This document shows positions 1 through 60,030 of a stretch of DNA of 60,030 bases, piece after piece. A model generated the notes under the pieces. That model saw nothing but the letters and a program-made list of their open reading frames with translations, searched no databases and was not told where the DNA came from. Positions within the stretch are counted from its first letter, which is position 1, and each line of letters begins with the position of its first letter. Position numbers and translations under genes: made by a program. This DNA comes from Clostridia bacterium. Its GTDB lineage: Bacteria; Bacillota; Clostridia; Oscillospirales; Acutalibacteraceae. The stretch covers positions 1 to 60,030 of the forward strand of contig JAFQMC010000036.1 in NCBI GenBank assembly GCA_017421045.1, read 5' to 3'.

Positions 1-255
1 CACCCGAAGGTGTTTAATTCAATTTCAGAGCTTTTGTGTCTGCTCATTTGAAACACTTGCGTGTTTACTTGATGTTTGTTGTGTCATCTTCACTGTAAAA
101 ATTTCGAGTACTTTTAGTCCTCAAAAAAATTACGGGTTCTCTTTCTTTGTTGTTCAATTTTCAATGTCCTTGTTCCGTCGAAATCAACAAATCAAGCATT
201 GGTTCTTTGTTGAACTTGCTGTGATTTTGTCGCTCTCTCGTGCGGAACGTGTTTT
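1..255 (-). other. Non-coding leader reading off the left edge; possible rRNA operon leader
   Basis: No plausible coding region lies here on either strand. A strong leftward promoter sits at 256-284, so this stretch is transcribed as an untranslated leader of about 245 nt that leaves the window. It contains a TTGAAAATTGAA-like segment (minus strand, around 150-165) of the kind seen in Firmicute rRNA leaders and spacers, and ends in a small stem with a TTCG loop at 1-12. An rRNA operon to the left is inference only, because no 16S sequence is in view. A structured mRNA leader is the alternative. Confidence 0.4.
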
Positions 256-284
256 ATTATATATCCTTTGATGCGAAAAGTCAA
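256..284 (-). promoter_or_regulatory. Strong sigma-A promoter, leftward
   Basis: On the minus strand TTGACT (284-279) and a perfect TATAAT (261-256) are separated by 17 bp. No coding region follows within the window, so it drives the non-coding leader at 1-255. Confidence 0.75.
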
Positions 285-458
285 GGGTTTTTTCTACTTT
301 TTTTAAAAAATTTTTTGCGAAATATCAGCAGGTCAAAAGGTAGTGTTTTCTCTCAAAAATAACCACTATATATTGTAAACTTTTTATTGCTGCCCCAAGT
401 GCTGATCTAAGGATTGTGCCGATGAAAAGCTCTCAAAAATCCAAAATACACAATAAAA

Positions 459-489
459 CAACTGCCCTGCGAAAATCGCGGAGCAGTTG
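459..489 (-). terminator. Intrinsic terminator of the 530-1426 gene
   Basis: A GC-rich stem (seven outer pairs CAACTGC/GCAGTTG plus inner pairs) is followed on the minus strand by TTTTATTG. It lies 40 bp past the stop codon of the leftward gene. Confidence 0.75.
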
Positions 490-529
490 CAACAGAATTT
501 ATAATATTAATAGTATAGGGTACGAAAAA

Positions 530-1426
530 TCAGAACGTGAAACTCTCAGGGGACTCTTCACCCTGAGCTGTCTCCAGAGGCTCGTCTGCAGGCTTTCCCG
601 AATCTGAAATCTGCTCTTCAGCTACAGGCGCAGATTCCTCCTCGGGTGCAGGCTCTTCCTCTGCAGAAGCCTCCTCAGCCTTTTCAACTTCTTTCTCTAC
701 CTCGTCGAGAGCAAAGGCGATGTTCTGCAGGATTGCGCCGATGTCAGCTGCAGCCGCCATATCCTCCTCAGTATATTCCTCAATATAGCTATCATCGTCA
801 TCATCGAAAAGAAGCTCATCGAGACTCTCGTCAAAGCTATCCCATGAAGTGTTCTCTGCGGGAAGTTCTGCAACCGCTTCGCCTTTCTTAGCCTTCTTTG
901 CGGCGGCTACGGCACGGGCTGTAATATCCTCTGCTCTGAGTCTTGCTTTTGCTGCTGCATCAGCGGCGGCAATTTTTGCATCGCCCAGCGCATCAGAAGC
1001 CTTGCCCGAGAAATCTGCAGCGGCTACCTTGGCTTTACCCGACAAATCGCGGGCATATTCAAGAGATGCATCCTTTGCCTGCTTTACCTTTGACTGAAGT
1101 TCACTCTTGAAAGCCTCGGTGCACTCATCAACAGAATGTGCCTGCTGAAGCTCTTCATATCTGATTTTCGCCTTGGCAATGCGCTCCTCAAGATGCTTGA
1201 TGGTTTTTTTCAGCACCTCAACCTTACCTGCGTTCTTCTCAAGGGTGCCGTCGCAGTACATCTTGCCGATTTCGGAGTAGGCGGTTTTCAGACGGCCTTT
1301 ATCTGCATCAACAATCTGCATAATGCGATTCATCTGAGCCTTGATTCTGCCCTTTTCGATTATCTCTCTGGCGGCATCCGCAAAAAGCTCACCCATCTTC
1401 TGTGTATTAGAAATATTATTATTCAT
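530..1426 (-). CDS. Ala-rich coiled-coil protein with acidic tail, function unknown
   Basis: The 298-residue protein has no signal peptide or membrane span. Residues 1-110 are a charged helical, coiled-coil-like region. Residues 115-180 are rich in Ala/Lys/Asp with repeating KAxxAAA steps that look like an amphipathic, LEA- or apolipoprotein-like helix. A run of five Asp and a strongly acidic Glu/Pro-rich tail follow from about 205. I do not recognise the family. Start: the ATG follows an AGAGG Shine-Dalgarno. A weak promoter (TTGATT, 16 bp, TAATAA) lies around 1490-1520, back-to-back with the CpXC promoter. It is transcribed alone and ends in the terminator at 459-489. A cytoplasmic structural or membrane-associating role would be a guess. 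Confidence 0.7.
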   Translation of the reverse strand: MNNNISNTQKMGELFADAAREIIEKGRIKAQMNRIMQIVDADKGRLKTAYSEIGKMYCDGTLEKNAGKVEVLKKTIKHLEERIAKAKIRYEELQQAHSVDECTEAFKSELQSKVKQAKDASLEYARDLSGKAKVAAADFSGKASDALGDAKIAAADAAAKARLRAEDITARAVAAAKKAKKGEAVAELPAENTSWDSFDESLDELLFDDDDDSYIEEYTEEDMAAAADIGAILQNIAFALDEVEKEVEKAEEASAEEEPAPEEESAPVAEEQISDSGKPADEPLETAQGEESPESFTF

Positions 1427-1539
1427 AATAAAACCTCTTTTCTGGAAACGGTAAGATATGTTTCCTCTGCTGCTGCAGGGATTCTCCTCTTATTATTACA
1501 CTAATCAGGAATAAAATCAACAAAAATTTGTAAAAATGC

Positions 1540-1567
1540 TTGTTAAAACCTCTGCCTATGCTATAAT
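1540..1567 (+). promoter_or_regulatory. Promoter of the CpXC gene
   Basis: TTGTTA (1540-1545) and TATAAT (1562-1567) are separated by 16 bp, about 50 bp upstream of the ATG at 1619. Confidence 0.7.
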
Positions 1568-1618
1568 ATATTTATTATATACTATTTATATATTATATTT
1601 TTACATAGGAGAACGCAT

Positions 1619-2311
1619 ATGGCAAATGTAGTTGTCAAGAAGATACCCTGCCCTAAATGCAGCGAAACCACCGAGGCAAAGCTGTATATGAGCATAAACG
1701 CCACCAACGAACCCACTCTCAGAGAGGATGTGCTGGACGAGAAGCTGTTCCGCTTCCGTTGCACAGCCTGCGGTCACGAGGCAAGGCTCACATATCCCGT
1801 ACTCTACAACGATATGAAAAACCGCTTCATGATATATATGATTCCCGAAATCGACCGTTTTCAGCTGGAGGATGTGGAACTTGAGCAGAAGTACGAGAGG
1901 CTTCACGGCGTTAGAAAGCGCCTGGCACCTGACTTCAACAGCTTCAAAGAAAAAGTGTTCATCTTCGAATCGGGACTTGACGATATGGCGGTGGAAATCA
2001 CCAAGCTGGTCATCTCAGAAATGGTAGCGAAGAAATACGGAATCCCTCAGGTTGAAGAAGGATACCTGTCCATGTACGACAGAGAGAAGAACACCATGGG
2101 ATTCACCTTCTTTGTAGGCAAGCGCAAGGAGCCTTACGTGCAGTCGGCTCGCCTTGAAATATACGGCAAGGCGGTAACCATTGTCAGCGAAATGGCTATC
2201 AAGGACAAGAAACTCACAGGCTTCACAAAAATTGACCGTGAGTGGGCACAGAACGTGCTGTACCGCTACAAGCGTATGAAACAGCTGGATCGCACCGCGG
2301 AGGAATCATAA
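1619..2311 (+). CDS. CpXC zinc-ribbon protein
   Basis: The 230-residue protein has an N-terminal CPKC (Cys11, Cys14) and CTAC (Cys48, Cys51). These four cysteines should bind one zinc and define the CpXC family. The rest is mixed alpha/beta with no membrane span. The family is common in Clostridia but has no established biochemical role. The start ATG follows AGGAG by a normal distance. The stop is one base from the ATG of the acetyltransferase at 2313, so the two genes are almost certainly one transcript. Family call is firm; function unknown. Confidence 0.8.
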   Translation: MANVVVKKIPCPKCSETTEAKLYMSINATNEPTLREDVLDEKLFRFRCTACGHEARLTYPVLYNDMKNRFMIYMIPEIDRFQLEDVELEQKYERLHGVRKRLAPDFNSFKEKVFIFESGLDDMAVEITKLVISEMVAKKYGIPQVEEGYLSMYDREKNTMGFTFFVGKRKEPYVQSARLEIYGKAVTIVSEMAIKDKKLTGFTKIDREWAQNVLYRYKRMKQLDRTAEES

Positions 2312-2312
2312 G

Positions 2313-2921
2313 ATGACCCAGTATGAGCGAATGGTCGGGGAGCTTCCTTACTACGTAGATGATGAGCTCCGCGAGATAATGATGAACACAAAACTTATGA
2401 CTCACGAGTACAATCAGCTTTCTCCCGACAACCTGAGAAGACGCACGGAAATCCTCAAAAAGCTTCTGGGCAAGACAGGAGAGCGTGTTCACATCGAACA
2501 GCCTTTTCACTGCGACTACGGCCACAACATTCAGGTAGGCGAGAACTTCTATGCCAACTACAACCTGACGATTCTGGACTGCAACAGGGTGAAAATAGGG
2601 GACAATGTTATGTGTGCACCCAATGTTCTGATTACAACCGCAGGCCATCCCATTCATCCCTTGTCACGGACCAAATCCTGGTACGAATATGCCATACCCG
2701 TGACCATAGGCAACAACGTGTGGCTTGGTGCAAACGTGGTTGTAAATCCCGGCGTCACCATCGGAGACGGCACAGTCATAGGCGCAGGCAGTGTAGTGAC
2801 TCACGACATCCCCTCAAACGTGGTGGCTTTCGGCAATCCCTGCAAGGTGTACAAAGAAATCACTGACGAAGACAGAGACTTCTACTACAAGAACAGAAAA
2901 TTCGATGTAACCGATTACTGA
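2313..2921 (+). CDS. Sugar O-acetyltransferase, maltose/galactoside acetyltransferase type
   Basis: The 202-residue protein has an N-terminal maltose-acetyltransferase cap (residues 1-60) and a left-handed beta-helix of hexapeptide repeats (roughly 70-190). The catalytic His lies in TTAGHPIHP, and the C-terminal acetyl-CoA signature includes GAGSVVTHDIPSNVVAFGNP. Length and layout match the Maa/LacA/NodL group, which transfers acetyl from acetyl-CoA to a sugar hydroxyl. The sugar cannot be read from sequence. It is co-transcribed with the CpXC gene (1-bp gap) and ends at the shared terminator 2945-2978. Confidence 0.85.
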   Translation: MTQYERMVGELPYYVDDELREIMMNTKLMTHEYNQLSPDNLRRRTEILKKLLGKTGERVHIEQPFHCDYGHNIQVGENFYANYNLTILDCNRVKIGDNVMCAPNVLITTAGHPIHPLSRTKSWYEYAIPVTIGNNVWLGANVVVNPGVTIGDGTVIGAGSVVTHDIPSNVVAFGNPCKVYKEITDEDRDFYYKNRKFDVTDY

Positions 2922-2944
2922 TTCTATACTATATATAATAAGCA

Positions 2945-2978
2945 AACGTCCGCACAAGATCTCCTCTGTGCGGACGTT
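2945..2978. terminator. Bidirectional terminator between acetyltransferase and ribF
   Basis: A perfect 12-bp stem (AACGTCCGCACA with its complement, 2945-2956 and 2967-2978) with a 10-nt loop lies between two converging genes. The stem starts and ends in A/T pairs, but the U-runs on both sides are short. Confidence 0.7.
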
Positions 2979-2992
2979 ATTGTTTCTGATGT

Positions 2993-3889
2993 TTATTTGT
3001 CAAAGATTCTCCGCGCTTCGGATATATCCTTTGAAATTGCGTTTTGCAGAGACTCTATATCGGAAAACTTCTGCTCAGGACGGATAAACTCCAGAAGTTC
3101 AAGGGTAGCTTCTGTGTTGTAGAAATCCCCTTTTGCATCCAGCAAATACGCCTCCACCGTCGGAATTTCGGAGCCGACGGTAGGCTTTTTTCCGATGTTG
3201 CAGACGGAGTTGTACTCCACGCCGTCAACAAAAGCTTTTGCGGCATACACACCGAACTTCGGCAAGAGTTTGTCTAAAGGTACGTCGATATTAAGCGTGG
3301 GCGCGCTGAGAGTTCTTCCCAGACCTCTGCCGTGGATTACCCTGCCGCTCACGGCATAGGGTCTGCCCAGAAGCTTTTTCGCTTCGGCCACATTCCCCTC
3401 CTGCAAAAGACTTCGTATCGCTGTGGAGGAAACAGTTTGCCCTTCGATTTCCACTTCGGGAATACAGGTAACGGCAACGCCCTGCTCTTTGCAAAGTTCA
3501 CGGAGAACGTTTACGTCTGCGGAGGCATTCTTTGCGAAGCGATAATTATACCCGCAAAAAACCTCCTTTGCACGAAGCGCCTTGCATAGCACTCGGGACA
3601 CAAACTCCTCAGCACTCAGATCTTTTACTGCATCAAACGCAGAATTCACCTGAATGTCGATACCGCAGGAGGCGATGAGCCTCTGCTTTTCGTCCTCGGC
3701 GGTGAGTACGTTCTGCGTGCTTTTTCCGGGATTGTCGCAAAAGGTGAACACGACGGGAACAAGGCCTCTCTCCCGACAATCCGCCGCCTTTGAAATAACC
3801 GCCTTGTGGGCAAGATGCACCCCGTCAAAGCGACCCAGCGCCACCGCGGTGTCGCTATCAAATGCACACGGATAGTTTATCACCCTCAC
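2993..3889 (-). CDS. ribF: Bifunctional riboflavin kinase / FAD synthetase
   Basis: It phosphorylates riboflavin to FMN and adenylates FMN to FAD in the cytoplasm. The N-terminal adenylyltransferase half (about 1-180) has LGRFDGVHLAHK and FTFCDNPGK; the C-terminal kinase half has GRVIHGRGLGRTLSAPTLNI. The reading frame is open further upstream, but I place the start at the GTG at 3889. AAAGGAGG lies 8 nt before it, the protein then begins RVINYP directly before the conserved core, and the overlap with the upstream gene disappears, leaving a 37-bp gap. The resulting 298 residues are near the usual length. It lies downstream of the AsnB-like gene and is probably co-transcribed. Confidence 0.9.
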   Translation of the reverse strand: MRVINYPCAFDSDTAVALGRFDGVHLAHKAVISKAADCRERGLVPVVFTFCDNPGKSTQNVLTAEDEKQRLIASCGIDIQVNSAFDAVKDLSAEEFVSRVLCKALRAKEVFCGYNYRFAKNASADVNVLRELCKEQGVAVTCIPEVEIEGQTVSSTAIRSLLQEGNVAEAKKLLGRPYAVSGRVIHGRGLGRTLSAPTLNIDVPLDKLLPKFGVYAAKAFVDGVEYNSVCNIGKKPTVGSEIPTVEAYLLDAKGDFYNTEATLELLEFIRPEQKFSDIESLQNAISKDISEARRIFDK

Positions 3890-3926
3890 AGAGCACACCT
3901 CCTTTTGTTTTCTACAATATAATATG

Positions 3927-5921
3927 TCAGTTTTCTTCGTTATTATCCTCTGTTTCCTCTGAGGAGTCGTCCCCATCATCAAAGGCAAGACCGAAGAGTT
4001 CGTCCAGCTTCTTGCTGTCTACTTCGCCCATGGAGCTTTCGGCTACTTCCTCGGTTGCAACCTCGGCAATAGCCTCTACCTCGGCGATGGCGTCCTCGGT
4101 AATCTCCTCGGTGGTAATCTCCTCAAAATACTGTCTGTACCACACAAGGAAGGCATACACCGCCCATATCTGACGGCTGTAGTCTGCCTCTCCCACGTAG
4201 TGGTCATCAAGAAAGCTGAGAAGTACATCAATGTTAAAATATTTCTGAGCGGTGGGAGTGCGGAACTCTTCTTTCACAAGATCATACACGCTGTCCTCAG
4301 CAAGCCACTGAGAAAGAGGTATGCTGTAGCCTGCGCTCTTTTTGCCTGTCAGATCCTCGGTGAGACTCTTTGCCGCCGCTTGTCTGAGTGCGTACTTTGT
4401 GCCCTGCTTGTTGACACGAAGCTCCGAGGGCAATGACGATGCCACCTTGAACACCTCTTTGTCAAGATAAGGCAGTCTCAACTCAAGAGAGTGCGCCATA
4501 CTCATTCTGTCTGCACGCTGAAGCAAATCTCCCGACAGACCCATGCTCATATCAAGATACTGCATCTTTGTGAGTCCGTCTTCTTTTCTCACTCTGTGAT
4601 ATATGCGCTTGGTGGTTGCCTGTGCACGGGTAGCAAATTCGTTGTCTTTCAGCACTGCCCACTTTTCTTCATTGGTACACAGATAACTGCTGCCGACAAA
4701 CTCATCCTCCAGAGGGTGAGTTCCTTTTATAATGAAATCTCTCGCCTTTGAGTCGGGGAAGGGAGATACGATTTTGCAAAGGAATTTTCTCAGTCCATAG
4801 GGGACCTTGTGATAATTTCTGAATCTGTAAGGCGCCTTGTATGCCTCATAGCCTCCGAACAATTCATCGGCACCTTCCCCCGATACTGCCACCTGAACAT
4901 ACTTTGCGGCAAGGGCAGAGGTAAAGTACATAGCTATTGCAGAGGGGTCAGCCATAGGCTGGTCCAGAAGCTTCTGCACCACGGGAATAGACTTCCAGAA
5001 CGCACCCTGTGTCACGATACCCGTGTAGTGGTCGGCGCCAACCTCGTCGCTGATCTCTTTTGCCGCATCGGCTTCACTGTGCTCCTGGTCATCTGCAAAG
5101 CTTATGGTGAAGGTCTTGTGGTCTTTGAAGAATGTGGACAGGTATCCTGAATCCACTCCTCCGGAAAGCAGACAACCTACCTCCACACCGCTTGTTTTGT
5201 GAGCGGTCACAGAGTCCTTCATAACCTCGGAGATTTTGCCCACAGCATCCTCTTCGGTGAGTCTGTCGTCCGGCTTGAATCTGGGTTCAAAATAGCGGTC
5301 TGCTGCAACCTCTCCGTTTTTGTACCAGAGAAAATGTCCGGGGAGAAGCGCGTACACATCCTCAAAGAATGTTTCGGGAGGTACAACGAAACCGAAGGAC
5401 AGATAGCTGTCCAGCGCCTCTGTGTTCAGCCGACGTTCAAATCCGCTGAATTTCATAATACCCTTTATTTCTGATGCAAAAACGAAATTTCTATTTATGG
5501 TTGTGTAGTAAAGAGGCTTGATTCCAAAGTGGTCTCGAGCCATAAATAACGACTTGTCGTTTTCATTATATATTGCAAAGGCGAACATGCCCCGAAGCTT
5601 TGTGAGCAGGTCCTCACCCCACTGTTCATAGCCGTGGAGTATCACCTGTGCATCGCTTTCTTCGCTGAAAGTGTGTCCGTCAGACTTAAGCTCTGCTGCA
5701 AGCTCGCCGCGGTTGTAGAGTCTGCCGTCGTAAACCAGCACAAGCTCTCCGCTGTCACTCACAGCTACATCCCTGCCTCGGTTTGAAAGCTGTGCAAAGC
5801 AAAGTCCGCCGTCCTTTCTCAGCATCTTGGCACCGCCACGGTGAGACATAATCTCTGACATTCTCTCAATATTCTTCCGGGGATTCTGTACCTGTCCGAA
5901 AAAACCGCAAATACCGCCCAT
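3927..5921 (-). CDS. AsnB-family asparagine synthetase paralogue with degenerate glutaminase domain
   Basis: The 664-residue protein has the two AsnB domains. The synthetase half looks active: SGGVDSG pyrophosphate loop, SGEGADELFGGY, and DRMSMAHSLELRLPYLD. The N-terminal glutaminase half does not. Cys2 of the normal MCGI start is Gly (MGGICGFFG), the RLS arginine is Gln (AQLS), and the NGE loop is DGR; only the Asp of SDxxVIL is kept. The enzyme probably uses free ammonia or another nucleophile, or has another role; I infer this. A tail of about 65 residues is Glu/Ala rich, which is unusual for AsnB. Start: the ATG at 5921 follows AGAGGTGA; the in-frame GTG three codons upstream overlaps that Shine-Dalgarno. 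Confidence 0.85.
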   Translation of the reverse strand: MGGICGFFGQVQNPRKNIERMSEIMSHRGGAKMLRKDGGLCFAQLSNRGRDVAVSDSGELVLVYDGRLYNRGELAAELKSDGHTFSEESDAQVILHGYEQWGEDLLTKLRGMFAFAIYNENDKSLFMARDHFGIKPLYYTTINRNFVFASEIKGIMKFSGFERRLNTEALDSYLSFGFVVPPETFFEDVYALLPGHFLWYKNGEVAADRYFEPRFKPDDRLTEEDAVGKISEVMKDSVTAHKTSGVEVGCLLSGGVDSGYLSTFFKDHKTFTISFADDQEHSEADAAKEISDEVGADHYTGIVTQGAFWKSIPVVQKLLDQPMADPSAIAMYFTSALAAKYVQVAVSGEGADELFGGYEAYKAPYRFRNYHKVPYGLRKFLCKIVSPFPDSKARDFIIKGTHPLEDEFVGSSYLCTNEEKWAVLKDNEFATRAQATTKRIYHRVRKEDGLTKMQYLDMSMGLSGDLLQRADRMSMAHSLELRLPYLDKEVFKVASSLPSELRVNKQGTKYALRQAAAKSLTEDLTGKKSAGYSIPLSQWLAEDSVYDLVKEEFRTPTAQKYFNIDVLLSFLDDHYVGEADYSRQIWAVYAFLVWYRQYFEEITTEEITEDAIAEVEAIAEVATEEVAESSMGEVDSKKLDELFGLAFDDGDDSSEETEDNNEEN

Positions 5922-5995
5922 ATTTGTCACCTCTGAATGTTTTTAATATATAATCTGTCTTGTGATAGTTACTTGACTATTTTTTCCTATTTTAC

Positions 5996-6024
5996 AGTAT
6001 AACATAAATTTCCTGCGCGTGCAA
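5996..6024 (-). promoter_or_regulatory. Promoter of the AsnB-like gene
   Basis: On the minus strand TTGCAC (6024-6019) and TATACT (6001-5996) are 17 bp apart, 75 bp before the ATG and downstream of the terminator at 6062-6093. The gene can therefore be transcribed independently of the RNA upstream. Confidence 0.7.
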
Positions 6025-6057
6025 CCAACGATGCATCTTGCACCACTCCTCACAGAA

Positions 6058-6221
6058 ACCAAAAACACCGAGCCTGCGGTAGCTCGGTGTTTTCGGAAAA
6101 ATGAGGGGATGCAAGCCTCTGTATCGGCTTGCAATGCAGAAATCTGCATTGAGGAGGGTAGAACAACATCCGCCAACCATGTTGGCAGAAACTCTCTACG
6201 ATTGCGGTTCGTATCGAGTAC
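6058..6221 (-). ncRNA. Candidate structured small RNA between AsnB-like gene and lexA
   Basis: On the minus strand a TATAAT (6233-6228) would start an RNA near 6221. It would contain successive perfect hairpins: GCCAAC/GTTGGC (6186-6172), a 7-8 bp AATGCAG/CTGCATT stem (6150-6133), GCAAGCC/GGCTTGC (6132-6111), then a 12-bp terminator stem (6093-6062). No sensible coding region lies in it. The -35 region is weak. It could be an independent sRNA of about 160 nt, or the attenuated leader of the AsnB-like gene 140 nt downstream. I do not see a T-box sequence or the SRP or RNase P cores, and cannot assign a family. Confidence 0.55.
6062..6093 (-). terminator. Terminator closing the candidate RNA
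   Basis: A perfect 12-bp stem (AAAACACCGAGC with its complement) with an 8-nt loop ends in a T-run on the minus strand (TTTTTGG). The symmetric A/T ends could also stop transcription from the other side. Confidence 0.8.
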
Positions 6222-6327
6222 ATCTATATTATAACATTCTGTTTCCGGAATTGATGAATTAGCTATGAACTTAAACTGAATTTTGCTTGTACTTTTTGTG
6301 AAAAAACAAAAAGTGCTGCAAAAAACA

Positions 6328-6365
6328 AAACAAATGTTTGCATTTTCTGCAACTTGTGTTATAAT
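6328..6365 (+). promoter_or_regulatory. lexA promoter with candidate LexA operator
   Basis: TTTGCA (6337-6342) and TATAAT (6360-6365) are 17 bp apart. Overlapping the -35 is AAAC-AAAT-GTTT (6328-6339), an inverted repeat with the 4-4-4 layout of the Gram-positive LexA box (GAAC-N4-GTTC) but with A/T in place of G/C. Autoregulation is expected for lexA. The operator assignment is inference. Confidence 0.6.
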
Positions 6366-6404
6366 ACAATCAGAGTATCAAAACACACCCAAGGAGGAAT
6401 ATGT

Positions 6405-6995
6405 ATGAAACCCCTGACCAAAAGCCAGCAGAAGGTATACGACTATATTTCCCAGTGTTTACAGGATTCCCGCGTTCCCTCCGTTCGCGAAATTTGCTCC
6501 GCCACGGGACTGAAGTCCACCTCCACCGTTCATCTGCATCTGAAAACCCTGGAGGAGAGAGGACTCATTGAGAGAGAAAAAGGCTACAACCGTTGTATCA
6601 AACTCCGCGGAGAAGAAAAATCCACCCGTGTTCCCGTGCTGGGTCGTGTCACTGCAGGTATGCCCATTCTTGCGGTTGAGGATGTAGAAACCTACGTGCC
6701 CGTCAGCGAAAGTATCCGTCGCGGCAGAGAGCTTTTTGCCCTGAGAGTTGTGGGCGATAGCATGATCTACGCCGGCATCTTCGACGGAGATATTGTCATC
6801 GTGCACCGAACTCCCGTTGCCGACAACGGCGAGATTGTTGTTGCTATGATAGGGGAGGAGGCCACCGTCAAGCGTTTCTATAAAGAGGACGGCCACTTCA
6901 GACTTCAGCCTGAGAACGACGCATACGAGCCAATAATTACAGAGGAAGTAGTCCTTTTAGGCAAGGTTGTGGCACTTTACAGAACTTTTGACTGA
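6405..6995 (+). CDS. lexA: LexA, SOS-response repressor
   Basis: The 196-residue repressor has an N-terminal winged helix (residues 1-65, with STSTVHLHLKTLEERG as the recognition region) and a C-terminal S24 peptidase domain. The Ala-Gly self-cleavage site (VTAG), catalytic Ser in VVGDSM and catalytic Lys in ATVKRF are all visible, so RecA-stimulated self-cleavage should work. Start: the ATG at 6405 follows AAGGAGG by a normal distance. A longer in-frame start upstream would place residues before the conserved MKPLTKSQQ N-terminus and is rejected. Transcribed alone. Confidence 0.93.
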   Translation: MKPLTKSQQKVYDYISQCLQDSRVPSVREICSATGLKSTSTVHLHLKTLEERGLIEREKGYNRCIKLRGEEKSTRVPVLGRVTAGMPILAVEDVETYVPVSESIRRGRELFALRVVGDSMIYAGIFDGDIVIVHRTPVADNGEIVVAMIGEEATVKRFYKEDGHFRLQPENDAYEPIITEEVVLLGKVVALYRTFD

Positions 6996-7168
6996 GAAAG
7001 AGAAAGCGTTCATCTGCTCTCCTGCCTGAGCAAAGCCTTTTGCCTATATTGTGTTGTCATTTTGCACATATACCCTATGTTGATATGTCATCAATATTCG
7101 ACCACAACGGAATGTGGTCTCATCCGAAAAACTCAGTGCAAAAAACTTCCATTTTTCAACAAATATTG

Positions 7169-7203
7169 ACACCGACGGATTTTTGAATCTTTCGGTGTTT
7201 TTT
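7169..7203 (+). terminator. Terminator downstream of lexA
   Basis: A seven-pair stem ACACCGA/TCGGTGT (7169-7198) is followed by six T. It lies about 170 bp past the lexA stop in an AT-rich spacer of nearly 580 bp (6996-7571) that otherwise holds only the palindrome at 7333 and the promoter at 7456. Confidence 0.65.
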
Positions 7204-7332
7204 GTATTTTAGCCACAAAAACATCCCGAAACGCCAGTAAACAAGCCAAATCACAAAAAAGAATCATAGATAATTTTTGGGAATTATCGTTACATTGTTG
7301 TCGGTTTTTATTACATTTTTGTAACTTCTGAA

Positions 7333-7352
7333 TTCTGTGGAATTCCACAGAA
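7333..7352. promoter_or_regulatory. Perfect 20-bp palindrome, candidate operator
   Basis: TTCTGTGGAA joined to its exact complement forms an uninterrupted 20-bp palindrome about 105 bp upstream of the 3D-protein promoter. A short AAAAACC/GGTTTTT hairpin follows at 7351-7367. No loop is available, so a dimeric protein site is likelier than an RNA hairpin. The protein is unknown. Confidence 0.4.
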
Positions 7353-7455
7353 AAACCGCAGGTTTTTGTTCCTCAGAAGAATATAAAAAGGTTTGTCTCC
7401 CTTTCTTTTACAAAAACTCTTGTGCAACTTCAACAAAAAACCCTGTTTCTATAAT

Positions 7456-7484
7456 TTGACGGCTGTTTATTCTTTGGATATAAT
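7456..7484 (+). promoter_or_regulatory. Promoter of the G5/3D protein gene
   Basis: TTGACG (7456-7461) and TATAAT (7479-7484) are 17 bp apart, giving an untranslated leader of about 80 nt. Confidence 0.75.
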
Positions 7485-7571
7485 GAGCAAGGATTGATAA
7501 GCGGAAAAGGTCTTTCTGCTTTATATAATGTAATTTATCAAAAAATTATCATCCGAAAGGAAGTGAGCGCC

Positions 7572-8792
7572 ATGAACAAAAAGAACAGAACCCGCATCGG
7601 CACAGCCATTGTCGCCGCCATGCTGGCAGTTCTCATCTGCCTTCTCTCCTTCACTGCTCAGGCGCAGACCTCCTCATCAACAAATGATGAGATTACAGCG
7701 GACACCGCTAAAGTTTATACAGACGATATCCTCGATGTAGCATCCATTGAAATAGGCGAGAATGACGAGGTCATCCGAACCGACGGCAACGGTTGCATCG
7801 CGCTGACAATCGTCAGAGCTTTCGAGGTAGAGATCGACTACCGCGGTGAGGTTTTCATCGCACACTGCACAGGCGGCACGGTTGCTGACGCCATCGCAAA
7901 AGCAGGCATCACCCTCTCAGGCGCTGAGGAAATCACTCCCGCAGCCGAGACCGAGCTTGCTCCCGACATGGTAATCAAGATTGCTTCTCACTGCGGAGCT
8001 ACTGTCACCATTGGCGGCGAGACAAAGTCTTACAATGTAACATCAGGTACTGTCAAGGATCTGCTTGCCGATGTAGGCATCACCCTCTCAGAGGACGACG
8101 TGGTAACACCCGACCTCGATTCTGCTATCTTCGACGGCATCGAGATTCTGGTGCAGAAGGTTGAATACAAAGAGGAAACCACCACCGAGACTATCGACTA
8201 CGGTTACACCACCGAGGAAACCTCAAGCCTCACCACAGGCACCTCCAAGATAAAGCAGGAGGGAAAAAAAGGCGAGAAGACCGTTGTTTCCAAGAACAAG
8301 TACGTTGACGGTGTGCTCACCGAGACCGTCGTTGTATCCGAGGAAGTTACCAAGGAGCCTGTTGACCAGATAAAACTTGTCGGCACAGGCAAACCCAAGC
8401 ACAGCAGTTCCTCCTCAAGTTCTTCTTCAAACTCTTCAACAAGTTCTTCCATCAGCAATGCGGCAGGAACTTTCAAGGACAGCTCAGGTAAAACCGTATC
8501 ATACAAGAAGAAACTCACAGGTACAAGTACCGCTTACACAGCACCCTCAGGTGCACTCACCGCAACAGGTGTGCCTGCATACTATGGCGGTGTAGCGGTT
8601 AACCCCAATGTAATTCCCTACGGCTCTAAGCTCTATATTGTCGGCAGCAACGGCACAGTTTACGGCTATGCAACTGCAGTTGACACAGGCGGAGCGCTCA
8701 TGAGCGGACGAGTTCTGGTTGACGTTTTCTATCCCTCATACAACCAGTGTGCAAACTGGGGACGCCAGGGCGTCACAGTATATATCCTCTGA
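7572..8792 (+). CDS. Secreted G5 and 3D domain cell-wall protein (YabE/Rpf-like)
   Basis: The 406-residue protein has an N-terminal membrane/signal segment (about 10-30), two DUF348 ubiquitin-like repeats (about 80-132 and 138-195, each with the GTVxDxLxxxGITLS motif), a G5-type domain (about 196-275), a Ser-rich linker (276-297) and a C-terminal 3D double-psi beta-barrel (about 315-406) with AVDTGGAL and RVLVDVF carrying the three conserved Asp. This is the layout of YabE-type resuscitation-promoting-factor analogues, predicted to cleave or bind peptidoglycan outside the membrane. Start: ATG after AAAGGAAGTGAG; in-frame upstream starts lack a ribosome site. It has its own promoter and terminator. 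Confidence 0.88.
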   Translation: MNKKNRTRIGTAIVAAMLAVLICLLSFTAQAQTSSSTNDEITADTAKVYTDDILDVASIEIGENDEVIRTDGNGCIALTIVRAFEVEIDYRGEVFIAHCTGGTVADAIAKAGITLSGAEEITPAAETELAPDMVIKIASHCGATVTIGGETKSYNVTSGTVKDLLADVGITLSEDDVVTPDLDSAIFDGIEILVQKVEYKEETTTETIDYGYTTEETSSLTTGTSKIKQEGKKGEKTVVSKNKYVDGVLTETVVVSEEVTKEPVDQIKLVGTGKPKHSSSSSSSSSNSSTSSSISNAAGTFKDSSGKTVSYKKKLTGTSTAYTAPSGALTATGVPAYYGGVAVNPNVIPYGSKLYIVGSNGTVYGYATAVDTGGALMSGRVLVDVFYPSYNQCANWGRQGVTVYIL

Positions 8793-8801
8793 TAAAAAGC
8801 T

Positions 8802-8834
8802 AACGGCTCACTTCCACGGAAGGGAGCCGTTTTT
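8802..8834 (+). terminator. Terminator of the G5/3D gene
   Basis: Stem AACGGCTC/GAGCCGTT (8802-8831) followed by TTTTT, ten bases after the stop codon. Confidence 0.85.
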
Positions 8835-8866
8835 GTATTTAATCTTTAATAAAGGGGCGGATGTTT

Positions 8867-9775
8867 ATGAGAAACATACTTGTGACAGGAGGCACTGTTT
8901 TTGTCTCCCGTTATGTAGCAGAGTACTTTGCAAATCTCGGAGACAAGGTCTGGGTGCTTAACCGCAACACCAAACCCCAACCTGAAAACGTCACCCTCAT
9001 CGAAGCTGACCGCCGACACTTGGGAGAGTCTCTCAAAAGTCTCTATTTTGATGCGGTGATTGATGTCACTGCCTACACCGAGAAGGATGTGCAGACACTT
9101 ACACAGGCGCTCGGTAGCTTCGGCGAATACGTGTTTATCAGCTCCAGCGCAGTATACCCCGAGACTCTCAGAAAACCATTCCGTGAATCTGACCCCACCG
9201 GTGCAAACTGTATATGGGGAGATTACGGCAGAGGAAAACTTTGCGCCGAGAATTATCTGCTGAAAAATCTGCCCAAGGCATATATCCTACGTCCGCCTTA
9301 TCTTTACGGGCCTATGCAAAACCTGTACAGGGAACCTTTTGTTTTTGATTGTGCCGAGAAAGACCGCACATTTATACTGCCTGGCACCTCAATGAATCTG
9401 CAATTTTTCCATGTGAGAGATTTGTGCAGATTTATCGACATACTGATAACAAAGAAGCCGTGCAGACGTATATATAATGTTGGCAATACCGAGTCCGTCA
9501 GCATCCGCGAATGGGTCAACCTCTGCTATAGCGCCACAGGCAGAAAAGCAAAAACAGCGACCGCACCCAGCGGTCACTGCATCAGAGATTATTTCTGTTT
9601 TTACGACTATGACTATATGCTGGATGTATCCGCCCAGACAGCTCTCATGCCTGACGTAACACCTTTGGACGAAGGACTCAGAGAAAGCTACAACTATTAC
9701 AAAGAAAATAAAAACGCAATACCCAAAAAGCCTTACACGGAATATATAGACAGGGAGTTTAAAAATCTACTGTGA
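8867..9775 (+). CDS. NAD-dependent epimerase/dehydratase, extended SDR family
   Basis: The 302-residue protein starts with a Rossmann nucleotide loop ILVTGGTVFVS and has the SSSAVYP segment and a YxxxK pair (YGRGK), followed by LRPPYLYGP and NVGNTE. These fit the extended short-chain dehydrogenases related to UDP-sugar epimerases and the CSP41-like group. The last Gly of the usual GGTGFxG loop is Ser. The substrate cannot be read. I chose the ATG at 8867, nine nt after AAGGGG; the ATG two codons earlier is too close to the ribosome site. Its 3' end overlaps the converging thiolase gene by 9 bp. Confidence 0.8.
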   Translation: MRNILVTGGTVFVSRYVAEYFANLGDKVWVLNRNTKPQPENVTLIEADRRHLGESLKSLYFDAVIDVTAYTEKDVQTLTQALGSFGEYVFISSSAVYPETLRKPFRESDPTGANCIWGDYGRGKLCAENYLLKNLPKAYILRPPYLYGPMQNLYREPFVFDCAEKDRTFILPGTSMNLQFFHVRDLCRFIDILITKKPCRRIYNVGNTESVSIREWVNLCYSATGRKAKTATAPSGHCIRDYFCFYDYDYMLDVSAQTALMPDVTPLDEGLRESYNYYKENKNAIPKKPYTEYIDREFKNLL

Positions 9776-10507
9776 CTTCTCCTGCCGGGAATCTACGCCC
9801 CAACCGCTGATATCTCCTCTTTGCAATGCTCCGATGAGCTTTGCTTTCAGGTCGGGATAGCGAAGAGACAGCTCCTCTATCAGCTTACCCGTCTCTTCTC
9901 TCTCCGTGTTTTTATCCATGGGACAACGGCTCTTCACCACGGGAAGCCTATATCGTTCTGCCACAGAACGCACCTTGCTCTCGTCACAAAACAACATGGG
10001 ACGAATCATATAAAGTTCCTTGCGGCTGAGATACGTAACCGGACGAAAACACTCCACCTTGCCGCAGCAAAAGAGATTCATAAGCAAGGTTTCTGCCGCG
10101 TCGTCGCTATGATGCCCCAGAGCAAGTTTGTTGCACCCAAGCTCCTTCGCCATGTTGTGCAGAATTCCGCGGCGCATCTTTGCACACAGTGAGCAGGGAC
10201 TCTTCGCCTGCTTGTCCTCAAAGACCACTTTGTAGAGCTCCGTCCTGCGTATAACGTACTCCACGTTGATCTCACGGCACAGCTCCTCAATACTGCCAAA
10301 GTCCGACTCCTGACCCTCAAAGCACGGGTCAACACTAATGGCAGTGAGCGAAAATGCCTTGGGATAATACCTCCTCAGGTGTGCAAGTCCCAAAAGCAAC
10401 ACAAGGCTGTCCTTGCCACCCGACACCCCTACGGCGATGCGGTCGCCCTCTTCGATCATATTATATTTATCAACTGCGGCACGGATAACGCCGGCAAGTT
10501 TTTCCAT
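9767..10507 (-). CDS. TtcA/TilS-family PP-loop ATPase, probable tRNA thiolase
   Basis: The 246-residue protein has the PP-loop SGGKDS (29-34), a CxxC motif in PCSLCAKMRRG (about 108-112), the ALGHHSDDAAET block and a further Cys in SRCPMDKN. The cysteine layout matches TtcA, which uses a 4Fe-4S cluster to thiolate cytidine 32 in tRNA. Distant Firmicute paralogues of unproven target also share it. Start: ATG at 10507, eight nt after AGGAG; the GTG three codons before overlaps that site. It runs convergently into the SDR gene. Confidence 0.82.
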   Translation of the reverse strand: MEKLAGVIRAAVDKYNMIEEGDRIAVGVSGGKDSLVLLLGLAHLRRYYPKAFSLTAISVDPCFEGQESDFGSIEELCREINVEYVIRRTELYKVVFEDKQAKSPCSLCAKMRRGILHNMAKELGCNKLALGHHSDDAAETLLMNLFCCGKVECFRPVTYLSRKELYMIRPMLFCDESKVRSVAERYRLPVVKSRCPMDKNTEREETGKLIEELSLRYPDLKAKLIGALQRGDISGWGVDSRQEKSQ

Positions 10508-10636
10508 ACTAATCACTCCTGAATCAATTATACACTATTGATTTAGAAAAAGAAATATGCTATCATATAGTTTATTGAGTTATATTTTTTAACTCCCTGG
10601 ATTTTACGAAGATTTCCGAAACGGAGGAATTATATT

Positions 10637-11158
10637 ATGAAAAAAATTCTTGCATTCATTTTAGCTGTTGCAGTAGTCCTGTCTCTGTGCGGTTGCATGA
10701 GCGCCGCCAAAGTGCAGAAGGTGCAGACAGTCACCGACCCCACCGGCACCGAGGGCATCAGCTACAAGGACTATAACGACACCCTGGAGGGTCTGTGTGC
10801 ATACTTTGCCGATCTTGGCTATGCATACAACTTCACCGAAGCTACAAAAGACCAGGCTGCAGACCCTGTTGTTATGGCGGCTGATATGATCGGCGCCGAC
10901 AAGGGCTACAAGTTCACCTACACCTACTCAGGCGACACGGTGGTTCTGGAGCTTTACAGCTACACCGACACCGACAGTGACTTCTACAAGCAGGCAAAGT
11001 CCGAGGGTAAAATCACCATCACCGAAGACCTTGCAGAAGGAACCGTGGATGTAACACTTTCCGACAACGGAAAATATCTGATGGTATACTCCGACGAAGG
11101 TGAGAACGAGGAACGCGAGAAGGCAATCGTCGATGCCTTCAAGGGATTCTGGGCATAA
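10637..11158 (+). CDS. Small putative lipoprotein, function unknown
   Basis: The 173-residue protein has a basic-hydrophobic signal sequence ending in the lipobox LCGC (modified Cys20), so it should be lipid-anchored outside the membrane. The mature part is a small alpha/beta domain with no motif I recognise; Asp, Thr and Tyr are frequent. Start: ATG after GGAGGAAT. It is monocistronic, with a terminator at 11177-11217. No promoter of good quality was found upstream. Confidence 0.75.
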   Translation: MKKILAFILAVAVVLSLCGCMSAAKVQKVQTVTDPTGTEGISYKDYNDTLEGLCAYFADLGYAYNFTEATKDQAADPVVMAADMIGADKGYKFTYTYSGDTVVLELYSYTDTDSDFYKQAKSEGKITITEDLAEGTVDVTLSDNGKYLMVYSDEGENEEREKAIVDAFKGFWA

Positions 11159-11176
11159 ATAACTTAAAATAAGAAT

Positions 11177-11217
11177 AAACCTCTGAAGTGTACTTTTGTT
11201 CAGCACTTCAGAGGTTT
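11177..11217 (+). terminator. Terminator of the lipoprotein gene
   Basis: A 14-pair stem (AAACCTCTGAAGTG with its complement, 11177-11190 and 11204-11217) ends in TTTTTAT. Confidence 0.88.
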
Positions 11218-11691
11218 TTATTTGCGGGAAAAACTACGCACACAGATGTTCTTTGCTCTGTTGTTTTTCTCATTTTCCATACCTTCAAAATATTTTTTAA
11301 AAAATTCTTAAATTGCGTTGACATCCATTATATTACAAATTGTAAAACAAAATCCGCAAAAATACGAAAAAAGAAAATAAACCACCAAGAGATTTTTTAA
11401 TTCAAATAAGGAAATTTTGAGAAAATTCAGTGTCTGTCAAGGAAAAACCCTTGTGTTATTCACATTTTCCACATAGTTTTCAACATTTTTGATGATAAAT
11501 ATGAATAATACAAATTGTATAGTTCTAAATGCCAAATTTAAATGATTTTTCAAAAGAATTAAACTTCATCCCGCTAAATCATTCTCTGCACCTAAGTTTC
11601 CCCCGGGTCAGATTTTTCCCGGCTACCCTGTATACACCCTTCTGTTATTGTCAAACATAATAGAGAAAACACAGGGCAAAGGAGCTTTTCT
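11218..11691. other. AT-rich spacer with three adjacent DnaA-box-like 9-mers
   Basis: No gene is visible in this spacer of more than 470 bp. It holds TTATTCACA (11456-11464), a match to the DnaA-box consensus TTATNCACA, directly followed by TTTTCCACA (11465-11473) and, three bases on, TTTTCAACA (11477-11485), all on the plus strand. TTTTCAACA also occurs in the dnaA-dnaN spacer. The rest is A/T tracts. It may be an accessory DnaA-binding cluster. Because the background is A/T rich, I am not sure. Confidence 0.4.
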
Positions 11692-11958
11692 ATGATAAAA
11701 GGAATCAACCGACAGGTTATCGAAGTAACGGACACCCAGAGCATATACTATGAAAGAGCGTGGCTGATAGTCCGACCCGAGTATACAAAAATCCAGCAGA
11801 ACATTCTGGACAAGGAAGCGAAAAAACTTCTGAAGGATATGACTCCTCCTTCCTGCATGAAGCCCAAGCGTTCCGTTGCCTTCTGGTTTTTGCGTCTGGG
11901 ACTCTCTGCAGTCACGGGCGCTTGCCTGACACTTCTTCTGCAGTGGCTGATTTTCTGA
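11692..11958 (+). CDS. Small protein with C-terminal membrane anchor, function unknown
   Basis: The 88-residue protein has a soluble N-terminal part with IxRQVIEV and YYERAWLIVRPEY segments, a short basic stretch (KPKR near 58) and a hydrophobic helix at about 62-87 ending at the C-terminus. It would be tail-anchored with the N-terminus in the cytoplasm. I do not recognise a characterised family. Start: ATG after AAAGGAG. The next gene begins about 70 bp on, so the two may be co-transcribed. Confidence 0.7.
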   Translation: MIKGINRQVIEVTDTQSIYYERAWLIVRPEYTKIQQNILDKEAKKLLKDMTPPSCMKPKRSVAFWFLRLGLSAVTGACLTLLLQWLIF

Positions 11959-12030
11959 CAACTCTTAACATCTGTGATATTTATAAAAACTCCTCACATA
12001 TACTTAGATAAAAGTATGGGAGGGGTTTTT

Positions 12031-12612
12031 TTGAACACAAAAAATCTGAGAAGACTTGAAATCGCAGGAGGAGCCGTGGTTTTTCTGCTTGCTTCTTTTC
12101 TGCATTTCTTTTATGAGCTTACAGACGGCGCCGTGGTGGGGGCTCTCTTCGGCGCTGTGAACGAAAGCCTCTGGGAACATATTAAGATTTTTTCAATCGC
12201 CTACCTTGCGTGGGCAATAGTGGAGCTTCTGTGGGCGCGTCCGCCCTTTCGCGAATTCATAAGTGCCAAGGCAGCAGGGCTTCTGGCTCTATGGGTGGGG
12301 ATTGCTCTGAGCTTTTACATATACACCTATTTCACGGGAAAGCCCTTACTGTTTGTTGACCTTGCCATTGGCATCGTGTTCTCGGTAGTGTCACACTTTG
12401 TCTCCTATCGGCTGACAACAAGCGACAAAAACAAGGGTCAGTATTTTTACACGGCACTGATGTTTCTGATTCTGGCGTTCATAATGATTCTTTGTATGAG
12501 CTATTTTCCTCCAAAATCTTATCTTTTCCGCGACCCTGTCACAGGAGGATACGGGGTACCGCCCGAAGCTCTCGATGCAGGCGCAGTGTTTCTTGACAAA
12601 ACTCTGGGGTAA
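12031..12612 (+). CDS. Multi-spanning membrane protein, DUF6512-like
   Basis: The 193-residue protein has about five or six membrane helices and the conserved loop AVNESLWEHIKI after the first helices, typical of a family of uncharacterised Firmicute membrane proteins (DUF6512 type). No catalytic motif is recognisable. Start: I place it at TTG 12031, preceded by GGGAGGGG and a T-tract. In-frame ATGs further upstream have no ribosome site and would add a charged extension before the first helix. It ends just before a terminator at 12622. Confidence 0.72.
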   Translation: MNTKNLRRLEIAGGAVVFLLASFLHFFYELTDGAVVGALFGAVNESLWEHIKIFSIAYLAWAIVELLWARPPFREFISAKAAGLLALWVGIALSFYIYTYFTGKPLLFVDLAIGIVFSVVSHFVSYRLTTSDKNKGQYFYTALMFLILAFIMILCMSYFPPKSYLFRDPVTGGYGVPPEALDAGAVFLDKTLG

Positions 12613-12621
12613 ACCCTGAAT

Positions 12622-12648
12622 AAATCCGCAAAAACTACGGATTTTTTC
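12622..12648 (+). terminator. Terminator of the DUF6512-like gene
   Basis: Stem AAATCCG/CGGATTT (12622-12644) followed by TTTTTT, ten bases past the stop codon. Confidence 0.8.
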
Positions 12649-12747
12649 CAATTTACTATTCTCAAATTCCGTTCTTTATGGTACAATTAGTTTGTATAAG
12701 TATTTTTATATTCAAATTGTTTGAAAATAAAGGAAAGATGTAACACC

Positions 12748-13521
12748 ATGGCTGATAATCACAGAGAAAACCTGCGCACCGATTCTCCCGACTCCCGCGC
12801 AGATGTAATATTTGGCAGAAACCCTGTCAGCGAAGCAATCCGAAGCGGCAGAGCCATCGACTCCATCCTTGTTGCTAAGGGCGCCAAGACAGGTGCCATT
12901 GTAGGCATACTTGCAAAAGCAAGAGAGAAGAAGATTCATGTCAAAGAAGTAGACCCCAAGAAGCTGGACTATCTTTGCTCCGGCGGTACCCACCAGGGCA
13001 TTGCGGCAATGGCGGCTGTGGTGGAGTACAAAGAGCTTGAGGATATTTTCAGTCTTGCACAGGAGAGGGGAGAGGCACCCTTCGTGCTGGTGCTTGACGA
13101 GATAGAAGACCCCCACAACTTAGGCGCAATTATCCGAAGCGCCGAGTGTGCAGGAGCACACGGAGTCATCATCCCCAACCGCCGAAGCGCAGGACTGAGC
13201 TTCACCGTAGGCAAGGCGGCAGCAGGAGCTGTTGAGTACGTGCCCGTGGTGAGAGTGCCCAACATCCCCTCGGTTATTGACACTCTCAAGGACAGAGGCC
13301 TGTGGGTTTTCGGCGCAGATATGGGTGGCGAGGATTACCGCAAATGCGATTTCAGCGGTCCTGTGGCACTTGTTATCGGCAACGAGGGCAGAGGCATCGG
13401 CAGACTAGTGAGAGAAAAATGCGATGTTATGGTATCCCTTCCCATGAAGGGCAGGATAAATTCCCTCAATGCATCCGTTGCCGCAGGTATCCTTATGTAC
13501 CGCATAGCAGACGGAAGATAA
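12748..13521 (+). CDS. rlmB: 23S rRNA 2'-O-methyltransferase, RlmB/TrmH (SpoU) family
   Basis: The 257-residue protein has the N-terminal L30e-like substrate domain (GRNPVSEAIRSG) and the SPOUT methyltransferase knot: motif 1 DEIEDPHNLGAIIRSAE, motif 2 IGNEGRGIGRLV and motif 3 LPMKGRINSLNASVAAGIL. The family methylates G2251 of 23S rRNA with SAM; related TrmH members act on tRNA, so the target is likely but not proven. Start: ATG at 12748 after AAAGGAAAG. A TACAAT -10 lies near 12681. It is the first gene of a three-gene run with the pseudo-ATPase (30-bp gap) and rpe. Confidence 0.88.
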   Translation: MADNHRENLRTDSPDSRADVIFGRNPVSEAIRSGRAIDSILVAKGAKTGAIVGILAKAREKKIHVKEVDPKKLDYLCSGGTHQGIAAMAAVVEYKELEDIFSLAQERGEAPFVLVLDEIEDPHNLGAIIRSAECAGAHGVIIPNRRSAGLSFTVGKAAAGAVEYVPVVRVPNIPSVIDTLKDRGLWVFGADMGGEDYRKCDFSGPVALVIGNEGRGIGRLVREKCDVMVSLPMKGRINSLNASVAAGILMYRIADGR

Positions 13522-13551
13522 AACCTCAATCATACAAGGAAGTGAATCCCT

Positions 13552-16155
13552 ATGAGCAAGGAAATGAACACAGAGAAAAACAAAGATATTACCATAGACT
13601 CCATCATTGAGGAAACACGTTTTCTCTCGGAGAAAGAGAAGATGGAGAAAGAGGCAAAGCGCATAAGCGGCGGTCCCAAGATGGAGGAAATATACTCCAA
13701 CACCAGCAAGGAAGTACGCCTCACAAACCACAATCCACTGGACGAAGATCCCGACGAGGATATGGAGACAGAGCAGGATACGCAGGATGAAAATTCCGAA
13801 GATTCAGCTCCTCAGAAAGACAGCGCAGACGCTCCCGAAGAAACTCCTCAGGAGCCGGATACCGTGGTAACTCTCTCTCCCGAATACGACGAGGACACCA
13901 CCATTTCCGAGGATATCATCGACAATGTTGACAGCTTCAACGTCCGCTCCATAAAGATGAAGGATGTAGATTCCATCGACATCTCTCTGGATGAAGATGA
14001 GGAAGAGGACACAGACCCCTCTCTTAAACATCTGGCACAAGCTACAGAAACGGAAACCCCTCAGGAAGAAGAGGACAATCCCGAGGGCATCAGCGACTTT
14101 GAGAGACTTTTCGGCAAACCGAAGCCCGTGTGTGCCGTGCAGACTGTGGTGTCCAAGGTTCCCGTTTATCAGCACGAGAGCAAGGTTGAGAAGGTCCACG
14201 TCCGTGCAGGTAAATTCTCAACGGTTGTTGAGACTGAATACAAAAAGTACCTGTCCTCTCCAAACCCCGTTATCTCCCAGTCTCTGAAGCCTATGCCCGA
14301 GACCGAGACCGAAGAGGGAGAGAAGCCCACCCCCAAAAAAGTCCTCAAGGGTATATCGGGAAAAATCATCGGATTCTTCTCATCTCCCGACGACGACCCC
14401 GACGATTTCAAAGAAAAAACCATTCAGATAGAGGACTACCGCAGTCATCAGGACGCAAAATCCATTGTGGAGGAAGTAAACGCAAACATCAGAAAGATGT
14501 TCGTAAACTCCGCTTTCACCGGTGTTTTAGCGGCGCTGTCTCTGATACTCACCATTCTGGGCAGGGTGCTCTGTGAGCTTATCTCCAAAAGCTACATAGC
14601 CGCACTGGTGCTGGCAATAATCAACCTCGCCCTGCTTCTTATGTCCTGCTGGGTGTGCAGAGTCACCATAATCAACGGCCTCTCTGCTCTGAAGCGCTTC
14701 AAGGGCAACTCCGACACAGGCGCTTCCGTTGCCGCTGTTGCCGGTGTAATTCAGGCGATACTTGCCGTTATCATCCCTGCAGAGTTTTTCTCAGGCGCTC
14801 AGTACCTTTACACCACCGTTGCAATTATTGCACTGCTTCTCAACAATCTGGGCAAGCTGTTTATGGTTCGACGTGTTAAAGAAAACTTCAAGTTCGTATC
14901 TGCAAAGAATCCTGCCTACGCGGCAAAAATATATACAAACGAGGACATCGCCAGACAGCTTATGAGCGGTACAACTCAGGACAAGCCCATTATCGCATAT
15001 CAGCACAAGACGGATTTTCTGGGAGATTTCCTCAGGCTTTCCTATTCGCCTGACCCTTCTGAGGATATGGCGAGCAAGCTTGCTCCCGTGACTCTGCTGT
15101 GCTCACTGTTCGTTGCAATCATCTACGGCTTTGTTGCTCAGGACCCCTTGGGCGCATTGTCAGCACTTGCTGTGATGTGCTGTGTGTCGGCACCAGTCTG
15201 CGACCTTCTGGCAGTGAATCTGCCCATGTACAGACTCTCAAAGGACGCCCTCTCCAAAAACGCCATGATAAGCGGATACCCCTCTGTCCGTCAGTTCTGC
15301 GACACAAAGGCGGTTATCTGCGAAGCATCTGACCTTTATCCCGCCTCCAGCATTACCCTCAACGGAGTAAAAGCTTTCTCAAACTACCATGTTGAGGATT
15401 GTCTGCTTTCTGCGGCGGCTATCCTGAAAGAGGCACGCAATCCCATGGCAAGCGTATTTGACCATGTTGTGCAAAGCCAGAACAAGCCTTTGCCCAAGGT
15501 GGAGAGTGTGCTCTATGAGGACAAGCTTGGACTTGTCGGCTGGGTTGAGGGCGAGCGTATTCTCGTCGGTTCCAGAGCTTTGCTTGAAAAATACGCAATC
15601 GCTCCTCCCTCTGAAGATTTTGAAGAGAAATATAAAATCGAGGGCAGGTCGGTCACATACCTCACCCGCTCAGGAGAGCTTGTTGCCATGTTCGTCACTA
15701 CATACGCCACCACACTGCGCATTGCAGAGCTTCTGCAGAAAGCCGAGGCAAACGGCATAAGCCTCCTTGTCCGCAACAGCGACTGCAACATTACAGGCGA
15801 GAAAATCGCCGACGACTTCGGCATCTACTTCCGAAGTGTCAAGGTGCTCTCCACGGGTCTTTCCAACGTGTGTCAGGAGATTACCTCCGCCACCGAGGAC
15901 ACCTCCAGAGCTTACCTTGCTACAAGAGGCTCCTTTATGTCCCTGCTCCGTGCAGTGGCAGGATGCGTCAAGCTCAAGAGCAACATTTCCCTTTCAATTA
16001 TTATTCAGCTTATCGGAATCATTCTGGGTGTGCTTGTAATGGCAACCATCACCCTGTTTGCAGGAGTTGAGGCTGTGAAGAACATCGAGGTTATGCTCTA
16101 CATCCTGTTCTGGGCAGCTGCGGCCGTTATTGCACCCTCAATCCAAAAACCCTGA
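13552..16155 (+). CDS. P-type-ATPase-like membrane protein lacking catalytic motifs
   Basis: This 867-residue protein has a long acidic disordered N-terminal region (1-310), then four membrane helices (about 315-450), a short cytoplasmic loop, two helices (506-560), a cytoplasmic domain (565-805) and two final helices. The order matches CPx/P1B-type ATPases, as do segments such as NPMASVF and VEGERILVGSRALLEKY. The essential residues are gone. The DKTGT loop reads EASDLYP (about 591-597), the CPC-type motif is SAPVC, the TGE actuator motif is absent, TGDN reads RNSDCN (about 740), and the GDGxNDxPAL hinge is missing. It should not hydrolyse ATP. A regulatory, scaffold or sensor role is inference. 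Start: ATG after AAGGAAGTG. Confidence 0.8.
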   Translation: MSKEMNTEKNKDITIDSIIEETRFLSEKEKMEKEAKRISGGPKMEEIYSNTSKEVRLTNHNPLDEDPDEDMETEQDTQDENSEDSAPQKDSADAPEETPQEPDTVVTLSPEYDEDTTISEDIIDNVDSFNVRSIKMKDVDSIDISLDEDEEEDTDPSLKHLAQATETETPQEEEDNPEGISDFERLFGKPKPVCAVQTVVSKVPVYQHESKVEKVHVRAGKFSTVVETEYKKYLSSPNPVISQSLKPMPETETEEGEKPTPKKVLKGISGKIIGFFSSPDDDPDDFKEKTIQIEDYRSHQDAKSIVEEVNANIRKMFVNSAFTGVLAALSLILTILGRVLCELISKSYIAALVLAIINLALLLMSCWVCRVTIINGLSALKRFKGNSDTGASVAAVAGVIQAILAVIIPAEFFSGAQYLYTTVAIIALLLNNLGKLFMVRRVKENFKFVSAKNPAYAAKIYTNEDIARQLMSGTTQDKPIIAYQHKTDFLGDFLRLSYSPDPSEDMASKLAPVTLLCSLFVAIIYGFVAQDPLGALSALAVMCCVSAPVCDLLAVNLPMYRLSKDALSKNAMISGYPSVRQFCDTKAVICEASDLYPASSITLNGVKAFSNYHVEDCLLSAAAILKEARNPMASVFDHVVQSQNKPLPKVESVLYEDKLGLVGWVEGERILVGSRALLEKYAIAPPSEDFEEKYKIEGRSVTYLTRSGELVAMFVTTYATTLRIAELLQKAEANGISLLVRNSDCNITGEKIADDFGIYFRSVKVLSTGLSNVCQEITSATEDTSRAYLATRGSFMSLLRAVAGCVKLKSNISLSIIIQLIGIILGVLVMATITLFAGVEAVKNIEVMLYILFWAAAAVIAPSIQKP

Positions 16156-16176
16156 TTATATTAAGGAGTTGATTAT

Positions 16177-16830
16177 ATGCTCATAGCACCCTCACTGCTC
16201 GCCTGCGATTTCTCAAAATTCGGCGAGGAAATTGCCCGCATGGACAAAGCAGGTGCCGATTTTATGCATCTTGATGTTATGGACGGACATTTTGTCCCCA
16301 ACATTACCTTTGGCGCACCCATAATCAAATGGGTGAGAAAGTATACAGAAAAGCCCTTTGACGTGCATCTGATGATTTCCGACCCTCTCAAGTATATTGA
16401 CGATTTCGCCGATGCAGGTGCCGACATCATCACCTTCCACGTGGAGTGCGACAGCGACATCAAAGAAACCATCGACAAAATCAAAAGCCACGGCATAAAA
16501 CCCGGTCTCGTCATAAAGCCGGGTACCCCTGCAGAGGCTGTGTTCCCTTATCTTTCGGAGCTTTACATGGTTCTTATAATGACCGTAGAGCCGGGCTTCG
16601 GCGGTCAGAGCTTTATGGCTGATATGCTCCCGAAGGCAGAGCTTATCCGCAAAGAGGCACTGCGAATCGGAAACACAAAGCTTCTGATTGAGGCAGACGG
16701 AGGTATCGGCGAGGGAAACATCAGGCTTCTTCACGAGGCAGGTGTAGATGTCTGTGTTGCAGGCACATCTGTTTTTAAGTCCGAAAACCCTGCTCAGACA
16801 ATAAGCAATATGAAAAATCAGTGTATTTGA
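16177..16830 (+). CDS. rpe: Ribulose-phosphate 3-epimerase
   Basis: The 217-residue TIM-barrel enzyme interconverts ribulose-5-phosphate and xylulose-5-phosphate in the pentose phosphate pathway. Visible signatures are IAPSLLACDF at the start, the metal-binding LDVMDGHFVPN, DVHLMI, VEPGFGGQ and EADGGIGEGNI. Length is normal. The ATG follows AAGGAGTTG. It lies 21 bp after the pseudo-ATPase stop, so it is the last gene of the rlmB operon. Confidence 0.95.
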   Translation: MLIAPSLLACDFSKFGEEIARMDKAGADFMHLDVMDGHFVPNITFGAPIIKWVRKYTEKPFDVHLMISDPLKYIDDFADAGADIITFHVECDSDIKETIDKIKSHGIKPGLVIKPGTPAEAVFPYLSELYMVLIMTVEPGFGGQSFMADMLPKAELIRKEALRIGNTKLLIEADGGIGEGNIRLLHEAGVDVCVAGTSVFKSENPAQTISNMKNQCI

Positions 16831-16840
16831 CAAATCTTTG

Positions 16841-16869
16841 TTGACATGGATTTTTCACAGAGTTATAAT
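16841..16869 (+). promoter_or_regulatory. Full-consensus sigma-A promoter of the dockerin gene
   Basis: TTGACA (16841-16846) and TATAAT (16864-16869), both perfect, are separated by the optimal 17 bp. This predicts strong constitutive expression of the secreted protein at 16911. Confidence 0.9.
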
Positions 16870-16910
16870 TTCAATGTAGGATTTTTGAAAATTTAAAGGA
16901 GGTTTTTCAA

Positions 16911-17900
16911 ATGAGAAACATGAAGAAAATCTTAGCATTCGTTCTGGTGCTTATGCTTGCTCTGTCCACCTGCGTTGTAGGTGCATCTGCTGCAGAGGAT
17001 CAGACAATCTACTTTGAGGTTCCTGCTGACTGGACCACCTGGACAAGTGTTTTCTGCCATGTATATGTCTATGGCGGCGACTCCCTTGCAAACTGGCAGT
17101 CAAAGAAGGAGAAGTGCACAGCTACTGATACAGAGGGTTTATTCTCCTACAACTTAACCAAGGTTGGCGGTATCGAGGAAGGCGTTATCTACGGCGTTAT
17201 TTTCAGCGTAGAGACCGGTATGGAGACCTACACCACTCTTATGTCTACCGACTGTATCGGCGATACTCTTTATTGTGATGACACAATCTATGAGAACCCC
17301 GTCGACAGCAACAAGACCTGCCGTGCTGCTTTCTGGAAGAATCAGGATGCGACCGTATACGGTCCTCTTCTTCAGATCACATCCATCGGTAACATCGTAG
17401 GCACATGCTTACCTCCCGATACTACAGTAGAAGATGTTTTCCTGACTTTCCTTGTTGATTATCTTGATAGCGCAAGAACCTATTCCGGCAAGGACGATCA
17501 GACAATCATCGACGACGTTGTTCAGGGTCTTGGATTAACCGAAGAAACAACTGACGCTATCCTCACCAAGAGCGGTGTTTCCATCACCTGGAACGGCAAA
17601 AACTACGTCGGCGGCAACACTTCTACAGGAGACGAAATATATGTTATCGTTGGCGATTCAAATCTTGACGGAAAGATCAACATTAAAGACGCAACTTATA
17701 TTCAGAAGGCTCTTGCAGACATCGTTGCTCCTAACATTTTCAACGATAAAGCTTCTGACACAAACGGTGATGGCATCGTTAACATTAAGGATGCAACAAC
17801 AATCCAGAAGTCGCTTGCTGACATCGAGGTAGACCACCAGATCGGTACCTATGTTGGTATTTTTATCGGTACAGGCAGCGGTTCAATCACAACAGGCTGA
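16911..17900 (+). CDS. Secreted protein with C-terminal type I dockerin repeats
   Basis: The 329-residue protein has a signal peptide (cut near ASAAED, about residue 28). Residues 30-110 are rich in aromatic residues (FEVPADWTTWTSVFCHVYVY) and resemble a beta-sandwich starch-binding module of the CBM26 kind, which I infer only weakly. Residues 120-240 are unrecognised. The C-terminus has two EF-hand-like dockerin repeats, GDSNLDGKINIKDATYIQK and SDTNGDGIVNIKDATTIQK. Dockerins bind cohesins on scaffoldins with calcium, so the protein may join a cellulosome- or amylosome-like complex. A short Gly/Ser/Thr tail follows. Start: ATG eight nt after AAAGGAGG. Confidence 0.82.
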   Translation: MRNMKKILAFVLVLMLALSTCVVGASAAEDQTIYFEVPADWTTWTSVFCHVYVYGGDSLANWQSKKEKCTATDTEGLFSYNLTKVGGIEEGVIYGVIFSVETGMETYTTLMSTDCIGDTLYCDDTIYENPVDSNKTCRAAFWKNQDATVYGPLLQITSIGNIVGTCLPPDTTVEDVFLTFLVDYLDSARTYSGKDDQTIIDDVVQGLGLTEETTDAILTKSGVSITWNGKNYVGGNTSTGDEIYVIVGDSNLDGKINIKDATYIQKALADIVAPNIFNDKASDTNGDGIVNIKDATTIQKSLADIEVDHQIGTYVGIFIGTGSGSITTG

Positions 17901-17929
17901 TTGAGTTTAATTTTACCTTATTAGTAACT

Positions 17930-17963
17930 CACCCTCCTCTTTTCACAGAGGAGGGTGTTTTTA
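17930..17963 (+). terminator. Terminator of the dockerin gene
   Basis: An 11-pair GC-rich stem CACCCTCCTCT/AGAGGAGGGTG (17930-17957) followed by TTTTTAT. Confidence 0.9.
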
Positions 17964-18004
17964 TTCTCGAATAATTCTACATTTAAACTACTTACTGCTA
18001 ACAC

Positions 18005-18034
18005 AAAACTCCCCTGAAAAATCAGGGGAGTTTT
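18005..18034. terminator. gyrA terminator, symmetric
   Basis: A perfect 13-pair stem AAAACTCCCCTGA with its complement and a 4-nt A loop lies 26 bp past the gyrA stop. Both arms end in A/T tracts, so it can act in both directions. Confidence 0.88.
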
Positions 18035-18060
18035 CTTATATTATAGTATATACAGTAAGA

Positions 18061-20619
18061 TTATTCCTCAGAGGTTTCCTCTGTTGATTCTTCCGGCTCG
18101 TCAACCACTGCGTCGGCTGCCTCTGCCTCCTCGTCTACTTCCTCCGCTTCAAGGATTTCTGCATCCTCTTCGTGGGGAGCACGGGCGGCAGCTACCACCT
18201 TGTTGCCTTCCTTGATGCGCATTACGGTTACACCCTTGGAGGGACGTGCGCAAACGCGGATAGAGCTTGCCAGAATACGGATGATTACGCCGTTTTCAGA
18301 TACAAGGATGATATCATCCTCAAGGTCAACCACCTTGATTGCGGCAACATCGCCGTATTTCTCAACGTGATAGTTGATTATGCCCTTACCGCCACGGGAC
18401 TGGAGACGGTAGTTGTCAATCTCTGAGAGTCTGCCGTAGCCTGTCTCGGAGACAGTGAGCACCTTGCCGCCTTCACGGCAAACGCTCATACCCACAACCT
18501 CGTCGCCTTCGCGAAGTCTGATAGCACGCACACCGCGGGCAAGACGACCCATGGGACGGACGTCGTTTTCATTGAAGCGGATTGCAAAACCTTTGCGGGT
18601 TGCAATGATGATAGTATCGTCGCCGTTTGTCATGCGTACCCATGCCAGCTCGTCGCCTTCGTTAAGCTCCAGAGCAATGAGTCCGCCCTTACGGTTAGTA
18701 TTATATGCATTCAGCGCAATTCGCTTGATAACTCCCTGACGTGTAACCATGATGAGGTACTTGTCCTCTTCAAAGTCAGGCACACGAATCATGGAGGTTA
18801 TCTTCTCTTCTGCGGTGATAGGCAGCAGGTTTGCAATGTTCATTCCCTTTGACTGACGACTTCCCTCGGGAATCTCGTAGCACTTCAGTCGATAAACTCT
18901 GCCCTTGTCGGAGAAGAAGAGGATGTAGTCGTGGCTTCCTGTAATCATCAGCTCGGTTGCCACGTCCTCCTCACGTCTTGTCATACCTGCAACACCGCGA
19001 CCGCCACGGTTCTGAATCTTGTATGTATCGGTGGTCTGGCGCTTGATATAGCCGAATCGTGTGTATGTGACAACGCACTGCTCCTCGGGGATAAGGTCCT
19101 CAATATCAACCTCACCGCTTATAGCGCAAATCTCGGTGCGTCTTTCGTCACTATATTTATTTCTGATTTCTGTGGCTTCGTCCTTAATAATCTGCATACG
19201 TCTGTCTCTTGATGCAAGAATATCCTTGAAGTCGGCAATCTTGATTGTGAGTTCTTTGATCTCGTCTTCAATCTTTGTGCGCTCAAGTCCTGTGAGCTGA
19301 CGAAGTCTCATCTGAACAATAGCCTGAGCCTGAATCTCGGTGAGTCCGAATTTTACCATCAGGTTTGCTACTGCATCTGCGGTGTCCTTACTTGCACGGA
19401 TGGTGGCGATAACCTCGTCGATATTGTCAAGAGCAATTTTGAGACCCTCTAAGATATGCATTCTCTCCTTTGCTTTGTTAAGGTCGAATGCGGTACGTCG
19501 GGTGATAACCTCCTCCTGGAAGTCGATGTAGTTGGTGAGCATTTCCTTGAGGTTGAGAATCTTTGGCTCGCCGTTTACAATAGCCAGCATAATCACGCCG
19601 AAGGTGGACTGGAGCTGAGTGTATGTAAAAAGCTGATTCAGAACTACCTGAGCAGATGCGTCACGCTTTACGTCAATCTCAATGTGCATACCGTTGCGGT
19701 CGGAGTGATCCTCAATATTTGAGATACCCTCTATACGCTTTTCGTTGACAAGGTCTGCAATATGCTCGATGAGTCTTGCTTTGTTTACCTGATAGGGAAG
19801 CTCGGTGACGATTATCTTGAATCTGCCGTTCTTCTCCTCGATAATTTCGGTTTTTGCACGAACGGTAATCTTGCCTCGTCCTGTCATATAGGCGGCACGG
19901 ATACCGCTTCTGCCCATAATCATGGCGCCTGTGGGAAAATCGGGTCCGGGCAGACATTCCATAAGCTCGGGAATCTCCACGTCGGGATTGTCGATTACCA
20001 TGCACATTGCGTCGATAACCTCGCCCAGATTGTGAGGAGGAATGTTGGTTGCCATACCAACGGCGATACCGTTGGAGCCATTGACAAGCAGGTTAGGGAA
20101 TCTGGAGGGAAGCACCGTGGGCTCTTCCAGACGGTCGTCGAAGTTGGGCATGAAATCTACGGTTTTCTTGTCGATGTCGGCAAGCATCTCGGTAGCAATC
20201 TTGCTCATTCTAGACTCGGTGTATCGGTATGCTGCAGGCGGGTCGCCGTCAACAGAACCGAAGTTTCCGTGTCCGTCAACCAGCATGTATCTCATGGAGA
20301 AATCCTGTGCAAGTCGTACCATTGCATCGTAGACGGAAGCGTCGCCGTGGGGATGGTATGAACCCAGCACTGCACCGACGGTATCGGCACACTTACGATA
20401 GGGTTTCTCGGGAGCAAGTCCCTTTTCATACATTGTGTAGAGGATTCTGCGGTGAACGGGCTTCAGGCCGTCACGGACATCGGGCAGAGCTCGGGACACG
20501 ATAACGCTCATGGAGTAGTCGAGGAAGGACTGACGCATCTCGCGGTTAACGTCAACATCTATGATTTTCGTATTTTCGAATGCACTTTCGTCAATATTAT
20601 AATTCTTATCTTTTGCCAT
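18061..20619 (-). CDS. gyrA: DNA gyrase subunit A
   Basis: The 852-residue subunit cuts and rejoins DNA in gyrase. It has the N-terminal breakage domain with active Tyr in AAYRYTES, the quinolone region [12 protein letters not shown], and a C-terminal beta-pinwheel with the gyrase-specific GyrA box (QNRGGRG). The residue matching E. coli Ser83 is Ala. A tail of about 38 residues is almost all Glu/Asp/Ala; acidic GyrA tails tune DNA wrapping in other bacteria. Start: ATG after AAAGGAG. It lies 24 bp after gyrB, as an operon. Confidence 0.97.
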
Positions 20620-20643
20620 TATAACAGTCTCCTTTCCTCGAAA

Positions 20644-22635
<1,992 letters not shown>

Positions 22636-22685
22636 TTATTTCTTTATTATTTCTTACAATATTTATACATCACTAAATTCTACCA

Positions 22686-23456
22686 TCAGAATTTTCTGTT
22701 GCCCGAAAAATTATTCTGAGAAGGTTTCGCAGTTTCTCTCTGCGCAGGCTGATTTTTCTCCGACTTAACTCTCTCTGCCTGTGCGTAGTATTCCGCCTCT
22801 CTCAGAACATCTCTTTCAAGTTCTGAGTTCACCCTGCGCAAGGGTGCATCGCTTCTGTAAGAAGAGGATGTTGAGGTGGAAGCAGGTGTTACATTTACTG
22901 CGTCATTCACAGAAAAGTTTCTTGTTTTTTCAAGAGATGAAGATGAAATATCTTCATATTCTCCCGTAAATTCTTCCTGATCTACTTTCGGAATAGTTCT
23001 TGTATTAAATTCCGATTTATATGTATTGTTTGATTTTCTCTGAGGAGTAGGAATAGTCAGGTCAATCTTTGACGGAGTCTGTTCCATAAATTTTCTCAGA
23101 GGAATGAAATTCATATATTTCGGAGAAACAAAGAAGAAAACAGCAAAGGGAATCAGCTCCCATATTATCCATTTTATCTCCTTGCCTTTACCAAAAAACA
23201 GCGCTACTAAGAATCCCAATGAACCGTTTTCGTCATATGCATCCTGGATTGTGTTTCCAAACAGCAAGTAAAAAATCATTATTATTCCTGCCGCCAGTGT
23301 GCAAAGAATAAACAGCCTCCAGATTCCCTTACTCTGCGTTATGTTTGAGGGTTTCTGACAGTGACTGCAGTTATGCTCTCCCTGCCCGTGCTCCACAAGT
23401 CTTGTGGTATAACTGATTTTTCTTGAACAATAAGGACATTTATAATTATTTGCCAT
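22686..23456 (-). CDS. Zinc-ribbon membrane protein of unknown function in the recF-gyrB cluster
   Basis: The 256-residue protein starts with a zinc ribbon (Cys7, Cys10, Cys30, Cys33), followed by two membrane helices at about 47-67 and 97-110. A long low-complexity cytoplasmic tail rich in Ser/Thr/Asn/Arg follows. I do not recognise the family. It sits where B. subtilis has no gene, between remB and gyrB, about 30 bp after remB and 80 bp before gyrB. It is probably co-transcribed with the replication genes. Start: ATG after AAGGAGG. Confidence 0.75.
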   Translation of the reverse strand: MANNYKCPYCSRKISYTTRLVEHGQGEHNCSHCQKPSNITQSKGIWRLFILCTLAAGIIMIFYLLFGNTIQDAYDENGSLGFLVALFFGKGKEIKWIIWELIPFAVFFFVSPKYMNFIPLRKFMEQTPSKIDLTIPTPQRKSNNTYKSEFNTRTIPKVDQEEFTGEYEDISSSSLEKTRNFSVNDAVNVTPASTSTSSSYRSDAPLRRVNSELERDVLREAEYYAQAERVKSEKNQPAQRETAKPSQNNFSGNRKF

Positions 23457-23488
23457 TATATCCTCCTTATATCTTCTATATTATTTTA

Positions 23489-23764
23489 TTAACCATAAAT
23501 GGTTTGATTATTCTGCGAGCGCCTGAGAAGTGTCTGACTTGAAAGAGGACTAATATACACAATTTCTTTCAAACCTCTGTCACTCTTGCATATGATAAAA
23601 GACTTCGGCAAATCAAAGAAAGATACATTAACAACTCTTCCTTCTTTCTCCGCCTGATTCAGATATTCTCTGGACCATTTCGAGACAGTTGAAGTATCCA
23701 TATCATATATCCCGACAATATCTTTTGTATCTACAATCGTTTCCTGTCCCAGATGAAGATACAT
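23489..23764 (-). CDS. remB: RemB-like (YaaB) regulator
   Basis: The 91-residue protein begins MYLHLGQETIVDTKDIVGI and contains VVNVSFFDLPKSFII and VYISPLSSQTLLRR, matching the RemA/RemB group (DUF370). In B. subtilis RemA and RemB activate biofilm matrix genes, and yaaB/remB holds this same place between recF and gyrB. RemA proteins bind DNA as ring-forming oligomers; whether this one does is inferred from the family. The ATG directly follows the recF stop codon without a gap, so translation is probably coupled. Confidence 0.88.
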   Translation of the reverse strand: MYLHLGQETIVDTKDIVGIYDMDTSTVSKWSREYLNQAEKEGRVVNVSFFDLPKSFIICKSDRGLKEIVYISPLSSQTLLRRSQNNQTIYG

Positions 23765-24859
23765 CTACCTGACCTCGCCTTTTTCTATAGTAAAAATCTT
23801 CGTGTTTCCGTTTTCTATAACAGGAGGCTCACAACCCGTTATGAAGGTCTGACATCCCTGTGTATTTGAAAGCAGAAATTCCTGACGGTTTCTGTCAATC
23901 TCCGACAGAACATCATCAAGAAGCACTACAGGAGGTTCCTCAAAATACTCCCACAACATCTGTGCTTCTGCAAGTTTCAGCGACAGAATAATACTTCTCT
24001 GCTGACCCTGAGAACCGAAGGTTTTAGCTTTGATTCCATTTATGAGAAAATCAAGATCATCTCTGTGAGGACCGCAGTTTGTACAACTGAGCTTAAAATC
24101 CTCTTTCTCACATTTTTTAAAACCTGCTGTCAGTTTTTCTCTTATTAAAGCTTCACTGTCATTTATATCAATACCTGCAGTGCTTGTGTAAATTATCTCA
24201 AGTTCTTCTTGTCCCGAAGATATTCCCTGATGAAATTTCTGTGCCGACAGCTGAAGGTTTCTAAGATAATCCAGTCTCTTCTTAATTATCTTTGCACCAA
24301 GCAAAATCAAGGAATCATCCCATATACACAGAGTTTCCTTTAGCTCCGGATGCTTATAAAAATCCTTGAGCAGAGCATTGCGCTCCATAAGCGTTCTGCT
24401 GTATTTCGAGAGAAGAACTGCAAACTTTACATCCTGCTGACAGATTGCTCCGTCAATAAATTTCCTCCGAAGTGACGGACCGTTCTTCACAAGTGACAAA
24501 TGTTCAGGAGAAAACACCACCGCCGAAAAACACTGAGAAAGATACGCCGAGGAAGTCTTTGGCACAGAGTTTATGAAAACTTCTTTTTTACTTCCCGAAT
24601 ATTTAATCACGGCGGTCTGGTCTCTGCCCTGACTGAAGAAATTCATTTTTATCTCTGATTTATTACTGCCGAACTTAGTCAGCTCATTTTCCTTTGCTCC
24701 TCTGAAAGAATGACCTCCCGAAAAAAGCCATACCGCTTCCAGCAAATTTGTCTTTCCCTGAGCATTGTCGCCGAAAATGATATTAACACCTTCGGCAGGA
24801 TATATTATATTGTCCTTGAGATTGCGAAAATCCGTGAATTCTAAGGACTTAACTATCAA
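23765..24859 (-). CDS. recF: Recombination mediator RecF
   Basis: The 364-residue SMC-like ATPase loads RecA at gaps and stalled forks with RecO/RecR. Walker A is [14 protein letters not shown], the ABC-type signature region includes [19 protein letters not shown], and Walker B is [12 protein letters not shown]. The start is TTG at 24859, overlapping the stop of the S4 gene by four bases (TTGA), which indicates translational coupling. It directly abuts remB. Confidence 0.95.
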
Positions 24860-25074
24860 CGAACTGACACCTCTGCAATTCTGTCTTCGTACTGCGCCTT
24901 GTCACCGTCTCTCATTTTCTTGCCTCTCATAGTGCAGACCTCTCCGTTTACGAGAACCTGTCCGCTCTGAATGAGAACCTTTGCTTCGCCACCTGTGGCA
25001 ACAATACCTGAAAACTTGAGAAGATTATCAAGTCTGATAAATTCCTCTTCTATAGTAATAATATTATGCTTCAT
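24856..25074 (-). CDS. S4-domain RNA-binding protein (YaaA/RlbA type)
   Basis: The 72-residue protein is a single S4 fold with [20 protein letters not shown] and [22 protein letters not shown]. It matches YaaA, which sits between dnaN and recF in B. subtilis and is thought to act in ribosome assembly. It overlaps the end of dnaN by 11 bp and the recF start by 4 bp. Confidence 0.9.
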
Positions 25075-26170
25075 CGTTTAACCTCATAGGAACAACAAGG
25101 AAAATAAAATCATCACCCTGAATAGGCTTAACTATCATGGGAGAAAGACTTCCGTTGAGAATAAGTTTTACCTCGTCACATTCTGTGTTTTTAAGTGCAT
25201 CAAGGAGATATCTGTTGTTAAATCCTATCTCAACATCCTTACCTATAGTAGAAACCGGGATAACATCCGAAGCTCTTCCCACTGCAGTACGGCAGGAAAG
25301 TCTTATTTCATCCTGAGTAATGCTGAAACGCACCGGGCTCTGTACTCTGTCGCTTGTAAGCAAAGACATTCTCTCGACAGAATTAATGAGACTGCGTGTA
25401 TTTATCACGAGAGTTGTATCCTCAGTCTTGGGCACAGTTGTGCGGAAGTCAAGGAAGTTACCCTCAATCAGTCTTGAAATAACTGAATATGTATCAATAT
25501 TGAAAAGAACATGTCGCTGACCGACTATAATTGAGATTTCTTTTTCATCGTCGTTGATAAGCTTCAAAATCTCACTCTGCATCTTTCCGGGAACAATAAA
25601 TCTGTTATCTGTATCCGAATCGATATTTTCAAGGCGAATTGCCATACGGTATCCGTCAACAGAAATTATTCTCATCTCTTTATCTTTAATTTCAAAGAGA
25701 GAACCTGTGTATATGGGTTTTGCAATATTATCAGAAACAGCATACAGAGTCTGACGAATCATATTCCTCAGCACTCCTGCAGAGATTTTTATCTCGTCAG
25801 TTGCTTCAAAAGTGGGAATCTCGGGGTATTCCATTGAAGAAATACCTACAATCTGATAATCAGCACTGCCTGATGTAATGTAGATAATCATTCTCTCGTC
25901 TGTTTCAAAGGTAACGATTTCCTCGGGAAGCTTCTTGACAATTTCGGAGAACAGCTTTGCTCCCACAACAATCTCACCTTCAACGGAAACAGAAGCCTCC
26001 ACTGTGGTTGTAACTCCAAGCTCCAGGTCATATCCTGTGAGAGTGAGTGTGTTGTCATATGCTTTTATGAGAATACCTTCCAGAGCAGGCAGGGTTGCCT
26101 TTGTAGAAACAGCTCTTGAAACATTCTGAACAGCCTGAACAATGTCAGATCTCATAACTGTAAATTTCAT
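25064..26170 (-). CDS. dnaN: DNA polymerase III beta sliding clamp
   Basis: The 368-residue protein forms the ring-shaped clamp that tethers polymerase III to DNA. The three-domain clamp fold is recognised by [22 protein letters not shown] at the start (first 20 residues shared with the family), [15 protein letters not shown] in the middle and the C-terminal [16 protein letters not shown]. Length is normal. The spacer to dnaA (255 bp) carries origin-like repeats. Confidence 0.97.
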
Positions 26171-26425
26171 AGAAAAAATCCTTTCTTAAAAGAATTGATA
26201 ATTGATATGTATTAATAAATAGTAGTACATAGTAGAAGGCGTTAAAATGTTAATAACTCCCTTTTACTGAGAAAACAAGGGATATTTTTATCATTACCAT
26301 CTCTGATGAATAACCCCAACTTTTCAACATTACCATTTCCACGGAAATTATGCGTGAGAAAATGTGGAAACAGAAAATGTTAATGTTTATGAAAATGTTG
26401 AAAACTTTTTATTTTCGTAGTTGCT
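26171..26425. other. oriC: dnaA-dnaN intergenic region, probable part of oriC
   Basis: The 255-bp AT-rich spacer holds several DnaA-box-like 9-mers: TTATTCATC (minus, 26323-26315), TTTTCAACA (plus, 26331-26339), GTTTCCACA (minus, 26371-26363) and TTTTCAACA (minus, 26404-26396). The minus strand also repeats ACATTTTC three times between about 26404 and 26350. None is a perfect TTATCCACA. In B. subtilis this spacer carries the unwinding element, so an equivalent role is likely by position. The exact start site cannot be fixed by eye. Confidence 0.6.
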
Positions 26426-27736
26426 TTAATTATCTCTGATGTTTTTGATAATATCTTCTACAGTTTCCTTCAGATTACTGTCAGACTGCATCTTTTTGTC
26501 CACCTGCTGAATTGTATATACAATGGTAGAATAATGCAGATTACCGAAAACCTTTCCTATTTCTACCATAGACATACCAGTCAGCTCTCTTGTTATGTAA
26601 ATAGCTACGTGTCTGGGATTGTTGATGGATGCTTTACGGCTTTTCTTGGAGCGGATATCTTCTCCCGATACACCGAAGGTACGTGCAACTTCTTCTATTA
26701 CTTTTTCAACTGTGTGTTCAGGAGTGGAATCGTTGTTGAGAATTTCAGCTATAACCTCTGCCACCACGGTCTGGGTGATTTTTTCATTGTTAAGCAGATA
26801 TCTTGCTTTGAGTTTTTTAACAACGCCTTCAAGCTGACGGACATTTGCTTTTATTTTCTGAGCAATATATTCAGCAAGTTCGTCAGAAACAGGCACATCA
26901 AGAATAGCAGCTTTCTTTTTTATAATAGCGATTCTTGTTTCGATATCGGGAGGCTGCAGGTCCGCCAGAAGTCCTGATTCAAAACGGGAGCGGAGACGGT
27001 CATCCAGAACCTTCATATCCTTGGGAGGACGGTCAGAAATCAGAACAATCTGTTTATGGTCCTCATAAAGTGCATTGAATGTATGGAAGAACTCCTCCTG
27101 TGTACTGTTCTTACCTGCAATGAACTGCACATCATCCACCAGAAGAACATCGGATTGACGGTATTTCTGTCTGAATTCCTCGTTGGTTGCGGTACCGATG
27201 GATTTAACCAGCTCGTTAATGAACTCGTCACCTTTTACGTAACGGATTTTCATCTCGGGGTTATTCTTTTTAATCTCATTTCCTATTGCATAGAGAAGAT
27301 GAGTTTTTCCGAGACCTGAGCTTCCGTACATCATAAGAGGGTTGTATGCTCCTGCAGGATTTGCAGCAACAGCCATCGCCGCCGCGTGAGCAAATTTGTT
27401 GGAAGGACCAACAATAAAATTAGAGAAAGTGTAGTCATAGATAGATCCGGGCTCAGCCTTGCTTTCTTCTGTTGTTTCTTTTTCCTGAGGAGTTGTAAGA
27501 CAAATTTCAAAGGAAGTTCCGAACACAGCCTCAAAAGCCTCACTCAGAAGTGTTTTATAGCATCTTTCAAGGGTGTCTTTGTGGAATTCGCTGGGCACCA
27601 TGAGAACGGTCTGACCTTTGTCAAAATCCAGCTCTACAGGCTCAATACGGCTTATCCACATTTTATATGCAACATCGGTTATTTTACTTTTGCAATAGTC
27701 ACAAATTACTCCCCAAGCTTCGTTGAAGGATTCCAT
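26426..27736 (-). CDS. dnaA: Chromosomal replication initiator DnaA
   Basis: The 436-residue initiator has an N-terminal domain I (about 1-85), a short linker, the AAA+ domain with Walker A (GSSGLGKTHLL), Walker B (VLLVDDVQF) and the arginine-rich sensor DDRLRSRFESGLL, and a C-terminal DNA-binding domain with NPRHVAIYITRELTGMS. Walker A has Ser-Ser where most DnaA have Gly-Val/Ile. Start: ATG at 27736 after AGGAGG; an upstream in-frame start lacks a ribosome site. A perfect DnaA box TTATCCACA lies inside the gene at 27652-27660, in the codons for the conserved Trp-Ile-Ser. Confidence 0.97.
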   Translation of the reverse strand: MESFNEAWGVICDYCKSKITDVAYKMWISRIEPVELDFDKGQTVLMVPSEFHKDTLERCYKTLLSEAFEAVFGTSFEICLTTPQEKETTEESKAEPGSIYDYTFSNFIVGPSNKFAHAAAMAVAANPAGAYNPLMMYGSSGLGKTHLLYAIGNEIKKNNPEMKIRYVKGDEFINELVKSIGTATNEEFRQKYRQSDVLLVDDVQFIAGKNSTQEEFFHTFNALYEDHKQIVLISDRPPKDMKVLDDRLRSRFESGLLADLQPPDIETRIAIIKKKAAILDVPVSDELAEYIAQKIKANVRQLEGVVKKLKARYLLNNEKITQTVVAEVIAEILNNDSTPEHTVEKVIEEVARTFGVSGEDIRSKKSRKASINNPRHVAIYITRELTGMSMVEIGKVFGNLHYSTIVYTIQQVDKKMQSDSNLKETVEDIIKNIRDN

Positions 27737-27808
27737 TTTTATACCTCCTGTTTTATTCTTTTTCCCTGTCTGAAATATACAAAGACAATCTTTCACATTT
27801 ACCATTTT

Positions 27809-27837
27809 ATTTTACCAAAAACAAGCGTGAATTGCAA
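27809..27837 (-). promoter_or_regulatory. dnaA promoter
   Basis: On the minus strand TTGCAA (27837-27832) and TAAAAT (27814-27809) are 17 bp apart, about 70 bp before the dnaA start. Confidence 0.65.
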
Positions 27838-28023
27838 TGTTTTTTTGCACAATAAATTAACATATTATAAGTTTTTATTTACTATTTATAATACTGCATT
27901 GCAGAGATGAATTTACACTTCTGCAATTTGTGTTTTAAAACCTATGTAAATACAAGATATAGTGCGTCTTTGAAAGTAAAAAAATAAACTGAAAATAAAT
28001 CCCTAAAAACTCGAAAATTTTTG

Positions 28024-28052
28024 TTGACTACTGAGAAAAATTAGGTTATAAT
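28024..28052 (+). promoter_or_regulatory. rpmH promoter
   Basis: TTGACT (28024-28029) and TATAAT (28047-28052) with 17-bp spacing, 40 bp before rpmH. Confidence 0.85.
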
Positions 28053-28091
28053 GCTAAATTGCAAGGTTATGTATCCGAAAGGAGGATTAAT

Positions 28092-28226
28092 ATGCTTAGA
28101 ACATATCAACCCAAGAAGCTCCACAGAAAGAAGGAGCACGGCTTCAGAAAGAGAATGTCCGACAGAAACGGACGCAAGGTTCTTGCTCGCAGAAGAGCAA
28201 AAGGCAGAAAGAGACTTTCTTACTAA
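28092..28226 (+). CDS. rpmH: 50S ribosomal protein L34
   Basis: The 44-residue, very basic protein begins [18 protein letters not shown] and ends GRKRLSY, the classic L34 sequence. It is part of the large ribosomal subunit. The ATG follows AAAGGAGG. The gene starts the rightward origin operon rpmH-rnpA-yidD-yidC-jag. Confidence 0.98.
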
Positions 28227-28233
28227 AAGTGAG

Positions 28234-28291
28234 GACCACGTTATTGTGGTCTTTCTTTTTATCAGCGGTTTTACATCAACGGCCGCTTTTT
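28234..28291 (+). terminator. Tandem attenuator hairpins between rpmH and rnpA
   Basis: Stem GACCAC/GTGGTC (28234-28251) is followed by TTTCTTTTT. A second stem AGCGG/CCGCT (28264-28287) is followed by TTTTT. Partial termination here would keep L34 expression far above RnpA expression. Confidence 0.6.
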
Positions 28292-28307
28292 GAATTAAGG
28301 TGGTTAC

Positions 28308-28649
28308 ATGAGTGACATCATCACTTTAAAAGAGAATCGGGAGTTCAGACGAGCGTACACTCGCGGTCGCTCGTATGTCTCCTCGGATCTTGTTACTTAC
28401 ATCATAAAAAATAATACAAATAACCTTCGTATCGGAATAACCACCGGCAAAAAGATTGGCAAAGCTACAAAACGCAACCGCTGCAAACGAATTATCAGAG
28501 CGGCATACTCCGAGCTTTATGAAAGTATACGTCCGGGATTCGACCTGGTCTTTGTTGCCAGAGTCAAGACCCCCTACAGAAAAAGCAAGGATATCCTCCG
28601 CAGTATGAGAAAGCATCTGAAAGATGCAGGATTATTGGAGGAAAAGTGA
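28308..28649 (+). CDS. rnpA: Ribonuclease P protein component
   Basis: The 113-residue basic protein assists the RNase P RNA in trimming tRNA 5' ends. The [16 protein letters not shown] start and the RNR motif in [15 protein letters not shown] are diagnostic. Start: ATG after AAGGTGG. Its stop overlaps the yidD ATG by one base. Confidence 0.96.
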
Positions 28650-28888
28650 TGAAAAAGCCATTGCTTGCTTTGATTCGTTTTTATCAGAAATATATCTCCC
28701 CTCATACACCTCCGAGTTGTAAGTATTACCCCACTTGCTCTCAGTACGGATATGAGGCAATAGAGCGATTCGGTGCAGTAAAAGGCACAGCTCTGGCAAT
28801 ATGGAGATTCCTGCGGTGCAACCCCTTCTCAAAGGGTGGATTCGACCCCATACCGCAAAAGAAACAAAAGACCCGAAAGAAAGGTTAA
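28649..28888 (+). CDS. yidD: Membrane protein insertion efficiency factor YidD
   Basis: The 79-residue protein has the family core [20 protein letters not shown] and CSQYGYEAI with three conserved Cys. It is thought to assist YidC-dependent insertion at the inner face of the membrane. I prefer ATG 28649 (seven nt after GGAGG, overlapping the rnpA stop as TGATG) over the adjacent GTG. Confidence 0.93.
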
Positions 28889-28892
28889 GCTT

Positions 28893-29804
28893 ATGGAAAT
28901 TATCGGAAGCATTTTCGGTTATGTATTGTGGATTGCATATCAGCTTGTTCACAACTACGGACTTGCTATCTTAATCTTCACGATTATTGCGAAGCTCATC
29001 TTGTTCCCTTCTTCTATCAAACAGCAGAAGACTATGGCAGGTAATGCACGTCTTCAAGCAAAACAGGCAGAGCTTCGGGAAAAATACGGCAACAACAGAG
29101 AAAAGCTTAACGAAGAAACCCAGAAGCTCTTTGAAAAGGAAGGCGTCAGCCCTTACAGTGGCTGTCTCAGCACAATTCTCCCTATGGTTATTATGATCGG
29201 AGTTTTCTATGCTGTTGCTTATCCTCTGACAAATACGCTTCATTTGGACAAATCAATGGTAGAAGAGGCAAAGAACGTCCTCGTCTCCATTCCCGGACTG
29301 AATATCTCCGCATCTGCAATGTATGGCGGACAGATTGATATACTCAGATATTTCAACTCTTTTGAGTGTATTCAGGCTTGTTTCGAAGGCGCAAAGCTTT
29401 CTATTCCCGAAATAAGCGCATTCTGTTCATCCTTCAACTTCACAGGACTCAATCTCCTTGAGACTCCTTCTCAGTTGGGATTCTCCTGGTATCTTCTGAT
29501 TCCTTTCCTGTGTTTTGCTACTTCTGTAGCATCTCAGCTTGTTATGCAGAAATTAAACGGCTCCGGTGGTGCACAGCAGGGTTGTATGAAGGCTATGATT
29601 TTTGCTCTTCCCCTGTTCTCTGCTTACATCGCATACACTGTTCCCGCAGCTGTAGGTTTTTACTGGATTTGTTCCACCGTACTGGGTTTTGTGCAGTCGG
29701 TAGTTATGTTCAAGTATTTCGGACCGGCTATGATGGTTGCACGTTCAGAGGCAGCCAGAGTTGCATTGCTTGAAAAGCAGGAAGCTTCTGTAAAGCATCT
29801 TTAA
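28893..29804 (+). CDS. yidC: YidC/Oxa1/SpoIIIJ membrane insertase
   Basis: The 303-residue Gram-positive-type insertase has about five membrane helices. The hydrophilic-groove helix reads GLAILIFTIIAKLILFP, with Lys where B. subtilis SpoIIIJ has its essential Arg. An amphipathic hairpin (LREKYGNNREKLNEETQ) and an extracellular insert between helices 2 and 3 are visible. There is no clear lipobox at the start, unlike Bacillus. Start: ATG at 28893, preceded by AAAGG. A second Oxa1 domain occurs in the fusion at 52111-54252. Confidence 0.92.
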   Translation: MEIIGSIFGYVLWIAYQLVHNYGLAILIFTIIAKLILFPSSIKQQKTMAGNARLQAKQAELREKYGNNREKLNEETQKLFEKEGVSPYSGCLSTILPMVIMIGVFYAVAYPLTNTLHLDKSMVEEAKNVLVSIPGLNISASAMYGGQIDILRYFNSFECIQACFEGAKLSIPEISAFCSSFNFTGLNLLETPSQLGFSWYLLIPFLCFATSVASQLVMQKLNGSGGAQQGCMKAMIFALPLFSAYIAYTVPAAVGFYWICSTVLGFVQSVVMFKYFGPAMMVARSEAARVALLEKQEASVKHL

Positions 29805-29868
29805 TGCACTCAACTGAAAATCGAAAATAACTCAAAACTATATACAATAATATTAAGAAGGTGACATC

Positions 29869-30657
29869 TTGATTAGAGAAGCAATCGGCGTTGGCGAGAC
29901 CGAAGTTCTGGCTCAGCAGGACGCATGCAGACAGCTTGGCGTTGAAACTTACGAGGCAGAATTCGAGCTTCTTGAGAGAGCCGAGAAGAAAGTTCTCGGT
30001 CTGTTTGGCGGACGTCCCGCAAAGGTAAGGGCGTTTATTAAGGCTACTCCTGCAGATGCTGCAGAGGAATTCCTTAAAGATGTGCTTGGGGCAATGGGCC
30101 TTGAGGGCATCACTCTGGATGTAAACGAAACAGAAGAAAACGGCGTTGTAATCAACCTTGAGGGTGAAGATGTAGGCTTTGTAATCGGCAGACGCGGTGA
30201 GACACTGGATGCTCTCCAGTATCTGACAGGTCTGGTTGCAAACCACGTTGACAACGCATACTATAAGGTCACAATTAATACAGGTGACTATCGCGAAAAG
30301 AGAGAAAAGACTCTTGAGATTCTTGGCAGAAAGCTGGCTTTCAAGGCAGTTAAGACAGGTTATAAAACAAGTCTGGAGCCTATGAATCCCTACGAGAGAA
30401 GAATCATCCACACAGCTGTTCAGAAGGTGAACGGCGCAACTTCCTGGAGCGAAGGCGAGAACCTTAACCGTCATGTGGTTATTGGTCCTGATCCTAAAGC
30501 TCAGAGAAACAGAGGCGGCAGAGGTCGTGGCGGCAGAAACTACGACAGACGTCCCAAGCGCTCCTATGATGCAGCTGCAAATTCAGCAGACAAGCCTCAG
30601 CGCGCACCCATCAACGAGGGTGAGGGAGCTGCACTCTATGGCAGAATCGACAAGTAA
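29869..30657 (+). CDS. khpB: RNA-binding protein KhpB/Jag
   Basis: The 262-residue protein has the Jag-N domain (1-50), a KH domain with VGFVIGRRGETLDALQYL, an R3H domain with EPMNPYERRIIHTAVQ, and an Arg/Gly-rich extension from about 215. The family binds RNA with KhpA and affects cell division and elongation in streptococci. Start: TTG at 29869, five nt after AGAAGGTG. It ends the rpmH operon at a strong terminator. Confidence 0.92.
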   Translation: MIREAIGVGETEVLAQQDACRQLGVETYEAEFELLERAEKKVLGLFGGRPAKVRAFIKATPADAAEEFLKDVLGAMGLEGITLDVNETEENGVVINLEGEDVGFVIGRRGETLDALQYLTGLVANHVDNAYYKVTINTGDYREKREKTLEILGRKLAFKAVKTGYKTSLEPMNPYERRIIHTAVQKVNGATSWSEGENLNRHVVIGPDPKAQRNRGGRGRGGRNYDRRPKRSYDAAANSADKPQRAPINEGEGAALYGRIDK

Positions 30658-30687
30658 TTTACGACGGATATAAAGCCCGTCGGAGAA

Positions 30688-30718
30688 AAGGGCGGCGGTA
30701 AGCCGCCCTTGTTTTTTT
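30688..30718 (+). terminator. Terminator of the rpmH-khpB operon
   Basis: Nine-pair stem AAGGGCGGC/GCCGCCCTT (30688-30710) followed by GTTTTTTT. Confidence 0.93.
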
Positions 30719-30741
30719 ACCTGCACATTTCAGTTTTTTAT

Positions 30742-30769
30742 TTGAAAAAGATATAGTCCCAGATAAAAT
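30742..30769 (+). promoter_or_regulatory. Promoter of the mnmE operon
   Basis: TTGAAA (30742-30747) and TAAAAT (30764-30769) with 16-bp spacing, 13 bp upstream of the mnmE ATG. The leader is very short, so this start point is not certain. Confidence 0.5.
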
Positions 30770-30782
30770 CAAGGGTGATATT

Positions 30783-32150
30783 ATGAAGGAAAAAACAATT
30801 GCCGCTATCAGCACTGCACAAGGTCAGGGCGGTATCGGTATTATCAGAATATCAGGAAGTGAAGCAATAGCTGTAGCTGATCGTGTTTTTAAGTCTGCAA
30901 GAGGAACAACCCTCTCAGAGATTGAGGGTTATCGTGCGCTCTACGGCAAGGTAACAGAGAACGGCGAGATGCTTGACGAAGTAGTTGCTGTGCTTTATCG
31001 CGCACCTCACAGCTTCACCGGCGAAGATGTGGTTGAGCTTTGTTGTCACGGTGGTCTTTATATTACCCGAGAGGTGCTCAGGACTGTTCTTCAGAATGGA
31101 GCAACTATTGCTGAACCCGGAGAATTTACAAAACGTGCCTTTCTCAACGGAAAAATGGATTTAAGTCAGGCGCAGGGTGTAATGGATATTATTTCCGCAA
31201 GAAGCCGACAGGCGGCACGTGCGGCTGTCAGCGCACGCACAGGCGCACTGAGTAGAAAAATTAAGGCCATTGTGCAGGAACTTGTATCTTTGGTTGCTCA
31301 CTTTTCAGCTTGGGCAGACTATCCCGAGGAAGATATCCCTCAGGTGACAGAATCTGCTCTGATGGATACTTTTAATTCATCAAAGGCTAAAATATCACAG
31401 CTGCTTAAGGACTACGAAGCAGGACAAGCGGTGATTCACGGGGTTGATACTGTTATTGCAGGCAGACCCAACGTAGGAAAATCAACGCTGATGAACCTGC
31501 TCACCGGCTTTGAAAAAAGTATTGTCACGGAAATCCCCGGCACAACCAGAGACTTGGTGGAAGAAACCGTTATTGTAGGCGATGTAACACTTCGCCTTTG
31601 TGACACCGCAGGTATCCGCGACACTGATAACATAGTTGAGAAAATCGGAGTGGACAAAACCCGCGAGAGACTCTCCTCCTGCTCTTTGGTGCTGGCAGTT
31701 TTTGACAGCAGTGAGAAACTTAACGAAGAGGATATGAATCTTCTGGAAAGCCTCATCGACGTGCCCTCGGTTGCTATTATCAACAAAACTGATTTGGAAC
31801 AAAAAGCAGATATTGAGTTTATTAAGAACAAAACACAATATATAGTATATATAAGTGCTAAAAACGGAGAAGGTAAACAAGATCTTGAGAAAACCGTAGA
31901 AGAAATATGCGGAACCAAGGACTTTGATCCTTGTGTCGGAATTCTCTCGGGAGAGCGTCAGCGAGCCGCTGCAGTTTCTGCACTCAGTGCGTTGCAAGAA
32001 GCAGAAAACGCATTGGAACTGGGTTTTTCCTACGATGCAGTTACTGTTTGTGTTGAGGAGGCTATCGACTGCCTTATGCAACTCACAGGCGAGAATGTCT
32101 CCGAAGCAGTTGTGGACGATGTGTTCCACAAATTCTGCGTAGGCAAATAA
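30783..32150 (+). CDS. mnmE: tRNA modification GTPase MnmE
   Basis: The 455-residue GTPase works with MnmG to modify the wobble uridine of tRNAs (cmnm5U). It has the folate-binding N-terminal domain ([12 protein letters not shown]), the GTPase domain ([24 protein letters not shown]) and the C-terminal CVGK with the catalytic Cys of the CxGK motif. Start: ATG after AAGGGTGA. It is followed by mnmG and rsmG as in most Firmicutes. Confidence 0.96.
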
Positions 32151-32156
32151 CCCGAA

Positions 32157-32172
32157 TGTTTCACGTGAAACA
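32157..32172. promoter_or_regulatory. parS: parS site 1 (perfect)
   Basis: The 16-bp palindrome TGTTTCACGTGAAACA lies between mnmE and mnmG. It is identical to the conserved ParB-binding parS site, on which the ParB made by the gene at 37057 should load. Confidence 0.95.
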
Positions 32173-32202
32173 CAGAAAAATCTTCTGACAAAGGAAATTA
32201 GT

Positions 32203-34104
32203 ATGATGAAGACCTATGATGCAGGAAAATTGGATGTTGCAGTAATCGGCGCAGGCCACGCGGGTATCGAGGCGGCTTTGGCAGCAGCAAGACTGGGATG
32301 TGTCACTGCTGTTTTCACAATCAATATGGACGCTGTAGGCAACTGTCCCTGCAATCCCTCAATCGGCGGAACTGCAAAAGGACACCTTGTCCGCGAGATT
32401 GACGCCCTTGGCGGAGAAATGGGAAAAACCGCAGACGAGAGTTTTCTGCAGATGCGTATGCTCAACCGAGGAAAAGGCCCTGCGGTGCACTCTCTCCGCG
32501 CTCAGATTGACCGACTCAAATACGCATCCATAATGAAACATAAACTGGAGCTTCAGGAGAATCTTCAGCTGAAGCAGGCAGAGATTGTTGCTGTGCAGAA
32601 AAGCGATTGTGATGACTACCCATGGTCAATCACCACCCAGATGGGTGCAGAGTATCTTGTTAAGAAGGTAATTGTCGCGACGGGTACATATCTCGGCGGC
32701 AGAATTTTTGTAGGCGAAGTAAACTATCAGGGTGGCCCTGACGGAACCTTTGCGGCTACAAAACTTACCCAAAGTCTGCTTGATCTGGGATTACCCCTGA
32801 GAAGATTCAAGACGGGCACCCCTGCACGAGTCCTCCGTTCCAGCATAGATTTCTCGGAGCTTTCTGAGCAGCAGGGTGACGAGCCGCCTGAGCCTTTCTC
32901 CTTTGAGACCGATGACTTGGGCGAAAACTCAGTTGTCTGTCACATCAGCTGGACAAACGAGAAAACAAAGAAAGTTATACTTGATAATATACACCGAAGT
33001 CCTCTCTACGGCGGTATGATTGAGGGTGTAGGTCCCAGATACTGCCCCAGCCTTGAGGATAAGATTGTGAGATTTCCCGACAAGGAACGGCACCAGCTGT
33101 TTATAGAACCCTGCGGACTTAATACAGAGGAAATGTATCTTCAGGGAATGTCTTCGTCCCTGCCCGAGGAAGTACAGCTTCAGTTCTACCACACGATCAA
33201 AGGTTTGGAGAATGCAGTTATAATGCGTCCTGCCTATGCAATAGAATACGATTGCGTAGACCCTACAGAGATGGACGCAACCCTTGAGTTTAAGAACTTC
33301 AAGGGACTTTACGGCGCAGGTCAGTTCAACGGCAGCAGCGGATACGAAGAGGCCGCTGCTCAGGGACTTGTTGCAGGAGTGAATGCCGCCCTTGCAATTA
33401 AAGGCGAAGAGCCAATGATTTTACAGCGCTCCTCCTCATATATCGGCACTCTTATTGACGATCTTATTACCAAGGGCACCGGTGAGCCTTACCGAATGAT
33501 GACGTCCAGAAGTGAGTACAGACTCGTTCTTCGTCAGGATAACGCTGACAAGCGCCTGACTCCTCTGGGTAGAAAAATCGGACTTGTGTCTGACGAGAAG
33601 TGGGAACGCTTCTGCAAAAAGCAGGAGGATATAAAGCAGGAGTTGAAACGAGTACGCACCACCGTGCTCTCTCCTACAGAGGAGCTGAACGGTATTCTTG
33701 TTTCACGTGAAACATCCGCGGTTTCAACAGGTGTTTCAGTTGCGGATTTACTTCGTCGTCCTCAGATATCATACAGCGACCTGACTTCCGTTGATAAAAA
33801 CAGACCTGACTTGTCCCGAAGCGTTTTTGAGCAGGTGGAGATAGAAATTAAATACGAGGGCTACATCAAAAAACAGCTTGACCGCGTAGAGCAGATGCAA
33901 CGCATGCAGAAACGCACCCTGCCTGCCGACATAGACTACAGAGAAATTTCAGGACTCAGGCTTGAAGCTCAGGAAAAGCTCAATAAGATAAAACCCCACG
34001 ACATTGCCCAGGCATCCCGTATTTCCGGTGTTTCTCCTGCAGACGTGAGTGTGCTGATTATCTGGCTATCAAGCCGAAACAATAAGAAAGAGGGTGAAGT
34101 CTGA
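32203..34104 (+). CDS. mnmG: tRNA modification enzyme MnmG (GidA)
   Basis: The 633-residue FAD enzyme pairs with MnmE. Visible motifs are the Rossmann loop [49 protein letters not shown] and the C-terminal [10 protein letters not shown] region. Start: ATG at 32203, seven nt after AAGGA. A perfect parS site lies inside the coding sequence at 33699-33714, encoding LVSRET. The stop overlaps the rsmG ATG by one base. Confidence 0.97.
33699..33714. promoter_or_regulatory. parS: parS site 2 (perfect, inside mnmG)
   Basis: A second exact TGTTTCACGTGAAACA. Its presence within a coding region shows that the protein sequence tolerates it and suggests selection on the DNA. Confidence 0.93.
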
Positions 34105-34814
34105 TGTCTTTTGCAGAAAATCTCAGAGAGCAGACGGCTCTTATAGGAGTTGAACTGGACGACACAGCTGTCGGACGTTTTGAGATATATTACAGAATGC
34201 TTGTGGACTACAACACCCGAATGAATCTGACGGCGATTACCGAGGAGCAGGAGGTTATCGTCAAGCATTTTTGCGACAGCTTGTATATCCTCAGCAAATT
34301 CCGGATTAAAGAGGGTGCCTCGGTGATAGATGTAGGCACGGGTGCAGGATTCCCCGGCTTGCCACTTCTTATAGCAAGACCCGATATTAAACTGACCCTT
34401 CTGGACGGACTCGGTAAAAGACTGCAGTTTTTGTCCGATGTGCTTGGGGAGCTTGGCCTTTCTGCAGAGATTGTCCATTCGCGTGCTGAGGAGTCAGCCG
34501 TGGACACAGATTACCGACAGAAGTTTGACATTGCCACCTCACGGGCGGTAGCAAGGCTCAACGTGCTTTGCGAGTATTGCTTGCCCTATGTAAAAAAGGG
34601 TGGTGCGTTCATTGCGATGAAAGGGCCTGCCGCCACAGAGGAACTTTCTGAATCAAAAAAAGCCATCTCAATTCTCGGCGGAAAGCTGAAAGAATCCCGG
34701 GAATATACCCTGTCGGATGAGAGTAGCCGTACCCTTGTAGTAGTTGACAAGGTGGCAACCACTCCCGACCGATATCCCCGACACAACTCCCAGATTAAAA
34801 AGAAACCTCTATAA
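34104..34814 (+). CDS. rsmG: 16S rRNA (guanine-527-N7)-methyltransferase RsmG
   Basis: The 236-residue SAM-dependent enzyme has the N-terminal MNLTAITEEQEVIVKHFCDS segment, the SAM loop VIDVGTGAGFPGLPLLI, and TSRAVARLNVLCEY. It methylates G527 of 16S rRNA. Its ATG overlaps the mnmG stop (TGATG). Confidence 0.95.
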   Translation: MSFAENLREQTALIGVELDDTAVGRFEIYYRMLVDYNTRMNLTAITEEQEVIVKHFCDSLYILSKFRIKEGASVIDVGTGAGFPGLPLLIARPDIKLTLLDGLGKRLQFLSDVLGELGLSAEIVHSRAEESAVDTDYRQKFDIATSRAVARLNVLCEYCLPYVKKGGAFIAMKGPAATEELSESKKAISILGGKLKESREYTLSDESSRTLVVVDKVATTPDRYPRHNSQIKKKPL

Positions 34815-34818
34815 GAAC

Positions 34819-34847
34819 AGCCTCTCTTTAACAGAGAGGCTTTTTTG
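34819..34847 (+). terminator. Terminator of the mnmE-mnmG-rsmG operon
   Basis: Nine-pair stem AGCCTCTCT/AGAGAGGCT (34819-34841) followed by TTTTTT. Confidence 0.92.
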
Positions 34848-35030
34848 TGGATGTTTCGACATCCTCTTTCATATATAGAGGAGAAAAACGAAAATAATTG
34901 CACACATAACGACATTTTTTTAAGAAACAATGTGATAGAATTTAACCACAGTCAAGGACGACACTTATCCGTTGTGTTTAAACTCTGAGAAAAGGTGGCG
35001 CAGAAAACTGAATCTACAGGGGGTGAGCTG

Positions 35031-35870
35031 ATGGGCGTCCTTTCCAAAGAAGAGAATAAGGTCATCGAAATCCCCACAATCCAGATACGCCCGAACAAAA
35101 CTCAGCCGAGAAAGGTCTTTGACGAGGACGAGCTGAGAATGCTGGCTCAGTCAATCTCCACAAACGGTATTCTCCAGCCTCTCACTGTGAGACGTCTCAG
35201 CCAGAGCGAATATGAGCTTGTGGCAGGAGAACGGAGACTTCGCGCGGCGGTGCTGTGCGGACTTACCAAGGTGCCCTGCGTGCTTATTAAGTGCACGGAC
35301 AAGGAGTCGGCCATATTCGCGCTGATAGAGAACATTCAGCGAAGTGACCTGAATATGTTTGAAGAAGCACGGGGAATATCCCGACTAATCAGAAAGTACG
35401 GCATAACTCAGGAAGAAGCGGCAATCCGACTGGGGAAGAAACAGTCCACGGTGGCGAACAAACTACGACTGTTAAAACTTTCTTTGGAAGATCAGGACTG
35501 GATAATTCAGGCGGGTCTTTCCGAAAGACACGCCAGAGCGCTTCTACGCATAGAGGATGAAGAGCTGAGGAAGGAACTCCTCAGCCGAATAGTCGCCGAG
35601 GGGTTGTCTGCGAAAGAGACCGAAGACGTGGTGATGAAGCTTCTCTGCCGTGCAACGGTGCAGTCACCTCAAAAACAGGAGAAACGTTTTGTAATCCGAG
35701 ATGTGCGGATTTTCGTAAACACAATCAACAAAGCGGTGGATACCATGAGACTCTCGGGGATTAACGCGGTCAGCAAGAAACTGGAGACCGAAGAGTACAT
35801 TGAGTACACGGTGAAAATTCCCAAAAGCGAAGCTACAGCCCACAAAAAGAGCAAATCGAAGACCGCTTGA
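35031..35870 (+). CDS. noc: Nucleoid occlusion protein Noc (ParB family)
   Basis: The 279-residue ParB-like protein has the CTP-binding ParB/Sulfiredoxin motif VAGERRLRAA, the ALIENIQRSDLN segment and the helix-turn-helix region TQEEAAIRLGKKQSTVANKLRL. Its place between rsmG and parA matches noc of B. subtilis, which blocks division over the nucleoid. Noc usually binds sites different from parS. Start: ATG at 35031, six nt after AGGGGGT; an upstream GTG has no suitable site. Noc versus a second ParB is decided mainly by synteny. Confidence 0.85.
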   Translation: MGVLSKEENKVIEIPTIQIRPNKTQPRKVFDEDELRMLAQSISTNGILQPLTVRRLSQSEYELVAGERRLRAAVLCGLTKVPCVLIKCTDKESAIFALIENIQRSDLNMFEEARGISRLIRKYGITQEEAAIRLGKKQSTVANKLRLLKLSLEDQDWIIQAGLSERHARALLRIEDEELRKELLSRIVAEGLSAKETEDVVMKLLCRATVQSPQKQEKRFVIRDVRIFVNTINKAVDTMRLSGINAVSKKLETEEYIEYTVKIPKSEATAHKKSKSKTA

Positions 35871-35950
35871 TATAAATTATGCTTTTCCCTTAGGGTGCAA
35901 TGCACCCGTCCACTCATACCCATTTCCTTATCTGAACCCCTTGCCTTAAG

Positions 35951-35979
35951 GCGCACGGTAATTATATCGTGCGTCTTTT
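35951..35979 (+). terminator. Terminator downstream of noc
   Basis: Stem GCGCACG/CGTGCGT (35951-35974, one G-T pair) followed by CTTTTGG and a later T-run. Confidence 0.6.
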
Positions 35980-35991
35980 GGCGTTTTTTGA

Positions 35992-36007
35992 TATTTCACG
36001 TGAAACA
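35992..36007. promoter_or_regulatory. parS: parS site 3 (one mismatch)
   Basis: TATTTCACGTGAAACA differs from perfect parS only by A for G at position 2. It lies 280 bp upstream of parA. Confidence 0.85.
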
Positions 36008-36160
36008 TTGATAGAAGTGCACTGTCGCCGTAGCCCGAGGGTTTTGAGAGCAACCTCGGAATTGGCGAACAACGCGGATTTGAGGCTTCAAAAATCCGAG
36101 GAGATGCGTAGTCCCAACGAGGTATGACGCCGAAGTGCCGAGGTCATCTTCTGCAGTTGT
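36008..36160. other. GC-richer structured non-coding element upstream of parA
   Basis: Within the 417-bp noc-parA spacer, this stretch is clearly richer in G+C than its flanks. It contains a CCGAGG/CCTCGG hairpin (36035-36059), a CGGATTT/AAATCCG hairpin (36075-36098) and ATGAC/GTCAT (36124-36147). CCGAGG occurs three times, so ACCTCGG at 36053-36059 can pair with alternative partners. No coding frame is convincing. It may be a repeat element or a structured leader of parA. I do not recognise it. Confidence 0.4.
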
Positions 36161-36287
36161 TAATATTGTATAAATTCTTCAATGAACTTTCTGCACAGGC
36201 TTTTTAGCAAAAATACTTTTATTTTGCTGTGATATATGGTAAAATAAATGTTAGATTTGTTTATTAGTTTTTGAAAAGGTGATATAT

Positions 36288-37055
36288 TTGGCTAAAATAA
36301 TTGCGGTTTCAAACCAGAAGGGCGGTGTAGGAAAAACCACCAGTGCTGTGAATCTGGCGGCAGCCTTCGGATATTTCGGCAAGCGCACACTGCTCATAGA
36401 CATCGACCCTCAGGGTAATGCCACAAGCGGTGTCGGCATTGACAGACGAAGTGCAAAATACACTACATACGATATTCTGGTGAATGATAAAACCGCATCG
36501 GAATGTATAATTCAGACAAAATTCAAGAATCTTTCGGTTATTCCCTCAAGCCTTGACTTAGCCGCGGCTGAGCTTGAAATTGCAGACAGAGAGAAGCGCG
36601 AGGCGATTCTCAAGAACGCTGTGCTCCCCGTTAAGGCGGATTACGACTATATTTTCATCGACTGTCCTCCGTCCCTCGGACTGGTCACGGTCAACGCTCT
36701 TACCTGCACAGATACCGTTCTCATTCCTATTCAGTGCGAGTATTATGCTCTGGAGGGACTGGCTCAGCTGATGAACTCTATCCGCAGAGTCAAGAGAGTC
36801 TACAACCCTTATCTTGATGTTGAGGGCGTTATACTTACCATGTATGACGGCAGACTCAACCTGACGCATCAGGTTGTAAACGAAGTCAAAAAGTATTTCC
36901 CGCGCAAGGTTTATGCCACCCCGATTCCCAGAGGAGTCAGAATCTCAGAAGCTCCCAGCTACGGAATGCCTGTTATCTACTACGATATTGCCTGCAAAGG
37001 CTCTGAGGCTTATCTGAACCTTGCAAAAGAGATTATGAAGAAAGAGAGGGCTTGA
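36288..37055 (+). CDS. parA: Chromosome partitioning ATPase ParA (Soj)
   Basis: The 255-residue ATPase has the deviant Walker A KGGVGKTT, with NQKGG before it, the DIDPQGNATSG block and the Walker B-like YIFIDCPPSLG. With ParB it separates origins and, in Bacillus, regulates DnaA. Start: I use TTG 36288, five nt after AAAGGTGA; the GTG three codons earlier is inside that site. One base separates it from parB. Confidence 0.94.
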   Translation: MAKIIAVSNQKGGVGKTTSAVNLAAAFGYFGKRTLLIDIDPQGNATSGVGIDRRSAKYTTYDILVNDKTASECIIQTKFKNLSVIPSSLDLAAAELEIADREKREAILKNAVLPVKADYDYIFIDCPPSLGLVTVNALTCTDTVLIPIQCEYYALEGLAQLMNSIRRVKRVYNPYLDVEGVILTMYDGRLNLTHQVVNEVKKYFPRKVYATPIPRGVRISEAPSYGMPVIYYDIACKGSEAYLNLAKEIMKKERA

Positions 37056-37056
37056 T

Positions 37057-37914
37057 ATGGCGAAAAAAGGCGGATTAGGTAAGCGTCTGGACGCAATTTA
37101 CCTTGAAAACGAGAGCGAAACCGGATCGGGTGCCGTTACGCTTAAAATAGAAGACATAGAGCCGAACCGCGGTCAGCCCAGAACAGAGTTTGACGAAGAG
37201 GCGCTTTCACAGCTTTCGGAGAGCATAAGAGAGCACGGCGTGCTTCAGCCTATACTGGTGCGTCCTATTTTCGGCGGCGGCTATCAGATTGTGGCAGGTG
37301 AGCGACGCTACAGAGCGTCTATGCTTGCAGGACTCAGCGAGATTCCCGTAATAATCCGCGAGCTTGATGATCTGAAGACCATGGAGCTTGCTCTCATAGA
37401 GAATCTTCAGCGAGAGAATCTGTCTCCCATGGAAGAGGCAAAGGGCTACAAAACCCTCATGGAAACTCACGGTCTCACTCAGGAGGAGGTTGCAAACTCC
37501 GTTGGCAAATCCCGACCCGCAGTAGCAAATGCTCTGAGACTTCTAAAGCTTCCCGAGTATGTGCAGGCACTGGTTGCCGAGGGCAAACTCTCTGCAGGAC
37601 ATGCACGTGCGCTGGCGGCAATAGAAGACCCCGACCGCATCTGTGAGCTTGCCGAAGAGATCATCGAGAAGGGCCTTTCTGTACGATTTGCAGAGCAGGC
37701 AGCTAAACCTTCAAAGGAAAAAAAGCCCAAAGCTCCCTCAAAAAGCTCAAAACCCCACTACTACACCGAGGTGGAGATGGCGCTTACCGAGAATCTGGGC
37801 AGAAAAGTCACCGTCTCCAAAGCCAAAAGCGGCAAGGGCGGAGTGCTCACCATAGAATTCTACTCAGACGAGGAACTCACAAATTTTGCGAATCTTTTCG
37901 GCGACAAAGGCTGA
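37057..37914 (+). CDS. parB: Chromosome partitioning protein ParB (Spo0J)
   Basis: The 285-residue CTP-dependent DNA clamp loads at parS. It has EDIEPNRGQPRTEFDEEAL, the CTPase motif GERRYRASMLAG, ALIENLQRENLSPMEEA, and the helix-turn-helix TQEEVANSVGKSRPAVANALRL. The C-terminal dimer domain follows a Lys/Ser-rich linker. Start: ATG one base after the parA stop. Three parS sites lie within 5 kb. Confidence 0.95.
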   Translation: MAKKGGLGKRLDAIYLENESETGSGAVTLKIEDIEPNRGQPRTEFDEEALSQLSESIREHGVLQPILVRPIFGGGYQIVAGERRYRASMLAGLSEIPVIIRELDDLKTMELALIENLQRENLSPMEEAKGYKTLMETHGLTQEEVANSVGKSRPAVANALRLLKLPEYVQALVAEGKLSAGHARALAAIEDPDRICELAEEIIEKGLSVRFAEQAAKPSKEKKPKAPSKSSKPHYYTEVEMALTENLGRKVTVSKAKSGKGGVLTIEFYSDEELTNFANLFGDKG

Positions 37915-37949
37915 TATAATAAAATTACAGGATAAACGAGGAGTAAAAA

Positions 37950-39239
37950 ATGTTAGATATTAAATTTGTTAGAGAAAACCCCGATATAGTAAAAGAGAAC
38001 ATCAAAAAGAAATTTCAGGACAGCAAGCTTCCTCTGGTTGACCAGGTTATCGAGCTTGACAAAGAGAGCCGTGCCGTCAAGAAAGAGGCAGACGACCTGA
38101 GAGCACAGAGAAACAAGCACTCCAAGATGATAGGCGCACTCATGGGTCAGGGCAAGCGTGACGAAGCCGAGGAGATGAAGGTTCTGGTTACATCTCAGGG
38201 TGAGCGACTCTCTGAGCTTGAGAAGCAGGAGACGGAGCTTTCCGAGAAGGTCAAGACCATCATGATGACAATCCCCAACATCATCGACGACTCTGTTCCC
38301 ATCGGCAAAGACGACTCTGAGAACGTAGAGGTTCAGCGTTACGGTGAGCCTGTGACTCCCGACTTCGAGGTTCCTTATCACACAGATATTATGGAGAGGT
38401 TCTGCGGAATCGACCTTGACAGCGCCAGAAAGGTTGCAGGTAACGGCTTCTACTATCTTATGGGCGACATTGCCAGACTTCACTCCGCAGTTATCTCCTA
38501 CGCACGGGACTTTATGATTGAGAGAGGCTTCACCTACTGCGTGCCTCCCTTTATGATTCGTTCCGATGTTGTCACAGGTGTTATGAGCTTTGCCGAGATG
38601 GACTCCATGATGTATAAGATTGAGGGCGAGGATCTGTACCTCATCGGCACCAGTGAGCATTCCATGATTGGTAAGTTTATTGATACAATGAACAAAGAAG
38701 AGGACCTGCCCTATACACTGACCAGCTACTCTCCCTGCTTCCGTAAAGAAAAGGGTGCACACGGCATTGAGGAGCGCGGTGTATATCGTATTCACCAGTT
38801 TGAAAAGCAGGAGATGATTGTAGTCTGCAAGCCCGAGGATTCCATGATGTGGTTCGACAAACTCTGGCAGAATACAGTTGACTTGTTCCGCAGTCTGGAT
38901 GTTCCTGTACGCACACTGGAGTGTTGCTCCGGCGACCTGGCAGACCTGAAGGTAAAATCCATTGACGTAGAGGCGTGGTCTCCCAGACAGCAGAAATATT
39001 TCGAGGTGGGAAGCTGTTCCAACCTTGGCGATGCACAGGCACGCAGACTGAGAATCCGCGTCAACTCCAAGGAGAAGGGCAAGTACTTTGCTCATACCCT
39101 CAACAATACCGTGGTTGCTCCTCCCAGAATGCTCATCGCGTTTCTGGAGAACAACCTGAACGCAGACGGCTCTGTGAACATCCCCGAGGCACTCAGACCT
39201 TATATGGGCGGCGCAGAGAAGATCCTGCCCAAAAACTGA
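37950..39239 (+). CDS. serS: Serine--tRNA ligase
   Basis: The 429-residue class II synthetase charges tRNA-Ser. The N-terminal long coiled coil (about 30-110) binds tRNA. Motif 2 is in SPCFRKEKGAHG(I), and TSEHSMIGK and ECCSGDLADLK are typical. Motif 3 reads HTLNNTVVAPPRMLIAFLEN, where most bacterial enzymes have LNGSGLAVGRT; the catalytic Arg is kept. Start: ATG after GAGGAG. It follows parB by 35 bp and ends at a strong terminator. Confidence 0.95.
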   Translation: MLDIKFVRENPDIVKENIKKKFQDSKLPLVDQVIELDKESRAVKKEADDLRAQRNKHSKMIGALMGQGKRDEAEEMKVLVTSQGERLSELEKQETELSEKVKTIMMTIPNIIDDSVPIGKDDSENVEVQRYGEPVTPDFEVPYHTDIMERFCGIDLDSARKVAGNGFYYLMGDIARLHSAVISYARDFMIERGFTYCVPPFMIRSDVVTGVMSFAEMDSMMYKIEGEDLYLIGTSEHSMIGKFIDTMNKEEDLPYTLTSYSPCFRKEKGAHGIEERGVYRIHQFEKQEMIVVCKPEDSMMWFDKLWQNTVDLFRSLDVPVRTLECCSGDLADLKVKSIDVEAWSPRQQKYFEVGSCSNLGDAQARRLRIRVNSKEKGKYFAHTLNNTVVAPPRMLIAFLENNLNADGSVNIPEALRPYMGGAEKILPKN

Positions 39240-39269
39240 TAATCAATAAAAAATTATCATAAAACAACA

Positions 39270-39308
39270 AACCGCACAGGCTGATAAAACAACCTGTGCG
39301 GTTTTTAC
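39270..39308 (+). terminator. serS terminator
   Basis: Eleven-pair stem AACCGCACAGG/CCTGTGCGGTT (39270-39303) followed by TTTAC. The A-rich left flank means it may also serve the opposing helicase gene. Confidence 0.88.
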
Positions 39309-39333
39309 TTTTATGTATCAGAGATTCTGAGGT

Positions 39334-41487
39334 TTATTCTTCGGGTTTGTCTGCAGTCTTTGCGTTAATTCGCTCAATCTCCATATCAATGATATTTCCG
39401 AAGGACCTTTCATCCAGCTCAAAACTTTCTTCCGCCACTACAGATTCGTCTGCGAAAGCATCGAAAACCGCTTGTTTGCTTTCAAGGAGGGCAAGGATAC
39501 GCTCGTCCACGGTGTCGTCGCAAAGCAGGCGGTAAACAAGAACGTTTCTGGTCTGTCCCATGCGGTAGGCGCGTGATATTGCCTGATTCTCGATGGAAGG
39601 CTTGAACTGAGGTTCGCAGAGGATGACAACGCTGGCGGACTGGATGTTGAGTCCCGTTCCGCCCGACTGAATCTGTGCCGCCAGAACGCTTCCCGCAGGA
39701 GCTTTGTCAAACTCATCAATAATCTCCTGACGTCGGGCAGGAGTAACCGAGCCGTTGATGGGACTCATGCATCTGCTGCCGAGAAGAGAGGTAACTTTGT
39801 CTATGGTATCAAGGAAGAAGGAGAACACAATAACCTTGCGTCCGTCGTCTTCAGCCTCCTCCACGATTTCAAGCAAGCGGTTTGCTTTGGAGGAGTCAGC
39901 GATGTTGTCAACGTTCCAGGAGACCCGACGTGCATCGGCATAGTTTTTGCTGAGAATGGAGTTCTCGTATTTTGCTTCTTCCGCAGCCCCAAGGGTGCAC
40001 CATTCTCTGCTCTCAATAAGGTCGGGCAATTCGGTGAGAACGTCCTCACGTCGTCTGCGGTAGTACACGGGAGCAACCTTTTCTCTGAATTCGGGTGCCG
40101 ATGACAAGAACTCCAGTCCGCGGACTCCGTCGGCAATCTGAGGCTGAAGGATTCTGATGAGAGACACCATCTCCTCTACCTTATTCTCAAGAGCGGTACC
40201 TGTCATAAACAGGATTCTCTCGGCGTGTGTGCTGATGTTCTTTACATTTACCGTGCGTCTTGCTTCGGGGTTCTTGATGTAATGAGCTTCGTCCACAACA
40301 AGGGCAGAGAATCTGAACTTGGGTCCCAGGGTGAAATGCTCTGTGGTTTCAAAGGTGGTCACGGCAACACCGCCGTTCTCTTTCCAGTGTTGCAGTGAAG
40401 AGGCTCGGTCGGCGCCGTGAACCTTGGTAACGGAAAGGTCGCTCATTTTTGCAATCTCGCGACACCAGTTTGTGACAACGCTGGCAGGGCATACCACCAC
40501 GAAGTGAGAAGCACCGGTGTTTCTCAGGGAGACCATGGAGGCAATGGCCTGAACAGTTTTTCCGAGACCCATTTCGTCTCCCAGCAGAACCCGCTTCTGG
40601 TGGAGAATATATTTGACACCCCACTCCTGATAATTACGCAGGGTGCAGTTAAGCCCTTCTGAATAGAAAGGCTCCTCTTTTATAGCTTTTGCCAGCTCCT
40701 CGGGAAGACCGTACTCGGTGTCGTTGTTTCCGAGAAGCTGAGGATTGATTTTTTCAAGAACGTTATAGAAGCTTACGGAGTTTTCAGAAAAATCCGCCCA
40801 GGCAAGAGCGTCGGTTGTGGCAATGGCGGCATTATAGCTGTCTGTAAGCTGTCTGACAGAGTTGCCGTAATCCCCTGTAGACTTTTCCTGAAGAAAGGCG
40901 AAAGCCTGCAGGGCAGCTTCCTTCTTGCCCTTGGATGCGAACATCCACTTGATTCCGCTTGTAGCAGGAGACAGGGCTTTCATCTGCGGTTGCAGGTCCG
41001 TTCCCTCTTTGTGAAGTGCAGCGGATTTTTCTGCAAGAGCAGAGAGCTGCAGATATTTTGATACAGTAACTACAAGCTCTGTGGCAAGAGGATTCCTGTC
41101 GTCTGTGCTCAGCCTGATTTTTGCACTGTCTTTTGCGGCTTTAGCAAGCTGATCGACCGAGGTTTTTATGGCAACGGCTGCTTCGTCGCTGATGCCACTG
41201 AGCTGTGCAAGCTTTGACACAGCAACTCCGTAAAGGTCGGCAATAGTGCCGTAGCCGTTATCTCTGAGAGTTTTTGTTCTGAATCCCCGCTTGTCGCGGT
41301 TCAGCTCCTCAACAGGCGTGTTCCGGAGGATCTTCTGTGTTTCAGAGTCTAAAAGAGATCTGCACAGCGAGTTGATATTATCGCTGTACTTATCCGTAGA
41401 AGAACTCACGGTCTTCAGGCTCTGCAAAAAAACCTTGTGAAGACTGAGAAGTTGTTTTGCGCTTTTTGAGTCAATAGGTCTTGCCAT
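39334..41487 (-). CDS. SNF2-family DEAD/DEAH-like helicase
   Basis: The 717-residue protein has an N-terminal region of about 240 residues with a helix-hairpin-helix-like segment (LAQLSGISDEAAVAIKT), then the SNF2 ATPase: Walker A GDEMGLGKT (about 300), DEAH-type VVDEAHYIKN, motif III FMTGTALEN, and the C-terminal lobe with GGTGLNIQSA and ISRAYRMGQ. SNF2 proteins move along double-stranded DNA. Bacterial members act in transcription recycling or defence, and the target here is unknown. No SWIM zinc domain is present. Start: ATG after AAAGGAG. It is not next to recognisable defence genes. Confidence 0.88.
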   Translation of the reverse strand: MARPIDSKSAKQLLSLHKVFLQSLKTVSSSTDKYSDNINSLCRSLLDSETQKILRNTPVEELNRDKRGFRTKTLRDNGYGTIADLYGVAVSKLAQLSGISDEAAVAIKTSVDQLAKAAKDSAKIRLSTDDRNPLATELVVTVSKYLQLSALAEKSAALHKEGTDLQPQMKALSPATSGIKWMFASKGKKEAALQAFAFLQEKSTGDYGNSVRQLTDSYNAAIATTDALAWADFSENSVSFYNVLEKINPQLLGNNDTEYGLPEELAKAIKEEPFYSEGLNCTLRNYQEWGVKYILHQKRVLLGDEMGLGKTVQAIASMVSLRNTGASHFVVVCPASVVTNWCREIAKMSDLSVTKVHGADRASSLQHWKENGGVAVTTFETTEHFTLGPKFRFSALVVDEAHYIKNPEARRTVNVKNISTHAERILFMTGTALENKVEEMVSLIRILQPQIADGVRGLEFLSSAPEFREKVAPVYYRRRREDVLTELPDLIESREWCTLGAAEEAKYENSILSKNYADARRVSWNVDNIADSSKANRLLEIVEEAEDDGRKVIVFSFFLDTIDKVTSLLGSRCMSPINGSVTPARRQEIIDEFDKAPAGSVLAAQIQSGGTGLNIQSASVVILCEPQFKPSIENQAISRAYRMGQTRNVLVYRLLCDDTVDERILALLESKQAVFDAFADESVVAEESFELDERSFGNIIDMEIERINAKTADKPEE

Positions 41488-41623
41488 AGCTTGCTCCTTT
41501 GGATTTCTTTCCCTTTGGAAAGGATTCGGATATTAGCGGTTACGGGGGTAAATAACTCCGATTATGACAATATCTCGGGTCACTTTATATGATAGCAGAT
41601 AGTGTTCGGGATATCAATAAAAA

Positions 41624-41650
41624 TCGGCAACCCCTATGATAGGTTGCCGA
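41624..41650 (-). terminator. Terminator of the PAP2 gene
   Basis: Stem TCGGCAACC/GGTTGCCGA (41624-41650) followed on the minus strand by TTTTTATTG. Confidence 0.85.
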
Positions 41651-41669
41651 ATAAGTTTATAAGAGTGTT

Positions 41670-42221
41670 TTAAATTGCGAAGCCGAAAACGTTGATAACA
41701 AGCACGTTAAAAAGTGCCACGGAGGAAAGTCCGCAGGCAAGTCCCAGAAGTACACCCACAGCTACATCGGAGAAATAGTGAACTCTCAGATACACACGGC
41801 TGAATCCGATGAGAGATGCAAGAACAATCACGGGCAGGTAAATGCCCACGGGACATCTCAGGAGGGTTACTCCCACCACCGAGAAAGAGGATGCGGTGTG
41901 ACCCGAGGGAAAAGAGTAATACTTGGGTCGCTTGACAATCTGCTCGTCCTCGGGGAGCTGTTCGCTGGGACGGACTCTGCCTACAATGCGCTTGATTGTG
42001 ATCTCTCCCACAAGCCAGGTGATGAACAGAGAAAGCAGAATATTAAGTCCTGCCGCACGCATCTGCCTGGAGATTATCATGGGGATTGTCATAGCAAACC
42101 AAACAAGTCCACCTGTGCCGAGATAGGTGATGACTGCCATTATTCTGTTGTTGGTGTGTGAGTGGAGTCCTTTGATCTTTCTGAGAACAAATTCATCCAA
42201 CTGCTGGATTTTTTTGAACAT
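41670..42221 (-). CDS. PAP2-family membrane phosphatase
   Basis: The 183-residue protein has five or six membrane helices and the three PAP2 motifs: KRIVGRVRP, PSGH and SRVYLRVHYFSDV, with the catalytic His residues on the outer face. Family members dephosphorylate undecaprenyl-pyrophosphate or phosphatidic/phosphatidylglycerol phosphate; which one is not readable. The start at 42221 gives MFKKIQQLDEF. Transcribed alone. Confidence 0.88.
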   Translation of the reverse strand: MFKKIQQLDEFVLRKIKGLHSHTNNRIMAVITYLGTGGLVWFAMTIPMIISRQMRAAGLNILLSLFITWLVGEITIKRIVGRVRPSEQLPEDEQIVKRPKYYSFPSGHTASSFSVVGVTLLRCPVGIYLPVIVLASLIGFSRVYLRVHYFSDVAVGVLLGLACGLSSVALFNVLVINVFGFAI

Positions 42222-42342
42222 ACCAAAACCTCATAATTCGGCAAAACTTGCGTTAATAATGATAGTAATACATAATTATGATACCACAAAAAAATCCTTT
42301 TGAAAATACCTTTTTATAACAAATTGAGATTTTTTATTCTGC

Positions 42343-43356
42343 TCAAAGAAATGTCAGCTCAACAAGATGTGCCACACAGGGGATACTCAGCCCCTGCTGA
42401 CAGGATGTGGGGCTCATCAGCGCACCTGTAGCAATAAAGAGTATGTGTCGGAGCTTGCCCGTTGTCATTTGGTTCAGTATATGAGAGCACAGTACCGAGG
42501 CGGCACACCCGCATCCCGAACCGCCTGCGTGGACGTCCTGACGGTCTCTGTCAAAGATGAGCATACCGCAGTCGTCGTGCTTGTGTCTCAGGTCATATCC
42601 TTCCTTGAGAGTCAGCTCATAAAGGAGCTTTGAACCGACAAGCCCCAGATCTCCCGTGAAGATTCGGTCAAAGTCATCAAGGTTCTTGCCCGTGTCTTTG
42701 AAAAAATCCAGAATTGTTTGTGCCGCAGCAGGTGCCATAGCGGCGCCCATGTTGTTGGCATCCTTAACACCTAAGTCCAGAATCCTCCCCACAGTAGCAC
42801 CCGTAATGCGAACGGAGTTCTTTTTGCCTTCTCCCAAAATAGCGCATCCGGAGCCCGTAACCGTCCACTGTGCCGAGGGTGTGCGCTGGCCGCCGTACTC
42901 CAGAGGAAAGCGATACTGTCTCTCGGCAGAACAAAAGTGAGAGGACGTGACACAGGCACAGTTCTTGGCGGTACCCGATTGAAGCACAAATGCCGCCATA
43001 ATAAGCGATTGTGCCATGGTGGAGCAGGCGCCGTACTGGCCGAGATAGGGTATTGAAAATTCTTTGAGGGCATTGCTTGAGGAAATACATTGATTCAGCA
43101 GGTCACCTGAGAAAATATAGTCAAGATCCTCAGCTTTCAGCTTCGTTTTGCTGAGTGCCGTTATCAGGGCTTCCCGCTGAAAGGCGCTTTCCGCCTGCTC
43201 CCATGTATCGGCACCCGCCTTGGCATCGTAGATAATCTTGTCAAAACCTTTCCCCAGTGGGCCCTGAGCCTCCTTGGGTCCTGCTACCGCCCCTGCGCCG
43301 AGGATTGACGGGCCGTCCGTGAATAGGGTTGTGTATTTGCCTGTGCGATTTATCAT
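42343..43356 (-). CDS. spoVAD: Stage V sporulation protein AD
   Basis: The 337-residue thiolase-fold protein has GPSILGAGAVAGPKEAQGPL near the start, GQYGACSTMAQSLIMAA, and GSGCGCAASV. SpoVAD binds dipicolinic acid and is needed for its import into the forespore. In spore formers it is encoded between spoVAC and spoVAE; here neither neighbour is present. Start: ATG at 43356, eight nt after AAGGGAG, rather than a farther in-frame start with no site. A 14-bp hairpin covers that ribosome site. Confidence 0.9.
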   Translation of the reverse strand: MINRTGKYTTLFTDGPSILGAGAVAGPKEAQGPLGKGFDKIIYDAKAGADTWEQAESAFQREALITALSKTKLKAEDLDYIFSGDLLNQCISSSNALKEFSIPYLGQYGACSTMAQSLIMAAFVLQSGTAKNCACVTSSHFCSAERQYRFPLEYGGQRTPSAQWTVTGSGCAILGEGKKNSVRITGATVGRILDLGVKDANNMGAAMAPAAAQTILDFFKDTGKNLDDFDRIFTGDLGLVGSKLLYELTLKEGYDLRHKHDDCGMLIFDRDRQDVHAGGSGCGCAASVLCSHILNQMTTGKLRHILFIATGALMSPTSCQQGLSIPCVAHLVELTFL

Positions 43357-43361
43357 AAGAA

Positions 43362-43406
43362 AAACTCCCTTTTGCTTATACATGGAGTATTTGCAAAAGA
43401 GAGTTT
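43362..43406 (-). promoter_or_regulatory. Hairpin covering the spoVAD ribosome-binding site
   Basis: On the minus strand AAACTCTCTTTTGC (43406-43393) pairs with GCAAAAGGGAGTTT (43375-43362): 14 pairs with one G-T. The second arm holds the AAGGGAG of spoVAD and is followed by TTCTT. It could be the intrinsic terminator of the VanW gene, a translation-blocking hairpin, or both. Confidence 0.6.
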
Positions 43407-43445
43407 GTTAATTCATATTGTTTTGTCAGCGTTGCCACACTCGAC

Positions 43446-45032
43446 TCAGGGAGTCTGTGCCGCTGTGGGATTCTGTCCCTCGGGTGCATCTGTAGGCTGA
43501 GGTGTAACCTGAGGCTTTGTTGCAGGAGGCTGAGTTGCCGGTGCCTGAGTCTGGGGAGCCTGGGTTGCCTTGGGAGTTGTAGGTTTAGGTGTTGCGGGCT
43601 TTGTTGCCTTAGGCTTTGTAGTTTCAGGCTTGGTTTCGGAAGAGGAGCTGCCGCCACCGGGATAATAGTAACGTGATGAGGGAAGAGCTTCTCTGTCCAC
43701 TTCTTTGCCGTTTTTGTAGTAGATGCGCTCAGCAGCTGCACAGTAATATCCGTCTGCCTTGTTTGTCTCTGTGATGGAAGCAGAAGTCTTGATGGTGTCA
43801 AAGGAGGGATCCTGCCAGCCGTAGAAGTTAACGTACAGAGTGTTGCCGGTCATATAGCACTCAAGGTAGATGGGATAATCGGTATCGTTCTTCAGCTTCA
43901 GATCCAGATAAGGATGTGCGATTGTAGCATCAAGACCTGCAGGGGCATAGGAAGAAGGATAGCGGTGGCAGTGACGCTCAGCGATAGTGAGGTTTGCCTT
44001 GAGAGCCGCGTTGTAGATGGTGGTGCTTGACTGGCAAACGCCTCCGCCGATACCCTGAGTATACTGTCCGTTGGAGATAACCGTTGCAGAGCGGTAGCCG
44101 TCTGCGGTGGAATTGGTGTCTCCTGCGTGAGCAGAGAAAGACCAGGTCTCGCCTGGTTCGATAACGGAGCCGTTGCAACGATCCAGAGCGTTCTTCATAT
44201 TATGATGGGCGTCAGCCGTGTTGTGAGCTGTTGTGGAGTGAGAAGCCAGAAGCTGAATTTTGCCGTTAAGGTCGTCAAAATGCAGTGTGGGCTGAACCTC
44301 TTTTACTGTAGCCGTAATCTCTGATGCAGAGATTTTGCCTGCAGAGAGCTTTTCAAGCTCGTTTGTTATATTCTTTATCAGGCTTTCCTGCTCAACCTGA
44401 TAACCGACAGCTGAGGCAGAAAAGGAAACTTTTTTGTTGGAAGCAGAAGCGATGGTGGCGTTCTTGGGTGCAACGTCAACCTCGGCGGCGATTGCCTCAA
44501 CGGTCTTCTTTACAGAATCTGCGTTAACCTTAAAGCTCAGCTCAAAGACCTTGTCTGCCTTGGTAGAGGAGGTGGACTTTTCCTTTTTGGAGAGCTTGTT
44601 GTTGTAGCTTGCAGCCTGCTTCAGAACATCCTCGATGTCGTTGTCCCACTGGAAACTGCTCTTGTTGTAGTCATACTTATTGTCTTTTGCCTTGACTGTC
44701 AGGTCAAAGTCGTGTATCATACTATCACACTCTGTCTGAGCAAGAAGTCTTGCTTCAGCATAGGAGTGTCCGCCCAGGGAGGTTTTTCCGATGTAGATAC
44801 CGTCGGCGAATATGTAGGTTGCCTCGTCGACAACTAAGGTTTCTGCCTCATCTGTGGAAGCGACTCCGGAGGGATCGGTATTTTCATTACCTGAGCATCC
44901 TGCACATCCGCCCAGAGTGCTGAGCAAAAAGGCGCAGACAAGACACAGGGATACAACAGAGTATACCAGATAGGACTTACTCTGCTTTTTGGAGACTCCG
45001 TCCGTTGTTAAGATTTTCTCATTGTTTTCCAT
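43446..45032 (-). CDS. VanW-family cell-wall protein with Pro/Thr-rich tail
   Basis: The 528-residue membrane-anchored protein has one helix (about 20-40), a Cys/Gly-rich GCAGCSG stretch, a peptidoglycan-binding-4-like region (about 60-260), and a VanW domain with ETWSFSAHAGDT, GIGGGVCQSSTTIYNAAL and ERHCHRYPSSYAPAGLDA. The last 60 residues repeat Pro-Lys/Thr/Gln, as in wall-spanning segments. VanW is named for its link with vancomycin-resistance clusters, but its role is unknown, and nothing here suggests glycopeptide resistance. Start: ATG at 45032 after AGAGG. Confidence 0.85.
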   Translation of the reverse strand: MENNEKILTTDGVSKKQSKSYLVYSVVSLCLVCAFLLSTLGGCAGCSGNENTDPSGVASTDEAETLVVDEATYIFADGIYIGKTSLGGHSYAEARLLAQTECDSMIHDFDLTVKAKDNKYDYNKSSFQWDNDIEDVLKQAASYNNKLSKKEKSTSSTKADKVFELSFKVNADSVKKTVEAIAAEVDVAPKNATIASASNKKVSFSASAVGYQVEQESLIKNITNELEKLSAGKISASEITATVKEVQPTLHFDDLNGKIQLLASHSTTAHNTADAHHNMKNALDRCNGSVIEPGETWSFSAHAGDTNSTADGYRSATVISNGQYTQGIGGGVCQSSTTIYNAALKANLTIAERHCHRYPSSYAPAGLDATIAHPYLDLKLKNDTDYPIYLECYMTGNTLYVNFYGWQDPSFDTIKTSASITETNKADGYYCAAAERIYYKNGKEVDREALPSSRYYYPGGGSSSSETKPETTKPKATKPATPKPTTPKATQAPQTQAPATQPPATKPQVTPQPTDAPEGQNPTAAQTP

Positions 45033-45335
45033 AACAAAACCTCTGTTTATAAAAAAGTGCATAGGATTTCACAATACTATCAAATTCATATAATATAATA
45101 CAATATTAGAAAAGAAAAATAAAGATGAAAAGCCCAAATTTATTATGGTAAATTCTCCAAACTTATCTTTGGAAAACATTCTGTTTTTGGATTTATTTTC
45201 TATAAAAGATAAATAACAGACAAAATGATGCACAATGGACGTTTTTAGCAGTATGGAAAATCTGCTCAGATCCACTGTTTAAGGGAGTATTTATTGTAGT
45301 AAATAATGGGAGCATATATTAAGGAGGAAGTAAAA

Positions 45336-46625
45336 ATGAAGCGTTTTTTGTCTTTGGCGATGTGCGCAGTGTTGGCGGTGTCACTTTGTGCCTGCGCCGG
45401 CAAATCTGCGGTGAGTAAGGATGAGAACCTGCTCGCAGACTATAAAAAATCGGAATCCCTCAGCGAGTACGATTTTTTGTCGGGTGAGGATATTTTGCCT
45501 GAAGGATACGAGAAATACAGCGACTCGGTGACGGATTTTTCACTGCAGATTTTTGCAGAGAATTTAAGCGACAATGAAAACGCAGTCCTGTCTCCTTATT
45601 CTGTGGTGAGCGCCATGTCACTTCTTATGAACGGCGCAGACGGCGACACACTGGCACAGATGAAGTCGGTTATAGCGAAGGGTACCGACCTTGGTGTGAT
45701 AAACGAGAGCAACCGCTACCTCACAAGCAGACTTTCAGCTTTCAACAACGAGGAAGGCGAGTTCTTCTGCGCCGATTCTCTGTGGCTTGACGATTCCTTT
45801 GACGTAAAGGCTTCCTTCCTGCAGTCGGCGGTCAACTACTACGATGCAGGGGTTATCCGCACTCCTCTCAGCGACACTGCCGCAAAAGATAAGATAAACG
45901 GCTGGATAAGCGAGCAGACAAAGGGCAAGATTACAGATATGGCGGAGAGCATTAATCCCGACACCAGGGCGATGATTATCAACGCAGTGCTCATGGATGA
46001 CAAGTGGACAACACCCTACACTCAGGATGATTTGCTCGACGGCACCTTCCGCGGAACACAGGGAGATACCGATGCCACCTTCATGTGCAGCAAGGAGTTT
46101 TACATCAGCTCTTCCCACGCAGAAGGCTTTGTGAAGAGCTTTAAAAATCTTCCGCTGAAGTTTGCCGCCGTGGTACCTGTTGACGATATTCCTCTGACAG
46201 AGTTTGCAAGCACTCTTTCTGCAAGCAAGCTGAATGCGCTTATTGAATCTCAGAAACCCACGGAGTTCTGCCGTGCATCCTTGCCTGAGTTTTCGGTAAA
46301 AAGCAAGCTTGACCTGAAAGAAAGCCTCATCGCCACCGGAATAGAGGATGCTTTCGATGATGTTGAGGCAGATTTCTCCTCGCTCACAAATACAGGAGAT
46401 ATACATATCGGTTCGGTGAATCAGGAGGCCTTCGTTGAGGTAGGTCCTCAGGGCGCTTGTGCAGGAGCCGCCACCGTGGTGGAACTTGCAGACACCGCAT
46501 CTCCCCAAGAGGAAGAGATGAAAGAGCTTGTCCTTGACCGTCCTTTTCTCTTCATAATCTTCGACAACGAATCAAACATCCCCGTGTTTATGGGCGCAGT
46601 GAACAACATAGGCGCTAATCAGTAA
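45336..46625 (+). CDS. Lipid-anchored serpin (serine protease inhibitor)
   Basis: The 429-residue protein has a lipoprotein signal with lipobox LCAC (Cys20) and a complete serpin fold: NAVLSPYSVVSAMSLLMNGA, TRAMIINAVLMDDKW, SLPEFSVKSKLDL, and the C-terminal LDRPFLFIIFDN. The hinge of the reactive loop is GACAGAATVV (about 371), small residues as in inhibitory serpins. By counting, P1 falls near Thr in ELADTASP, so an elastase- or subtilisin-like target is a guess. Gut bacterial serpins block host or competitor proteases. Start: ATG at 45336 after AAGGAGG. Confidence 0.9.
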   Translation: MKRFLSLAMCAVLAVSLCACAGKSAVSKDENLLADYKKSESLSEYDFLSGEDILPEGYEKYSDSVTDFSLQIFAENLSDNENAVLSPYSVVSAMSLLMNGADGDTLAQMKSVIAKGTDLGVINESNRYLTSRLSAFNNEEGEFFCADSLWLDDSFDVKASFLQSAVNYYDAGVIRTPLSDTAAKDKINGWISEQTKGKITDMAESINPDTRAMIINAVLMDDKWTTPYTQDDLLDGTFRGTQGDTDATFMCSKEFYISSSHAEGFVKSFKNLPLKFAAVVPVDDIPLTEFASTLSASKLNALIESQKPTEFCRASLPEFSVKSKLDLKESLIATGIEDAFDDVEADFSSLTNTGDIHIGSVNQEAFVEVGPQGACAGAATVVELADTASPQEEEMKELVLDRPFLFIIFDNESNIPVFMGAVNNIGANQ

Positions 46626-46638
46626 CATAGAAAAATCA

Positions 46639-46670
46639 ATCCCCGATTGCGAAAAGCAGTCGGGGATTTT
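46639..46670. terminator. Terminator between serpin and aspS
   Basis: Stem ATCCCCGA-TGC with complement GCA-TCGGGGAT (46639-46667) followed by TTTT on the plus strand. The aspS gene ends 17 bp away on the other strand and may share it. Confidence 0.8.
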
Positions 46671-46683
46671 GCGTATTAAAAGA

Positions 46684-48474
46684 TTACTCTTCGTTTTTTT
46701 CTTCTTTGACTATTGCAAGACCCAGAACATCCAGGTTCTCCTGCTCAACGGGAGAGGGACACTGGGACATAAGCTCGGAAGCGTTCTGAACCTTGGGGAA
46801 AGCGGTGACGTCTCTGAGGGAGTCGCATCCGCAGAGAATCATGGTGATTCGGTCAAGGCCGATACCCATACCGCCGTGAGGAGGTGCACCGTACTTGTAT
46901 GCGTCAACAAGGAAGCCGAACTTTGCTTCGATTTCCTCGTCGGTCATCTTGAGTGCTCTGAACATCTTTTGCTGAAGCTCCGGGTCGGAGATTCGGATGG
47001 AGCCTGAGCTGAGCTCTACACCGTTGAGGGTAAGGTCGTATGCCTTGGCGATAACCTTGGAGGGGTCGGTGTCAAGATACTCAAGACATTCCTCTCGGGG
47101 CATAGTGAAGGGGTGGTGCATAGCAACCCACTCGCCTGATTCCTCGTCGCGCTCAAAGAAGGGGAAGTCAACAATCCACAGGAACTTGTACTCGTCGGGG
47201 ATGATATTGAGCTTTTTGGCAACAACCCCTCTCAGCGCACCCAGTGTGGGCAGAGTCACAGAGTCCTTGTCTGCTACGATGAGGACAACGTCGCCCTTCT
47301 CTGCGCCGATGCGGTCGAGGATTGCCTCAAGCTCGCCCTCTGCCATAAACTTTGCAAAGGAGCAGGCGGGAGTATCCTCCAGCCATCTGACAAAGGCAAG
47401 ACCCTTTGCGCCGATTCCGCGGACGTACTCGGTGAGCTTGTCGATTTCTTTTCTTGTCAGGGTGTCGGCACAGTTCTTGGCAACAATGGCGCGGACAGAA
47501 CCGCCTGCAGATATTGCGGAAGAGAACACGCCGAAACCGCTTTCTGCAACTAAATCGGAGATATTCTGAATCTCCATGCCGTAGCGTACATCGGGCTTGT
47601 CGGAGCCGAAGCGCTCCATTGCCTCTTTGTAGCTCATACGCTCAAAAGGAGTTGCCAGGTCCTTGCCCAGAACGTCCTTGAAGATGCGCTTCATAAGTCC
47701 TTCGTTGATTTCCAGAATGTCGTCAACATCAACAAAGGAAAGCTCCATATCAATCTGAGTGAACTCGGGCTGACGGTCAGCACGCAGGTCTTCGTCTCTG
47801 AAGCAACGTGCAAGCTGAATGTAGCGGTCAAAGCCTGAGAGCATGAGAAGCTGTTTGTAAATCTGAGGGGACTGCGGAAGTGCATAGAAGCAACCCTTAT
47901 GAATTCTGGAGGGTACGAGATAGTCACGGGCACCCTCGGGAGTAGACTTCATCATCATGGGAGTTTCAATCTCGATGAAGCCGTTCTCGTAGAAGTAGTC
48001 GCGGGTTGCCTTGCAGACCTCATTTCTCATCATGAGGTTCTTCTGAAGGGGTCTGCGACGAAGGTCAAGGTATCTGTAGCGGAGTCTCAACTCCTCGTTG
48101 GTGTTCAGGTCGTCCACAATCTCAAAGGGTGTGGTCTCTGCCTTTGAGAGCAGGCGCAGGTCCTGAACATCTATCTCAATATTACCTGTGGGGATTTCGG
48201 GATTTTTTGAGCTGCGCTCGCGGACTACGCCCTTGGCACAAACTACGAATTCGCTTCTGAGGGCCTGTGCTTTCTCGAAAATATCTCTCTGTGTGCCGTC
48301 GTCAAAAGCAAGCTGAACGATGCCTGTGCGGTCTCTCAGGTCAACAAAAACAAGCTGACCAAGGTCGCGCTGTTTCTGCACCCAACCGCAGACGGTGACG
48401 GTGTCGCCGATGTTTTGGTCTCTCAGCTCTCCGCAGTAAACGGAGCGTTTGAGTCCTGTCATAAATTCTGCCAT
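46684..48474 (-). CDS. aspS: Aspartate--tRNA ligase
   Basis: The 596-residue class IIb synthetase has the N-terminal OB fold (TVTVCGWVQKQRDLGQLVFV), motif 1 (FIEIETPMM), motif 2 (CFRDEDLRADRQPEFTQID), a GAD insertion domain of the bacterial type, and motif 3 (GIGLDRITMILCG). Start: ATG after AGGAGG. It lies 31 bp after hisS, the usual Firmicute pair. Confidence 0.97.
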   Translation of the reverse strand: MAEFMTGLKRSVYCGELRDQNIGDTVTVCGWVQKQRDLGQLVFVDLRDRTGIVQLAFDDGTQRDIFEKAQALRSEFVVCAKGVVRERSSKNPEIPTGNIEIDVQDLRLLSKAETTPFEIVDDLNTNEELRLRYRYLDLRRRPLQKNLMMRNEVCKATRDYFYENGFIEIETPMMMKSTPEGARDYLVPSRIHKGCFYALPQSPQIYKQLLMLSGFDRYIQLARCFRDEDLRADRQPEFTQIDMELSFVDVDDILEINEGLMKRIFKDVLGKDLATPFERMSYKEAMERFGSDKPDVRYGMEIQNISDLVAESGFGVFSSAISAGGSVRAIVAKNCADTLTRKEIDKLTEYVRGIGAKGLAFVRWLEDTPACSFAKFMAEGELEAILDRIGAEKGDVVLIVADKDSVTLPTLGALRGVVAKKLNIIPDEYKFLWIVDFPFFERDEESGEWVAMHHPFTMPREECLEYLDTDPSKVIAKAYDLTLNGVELSSGSIRISDPELQQKMFRALKMTDEEIEAKFGFLVDAYKYGAPPHGGMGIGLDRITMILCGCDSLRDVTAFPKVQNASELMSQCPSPVEQENLDVLGLAIVKEEKNEE

Positions 48475-48505
48475 ATCTATTCCTCCTGTGGTGTTTTCAC
48501 TATTG

Positions 48506-49807
48506 TCAGTCCGCTTTGTTCAGGCCGTTCTCCTCGGCAATAAGTGCGGAGAAGAATTCTTCCATAAAGCTTTCTCCCAGAGAAATTTCGGTCTCTGTGG
48601 AATCTTTCATATTCTTAAGCTTTGCGCTCTTTGTGTCAATCTCGTTGTCTCCAAGAACCATGGAGAACTGAGCGCCGATTTTGTTTGCGTATTTCATCTG
48701 TGCCTTCAGACCTCTGCCCACGATGTCAAACTGAGCCTCAAGCCCTGCCTCGCGGAGAGTCTTGACGATTCTGAAAGCCTCGCGCTGTGCACCCTCGCCC
48801 ATTGTGGCAATGTAGAGAGCACAGGTGTCGGGAGTGGGAATTTCAATTCCCTCTGCCTCCATCACCATGAGAAGTCTCTCAAGACCTATTGCAAAGCCCA
48901 GAGACGGCAGAGGATTTCCGCCCAGCTCTTCTATGAGGCCGTTGTATCTGCCTCCTCCGCAGACGGTGGACTGAGCACCGATGCTGTCGGAGATGAACTC
49001 GAATACTGTGTTGGTGTAGTAGTCAAGACCACGGACGATTGAGGGATTCACGGTGAACTTTATGTCAGCGGCGGTGAGGTAGTTCTGGACCTTTTTGAAG
49101 TGGTCGTCACAGCTTTCGCACAAAAAGTCGGTAATCTTCGGCGCGTTCTGTGCAATCTCCTTGCACACGGGACTTTTGCAGTCCAGAATTCGCATGGGAT
49201 TCTTCTCAAGTCTCGACATACAGGTTGCACACAGGGTGTCCGAGAACTGAGCAAAGTATTCCTTCAGCGCCTGATGATAGTTCTTTCTGCACCGGGGACA
49301 GCCGATGGAGTTCAGCTCCAGACGTACATCGAAAAGCTGAAGTCTGTCAAAAATGGATTTTGCCGCACAGATAAGCTCTGCATCCGCGATGGGATCCGCC
49401 GCACCGTAGACCTCCATTCCGAACTGGTGGAACTCACGCTGTCTGCCTGCCTGAGGTTTTTCGTATCTGTAGCAGGTGGTGAAGTAGTGCGCCTTTATGG
49501 GTAAACCGTCGTTGTAAAGTCCGTGCTCCAGAAGTGCTCTCGCGGCGCCTGCGGTGCCCTCGGGACGCAATGTCAGGGACTCGCCTCCCTTGGTCTCGAA
49601 GGTGTACATCTCCTTCTGAACCACATCTGTGCCCTCGCCTACACCTCGCTGAAAGAGCTTCGTCTGCTCAAAAACAGGTGTGCGGATTTCCGAGAAGCCG
49701 TAGACCTTTGCCTCCTCGGAAAGGACCTTTTCTACAAACTGCCATTTATAACTGTCACGAGGGAGAATATCCTCCGTTCCTTTGATTTTCTTGGCGATAA
49801 GAGCCAT
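48506..49807 (-). CDS. hisS: Histidine--tRNA ligase
   Basis: The 433-residue class IIa enzyme has TLRPEGTAGAARALLEH, motif 2 with CYRYEKPQAGRQREFHQFG, the histidine-A motif GLDYYTNTVFEF, and GGGRYNGLIEELGG with a C-terminal anticodon domain. Start: ATG at 49807, six nt after AAGGGTGA; the GTG three codons earlier is inside the ribosome site. Unusual extra CxxC pairs in the insert (CPRC, CATC, CESC) could bind zinc. Confidence 0.95.
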   Translation of the reverse strand: MALIAKKIKGTEDILPRDSYKWQFVEKVLSEEAKVYGFSEIRTPVFEQTKLFQRGVGEGTDVVQKEMYTFETKGGESLTLRPEGTAGAARALLEHGLYNDGLPIKAHYFTTCYRYEKPQAGRQREFHQFGMEVYGAADPIADAELICAAKSIFDRLQLFDVRLELNSIGCPRCRKNYHQALKEYFAQFSDTLCATCMSRLEKNPMRILDCKSPVCKEIAQNAPKITDFLCESCDDHFKKVQNYLTAADIKFTVNPSIVRGLDYYTNTVFEFISDSIGAQSTVCGGGRYNGLIEELGGNPLPSLGFAIGLERLLMVMEAEGIEIPTPDTCALYIATMGEGAQREAFRIVKTLREAGLEAQFDIVGRGLKAQMKYANKIGAQFSMVLGDNEIDTKSAKLKNMKDSTETEISLGESFMEEFFSALIAEENGLNKAD

Positions 49808-49898
49808 GAAAGTCACCCTTTCCCAAATAGTGAAATTGCAAATATTTATACATTATATATAGTATCACAAATCAAAGGTGTTTTCAATAAAAAATAAA

Positions 49899-49927
49899 GC
49901 CGACTTTACAGAAAAAGCAAAGTCGGC
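49899..49927 (-). terminator. Terminator of the ECF S-component gene
   Basis: Nine-pair stem GCCGACTTT/AAAGTCGGC (49899-49927) with a minus-strand TTTATTTTTTATTG tail. Confidence 0.88.
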
Positions 49928-49941
49928 GGATGTAGAGAGTT

Positions 49942-50478
49942 TTATTTCAGAAATTTCTCTTTGATTTTCGTCTTTGAGAGCAGGGCAACAAGCAGTGTGC
50001 CTGCAACGATTCCTGCACAGCCTTGGATGGTATTGGGCAGGACGGATGCCGCAGCGCCAAGACCGTATTGGAGTAGCACTGCCTCGTAGCAGAAGTAGCC
50101 GAGAACCATAACACACTCGGCGCACACCCCTGCAAGAGCGGTGAACACAAGGGACAGCGCATACTTCTTCTCGCAAAGATTTTTGAAAAGATAAAGCACA
50201 AGCCAGGTCACAACCGCCATCAGAGCTTTTATTATGAAGGTGGCAGGAGCATACTGAACATAGCCTGCAAATATATCGGCAAGAGCCGAGCCGATGCCTG
50301 CGGCGAGCGTACCGTATACAGGTCCCATTAACCAGGCGGAGAGGATGACTACGGCGTCTCCCATATTGAGGAAGCCTCCTGTGGGAGTGGGAATCTGTAT
50401 GGCAATGGTTGCAACACAGCACAGTGCGGCGAGCAACGCCGAGGTTACGATTTTCAGCAGATGAGTTGAGGTTTTCAT
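49942..50478 (-). CDS. ECF transporter substrate-binding (S) component
   Basis: The 178-residue membrane protein has about six helices and the family segments TPTGGFLNMGDAVVILSAW and GPVYGTLAAGIGSALADIF. These place it in the ECF-type riboflavin-transporter-like S group, which includes proteins for flavins, pyridoxine and other vitamins. The exact vitamin cannot be read, and there is no riboswitch in the short leader. The A, A' and T subunits are not in the window. It has its own good promoter at 50514-50542. Confidence 0.85.
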   Translation of the reverse strand: MKTSTHLLKIVTSALLAALCCVATIAIQIPTPTGGFLNMGDAVVILSAWLMGPVYGTLAAGIGSALADIFAGYVQYAPATFIIKALMAVVTWLVLYLFKNLCEKKYALSLVFTALAGVCAECVMVLGYFCYEAVLLQYGLGAAASVLPNTIQGCAGIVAGTLLVALLSKTKIKEKFLK

Positions 50479-50513
50479 AAAGCAAGCACCTCTGTGTAGA
50501 AAAGTTTTTTTGT

Positions 50514-50542
50514 ATTATACTCCTGCACAGAGAAATTTGCAA
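50514..50542 (-). promoter_or_regulatory. Promoter of the ECF S-component gene
   Basis: On the minus strand TTGCAA (50542-50537) and TATAAT (50519-50514) with 17-bp spacing; the leader is about 30 nt. Confidence 0.8.
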
Positions 50543-50545
50543 GAA

Positions 50546-50575
50546 AAAATTCTTCCTCAAAGGAGGAAGAATTTT
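50546..50575 (-). terminator. Terminator of the HTH-LicC gene
   Basis: Perfect 13-pair stem AAAATTCTTCCTC with its complement (50546-50558, 50563-50575) and a minus-strand TTTTTTCTTG tail. Confidence 0.92.
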
Positions 50576-50590
50576 GTAGAGTTTGATGCA

Positions 50591-51481
50591 TTATACGTCG
50601 TAGGTTTTGTCCAGTGCTTTCAGCTCGTTGTAGGTGTCGATTTCGATGATGTCGTCGAAGGTGCACTCGCGGACGTGGATCTTGTATTCATCCTTGAAAT
50701 ACTCCAGAGCAACCTGATCCCAGTATCTCTCCTTACCGCCGGGAGACTGGTAAACCTGCTTGATGTGGCCCACCATCTTTGCGCCGTCGTTTTCATCCCA
50801 GTAGGAGATGCCGAACATATGGTGGCAGTTTGTACCGCCTACAAGAAGCTTTTTGATAATACCGGTGTCAGTAGTCTCAAAGCACCAGTCGTCGGTTTTC
50901 TTTACGGGCACACCCAGGTAGTTGGTGTGGTACTGATACTTGGTGATGATTCCGGGATTGTAGAGCAGCAGGTCTGCTTCGAGCACGTAGGCGTTCTTCA
51001 GCAGATAGCTTGCACATACAGCAGAGGAGATGTTGTTAGCCTCGTTGTACATGGGATTCTCGATAAACTTAATCATGGGATAATCATACAGAAGCTGGTC
51101 AAACTGCTCTGCAAGGTATCCTCTGACAATGTAAATCTCGTTGATACCTGCGGCGAGAACCGCATCAATCAGAGAGGTGATGATGCGCTTGCCGTTGACG
51201 CGGATAAGAGGCTTGGGGGTGTTGAGGGTTACGGGCACCATACGTGAGCCGAAGCCTGCAGCGATGAAGATGGCACGCTTAACTCTGTAGGGTTCCAGTG
51301 CATCAAGACCCTTGGCGGTGATGATACCTTCCTCAAGATATCCCAGGTTGGTGAGCTCTGCGATGCATTTGTTGGCCGTGCCAACAGACATTTTTGTAGA
51401 GGCAGCAATCTCGCGCTGAGTGCGAGAGGTTTTCTTGTCGGAAAGATATACCAGTACATCGAATTGTTTTTTAGTAATCAT
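50591..51481 (-). CDS. Winged-HTH fused to LicC-type CTP:phosphocholine cytidylyltransferase
   Basis: Residues 1-65 of this 296-residue protein are a winged helix (TQREIAASTKMSVGTANKCIAEL). Residues 68-290 are a nucleotidyltransferase with IFIAAGFGSRMVPVTLNTPKPL, the ENPMYNEANNISS segment, VLEADLLLY and the DxYWDQ-like RYWDQVALEYFK. The pattern resembles LicC, which makes CDP-choline for phosphocholine decoration of surface polymers; another CDP- or UDP-activated group is possible. The N-terminal HTH makes it a candidate self-regulating enzyme. Start: ATG at 51481 after a weak GGTGA. It lies downstream of two tiny membrane-protein genes and near the Oxa1-glycerophosphotransferase fusion. Confidence 0.85.
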   Translation of the reverse strand: MITKKQFDVLVYLSDKKTSRTQREIAASTKMSVGTANKCIAELTNLGYLEEGIITAKGLDALEPYRVKRAIFIAAGFGSRMVPVTLNTPKPLIRVNGKRIITSLIDAVLAAGINEIYIVRGYLAEQFDQLLYDYPMIKFIENPMYNEANNISSAVCASYLLKNAYVLEADLLLYNPGIITKYQYHTNYLGVPVKKTDDWCFETTDTGIIKKLLVGGTNCHHMFGISYWDENDGAKMVGHIKQVYQSPGGKERYWDQVALEYFKDEYKIHVRECTFDDIIEIDTYNELKALDKTYDV

Positions 51482-51562
51482 AATGTCACCGTTAATTTCT
51501 TAATATTTTGTCTGAAATCTGAACAGGATATCCCGAAAAACGACAAATTTTCGGGTAGAAGA

Positions 51563-51587
51563 AACCCTCTGTTCAACGCAGAGGGTT
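51563..51587 (-). terminator. Hairpin between the 68-aa gene and HTH-LicC
   Basis: Stem AACCCTCTG/CAGAGGGTT with a 7-nt loop, followed on the minus strand by TCTTCT. The U-run is poor, so termination may be partial. Confidence 0.5.
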
Positions 51588-51610
51588 CAGTATGCGGGAT
51601 TTGAGCGGAA

Positions 51611-51817
51611 TTACTGATCCTCGCCGAAAGAACCGGTAACGTCTGCCTCGATTTCTTTGTTCTGGTTTTCGTCGATGCCCAGCTTGTCGCTGATCTTCTT
51701 CTTAGCACGGCGGAAGTGAACAGCCAGAACGGTACCGATGGTAACTGCAACGCCTGCAACAGCGGCGAATACCATGGACATACTTGCTGCGTCAATATAA
51801 GCTGTGATAATCTGCAT
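51611..51817 (-). CDS. Small single-span membrane protein (68 aa), function unknown
   Basis: A hydrophobic helix at about 12-33 (SMSMVFAAVAGVAVTIGTVL) is followed by a basic stretch HFRRAKKK and an acidic C-terminal tail, so the C-terminus should face the cytoplasm. Strong GGAGG ribosome site before the ATG. I recognise no family. It lies 48 bp downstream of the 36-aa gene and probably on the same transcript. Confidence 0.75.
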   Translation of the reverse strand: MQIITAYIDAASMSMVFAAVAGVAVTIGTVLAVHFRRAKKKISDKLGIDENQNKEIEADVTGSFGEDQ

Positions 51818-51865
51818 TTTTATTCCTCCAGTATTAATTATAAAATATTGTTATTGTTTTGAATG

Positions 51866-51976
51866 TTACGATTTGTTTCTGATACAGGATACTATGATGA
51901 GCACCACAATGGGCGGGATAACTACAATAAATAATAACACAAAAGCTAAAATTAAAATCATAGATAAACTCGCCAT
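51866..51976 (-). CDS. Tiny hydrophobic membrane peptide (36 aa)
   Basis: The reading frame encodes MASLSMILILAFVLLFIVV, then IPPIVVLIIVSCIRNKS. Nearly all of it is one long helix with a Pro-Pro kink and a basic end. The ATG follows GGAGAGAT, and a near-consensus promoter lies 52 bp upstream, so it is the first gene of its transcript. The size and form resemble small regulatory or toxin-like membrane peptides. No antitoxin partner was identified, and I infer no function. Confidence 0.65.
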   Translation of the reverse strand: MASLSMILILAFVLLFIVVIPPIVVLIIVSCIRNKS

Positions 51977-52027
51977 TGATATCTCTCCAAAACAGACCTT
52001 AGCATTTAAATATAAATGTATAAGAAC

Positions 52028-52056
52028 ATTATAGAGCAGTATAAGAGAAAAGTCAA
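52028..52056 (-). promoter_or_regulatory. Promoter of the 36-aa / 68-aa gene unit
   Basis: On the minus strand TTGACT (52056-52051) and TATAAT (52033-52028) with 17-bp spacing. Confidence 0.85.
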
Positions 52057-52110
52057 TTTATTTGTAAATGACAGAGAAAGCAGAGAGCTCTGAATATATC
52101 GGGGAGCAAA

Positions 52111-54252
52111 TTACTTTTTCTTCTCGGTTTTATTTGTAGTCTTCTCCTGCTGACGCTTCACAATCTGGTTGTAGATGTACTTTGCACCTGCCAGACCGCT
52201 TTCGCCCACGTTGAAGATGTTGCGCTCCAGAGCCTCGGAAATCTGCTTCTCATACTTCTCGGGGTTTGAGAGAAGCTCTGATACAACCTCGGGTACAGTG
52301 TTGAGCTTGTCTGTATCTATGGAGATACCCACCTCATCCTTCCAGGAAATCTCTGTAGGAACAAAGGGGATCTTCTCGTAGTTGGGGTTGAGGACCTTCA
52401 TGGGAGTGTTGATGAACATAGAAGGTTTCTTGGTTGCATAGGAGAACTCGTATGCAATTCCCGACCAGTCAGTGATGATAAGGTCAGATTCCCAGATTGT
52501 GCGGTTGGAAGAGAAGTCCATCTCAATGATGAAGTCCTCGCCGTCACAGCCTTCGTACTTCTTCACGATAGCATCCATCTTTGCAGGGAAACGCTTGATG
52601 TATTCAGGATGAGGACGAAGGATAACCTTGTTGCCCTTGTGCAGAAGTCCTTCCATAAGCTCGTCAAGACAGTATTCGAGGATATTGTCCTCCTGCCATG
52701 AGGGAGCAAGCAGAATCTGCTTCTTGTCTTTTTGCACCTTCTCCATTTCGTCGTACATTTTGCACAGGTTGTCGATAACACCGAAGCCTACAGGCACCAG
52801 AGTTTTCTTCTTCAGGTTATAAAGCTCCTCGGTAGCTTGAATCTCGTTTATCTGATGCTGGCCTACACAGAAGATGGTGTCGAAGTAATCGTACGCACCC
52901 TCACGAACGCACATGGTGGTGCTGGTGGGGCCGTGGAAGGTGTAGATATATTCAATGTCTTTTCTTACATAGGAACGCTTGATGTAGTATTTCTCCAGAT
53001 CGGGAGTTGTCATCAGCACGATGTCTGCATCCATTCTCATCATAAAGGTGATGATTTTCTTGGGTCCGATGTAGTAGGGCTTGATGCGGGGCTCGGTCTC
53101 TGCCTTCTTGAAGATAGCATCGTTGGGGTCGTTGGTTACATAGTGGATGGTGATGCTGGTGTTCTTCAGCAGAGCCTCAATGAAGTTCTCAAAGTATTTG
53201 TAGAAACCGCTCTTCTCGGAGTAGATAACAAGATGCTTGTTTGCAATGGAGAAGAAGCGCTTGTAGTCTTTTTTCTCCCGTTTTGCGTTCTCGTCACGGT
53301 GGAAGAGACCCTTCTTTTTGTCGCCGTCCAGTGCCTCAATAGCGGCAAGCTCACGGCGGCTTTCCTCCAGAGCTTCGTAGTCAACGAACTTCTTGGGAGA
53401 GATGATAGCATTGAGCAGCAGAAGCTGAAGCACAGCGATGATGTTGCTTACAACCCAGTACAGTGCGATACCTGCAGGGACGAAGAAGCCGAGGTACAGG
53501 GAAAGTCCCACGGAGAATGCCATGGTACCCCACTTGTTGCCCTTGCCCTGCTCTGCCTGCAGAACGTTGATTTTGTTCTGGATAAAGCACAAGAACCAGG
53601 AGGAGAAACCTGCAATAATGGGAGCAAGCACGTAAATCCAGTTCTGGGAAATTACCTGGCTGGGAGTTGCCGACAGGTCGAAGCCAAAGAAGTCAAGGTC
53701 GAATGCCTGAGCATTCTTTATGGCAAGAGCGCCCTCCTCGGTAGCGGCAATCTCGGCAAAAGCCTCGGGGTTGTTTTTGATAGCGTAGATGGAGTTGATC
53801 TCTACGGAGTTTGACTCCAGATCAAAGTCCTCGCCGATAACAACCGCCGCGGTCTGGGTGATGTCGTTAATAACGGTGTCGGGAGTTTTGAAAATATATG
53901 TGAAGGGATGATAGATAACAGCCACAACTCCCAGAAGCAAAACAATCTGAATTGCAAGAGGAATAAGGCTTGCAAAAGGATTGTACTTCTGCTCTTTGTA
54001 CATTTTGGACTGTTCCTCGCCTATGCGCTCTTTGTCGCCGTAGAACTTAGCCTTCAGCTTGTTGATGGCGGGCTGAATCTTGACGATTTTGATTGAGTTC
54101 ATATGAACCCAGATGCCCACAGGCAGAATGATAATCTTTGTGATAAGTGTGAAGAGAGAGATTACAAGACCGTAGTCGCTCAGCAGCGAGTGGCAGAACT
54201 GCATGAGAAAACCCAGCGGTGTTGCAATCCAGGAGATGATCATATCGTACAT
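52111..54252 (-). CDS. YidC/Oxa1 insertase domain fused to CDP-glycerol glycerophosphotransferase
   Basis: Residues 1-285 of this 713-residue protein are an Oxa1/YidC core: the groove helix GLVISLFTLITKIIILPVG with Lys at the usual Arg position, an amphipathic hairpin (INKLKAKFYGDKERIGEEQ), an extracellular insert and paired C-terminal helices. After a charged linker, residues 330-690 match the TagB/TagF glycerophosphotransferase family: YTFHGPTSTT, LLAPSWQEDN, VILRPHPEYIKRFP and LIITDWSGIAYEFSY. TagF-like enzymes add glycerol- or ribitol-phosphate to teichoic acids at the inner membrane face. The frame is continuous. A separate normal yidC lies at 28893, so this copy is specialised. Start: ATG after GGAGG. 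Confidence 0.88.
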   Translation of the reverse strand: MYDMIISWIATPLGFLMQFCHSLLSDYGLVISLFTLITKIIILPVGIWVHMNSIKIVKIQPAINKLKAKFYGDKERIGEEQSKMYKEQKYNPFASLIPLAIQIVLLLGVVAVIYHPFTYIFKTPDTVINDITQTAAVVIGEDFDLESNSVEINSIYAIKNNPEAFAEIAATEEGALAIKNAQAFDLDFFGFDLSATPSQVISQNWIYVLAPIIAGFSSWFLCFIQNKINVLQAEQGKGNKWGTMAFSVGLSLYLGFFVPAGIALYWVVSNIIAVLQLLLLNAIISPKKFVDYEALEESRRELAAIEALDGDKKKGLFHRDENAKREKKDYKRFFSIANKHLVIYSEKSGFYKYFENFIEALLKNTSITIHYVTNDPNDAIFKKAETEPRIKPYYIGPKKIITFMMRMDADIVLMTTPDLEKYYIKRSYVRKDIEYIYTFHGPTSTTMCVREGAYDYFDTIFCVGQHQINEIQATEELYNLKKKTLVPVGFGVIDNLCKMYDEMEKVQKDKKQILLAPSWQEDNILEYCLDELMEGLLHKGNKVILRPHPEYIKRFPAKMDAIVKKYEGCDGEDFIIEMDFSSNRTIWESDLIITDWSGIAYEFSYATKKPSMFINTPMKVLNPNYEKIPFVPTEISWKDEVGISIDTDKLNTVPEVVSELLSNPEKYEKQISEALERNIFNVGESGLAGAKYIYNQIVKRQQEKTTNKTEKKK

Positions 54253-54300
54253 TTATGCGTTCCTCCGTTTTGGCACAAAGCCCATATTTAATCACTATAC

Positions 54301-54329
54301 ATTATATAACTACAGAAAACCCTTGTCAA
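54301..54329 (-). promoter_or_regulatory. Full-consensus promoter of the Oxa1-glycerophosphotransferase fusion
   Basis: On the minus strand TTGACA (54329-54324) and TATAAT (54306-54301), both perfect, 17 bp apart and about 50 bp before the ATG. Strong expression is expected. Confidence 0.9.
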
Positions 54330-54384
54330 CAGGATAACATTTGTCAAAAACCCGTATTTTCCGACATTTGTAACCTTTATGTTG

Positions 54385-54413
54385 TTGAATATTATGGTTG
54401 TTTGTGTCATAAT
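54385..54413 (+). promoter_or_regulatory. Promoter of the CapA-family gene
   Basis: TTGAAT (54385-54390) and CATAAT (54408-54413) with 17-bp spacing, divergent from the fusion-gene promoter and 122 bp upstream of the ATG. Confidence 0.55.
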
Positions 54414-54534
54414 TCCAAGAGACGCGTATTTAAGCGGTTTTCCTTTCTTCTTTCTGTATCATCGGAAGAAGCGTTACGTTGGAGAATATCCGTTGCAGAG
54501 AGAAACCCGAAAACCTTAACAAGGGGATATATAA

Positions 54535-55779
54535 ATGGACAAGAAATCAAAAATAGCAATTTCCGTCGCCATAGGCGTGCTGACGGCGTTTTTTGTGCTG
54601 GTGCTGGCTCTGGGGCTTAGCTGTACTCCCGAAGAGACCGCAACTCCCGACGAGGTTGTTGCTACACCCGGGCATCAGGAAACCGAGACAACCGTACCGA
54701 GAGCGGAGCAGATTGTGCTCTCCTTTATCGGAGACTGCACAATGGCATCCAATCAGGGCAAGGTGGAGCAGGGAAACTTCATGTGGCACGCACAGCAGAA
54801 GAGTCACGACTACTTCTTCGAGGGTGTGTACGACGTGCTCTCTCAGGATGACGTGACCTTTGCCAACTGCGAGACAGTGCTCTCCGACGGCAACCTGAAG
54901 CAAAAGGTCAAAGACCACAACCCTGCGTTCTGGTTCAAAGCTCCTGCTTCCTATGCAGATATTCTGAAACTCGGCTCCGTAGAGGTGGCGGGTGTTGCCA
55001 ACAACCACACCTACGACTACGGCGAGCAGGGATGCAAAGATACCCTGAAAGCACTGGAGGCCCAGGGAATTCTCGGCGGTGACGATTACGTCCCCGTGTA
55101 CACAGAAGTAAAGGGTACCAAAATCGGTATCGTGTTCTGTTCCCTCTGGGGAAGCTATCAGACCGACGAGATTGAGACCGCCCTCAAAGAAATGGAGAAC
55201 AACTGCGACTACAGTATTGTGTATTTCCACGGCGGTTCAGAGGGTACTCACTATCCCGATAATTACATAATAGATGCCTGCAGATATCTTGCAAATTCAG
55301 GTTTGTGCGACCTGATAGTAGGCGCTCATCCCCATGTGCTTCAGCCCATGGAGATAGTAAACGATGTGCCCATCATGTATTCACTGGGCAACTTCTGCTT
55401 CGGAGGAAACTCCTACCCCGAAAACAAGACGGCGATTTTTCAGGCAACCCTCACCATGCAGGACGGAAAAATTGTCACCGATACATCCTTCATCCCCTGC
55501 TATGTGTACACAGGTCCGCGGAATAACTACCAGCCCATGGTTATAACGGATGCAGATGACAAGGCGGAGATTCTTTCTATGCTCAGCGAGAAGGTTGAAA
55601 AGCGTGCCTCAAAACCCAAAACCACCGCAACAGAAACCACCGCCAAGGAGACCGTAGCAAACACCGAAGCAAAGCCCCCGGTGCCCCAAAGCACAAAGCC
55701 TCCTCAGCAGGATAACACCCCCACCGAGGCTCCTGCCACACAGCCTGCACAGACGGAGGCCGTTGTAGCGACACAGTAG
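54535..55779 (+). CDS. CapA-family membrane-anchored metallophosphoesterase-like protein
   Basis: The 414-residue protein has an N-terminal membrane helix (8-29), an extracellular CapA/PgsA domain (about 60-330) with FIGDCTM, FANCETVL, VANNHTYDYG, YFHGGSEG, VGAHPHVLQPME and YSLGNF, and a Pro/Thr-rich tail. Family members take part in poly-gamma-glutamate export or act on surface polymers. No capB/capC genes are here, so poly-glutamate synthesis is not indicated. It diverges from the glycerophosphotransferase fusion across a 282-bp spacer. Start: ATG after AAGGGGAT. Confidence 0.87.
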   Translation: MDKKSKIAISVAIGVLTAFFVLVLALGLSCTPEETATPDEVVATPGHQETETTVPRAEQIVLSFIGDCTMASNQGKVEQGNFMWHAQQKSHDYFFEGVYDVLSQDDVTFANCETVLSDGNLKQKVKDHNPAFWFKAPASYADILKLGSVEVAGVANNHTYDYGEQGCKDTLKALEAQGILGGDDYVPVYTEVKGTKIGIVFCSLWGSYQTDEIETALKEMENNCDYSIVYFHGGSEGTHYPDNYIIDACRYLANSGLCDLIVGAHPHVLQPMEIVNDVPIMYSLGNFCFGGNSYPENKTAIFQATLTMQDGKIVTDTSFIPCYVYTGPRNNYQPMVITDADDKAEILSMLSEKVEKRASKPKTTATETTAKETVANTEAKPPVPQSTKPPQQDNTPTEAPATQPAQTEAVVATQ

Positions 55780-55880
55780 AGATTTAGGCAGATGACAACA
55801 GAGGATGCATTGCAAAAAAGCGGTGCATCCCTGATGCTTTAGGTCCCTGCGGCGAATTTTTTAAAAATTAAAAAAAGATA

Positions 55881-55909
55881 TTGAAATCTTCAGAACTTTA
55901 TGGTATTAT
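55881..55909 (+). promoter_or_regulatory. tRNA-Thr promoter
   Basis: TTGAAA (55881-55886) and TATTAT (55904-55909) with 17-bp spacing, 38 bp before the tRNA. Confidence 0.75.
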
Positions 55910-55947
55910 AGTCGGGTAACACAGAAATTTCTGTGAAAATTGAATCT

Positions 55948-56023
<76 letters not shown>

Positions 56024-56025
56024 AG

Positions 56026-56056
56026 CACGGTGTCCGAAAGGATGCCGTGTTTTTTT
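56026..56056 (+). terminator. tRNA-Thr terminator
   Basis: Stem CACGG-TGTCC with GGATG-CCGTG (56026-56049) and a run of seven or more T, right after the CCA. Confidence 0.9.
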
Positions 56057-56206
56057 GTTTGAAACTAAACATAAAAATAAAATTATTATTGACAAACAAG
56101 AGGAGTGCCAACTAAAATAAATATGGCGACATCACTTGTGTAATGTTTTACAATAATAAAGATAAGACATTGTATGACGTCTTCGAAATAATGTTGTGGT
56201 GATTTT

Positions 56207-56797
56207 ATGGCGAAAAGATTTTTGACAAGAGAGCTTATTGTTTCCGTTGCTTTTCAGATGGTTGACGAGAACGGATTGGATGGTTTTTCTGTGCGTCAGC
56301 TGGCGGCGAAACTGGGAGTGCAGGGCTCCTCTTTGTACAATCATATCAAAAACGAATATGACATTTTTCTGGAGGTTGCAAAGCTTGCGGCAGATATGTA
56401 TGCAAATTACGTTGCAGAGTATACAAAAGGTTTGCCTTTGGATGAAGCTACCCTTAAAGCAGGCGATGCTTTCAGAAATTTCCTGAAAGAGCATCCGCAC
56501 CTCTATAAACTTCTCCTTGACCAGAGGTTTTCAGGGGATCCTGAGTTTGATAAAGTCCTTGATAGCTTTACTACGCCTATTTATGTGATACTTCAGATGT
56601 ATGGTGTGGAGGATAAAGCCGAGATGGATCGGCTTTATATCGCTATGCGAGTTGTCACCCACGGGTTCGGGTCTCTTGATTCAACCGGTGTGTTCGACTC
56701 ACTTTCCGTTGATGCGACAGAGAGCTATCATAATATGATAAAGGCGGTCATCGACGTGATGAAAAAACTCGGTAAAAAGACCGAGGAAACTTCCTGA
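56207..56797 (+). CDS. TetR/AcrR-family transcriptional regulator
   Basis: The 196-residue protein has a TetR DNA-binding domain (LTRELIVSVAFQMVDENG, then FSVRQLAAKLGVQGSSLYNHIKN, recognition helix near 38-50) and an all-helical ligand domain with LYIAMRVVTHGFGSL, as in the WHG-type C-terminal group. Ligand and targets are unknown. It is flanked by tRNA-Thr and the leucine-rich-repeat gene and has no obvious divergent partner. Start: ATG after GGTG. A terminator follows. Confidence 0.88.
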   Translation: MAKRFLTRELIVSVAFQMVDENGLDGFSVRQLAAKLGVQGSSLYNHIKNEYDIFLEVAKLAADMYANYVAEYTKGLPLDEATLKAGDAFRNFLKEHPHLYKLLLDQRFSGDPEFDKVLDSFTTPIYVILQMYGVEDKAEMDRLYIAMRVVTHGFGSLDSTGVFDSLSVDATESYHNMIKAVIDVMKKLGKKTEETS

Positions 56798-56823
56798 TGA
56801 TTATTAATTGTTAATAAATGCAG

Positions 56824-56858
56824 AACAGGCTGTACCCATAATGGATACAGCCTGTTTT
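56824..56858 (+). terminator. Terminator of the TetR gene
   Basis: Eleven-pair stem AACAGGCTGTA with its complement (56824-56856) followed by TTGTG after TTTT. Confidence 0.8.
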
Positions 56859-56939
56859 GTGTATTTTTTAATTCGGAGAAATCCTTCGGCAGAATCGGGA
56901 AAACAGGATTAATCCAAGAGAATAAATACTCGGGAAAAT

Positions 56940-58916
56940 TTATTGATACATTGCCTCTGTGTTGATTGGAGCATTAGCTGCGATTCCTGCGCACCATTTC
57001 TGAATTGCGGTTGCATCCTTAACGTTCAAAGCATCACTGCTCAGAACATTTGCCGCGAAATTGTCCTTGGGTGCAAGAGTTGTAAGTCCTGCTACGGTTT
57101 TCTGAATCAGAGTTGCGTCCTTAACGTTAATGTTGCCGGATGCATCTGCGTCTCCCATAAGAACCATGGTGCCCTGGGCAGGAGCGGAGGCATTGTAGTG
57201 CATTGTGGCGTTGAGGATGGGGTCGTTGCCGTTTCCGATTTCAACATAGCTCCAGAATTTTTCAGAGCCTTCGTAGTATACATCGGTGATGTTATTGCTT
57301 TCATAGAATGCGTAGTAGTCTATGGTCTGAATACCCTCGGGGAAATAAACCTTCTTGAGAGCGGTGCAGGATCTGAAAGCATAGTCATCTATCACCAGAA
57401 CGTTTTCGGGGATAACAAGAGTTTCGATTCTTGAACATCCTGAAAAGGCACGTTCACCTATGGTTGTAAGATTGTCGTTCAAGTTAAGTGTCTTGATGCC
57501 GTCACAGTTGAAAAAGGCATAGTCGTCAATGGTTTTTACAGTAGAAGGGACAGAGAGACTTGTGAGCGCTCCGCAGTCATAAAATGCAGAGTTGCCGATG
57601 GTTTTAAGGCTGTCTCCCCAGGTAATGTTTTTGAGGGCTGTGCAGCTGCTGAATGCGCTGGTTTCTATCTCGGTTACGTTTTTGCCGATGGAGACAGACT
57701 CAAGCTTTGTGCAACCCTCGAAGCCGTAGTAAGGAATAGCCAGCAGGTTCTTTCCTGTTGTGACAGTCACAAGGTTGTCGCAACCTCTGAAGACATAGTC
57801 GTCCATTGTTGTTACGCTGTCGGGGATTGCGACGGTGGTTATTCCTCTGCAGTTGCGGAATGCACCTTCGCCGATAGTAATCACGTTTTTGCCGAGAGTT
57901 AGTTTTGTGATGCCGGTGCACCCGAAGAACGCGTTGTCTCCGATGCCGGTGACAGTGTCGGGCACGGAGATGGTTTTCAGTGCAGTACATCCATAGAAAG
58001 CGCCGTTGTTAATGGTGGTTACCTTTGCACCCCATGTTAAATCGGAGAGACTCTCGCAACCCTCGAAGGCAGAGTTGTCAATGGTTGTTACGCTGTCGCC
58101 TATTTTAACAGATTCGAGGGCTTTGCATCCCTCGAAGCCGTAATATGGAACAGTCTGAAGTCCATCGCCCAGAGTAACATCAATGAGACGGATGCAACCT
58201 CTGAAAGCGTAGTCGTCCATAAATTTTACGCTGTCGGGAAAGTCAAGGGCGCGCAGACCTGTACAGTTGCGGAAGGCTGAGTCGCCGATAGTATCAACCT
58301 TGTTGCCTATAGTGAGCTGAGCCAAGGCACTGCAAGCGAAAAAAGCGTTGTCTCCGATAACGATAACCGTGTTGGGAATTGATACTTTTTTCAGTGATGT
58401 GCACTGATAAAAAGCTCCGTTGTCAATCGCGGTGATGTTTGAGCCCCAGGTGATGTCCGTCAGTGAGCTACAGTCTCCGAAAGCGTAGTTGTCAATCAGA
58501 GTTACACTGTTGCCTATTTCTATGGATTCAAGGCTTTCGCAGCTTTCAAATCCGTAGTAGGGTATCGCAAGGAGTCCGTCGCCAAAGGAAACAGACACAA
58601 GGCTGTCGCAGTCTCTGAACGCATAGTCGCCAATGGTTTTGAGCGAGTCAGGGAGGACAACGGATTTCAGGCTGTCACGGTTGCGGAAGGTAGACGCCTT
58701 GATTTCCGTAACGGGGTATCCGCCCAGAGTCTCAGGAATAACCAGATTACCGCTGACATCTTCGGGGGCTTTGGTGATGATTGCCTGTGAGTTCTGGATG
58801 GTGTAGGTGAGGTTGTCCGCAGAGTATTCCTCTGCAAATACGCTCATCGGCACCACACTGAACAGCGACATCACCATAAGCAGTGAAAGCCCAAGAGATA
58901 AGATTCTTTTTTTCAT
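56940..58916 (-). CDS. Secreted BspA-type leucine-rich-repeat protein with dockerin
   Basis: The 658-residue protein has a signal peptide (1-28) and about 21 LRR_5 (BspA/TpLRR) units of 23 residues of the form FxxCxxLxxIxIGxxVxxIxxxA. The units form a higher-order repeat of six LRRs (138 residues), marked by PYYGFE at residues 119, 257 and 395. The C-terminal dockerin has a good first calcium loop (GDADASGNINVKDATLIQK) and a degenerate second one (NVLSSDALNVKDATAIQK). BspA-type LRRs bind proteins or surfaces; the dockerin suggests attachment to a scaffoldin. Start: ATG after AAGGAGG, with a TTGACA/TATAAT promoter upstream. Confidence 0.9.
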   Translation of the reverse strand: MKKRILSLGLSLLMVMSLFSVVPMSVFAEEYSADNLTYTIQNSQAIITKAPEDVSGNLVIPETLGGYPVTEIKASTFRNRDSLKSVVLPDSLKTIGDYAFRDCDSLVSVSFGDGLLAIPYYGFESCESLESIEIGNSVTLIDNYAFGDCSSLTDITWGSNITAIDNGAFYQCTSLKKVSIPNTVIVIGDNAFFACSALAQLTIGNKVDTIGDSAFRNCTGLRALDFPDSVKFMDDYAFRGCIRLIDVTLGDGLQTVPYYGFEGCKALESVKIGDSVTTIDNSAFEGCESLSDLTWGAKVTTINNGAFYGCTALKTISVPDTVTGIGDNAFFGCTGITKLTLGKNVITIGEGAFRNCRGITTVAIPDSVTTMDDYVFRGCDNLVTVTTGKNLLAIPYYGFEGCTKLESVSIGKNVTEIETSAFSSCTALKNITWGDSLKTIGNSAFYDCGALTSLSVPSTVKTIDDYAFFNCDGIKTLNLNDNLTTIGERAFSGCSRIETLVIPENVLVIDDYAFRSCTALKKVYFPEGIQTIDYYAFYESNNITDVYYEGSEKFWSYVEIGNGNDPILNATMHYNASAPAQGTMVLMGDADASGNINVKDATLIQKTVAGLTTLAPKDNFAANVLSSDALNVKDATAIQKWCAGIAANAPINTEAMYQ

Positions 58917-58975
58917 TGTGTTTTCCTCCTTCGTTTCGTGAAGAACAGAGCGTTTCTGTTCAATATTACAATCAA

Positions 58976-59005
58976 ATTATACTAATATGAATTAATGTTT
59001 GTCAA
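58976..59005 (-). promoter_or_regulatory. Promoter of the LRR-dockerin gene
   Basis: On the minus strand TTGACA (59005-59000) and TATAAT (58981-58976), both perfect, with 18-bp spacing. Confidence 0.85.
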
Positions 59006-59096
59006 TAAAAACTGTGCAAAACAGGGGCTGTTTCCTACGATTTGTTGCACGCTTTCAGCAAAACAAAGATTTGATTGATATATCTCGAAAAAACTA

Positions 59097-59125
59097 TTGA
59101 AAATTTGCAGAAAATGGCATATAAT
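59097..59125 (+). promoter_or_regulatory. Promoter of the Fe-S scaffold-like gene
   Basis: TTGAAA (59097-59102) and TATAAT (59120-59125) with 17-bp spacing, 53 bp before the ATG. Confidence 0.85.
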
Positions 59126-59178
59126 GTCCATGTATGAGTTATCTCAACTTTTAAATTCAGAAAGGAGTAGCAACGCAA

Positions 59179-59880
59179 ATGAACTATTCTCATGAAGTAC
59201 AGAAAATGTGTACTGTTGCAAAAGGACCCAAGCACGGTCCCGCACCTATTCCCGAAGAGGGCAAATGGGTAAAATCCTATCAGATTTCCGACATCTCCGG
59301 TCTTTCTCACGGTGTAGGCTGGTGTGCACCTCAGCAGGGCACATGTAAGCTCACACTCAACGTTAAGGACGGTATCGTAGAAGAGGCTCTGGTTGAGACT
59401 CTGGGATGCTCCGGTATGACTCACTCCGCAGCTATGGCTGCTGAGATTCTCCCCGGCAAGACACTCCTCGAGTGCCTGAACACCGACCTGGTTTGTGACG
59501 CAATCAACACCGCTATGAGAAACATCTTCGAGCAGCTGGCATACGGCAGAAGCCAGACAGCTTTCTCTGAGGGTGGTCTTATGATCGGTGCTGGTCTTGA
59601 GGACCTCGGAAAGGGACTCCGCAGCCAGGTAGGTACTCTTTATGGAACTCTTGCAAAGGGTCCTCGCTATCTTGAGATGGCAGAGGGTTACATCAAGACT
59701 CTTGCTCTTGACAAGAACGACGAAATCTGCGGATATCAGTTCGTTCACCTCGGACGTTTCATGGACCTCATCAAGAAGGGCGTATATGCTAATGAGGCTC
59801 TCGCACAGGTAACAGGAACTTATGGCCGTTTCTCAGAGGAGGCCGGTGCAGTTAAATACATTGACCCACGTCACGAATAA
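59179..59880 (+). CDS. NifU-like iron-sulfur cluster scaffold-type protein
   Basis: The 233-residue protein has conserved Cys in GWCAPQQGTC and TLGCSGMTHSAAMAAEIL, the latter resembling the GCA/S-x-x-x-A-S/T-S region of IscU/NifU scaffolds. Database annotation of this Clostridial type is usually iron-sulfur cluster assembly scaffold. It differs from standard SufU in its long N- and C-terminal parts, so a distinct role is possible. It starts a two-gene unit with a GGGtGRT-family gene 15 bp downstream. Start: ATG after AAAGGAG. Confidence 0.75.
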   Translation: MNYSHEVQKMCTVAKGPKHGPAPIPEEGKWVKSYQISDISGLSHGVGWCAPQQGTCKLTLNVKDGIVEEALVETLGCSGMTHSAAMAAEILPGKTLLECLNTDLVCDAINTAMRNIFEQLAYGRSQTAFSEGGLMIGAGLEDLGKGLRSQVGTLYGTLAKGPRYLEMAEGYIKTLALDKNDEICGYQFVHLGRFMDLIKKGVYANEALAQVTGTYGRFSEEAGAVKYIDPRHE

Positions 59881-59895
59881 TAAGGAGACAGAACT

Positions 59896-60030
59896 ATGAT
59901 TAGAGAAGTAAAATTCGAAAGCCAGGATCGTCGTATCAACCAGATCCTCGCAGTTCTCAATGAGAACGGTATCGCTTCCATCGAGGAGGCAAACGCAATC
60001 TGCGATCAGTATGGTCTTGATCCTTATATG
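59896..60030 (+). CDS. GGGtGRT-family protein, N-terminal part only
   Basis: Forty-five residues are visible before the window ends, starting MIREVKFESQDRRINQILAV and containing SIEEANAICDQYGLDPY. This matches the start of the GGGtGRT proteins that regularly follow the Fe-S scaffold-like gene in Clostridia. No function is established. The ATG follows AAGGAGACAG. Confidence 0.7.
   Translation, partial: MIREVKFESQDRRINQILAVLNENGIASIEEANAICDQYGLDPYM

Follow-up and report, generated by a model that had tools for sequence, protein, structure and literature searches.

The gene at 52111..54252 on the reverse strand of the window (the whole stretch of DNA analysed here, 60,030 nucleotides from a Clostridia bacterium of the Acutalibacteraceae) starts with ATG and encodes a 713-residue protein in a single open reading frame without an internal stop. 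Its N-terminal half is an Oxa1/YidC domain (PF02096, 60KD_IMP; residues 27–281, 53410..54174, reverse strand), which matches Pfam with an E value of 9.8e-30 and 104.1 bits against a cut-off of 35, and which also exceeds the cut-off of the NCBIfam profile for the YidC C-terminal domain (TIGR03592; 96.7 versus 84.3 bits). Hydropathy peaks of this half lie at residues 19–37/29–47, 95–113, 206–224 and 250–268/262–280. The C-terminal half is TagF-like (PF04464, Glyphos_transf; Pfam match over residues 338–613, 52414..53241, reverse strand; E value of 1.8e-11, 44.1 bits against a cut-off of 22.1). The original prediction, made from the sequence alone, had placed an Oxa1/YidC insertase and a TagF-like enzyme in one polypeptide; both domains stand above their Pfam cut-offs, and the frame runs uninterrupted from one to the other. 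The normal yidC that it reported elsewhere in the window is present too, as the second PF02096 frame (28836–29804, forward strand). The genome to which the window belongs is 68% complete and has two PF02096 and two PF04464 matches listed, the fusion being counted in both; its other PF04464 protein lies on a different contig and matches only Cps3D among solved structures (E = 8e-4).

Directly downstream of the fusion lies a gene for a one-helix membrane protein of 68 residues, the 'AYIDA/AYIDP' protein, here called T (51611..51817, reverse strand), with GGAGG before its start and a product that begins MQIITAYIDAAS. On the same strand, 50591..51481 encodes a 296-residue cytidylyltransferase with an N-terminal winged helix (Pfam NTP_transferase, 37 bits against a cut-off of 21.2; MarR_2, 29.8 against 27), which we take to be LicC-like given its place in gene clusters. 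Two promoter-like sites lie on the reverse strand: TTGACA-17-TATAAT (12 of 12 consensus positions; 54301..54329), some 50 bases upstream of the start of the fusion gene, and TTGACT-17-TATAAT (11 of 12; 52028..52056), between the fusion and the genes for the small proteins and LicC. Given this second site behind the fusion, expression of T and LicC may be independent of it; the sites are consensus matches, of which 11 were found compared with 6.9 in shuffles.

The architecture recurs, in some bacteria of the gut and in related ones. Full or near-full matches to the fusion were found in 10 of 300 genomes of the family, the window genome included; in G055, G180 and G253 the match came in pieces, yet inspection revealed a single frame. 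A match was present in 5 of 391 genomes of the class sample, again including the window genome, and in 3 of 398 of the phylum sample, namely the window genome, one fusion counted before and G1044, which has the TagF-like half alone. A scan of named genomes yielded 14 loci, six of them 80–89% identical (Ruminococcus and Oscillospiraceae MAGs) and the other eight 41–47% identical, in MAGs labelled Treponema, Peptococcaceae, Coriobacteriales, Clostridiales, Clostridia or Clostridiaceae. None of the 31 matching plasmid records has a single place covering 80% of the fusion. The survey of the architecture proposed with the original prediction thus gives a one-frame fusion in 28 loci, reaching MAGs labelled Treponema and Coriobacteriales. 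This set of 28 leaves out L057 (cut by the contig end) and L068 (TagF-like domain only) and keeps L049 despite its missing 3′ end; L042 and L043 share one genome.

No internal stop is present in any of the 28 fusion proteins, the stops counted in G045, G055 and G499 being frame ends. Since the window belongs to a draft genome that is only 68% complete, an artefact of assembly or frame in a metagenome bin had to be considered. However, a stop-free frame that recurs in 28 loci at identities down to about 41%, with six loci 80–89% identical to the window, rules this out, and we give it practically no weight. The fusion is genuine, with both domains in one frame.

The YidC halves of the fusions (28 rows) form a single clade against 29 ordinary YidC proteins, with support of 100/100. 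K39 of the fusion (54136–54138, reverse strand) is the groove residue: in a gap-free alignment it pairs with residue 366 of the 4utq YidC chain, which corresponds to R366 of Escherichia coli YidC in the available text of PMC8920935. At this position the fusions have Lys in 27 cases and Arg in one, whereas ordinary YidC proteins have Arg in 24 of 29, Lys in four and Asn in one. Core YidC positions (Y27, F34, Q102, G261, W266 and N270) are unchanged in 28 of 28 fusions. Four further residues, N52, V57, P61 and Y90, are fixed in all 28 and variable in ordinary YidC, a pattern that may reflect a specific contact on the cytoplasmic side.

The TagF-like halves (27 rows), here called G, form one clade with the standalone protein of L068 (100/100), separate from 11 further TagF-like proteins; ten of these turned out to be members of the sister system described below. 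The L068 protein is on a long branch and may fall inside or outside the fusions. H440, the RPHP motif at 546–549, D595 and S597 are invariant in the 27 fusion proteins (A-type), in 13 sister proteins (B-type) and in L068; from their roles in TagF, we take these to be catalytic-type residues. A search of solved structures with the G profile, and also with a single G half, gave no relevant match, solved TagF included.

T proteins share an invariant Y.D, a single hydrophobic stretch and a basic tail. In 23 of the 28 loci a relative lies no more than 5 kb from the fusion, as found by searching six-frame translations with a profile built partly from 12 of those same small proteins; none was found near the fusion in L040, L042, L049 (at a contig end), L051 and L053. 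Across the 300 family genomes, strong T matches (E < 1e-10, profile A3) occur in exactly the ten fusion genomes and in 0 of the 290 others (Fisher P = 7e-19). The rows of profile A3 come from seven of these ten genomes, so that the T proteins of G055, G203 and G268 are independent finds. Weak matches (6.5e-6 to 8.3e-4) appear in six other genomes (Fisher P = 6e-15 when these are counted), and at least two of the six (G001 and G158) are YIDPG–TagF proteins of the sister system. Pfam scans of four T proteins gave no family above cut-off, and PHROGs returned nothing for the window T and no more than two unknown families, at best with E = 0.002, for the T of L066. The suggestion that the two tiny membrane proteins downstream might be partners of the fusion is therefore strongly supported for T and rejected for the other: the second frame, encoding 36 hydrophobic residues (51866..51976, reverse strand), was not seen in any of the five close relatives inspected and is probably outside the system.

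In 6 of the 28 fusion loci T makes up the N terminus of a larger protein, S, and in G268 it lies 22 bases behind S, away from the fusion. S combines an AlkP/sulfatase domain with a hydrophobic N-terminal region. It is found in the same cluster as the fusion in 13 of 28 loci and was not found within the locus DNA of the other 15. At the genome level, 12 of the 14 fusion genomes have S at E < 1e-50, compared with 0 of 37 others (Fisher P = 5.7e-10), the comparison genomes having been hand-picked from the family sample, two of the same genus included. The S profile takes its rows from 8 of the 12 genomes; in the other four, G074, G172, G096 and G268, S was found independently. The window genome (G000, 68% complete) and G530 (99% complete) gave no S match at E ≤ 1e-10. 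The best solved matches to the S profile are lipoteichoic acid synthases (2w5r, E = 3e-8), and PF00884 is above its cut-off for S of L055, L052 and L064 and below it for L044 (14.3 versus 25). T162 is nearly invariant, a DHG motif is invariant in 13 proteins and an H..G.H motif is conserved; we presume that these are the residues used by AlkP transferases, with the Thr as the nucleophile.

Weak partial S matches in five of the 37 non-fusion genomes revealed a second arrangement of the same modules. This sister system comprises a protein of about 410–480 residues, in which a YIDPGTGS helix precedes a TagF-like domain (T–G), followed by a protein of 905–943 residues in which a YidC domain is joined to a sulfatase domain (Y–S). 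Among these five loci, PF04464 is above its cut-off in both T–G proteins scanned, PF02096 scores 78–84 bits against a cut-off of 35 in all five Y–S proteins, and the sulfatase domain is above its cut-off in four, L117 scoring 24.9 against 25. Three Y–S proteins score 78–84 with the NCBIfam YidC profile, just below the cut-off of 84.3. In L115, the T–G and Y–S genes overlap by one base (TAATG). The T–G frame adjoins the Y–S frame in 13 of 13 loci examined, eight of which had been picked by their G match alone. TagF-only matches in the family sample number at least 14, G203:C36 being left out of the 13 loci; L127 is cut by the contig end, and the AYIDPG motif of L130 was recognized by eye, outside the search pattern. 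No sister system was found at E ≤ 1e-60 in 178 phylum genomes, a sample without a positive control. Neither an AlkP-type partner nor a shuffled sister system had been mentioned in the original prediction.

The sister YidC modules form their own clade (15 rows, 100/100). Forcing them into a common clade with the fusion YidC halves is not rejected (p-AU = 0.267), so that the separate clades do not demonstrate that each system recruited YidC independently. Y–G with T or T–S in one lineage and T–G with Y–S in the other imply, by the logic of domain fusion, that the four modules act together, and the swap points to Y, G, T and S forming one functional complex.

All 15 sister proteins have Asn at the groove position. 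A charge-based groove mechanism therefore cannot be general, and a charge pairing between the Asp of AYIDP and K39, which we had considered, is weakened. The same Asn would suit a transport-dead YidC-like domain that acts only as a scaffold, holding the TagF-like enzyme and its partners near the acceptor while decoration takes place entirely on the cytoplasmic face of the membrane and the AlkP protein does something else. The region upstream of the fusion in L065, which by sequence reading has genes like those of polysaccharide ABC exporters, would also allow a finished polymer to be exported. However, the six core YidC positions are invariant in every fusion; YidC has G as its fusion partner in one system and S in the other, which fits a shared activity better than an anchor; and for anchoring a single helix would be enough. 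We regard the scaffold as a serious possibility that is nevertheless, on balance, unlikely.

Classic YidC clients are small single-span proteins with the N terminus out and the C terminus in. T could share this topology: it is a short protein with a single hydrophobic stretch and a basic tail, and an acidic residue close to where its conserved part begins never varies. It also accompanies every fusion genome of the family sample. The YidC half, with K39 retained, might thus be a dedicated insertase for the AYIDP protein, with the TagF-like half coupled to its assembly. Against this, six fusion loci have T at the N terminus of a large AlkP protein and the sister system has it fused to G, so that T behaves as a module rather than as a simple client, and the window genome also has an ordinary YidC. 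Moreover, the positive groove residue works through its hydrophilicity and not through charge pairing with clients, according to the portion of PMC8920935 that was available. We consider a dedicated insertase improbable.

The genes around the two systems bear on the donor. An NTP transferase of the LicC/PntC kind (E < 1e-50) lies within 12 kb of the fusion in 17 of 28 loci, as judged with a profile built in part from these same loci, and no such strong match was found in the other 11; matches occur in 10 of 13 sister loci. As a lone marker LicC is weak, with 7 of 14 fusion genomes compared with 8 of 37 others. The names LicA, LicB, LicC and PntC are our presumptive assignments from context, as NCBIfam gave no equivalog above cut-off for the proteins that bear them. 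An NTP transferase and a choline kinase are combined in one protein in L038, L052, L056, L117 and L123, and a choline kinase (above its Pfam cut-off) accompanies an NTP transferase in sister loci L118, L125, L126 and L128. An EamA transporter is confirmed in L118, L125 and L126, where licC–licA–licB-like genes lie beside T–G and Y–S; that of L128 is similar by appearance.

Other loci carry genes of phosphonate chemistry. PEP mutase is above its Pfam cut-off in 7 of the 14 fusion genomes; in the 300-genome sample its equivalog is found in 4 of 10 fusion genomes versus 17 of 290 others (P = 0.0029), so that most fusion genomes of that sample are without it. PepM is encoded in 2 of 28 fusion loci (L040 and L065), with a decarboxylase-type TPP enzyme in the cluster, and AEP-transaminase-like proteins are encoded in L051 and L041, that of L051 alone being above the family cut-off. 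L068, which has the nearest standalone relative of G, sits directly behind genes for PepM, a TPP enzyme, an NTP transferase and an AEP transaminase. In sister locus L115, genes for NTP–PepM, Fe-ADH and Ppd precede T–G and Y–S, and PepM and Ppd are above their cut-offs. These neighbours suggest that the donors are CMP-activated phosphocholine or phosphonate.

The original prediction had assumed polyol-phosphate chemistry. Such an ordinary teichoic-acid type glycerophosphotransferase, using CDP-glycerol and with YidC as an incidental anchor, would be consistent with the PF04464 match. TagD (TIGR01518), counted in the fusion genomes only, is above its cut-off in G045 and G172; weaker matches (best 117 bits versus 165.4) occur in eight more of the 14, some of them inside PepM-type proteins, and the other four have none. 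However, as just 2 of the 14 have TagD above cut-off, CDP-glycerol is unlikely to be the donor, and the donor genes near the fusion, beside the sister system and in front of L068 are of another chemistry, resembling makers of CDP-choline-type or CMP-phosphonate donors. The polyol-phosphate reading is thus disfavoured, and we give it little credence.

We propose, tentatively and with somewhat less than even confidence, that the four modules constitute a membrane machine that puts phosphocholine or phosphonate on a surface glycan, the fusion being its inner half. Enzymes of the LicC/LicA/LicB or the PepM/Ppd/PntC type, the genes of which are linked to the system, would make the CMP-activated head group. 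G, in the cytoplasm, would take the head group from this donor and attach it to an acceptor in the membrane, for example a lipid. In what is the least certain step, Y, with a polar groove open to the cytoplasm and the bilayer, would hold the loaded acceptor and let its polar head cross. Outside, S, where present, would be expected from its family to transfer the head group from the lipid to a surface polymer, and T, judging from the domain swaps, may dock G and S to Y. The basis of this model is co-occurrence, linkage, domain swaps and conserved residues.

Its sequence of loading, crossing and outer transfer draws on precedents, here taken from the parts of the cited papers that were available. 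In Clostridioides difficile, CD0242 and CD0244, a LicC-like and TagF-like pair, are proposed to make and use CDP-threonine (PMC10714395). CpgD, whose cytidylyltransferase domain belongs to a family with phosphocholine-using members, produces CDP-glycerate for the head group of a lipid (PMC12275187). GacH, the glycerol-phosphate transferase of group A Streptococcus, decorates a wall polysaccharide using phosphatidylglycerol (PMC12282279). Finally, E. coli YidC scrambles phospholipids in liposomes, and nine simulated Oxa1-family proteins scrambled lipids in silico (PMC10491306); this in vitro activity of YidC could be without physiological significance.

The original prediction had offered three roles for the Oxa1 half: anchoring the enzyme, presenting a lipid-linked acceptor or inserting a small partner protein. 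We tentatively favour moving or holding a head-group lipid. The stronger version, in which two domain arrangements evolved and in both the YidC groove itself carries the loaded lipid from an inner TagF-like loader to an outer AlkP-type transferase, is conceivable but doubtful. If correct, it would to our knowledge be the first case of a bacterial YidC relative moving lipids as a physiological function. The Oxa1/YidC superfamily would gain a role beyond protein insertion, physiological scrambling by insertases would become directly testable, and there would be a LicD-free route for phosphocholine and phosphonates onto bacterial surfaces. Whatever the mechanism, the module swap provides firm predictions of partners for four protein families, AYIDP among them. 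Our literature search, which covers subscription papers thinly, found no paper on a fusion of YidC with PF04464. The main text of a paper on phosphonate activation contains no YidC, sulfatase or glycerophosphotransferase, and the part available mentions LicD-like proteins near PntC (PMC6697681).

The proposed machine resembles several known systems and differs from each. Like YidC/Oxa1 insertases, the fusion exceeds the Pfam and NCBIfam cut-offs and retains the groove residue; unlike them, the fusion halves form a separate clade and are joined to an enzyme and its operon. With TagF and TagF-like capsule polymerases it shares the PF04464 match and the conserved His, RPHP and D.S motifs, whereas the donor genes are of another kind, the enzyme is fused to YidC and there is no sequence match to solved TagF. 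LicD-type phosphocholine decoration works with LicA, LicB and LicC, and in some of our loci genes for a choline-kinase-like protein, an EamA transporter and a cytidylyltransferase similarly lie beside the transferase; here, however, the transferase is TagF-like and tied to YidC-like and AlkP modules, and is not LicD. Three-component glycosylation uses flippases that we take to be GtrA-type. Its order of events, as far as the available text of PMC7389260 describes it, is that proposed here (loading inside, crossing, transfer outside), but the groups would be phospho- or phosphono-head groups instead of sugars, and a YidC-like module would replace the flippase. The type A flagellin glycan of C. 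difficile likewise pairs a LicC-like nucleotidyltransferase with a TagF-like transferase, but its acceptor is a flagellin sugar, and the accessible part of PMC10714395 names no YidC, T or AlkP module. Closest to the outer half are GacH, in the portion of PMC12282279 available, and LtaS: like these, S belongs to the AlkP superfamily, and its N-terminal part is hydrophobic; unlike these, S has T attached or as a companion, and the S of the sister system is joined to a YidC-like domain.

The LicC-like cytidylyltransferase of the window (50591–51481, minus strand) bears an N-terminal winged helix, a feature that is also found on the LicC-like enzymes of two other fusion loci (L038 and L052) and of two loci of the sister system (L117 and L123). 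This domain possibly has a regulatory role. Behind the LicC gene lies an ECF transporter S component (49942–50478, minus strand; Pfam), and a protein resembling it is encoded close to LicC in five near relatives. This component could supply an alcohol or a vitamin to the pathway. A cysteine-rich protein is common to two fusion clusters (L041, 5410–5970; L044, 12987–13550), its gene being located immediately ahead of the LicC-like gene.

Divergent from the fusion is a gene for a capsule-type PGA_cap protein (54535–55779, plus strand; Pfam); the family occupies the same place in six of the seven closest loci, the window included. In 6 of the 28 fusion loci (L038, L041, L043, L044, L064 and L066), the fusion has a gene no more than 3 kb away that was named from its sequence as signal peptidase I-like.

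In two sister loci, a pair of YidC-AlkP proteins adjoins a single T-TagF protein (L129, 6402–12001; L130, 2561–9509), perhaps one for each of two outer acceptors.

Finally, the window encodes a repeat-rich secreted protein (56940–58916, minus strand), the end of which appears to carry a dockerin-like motif.
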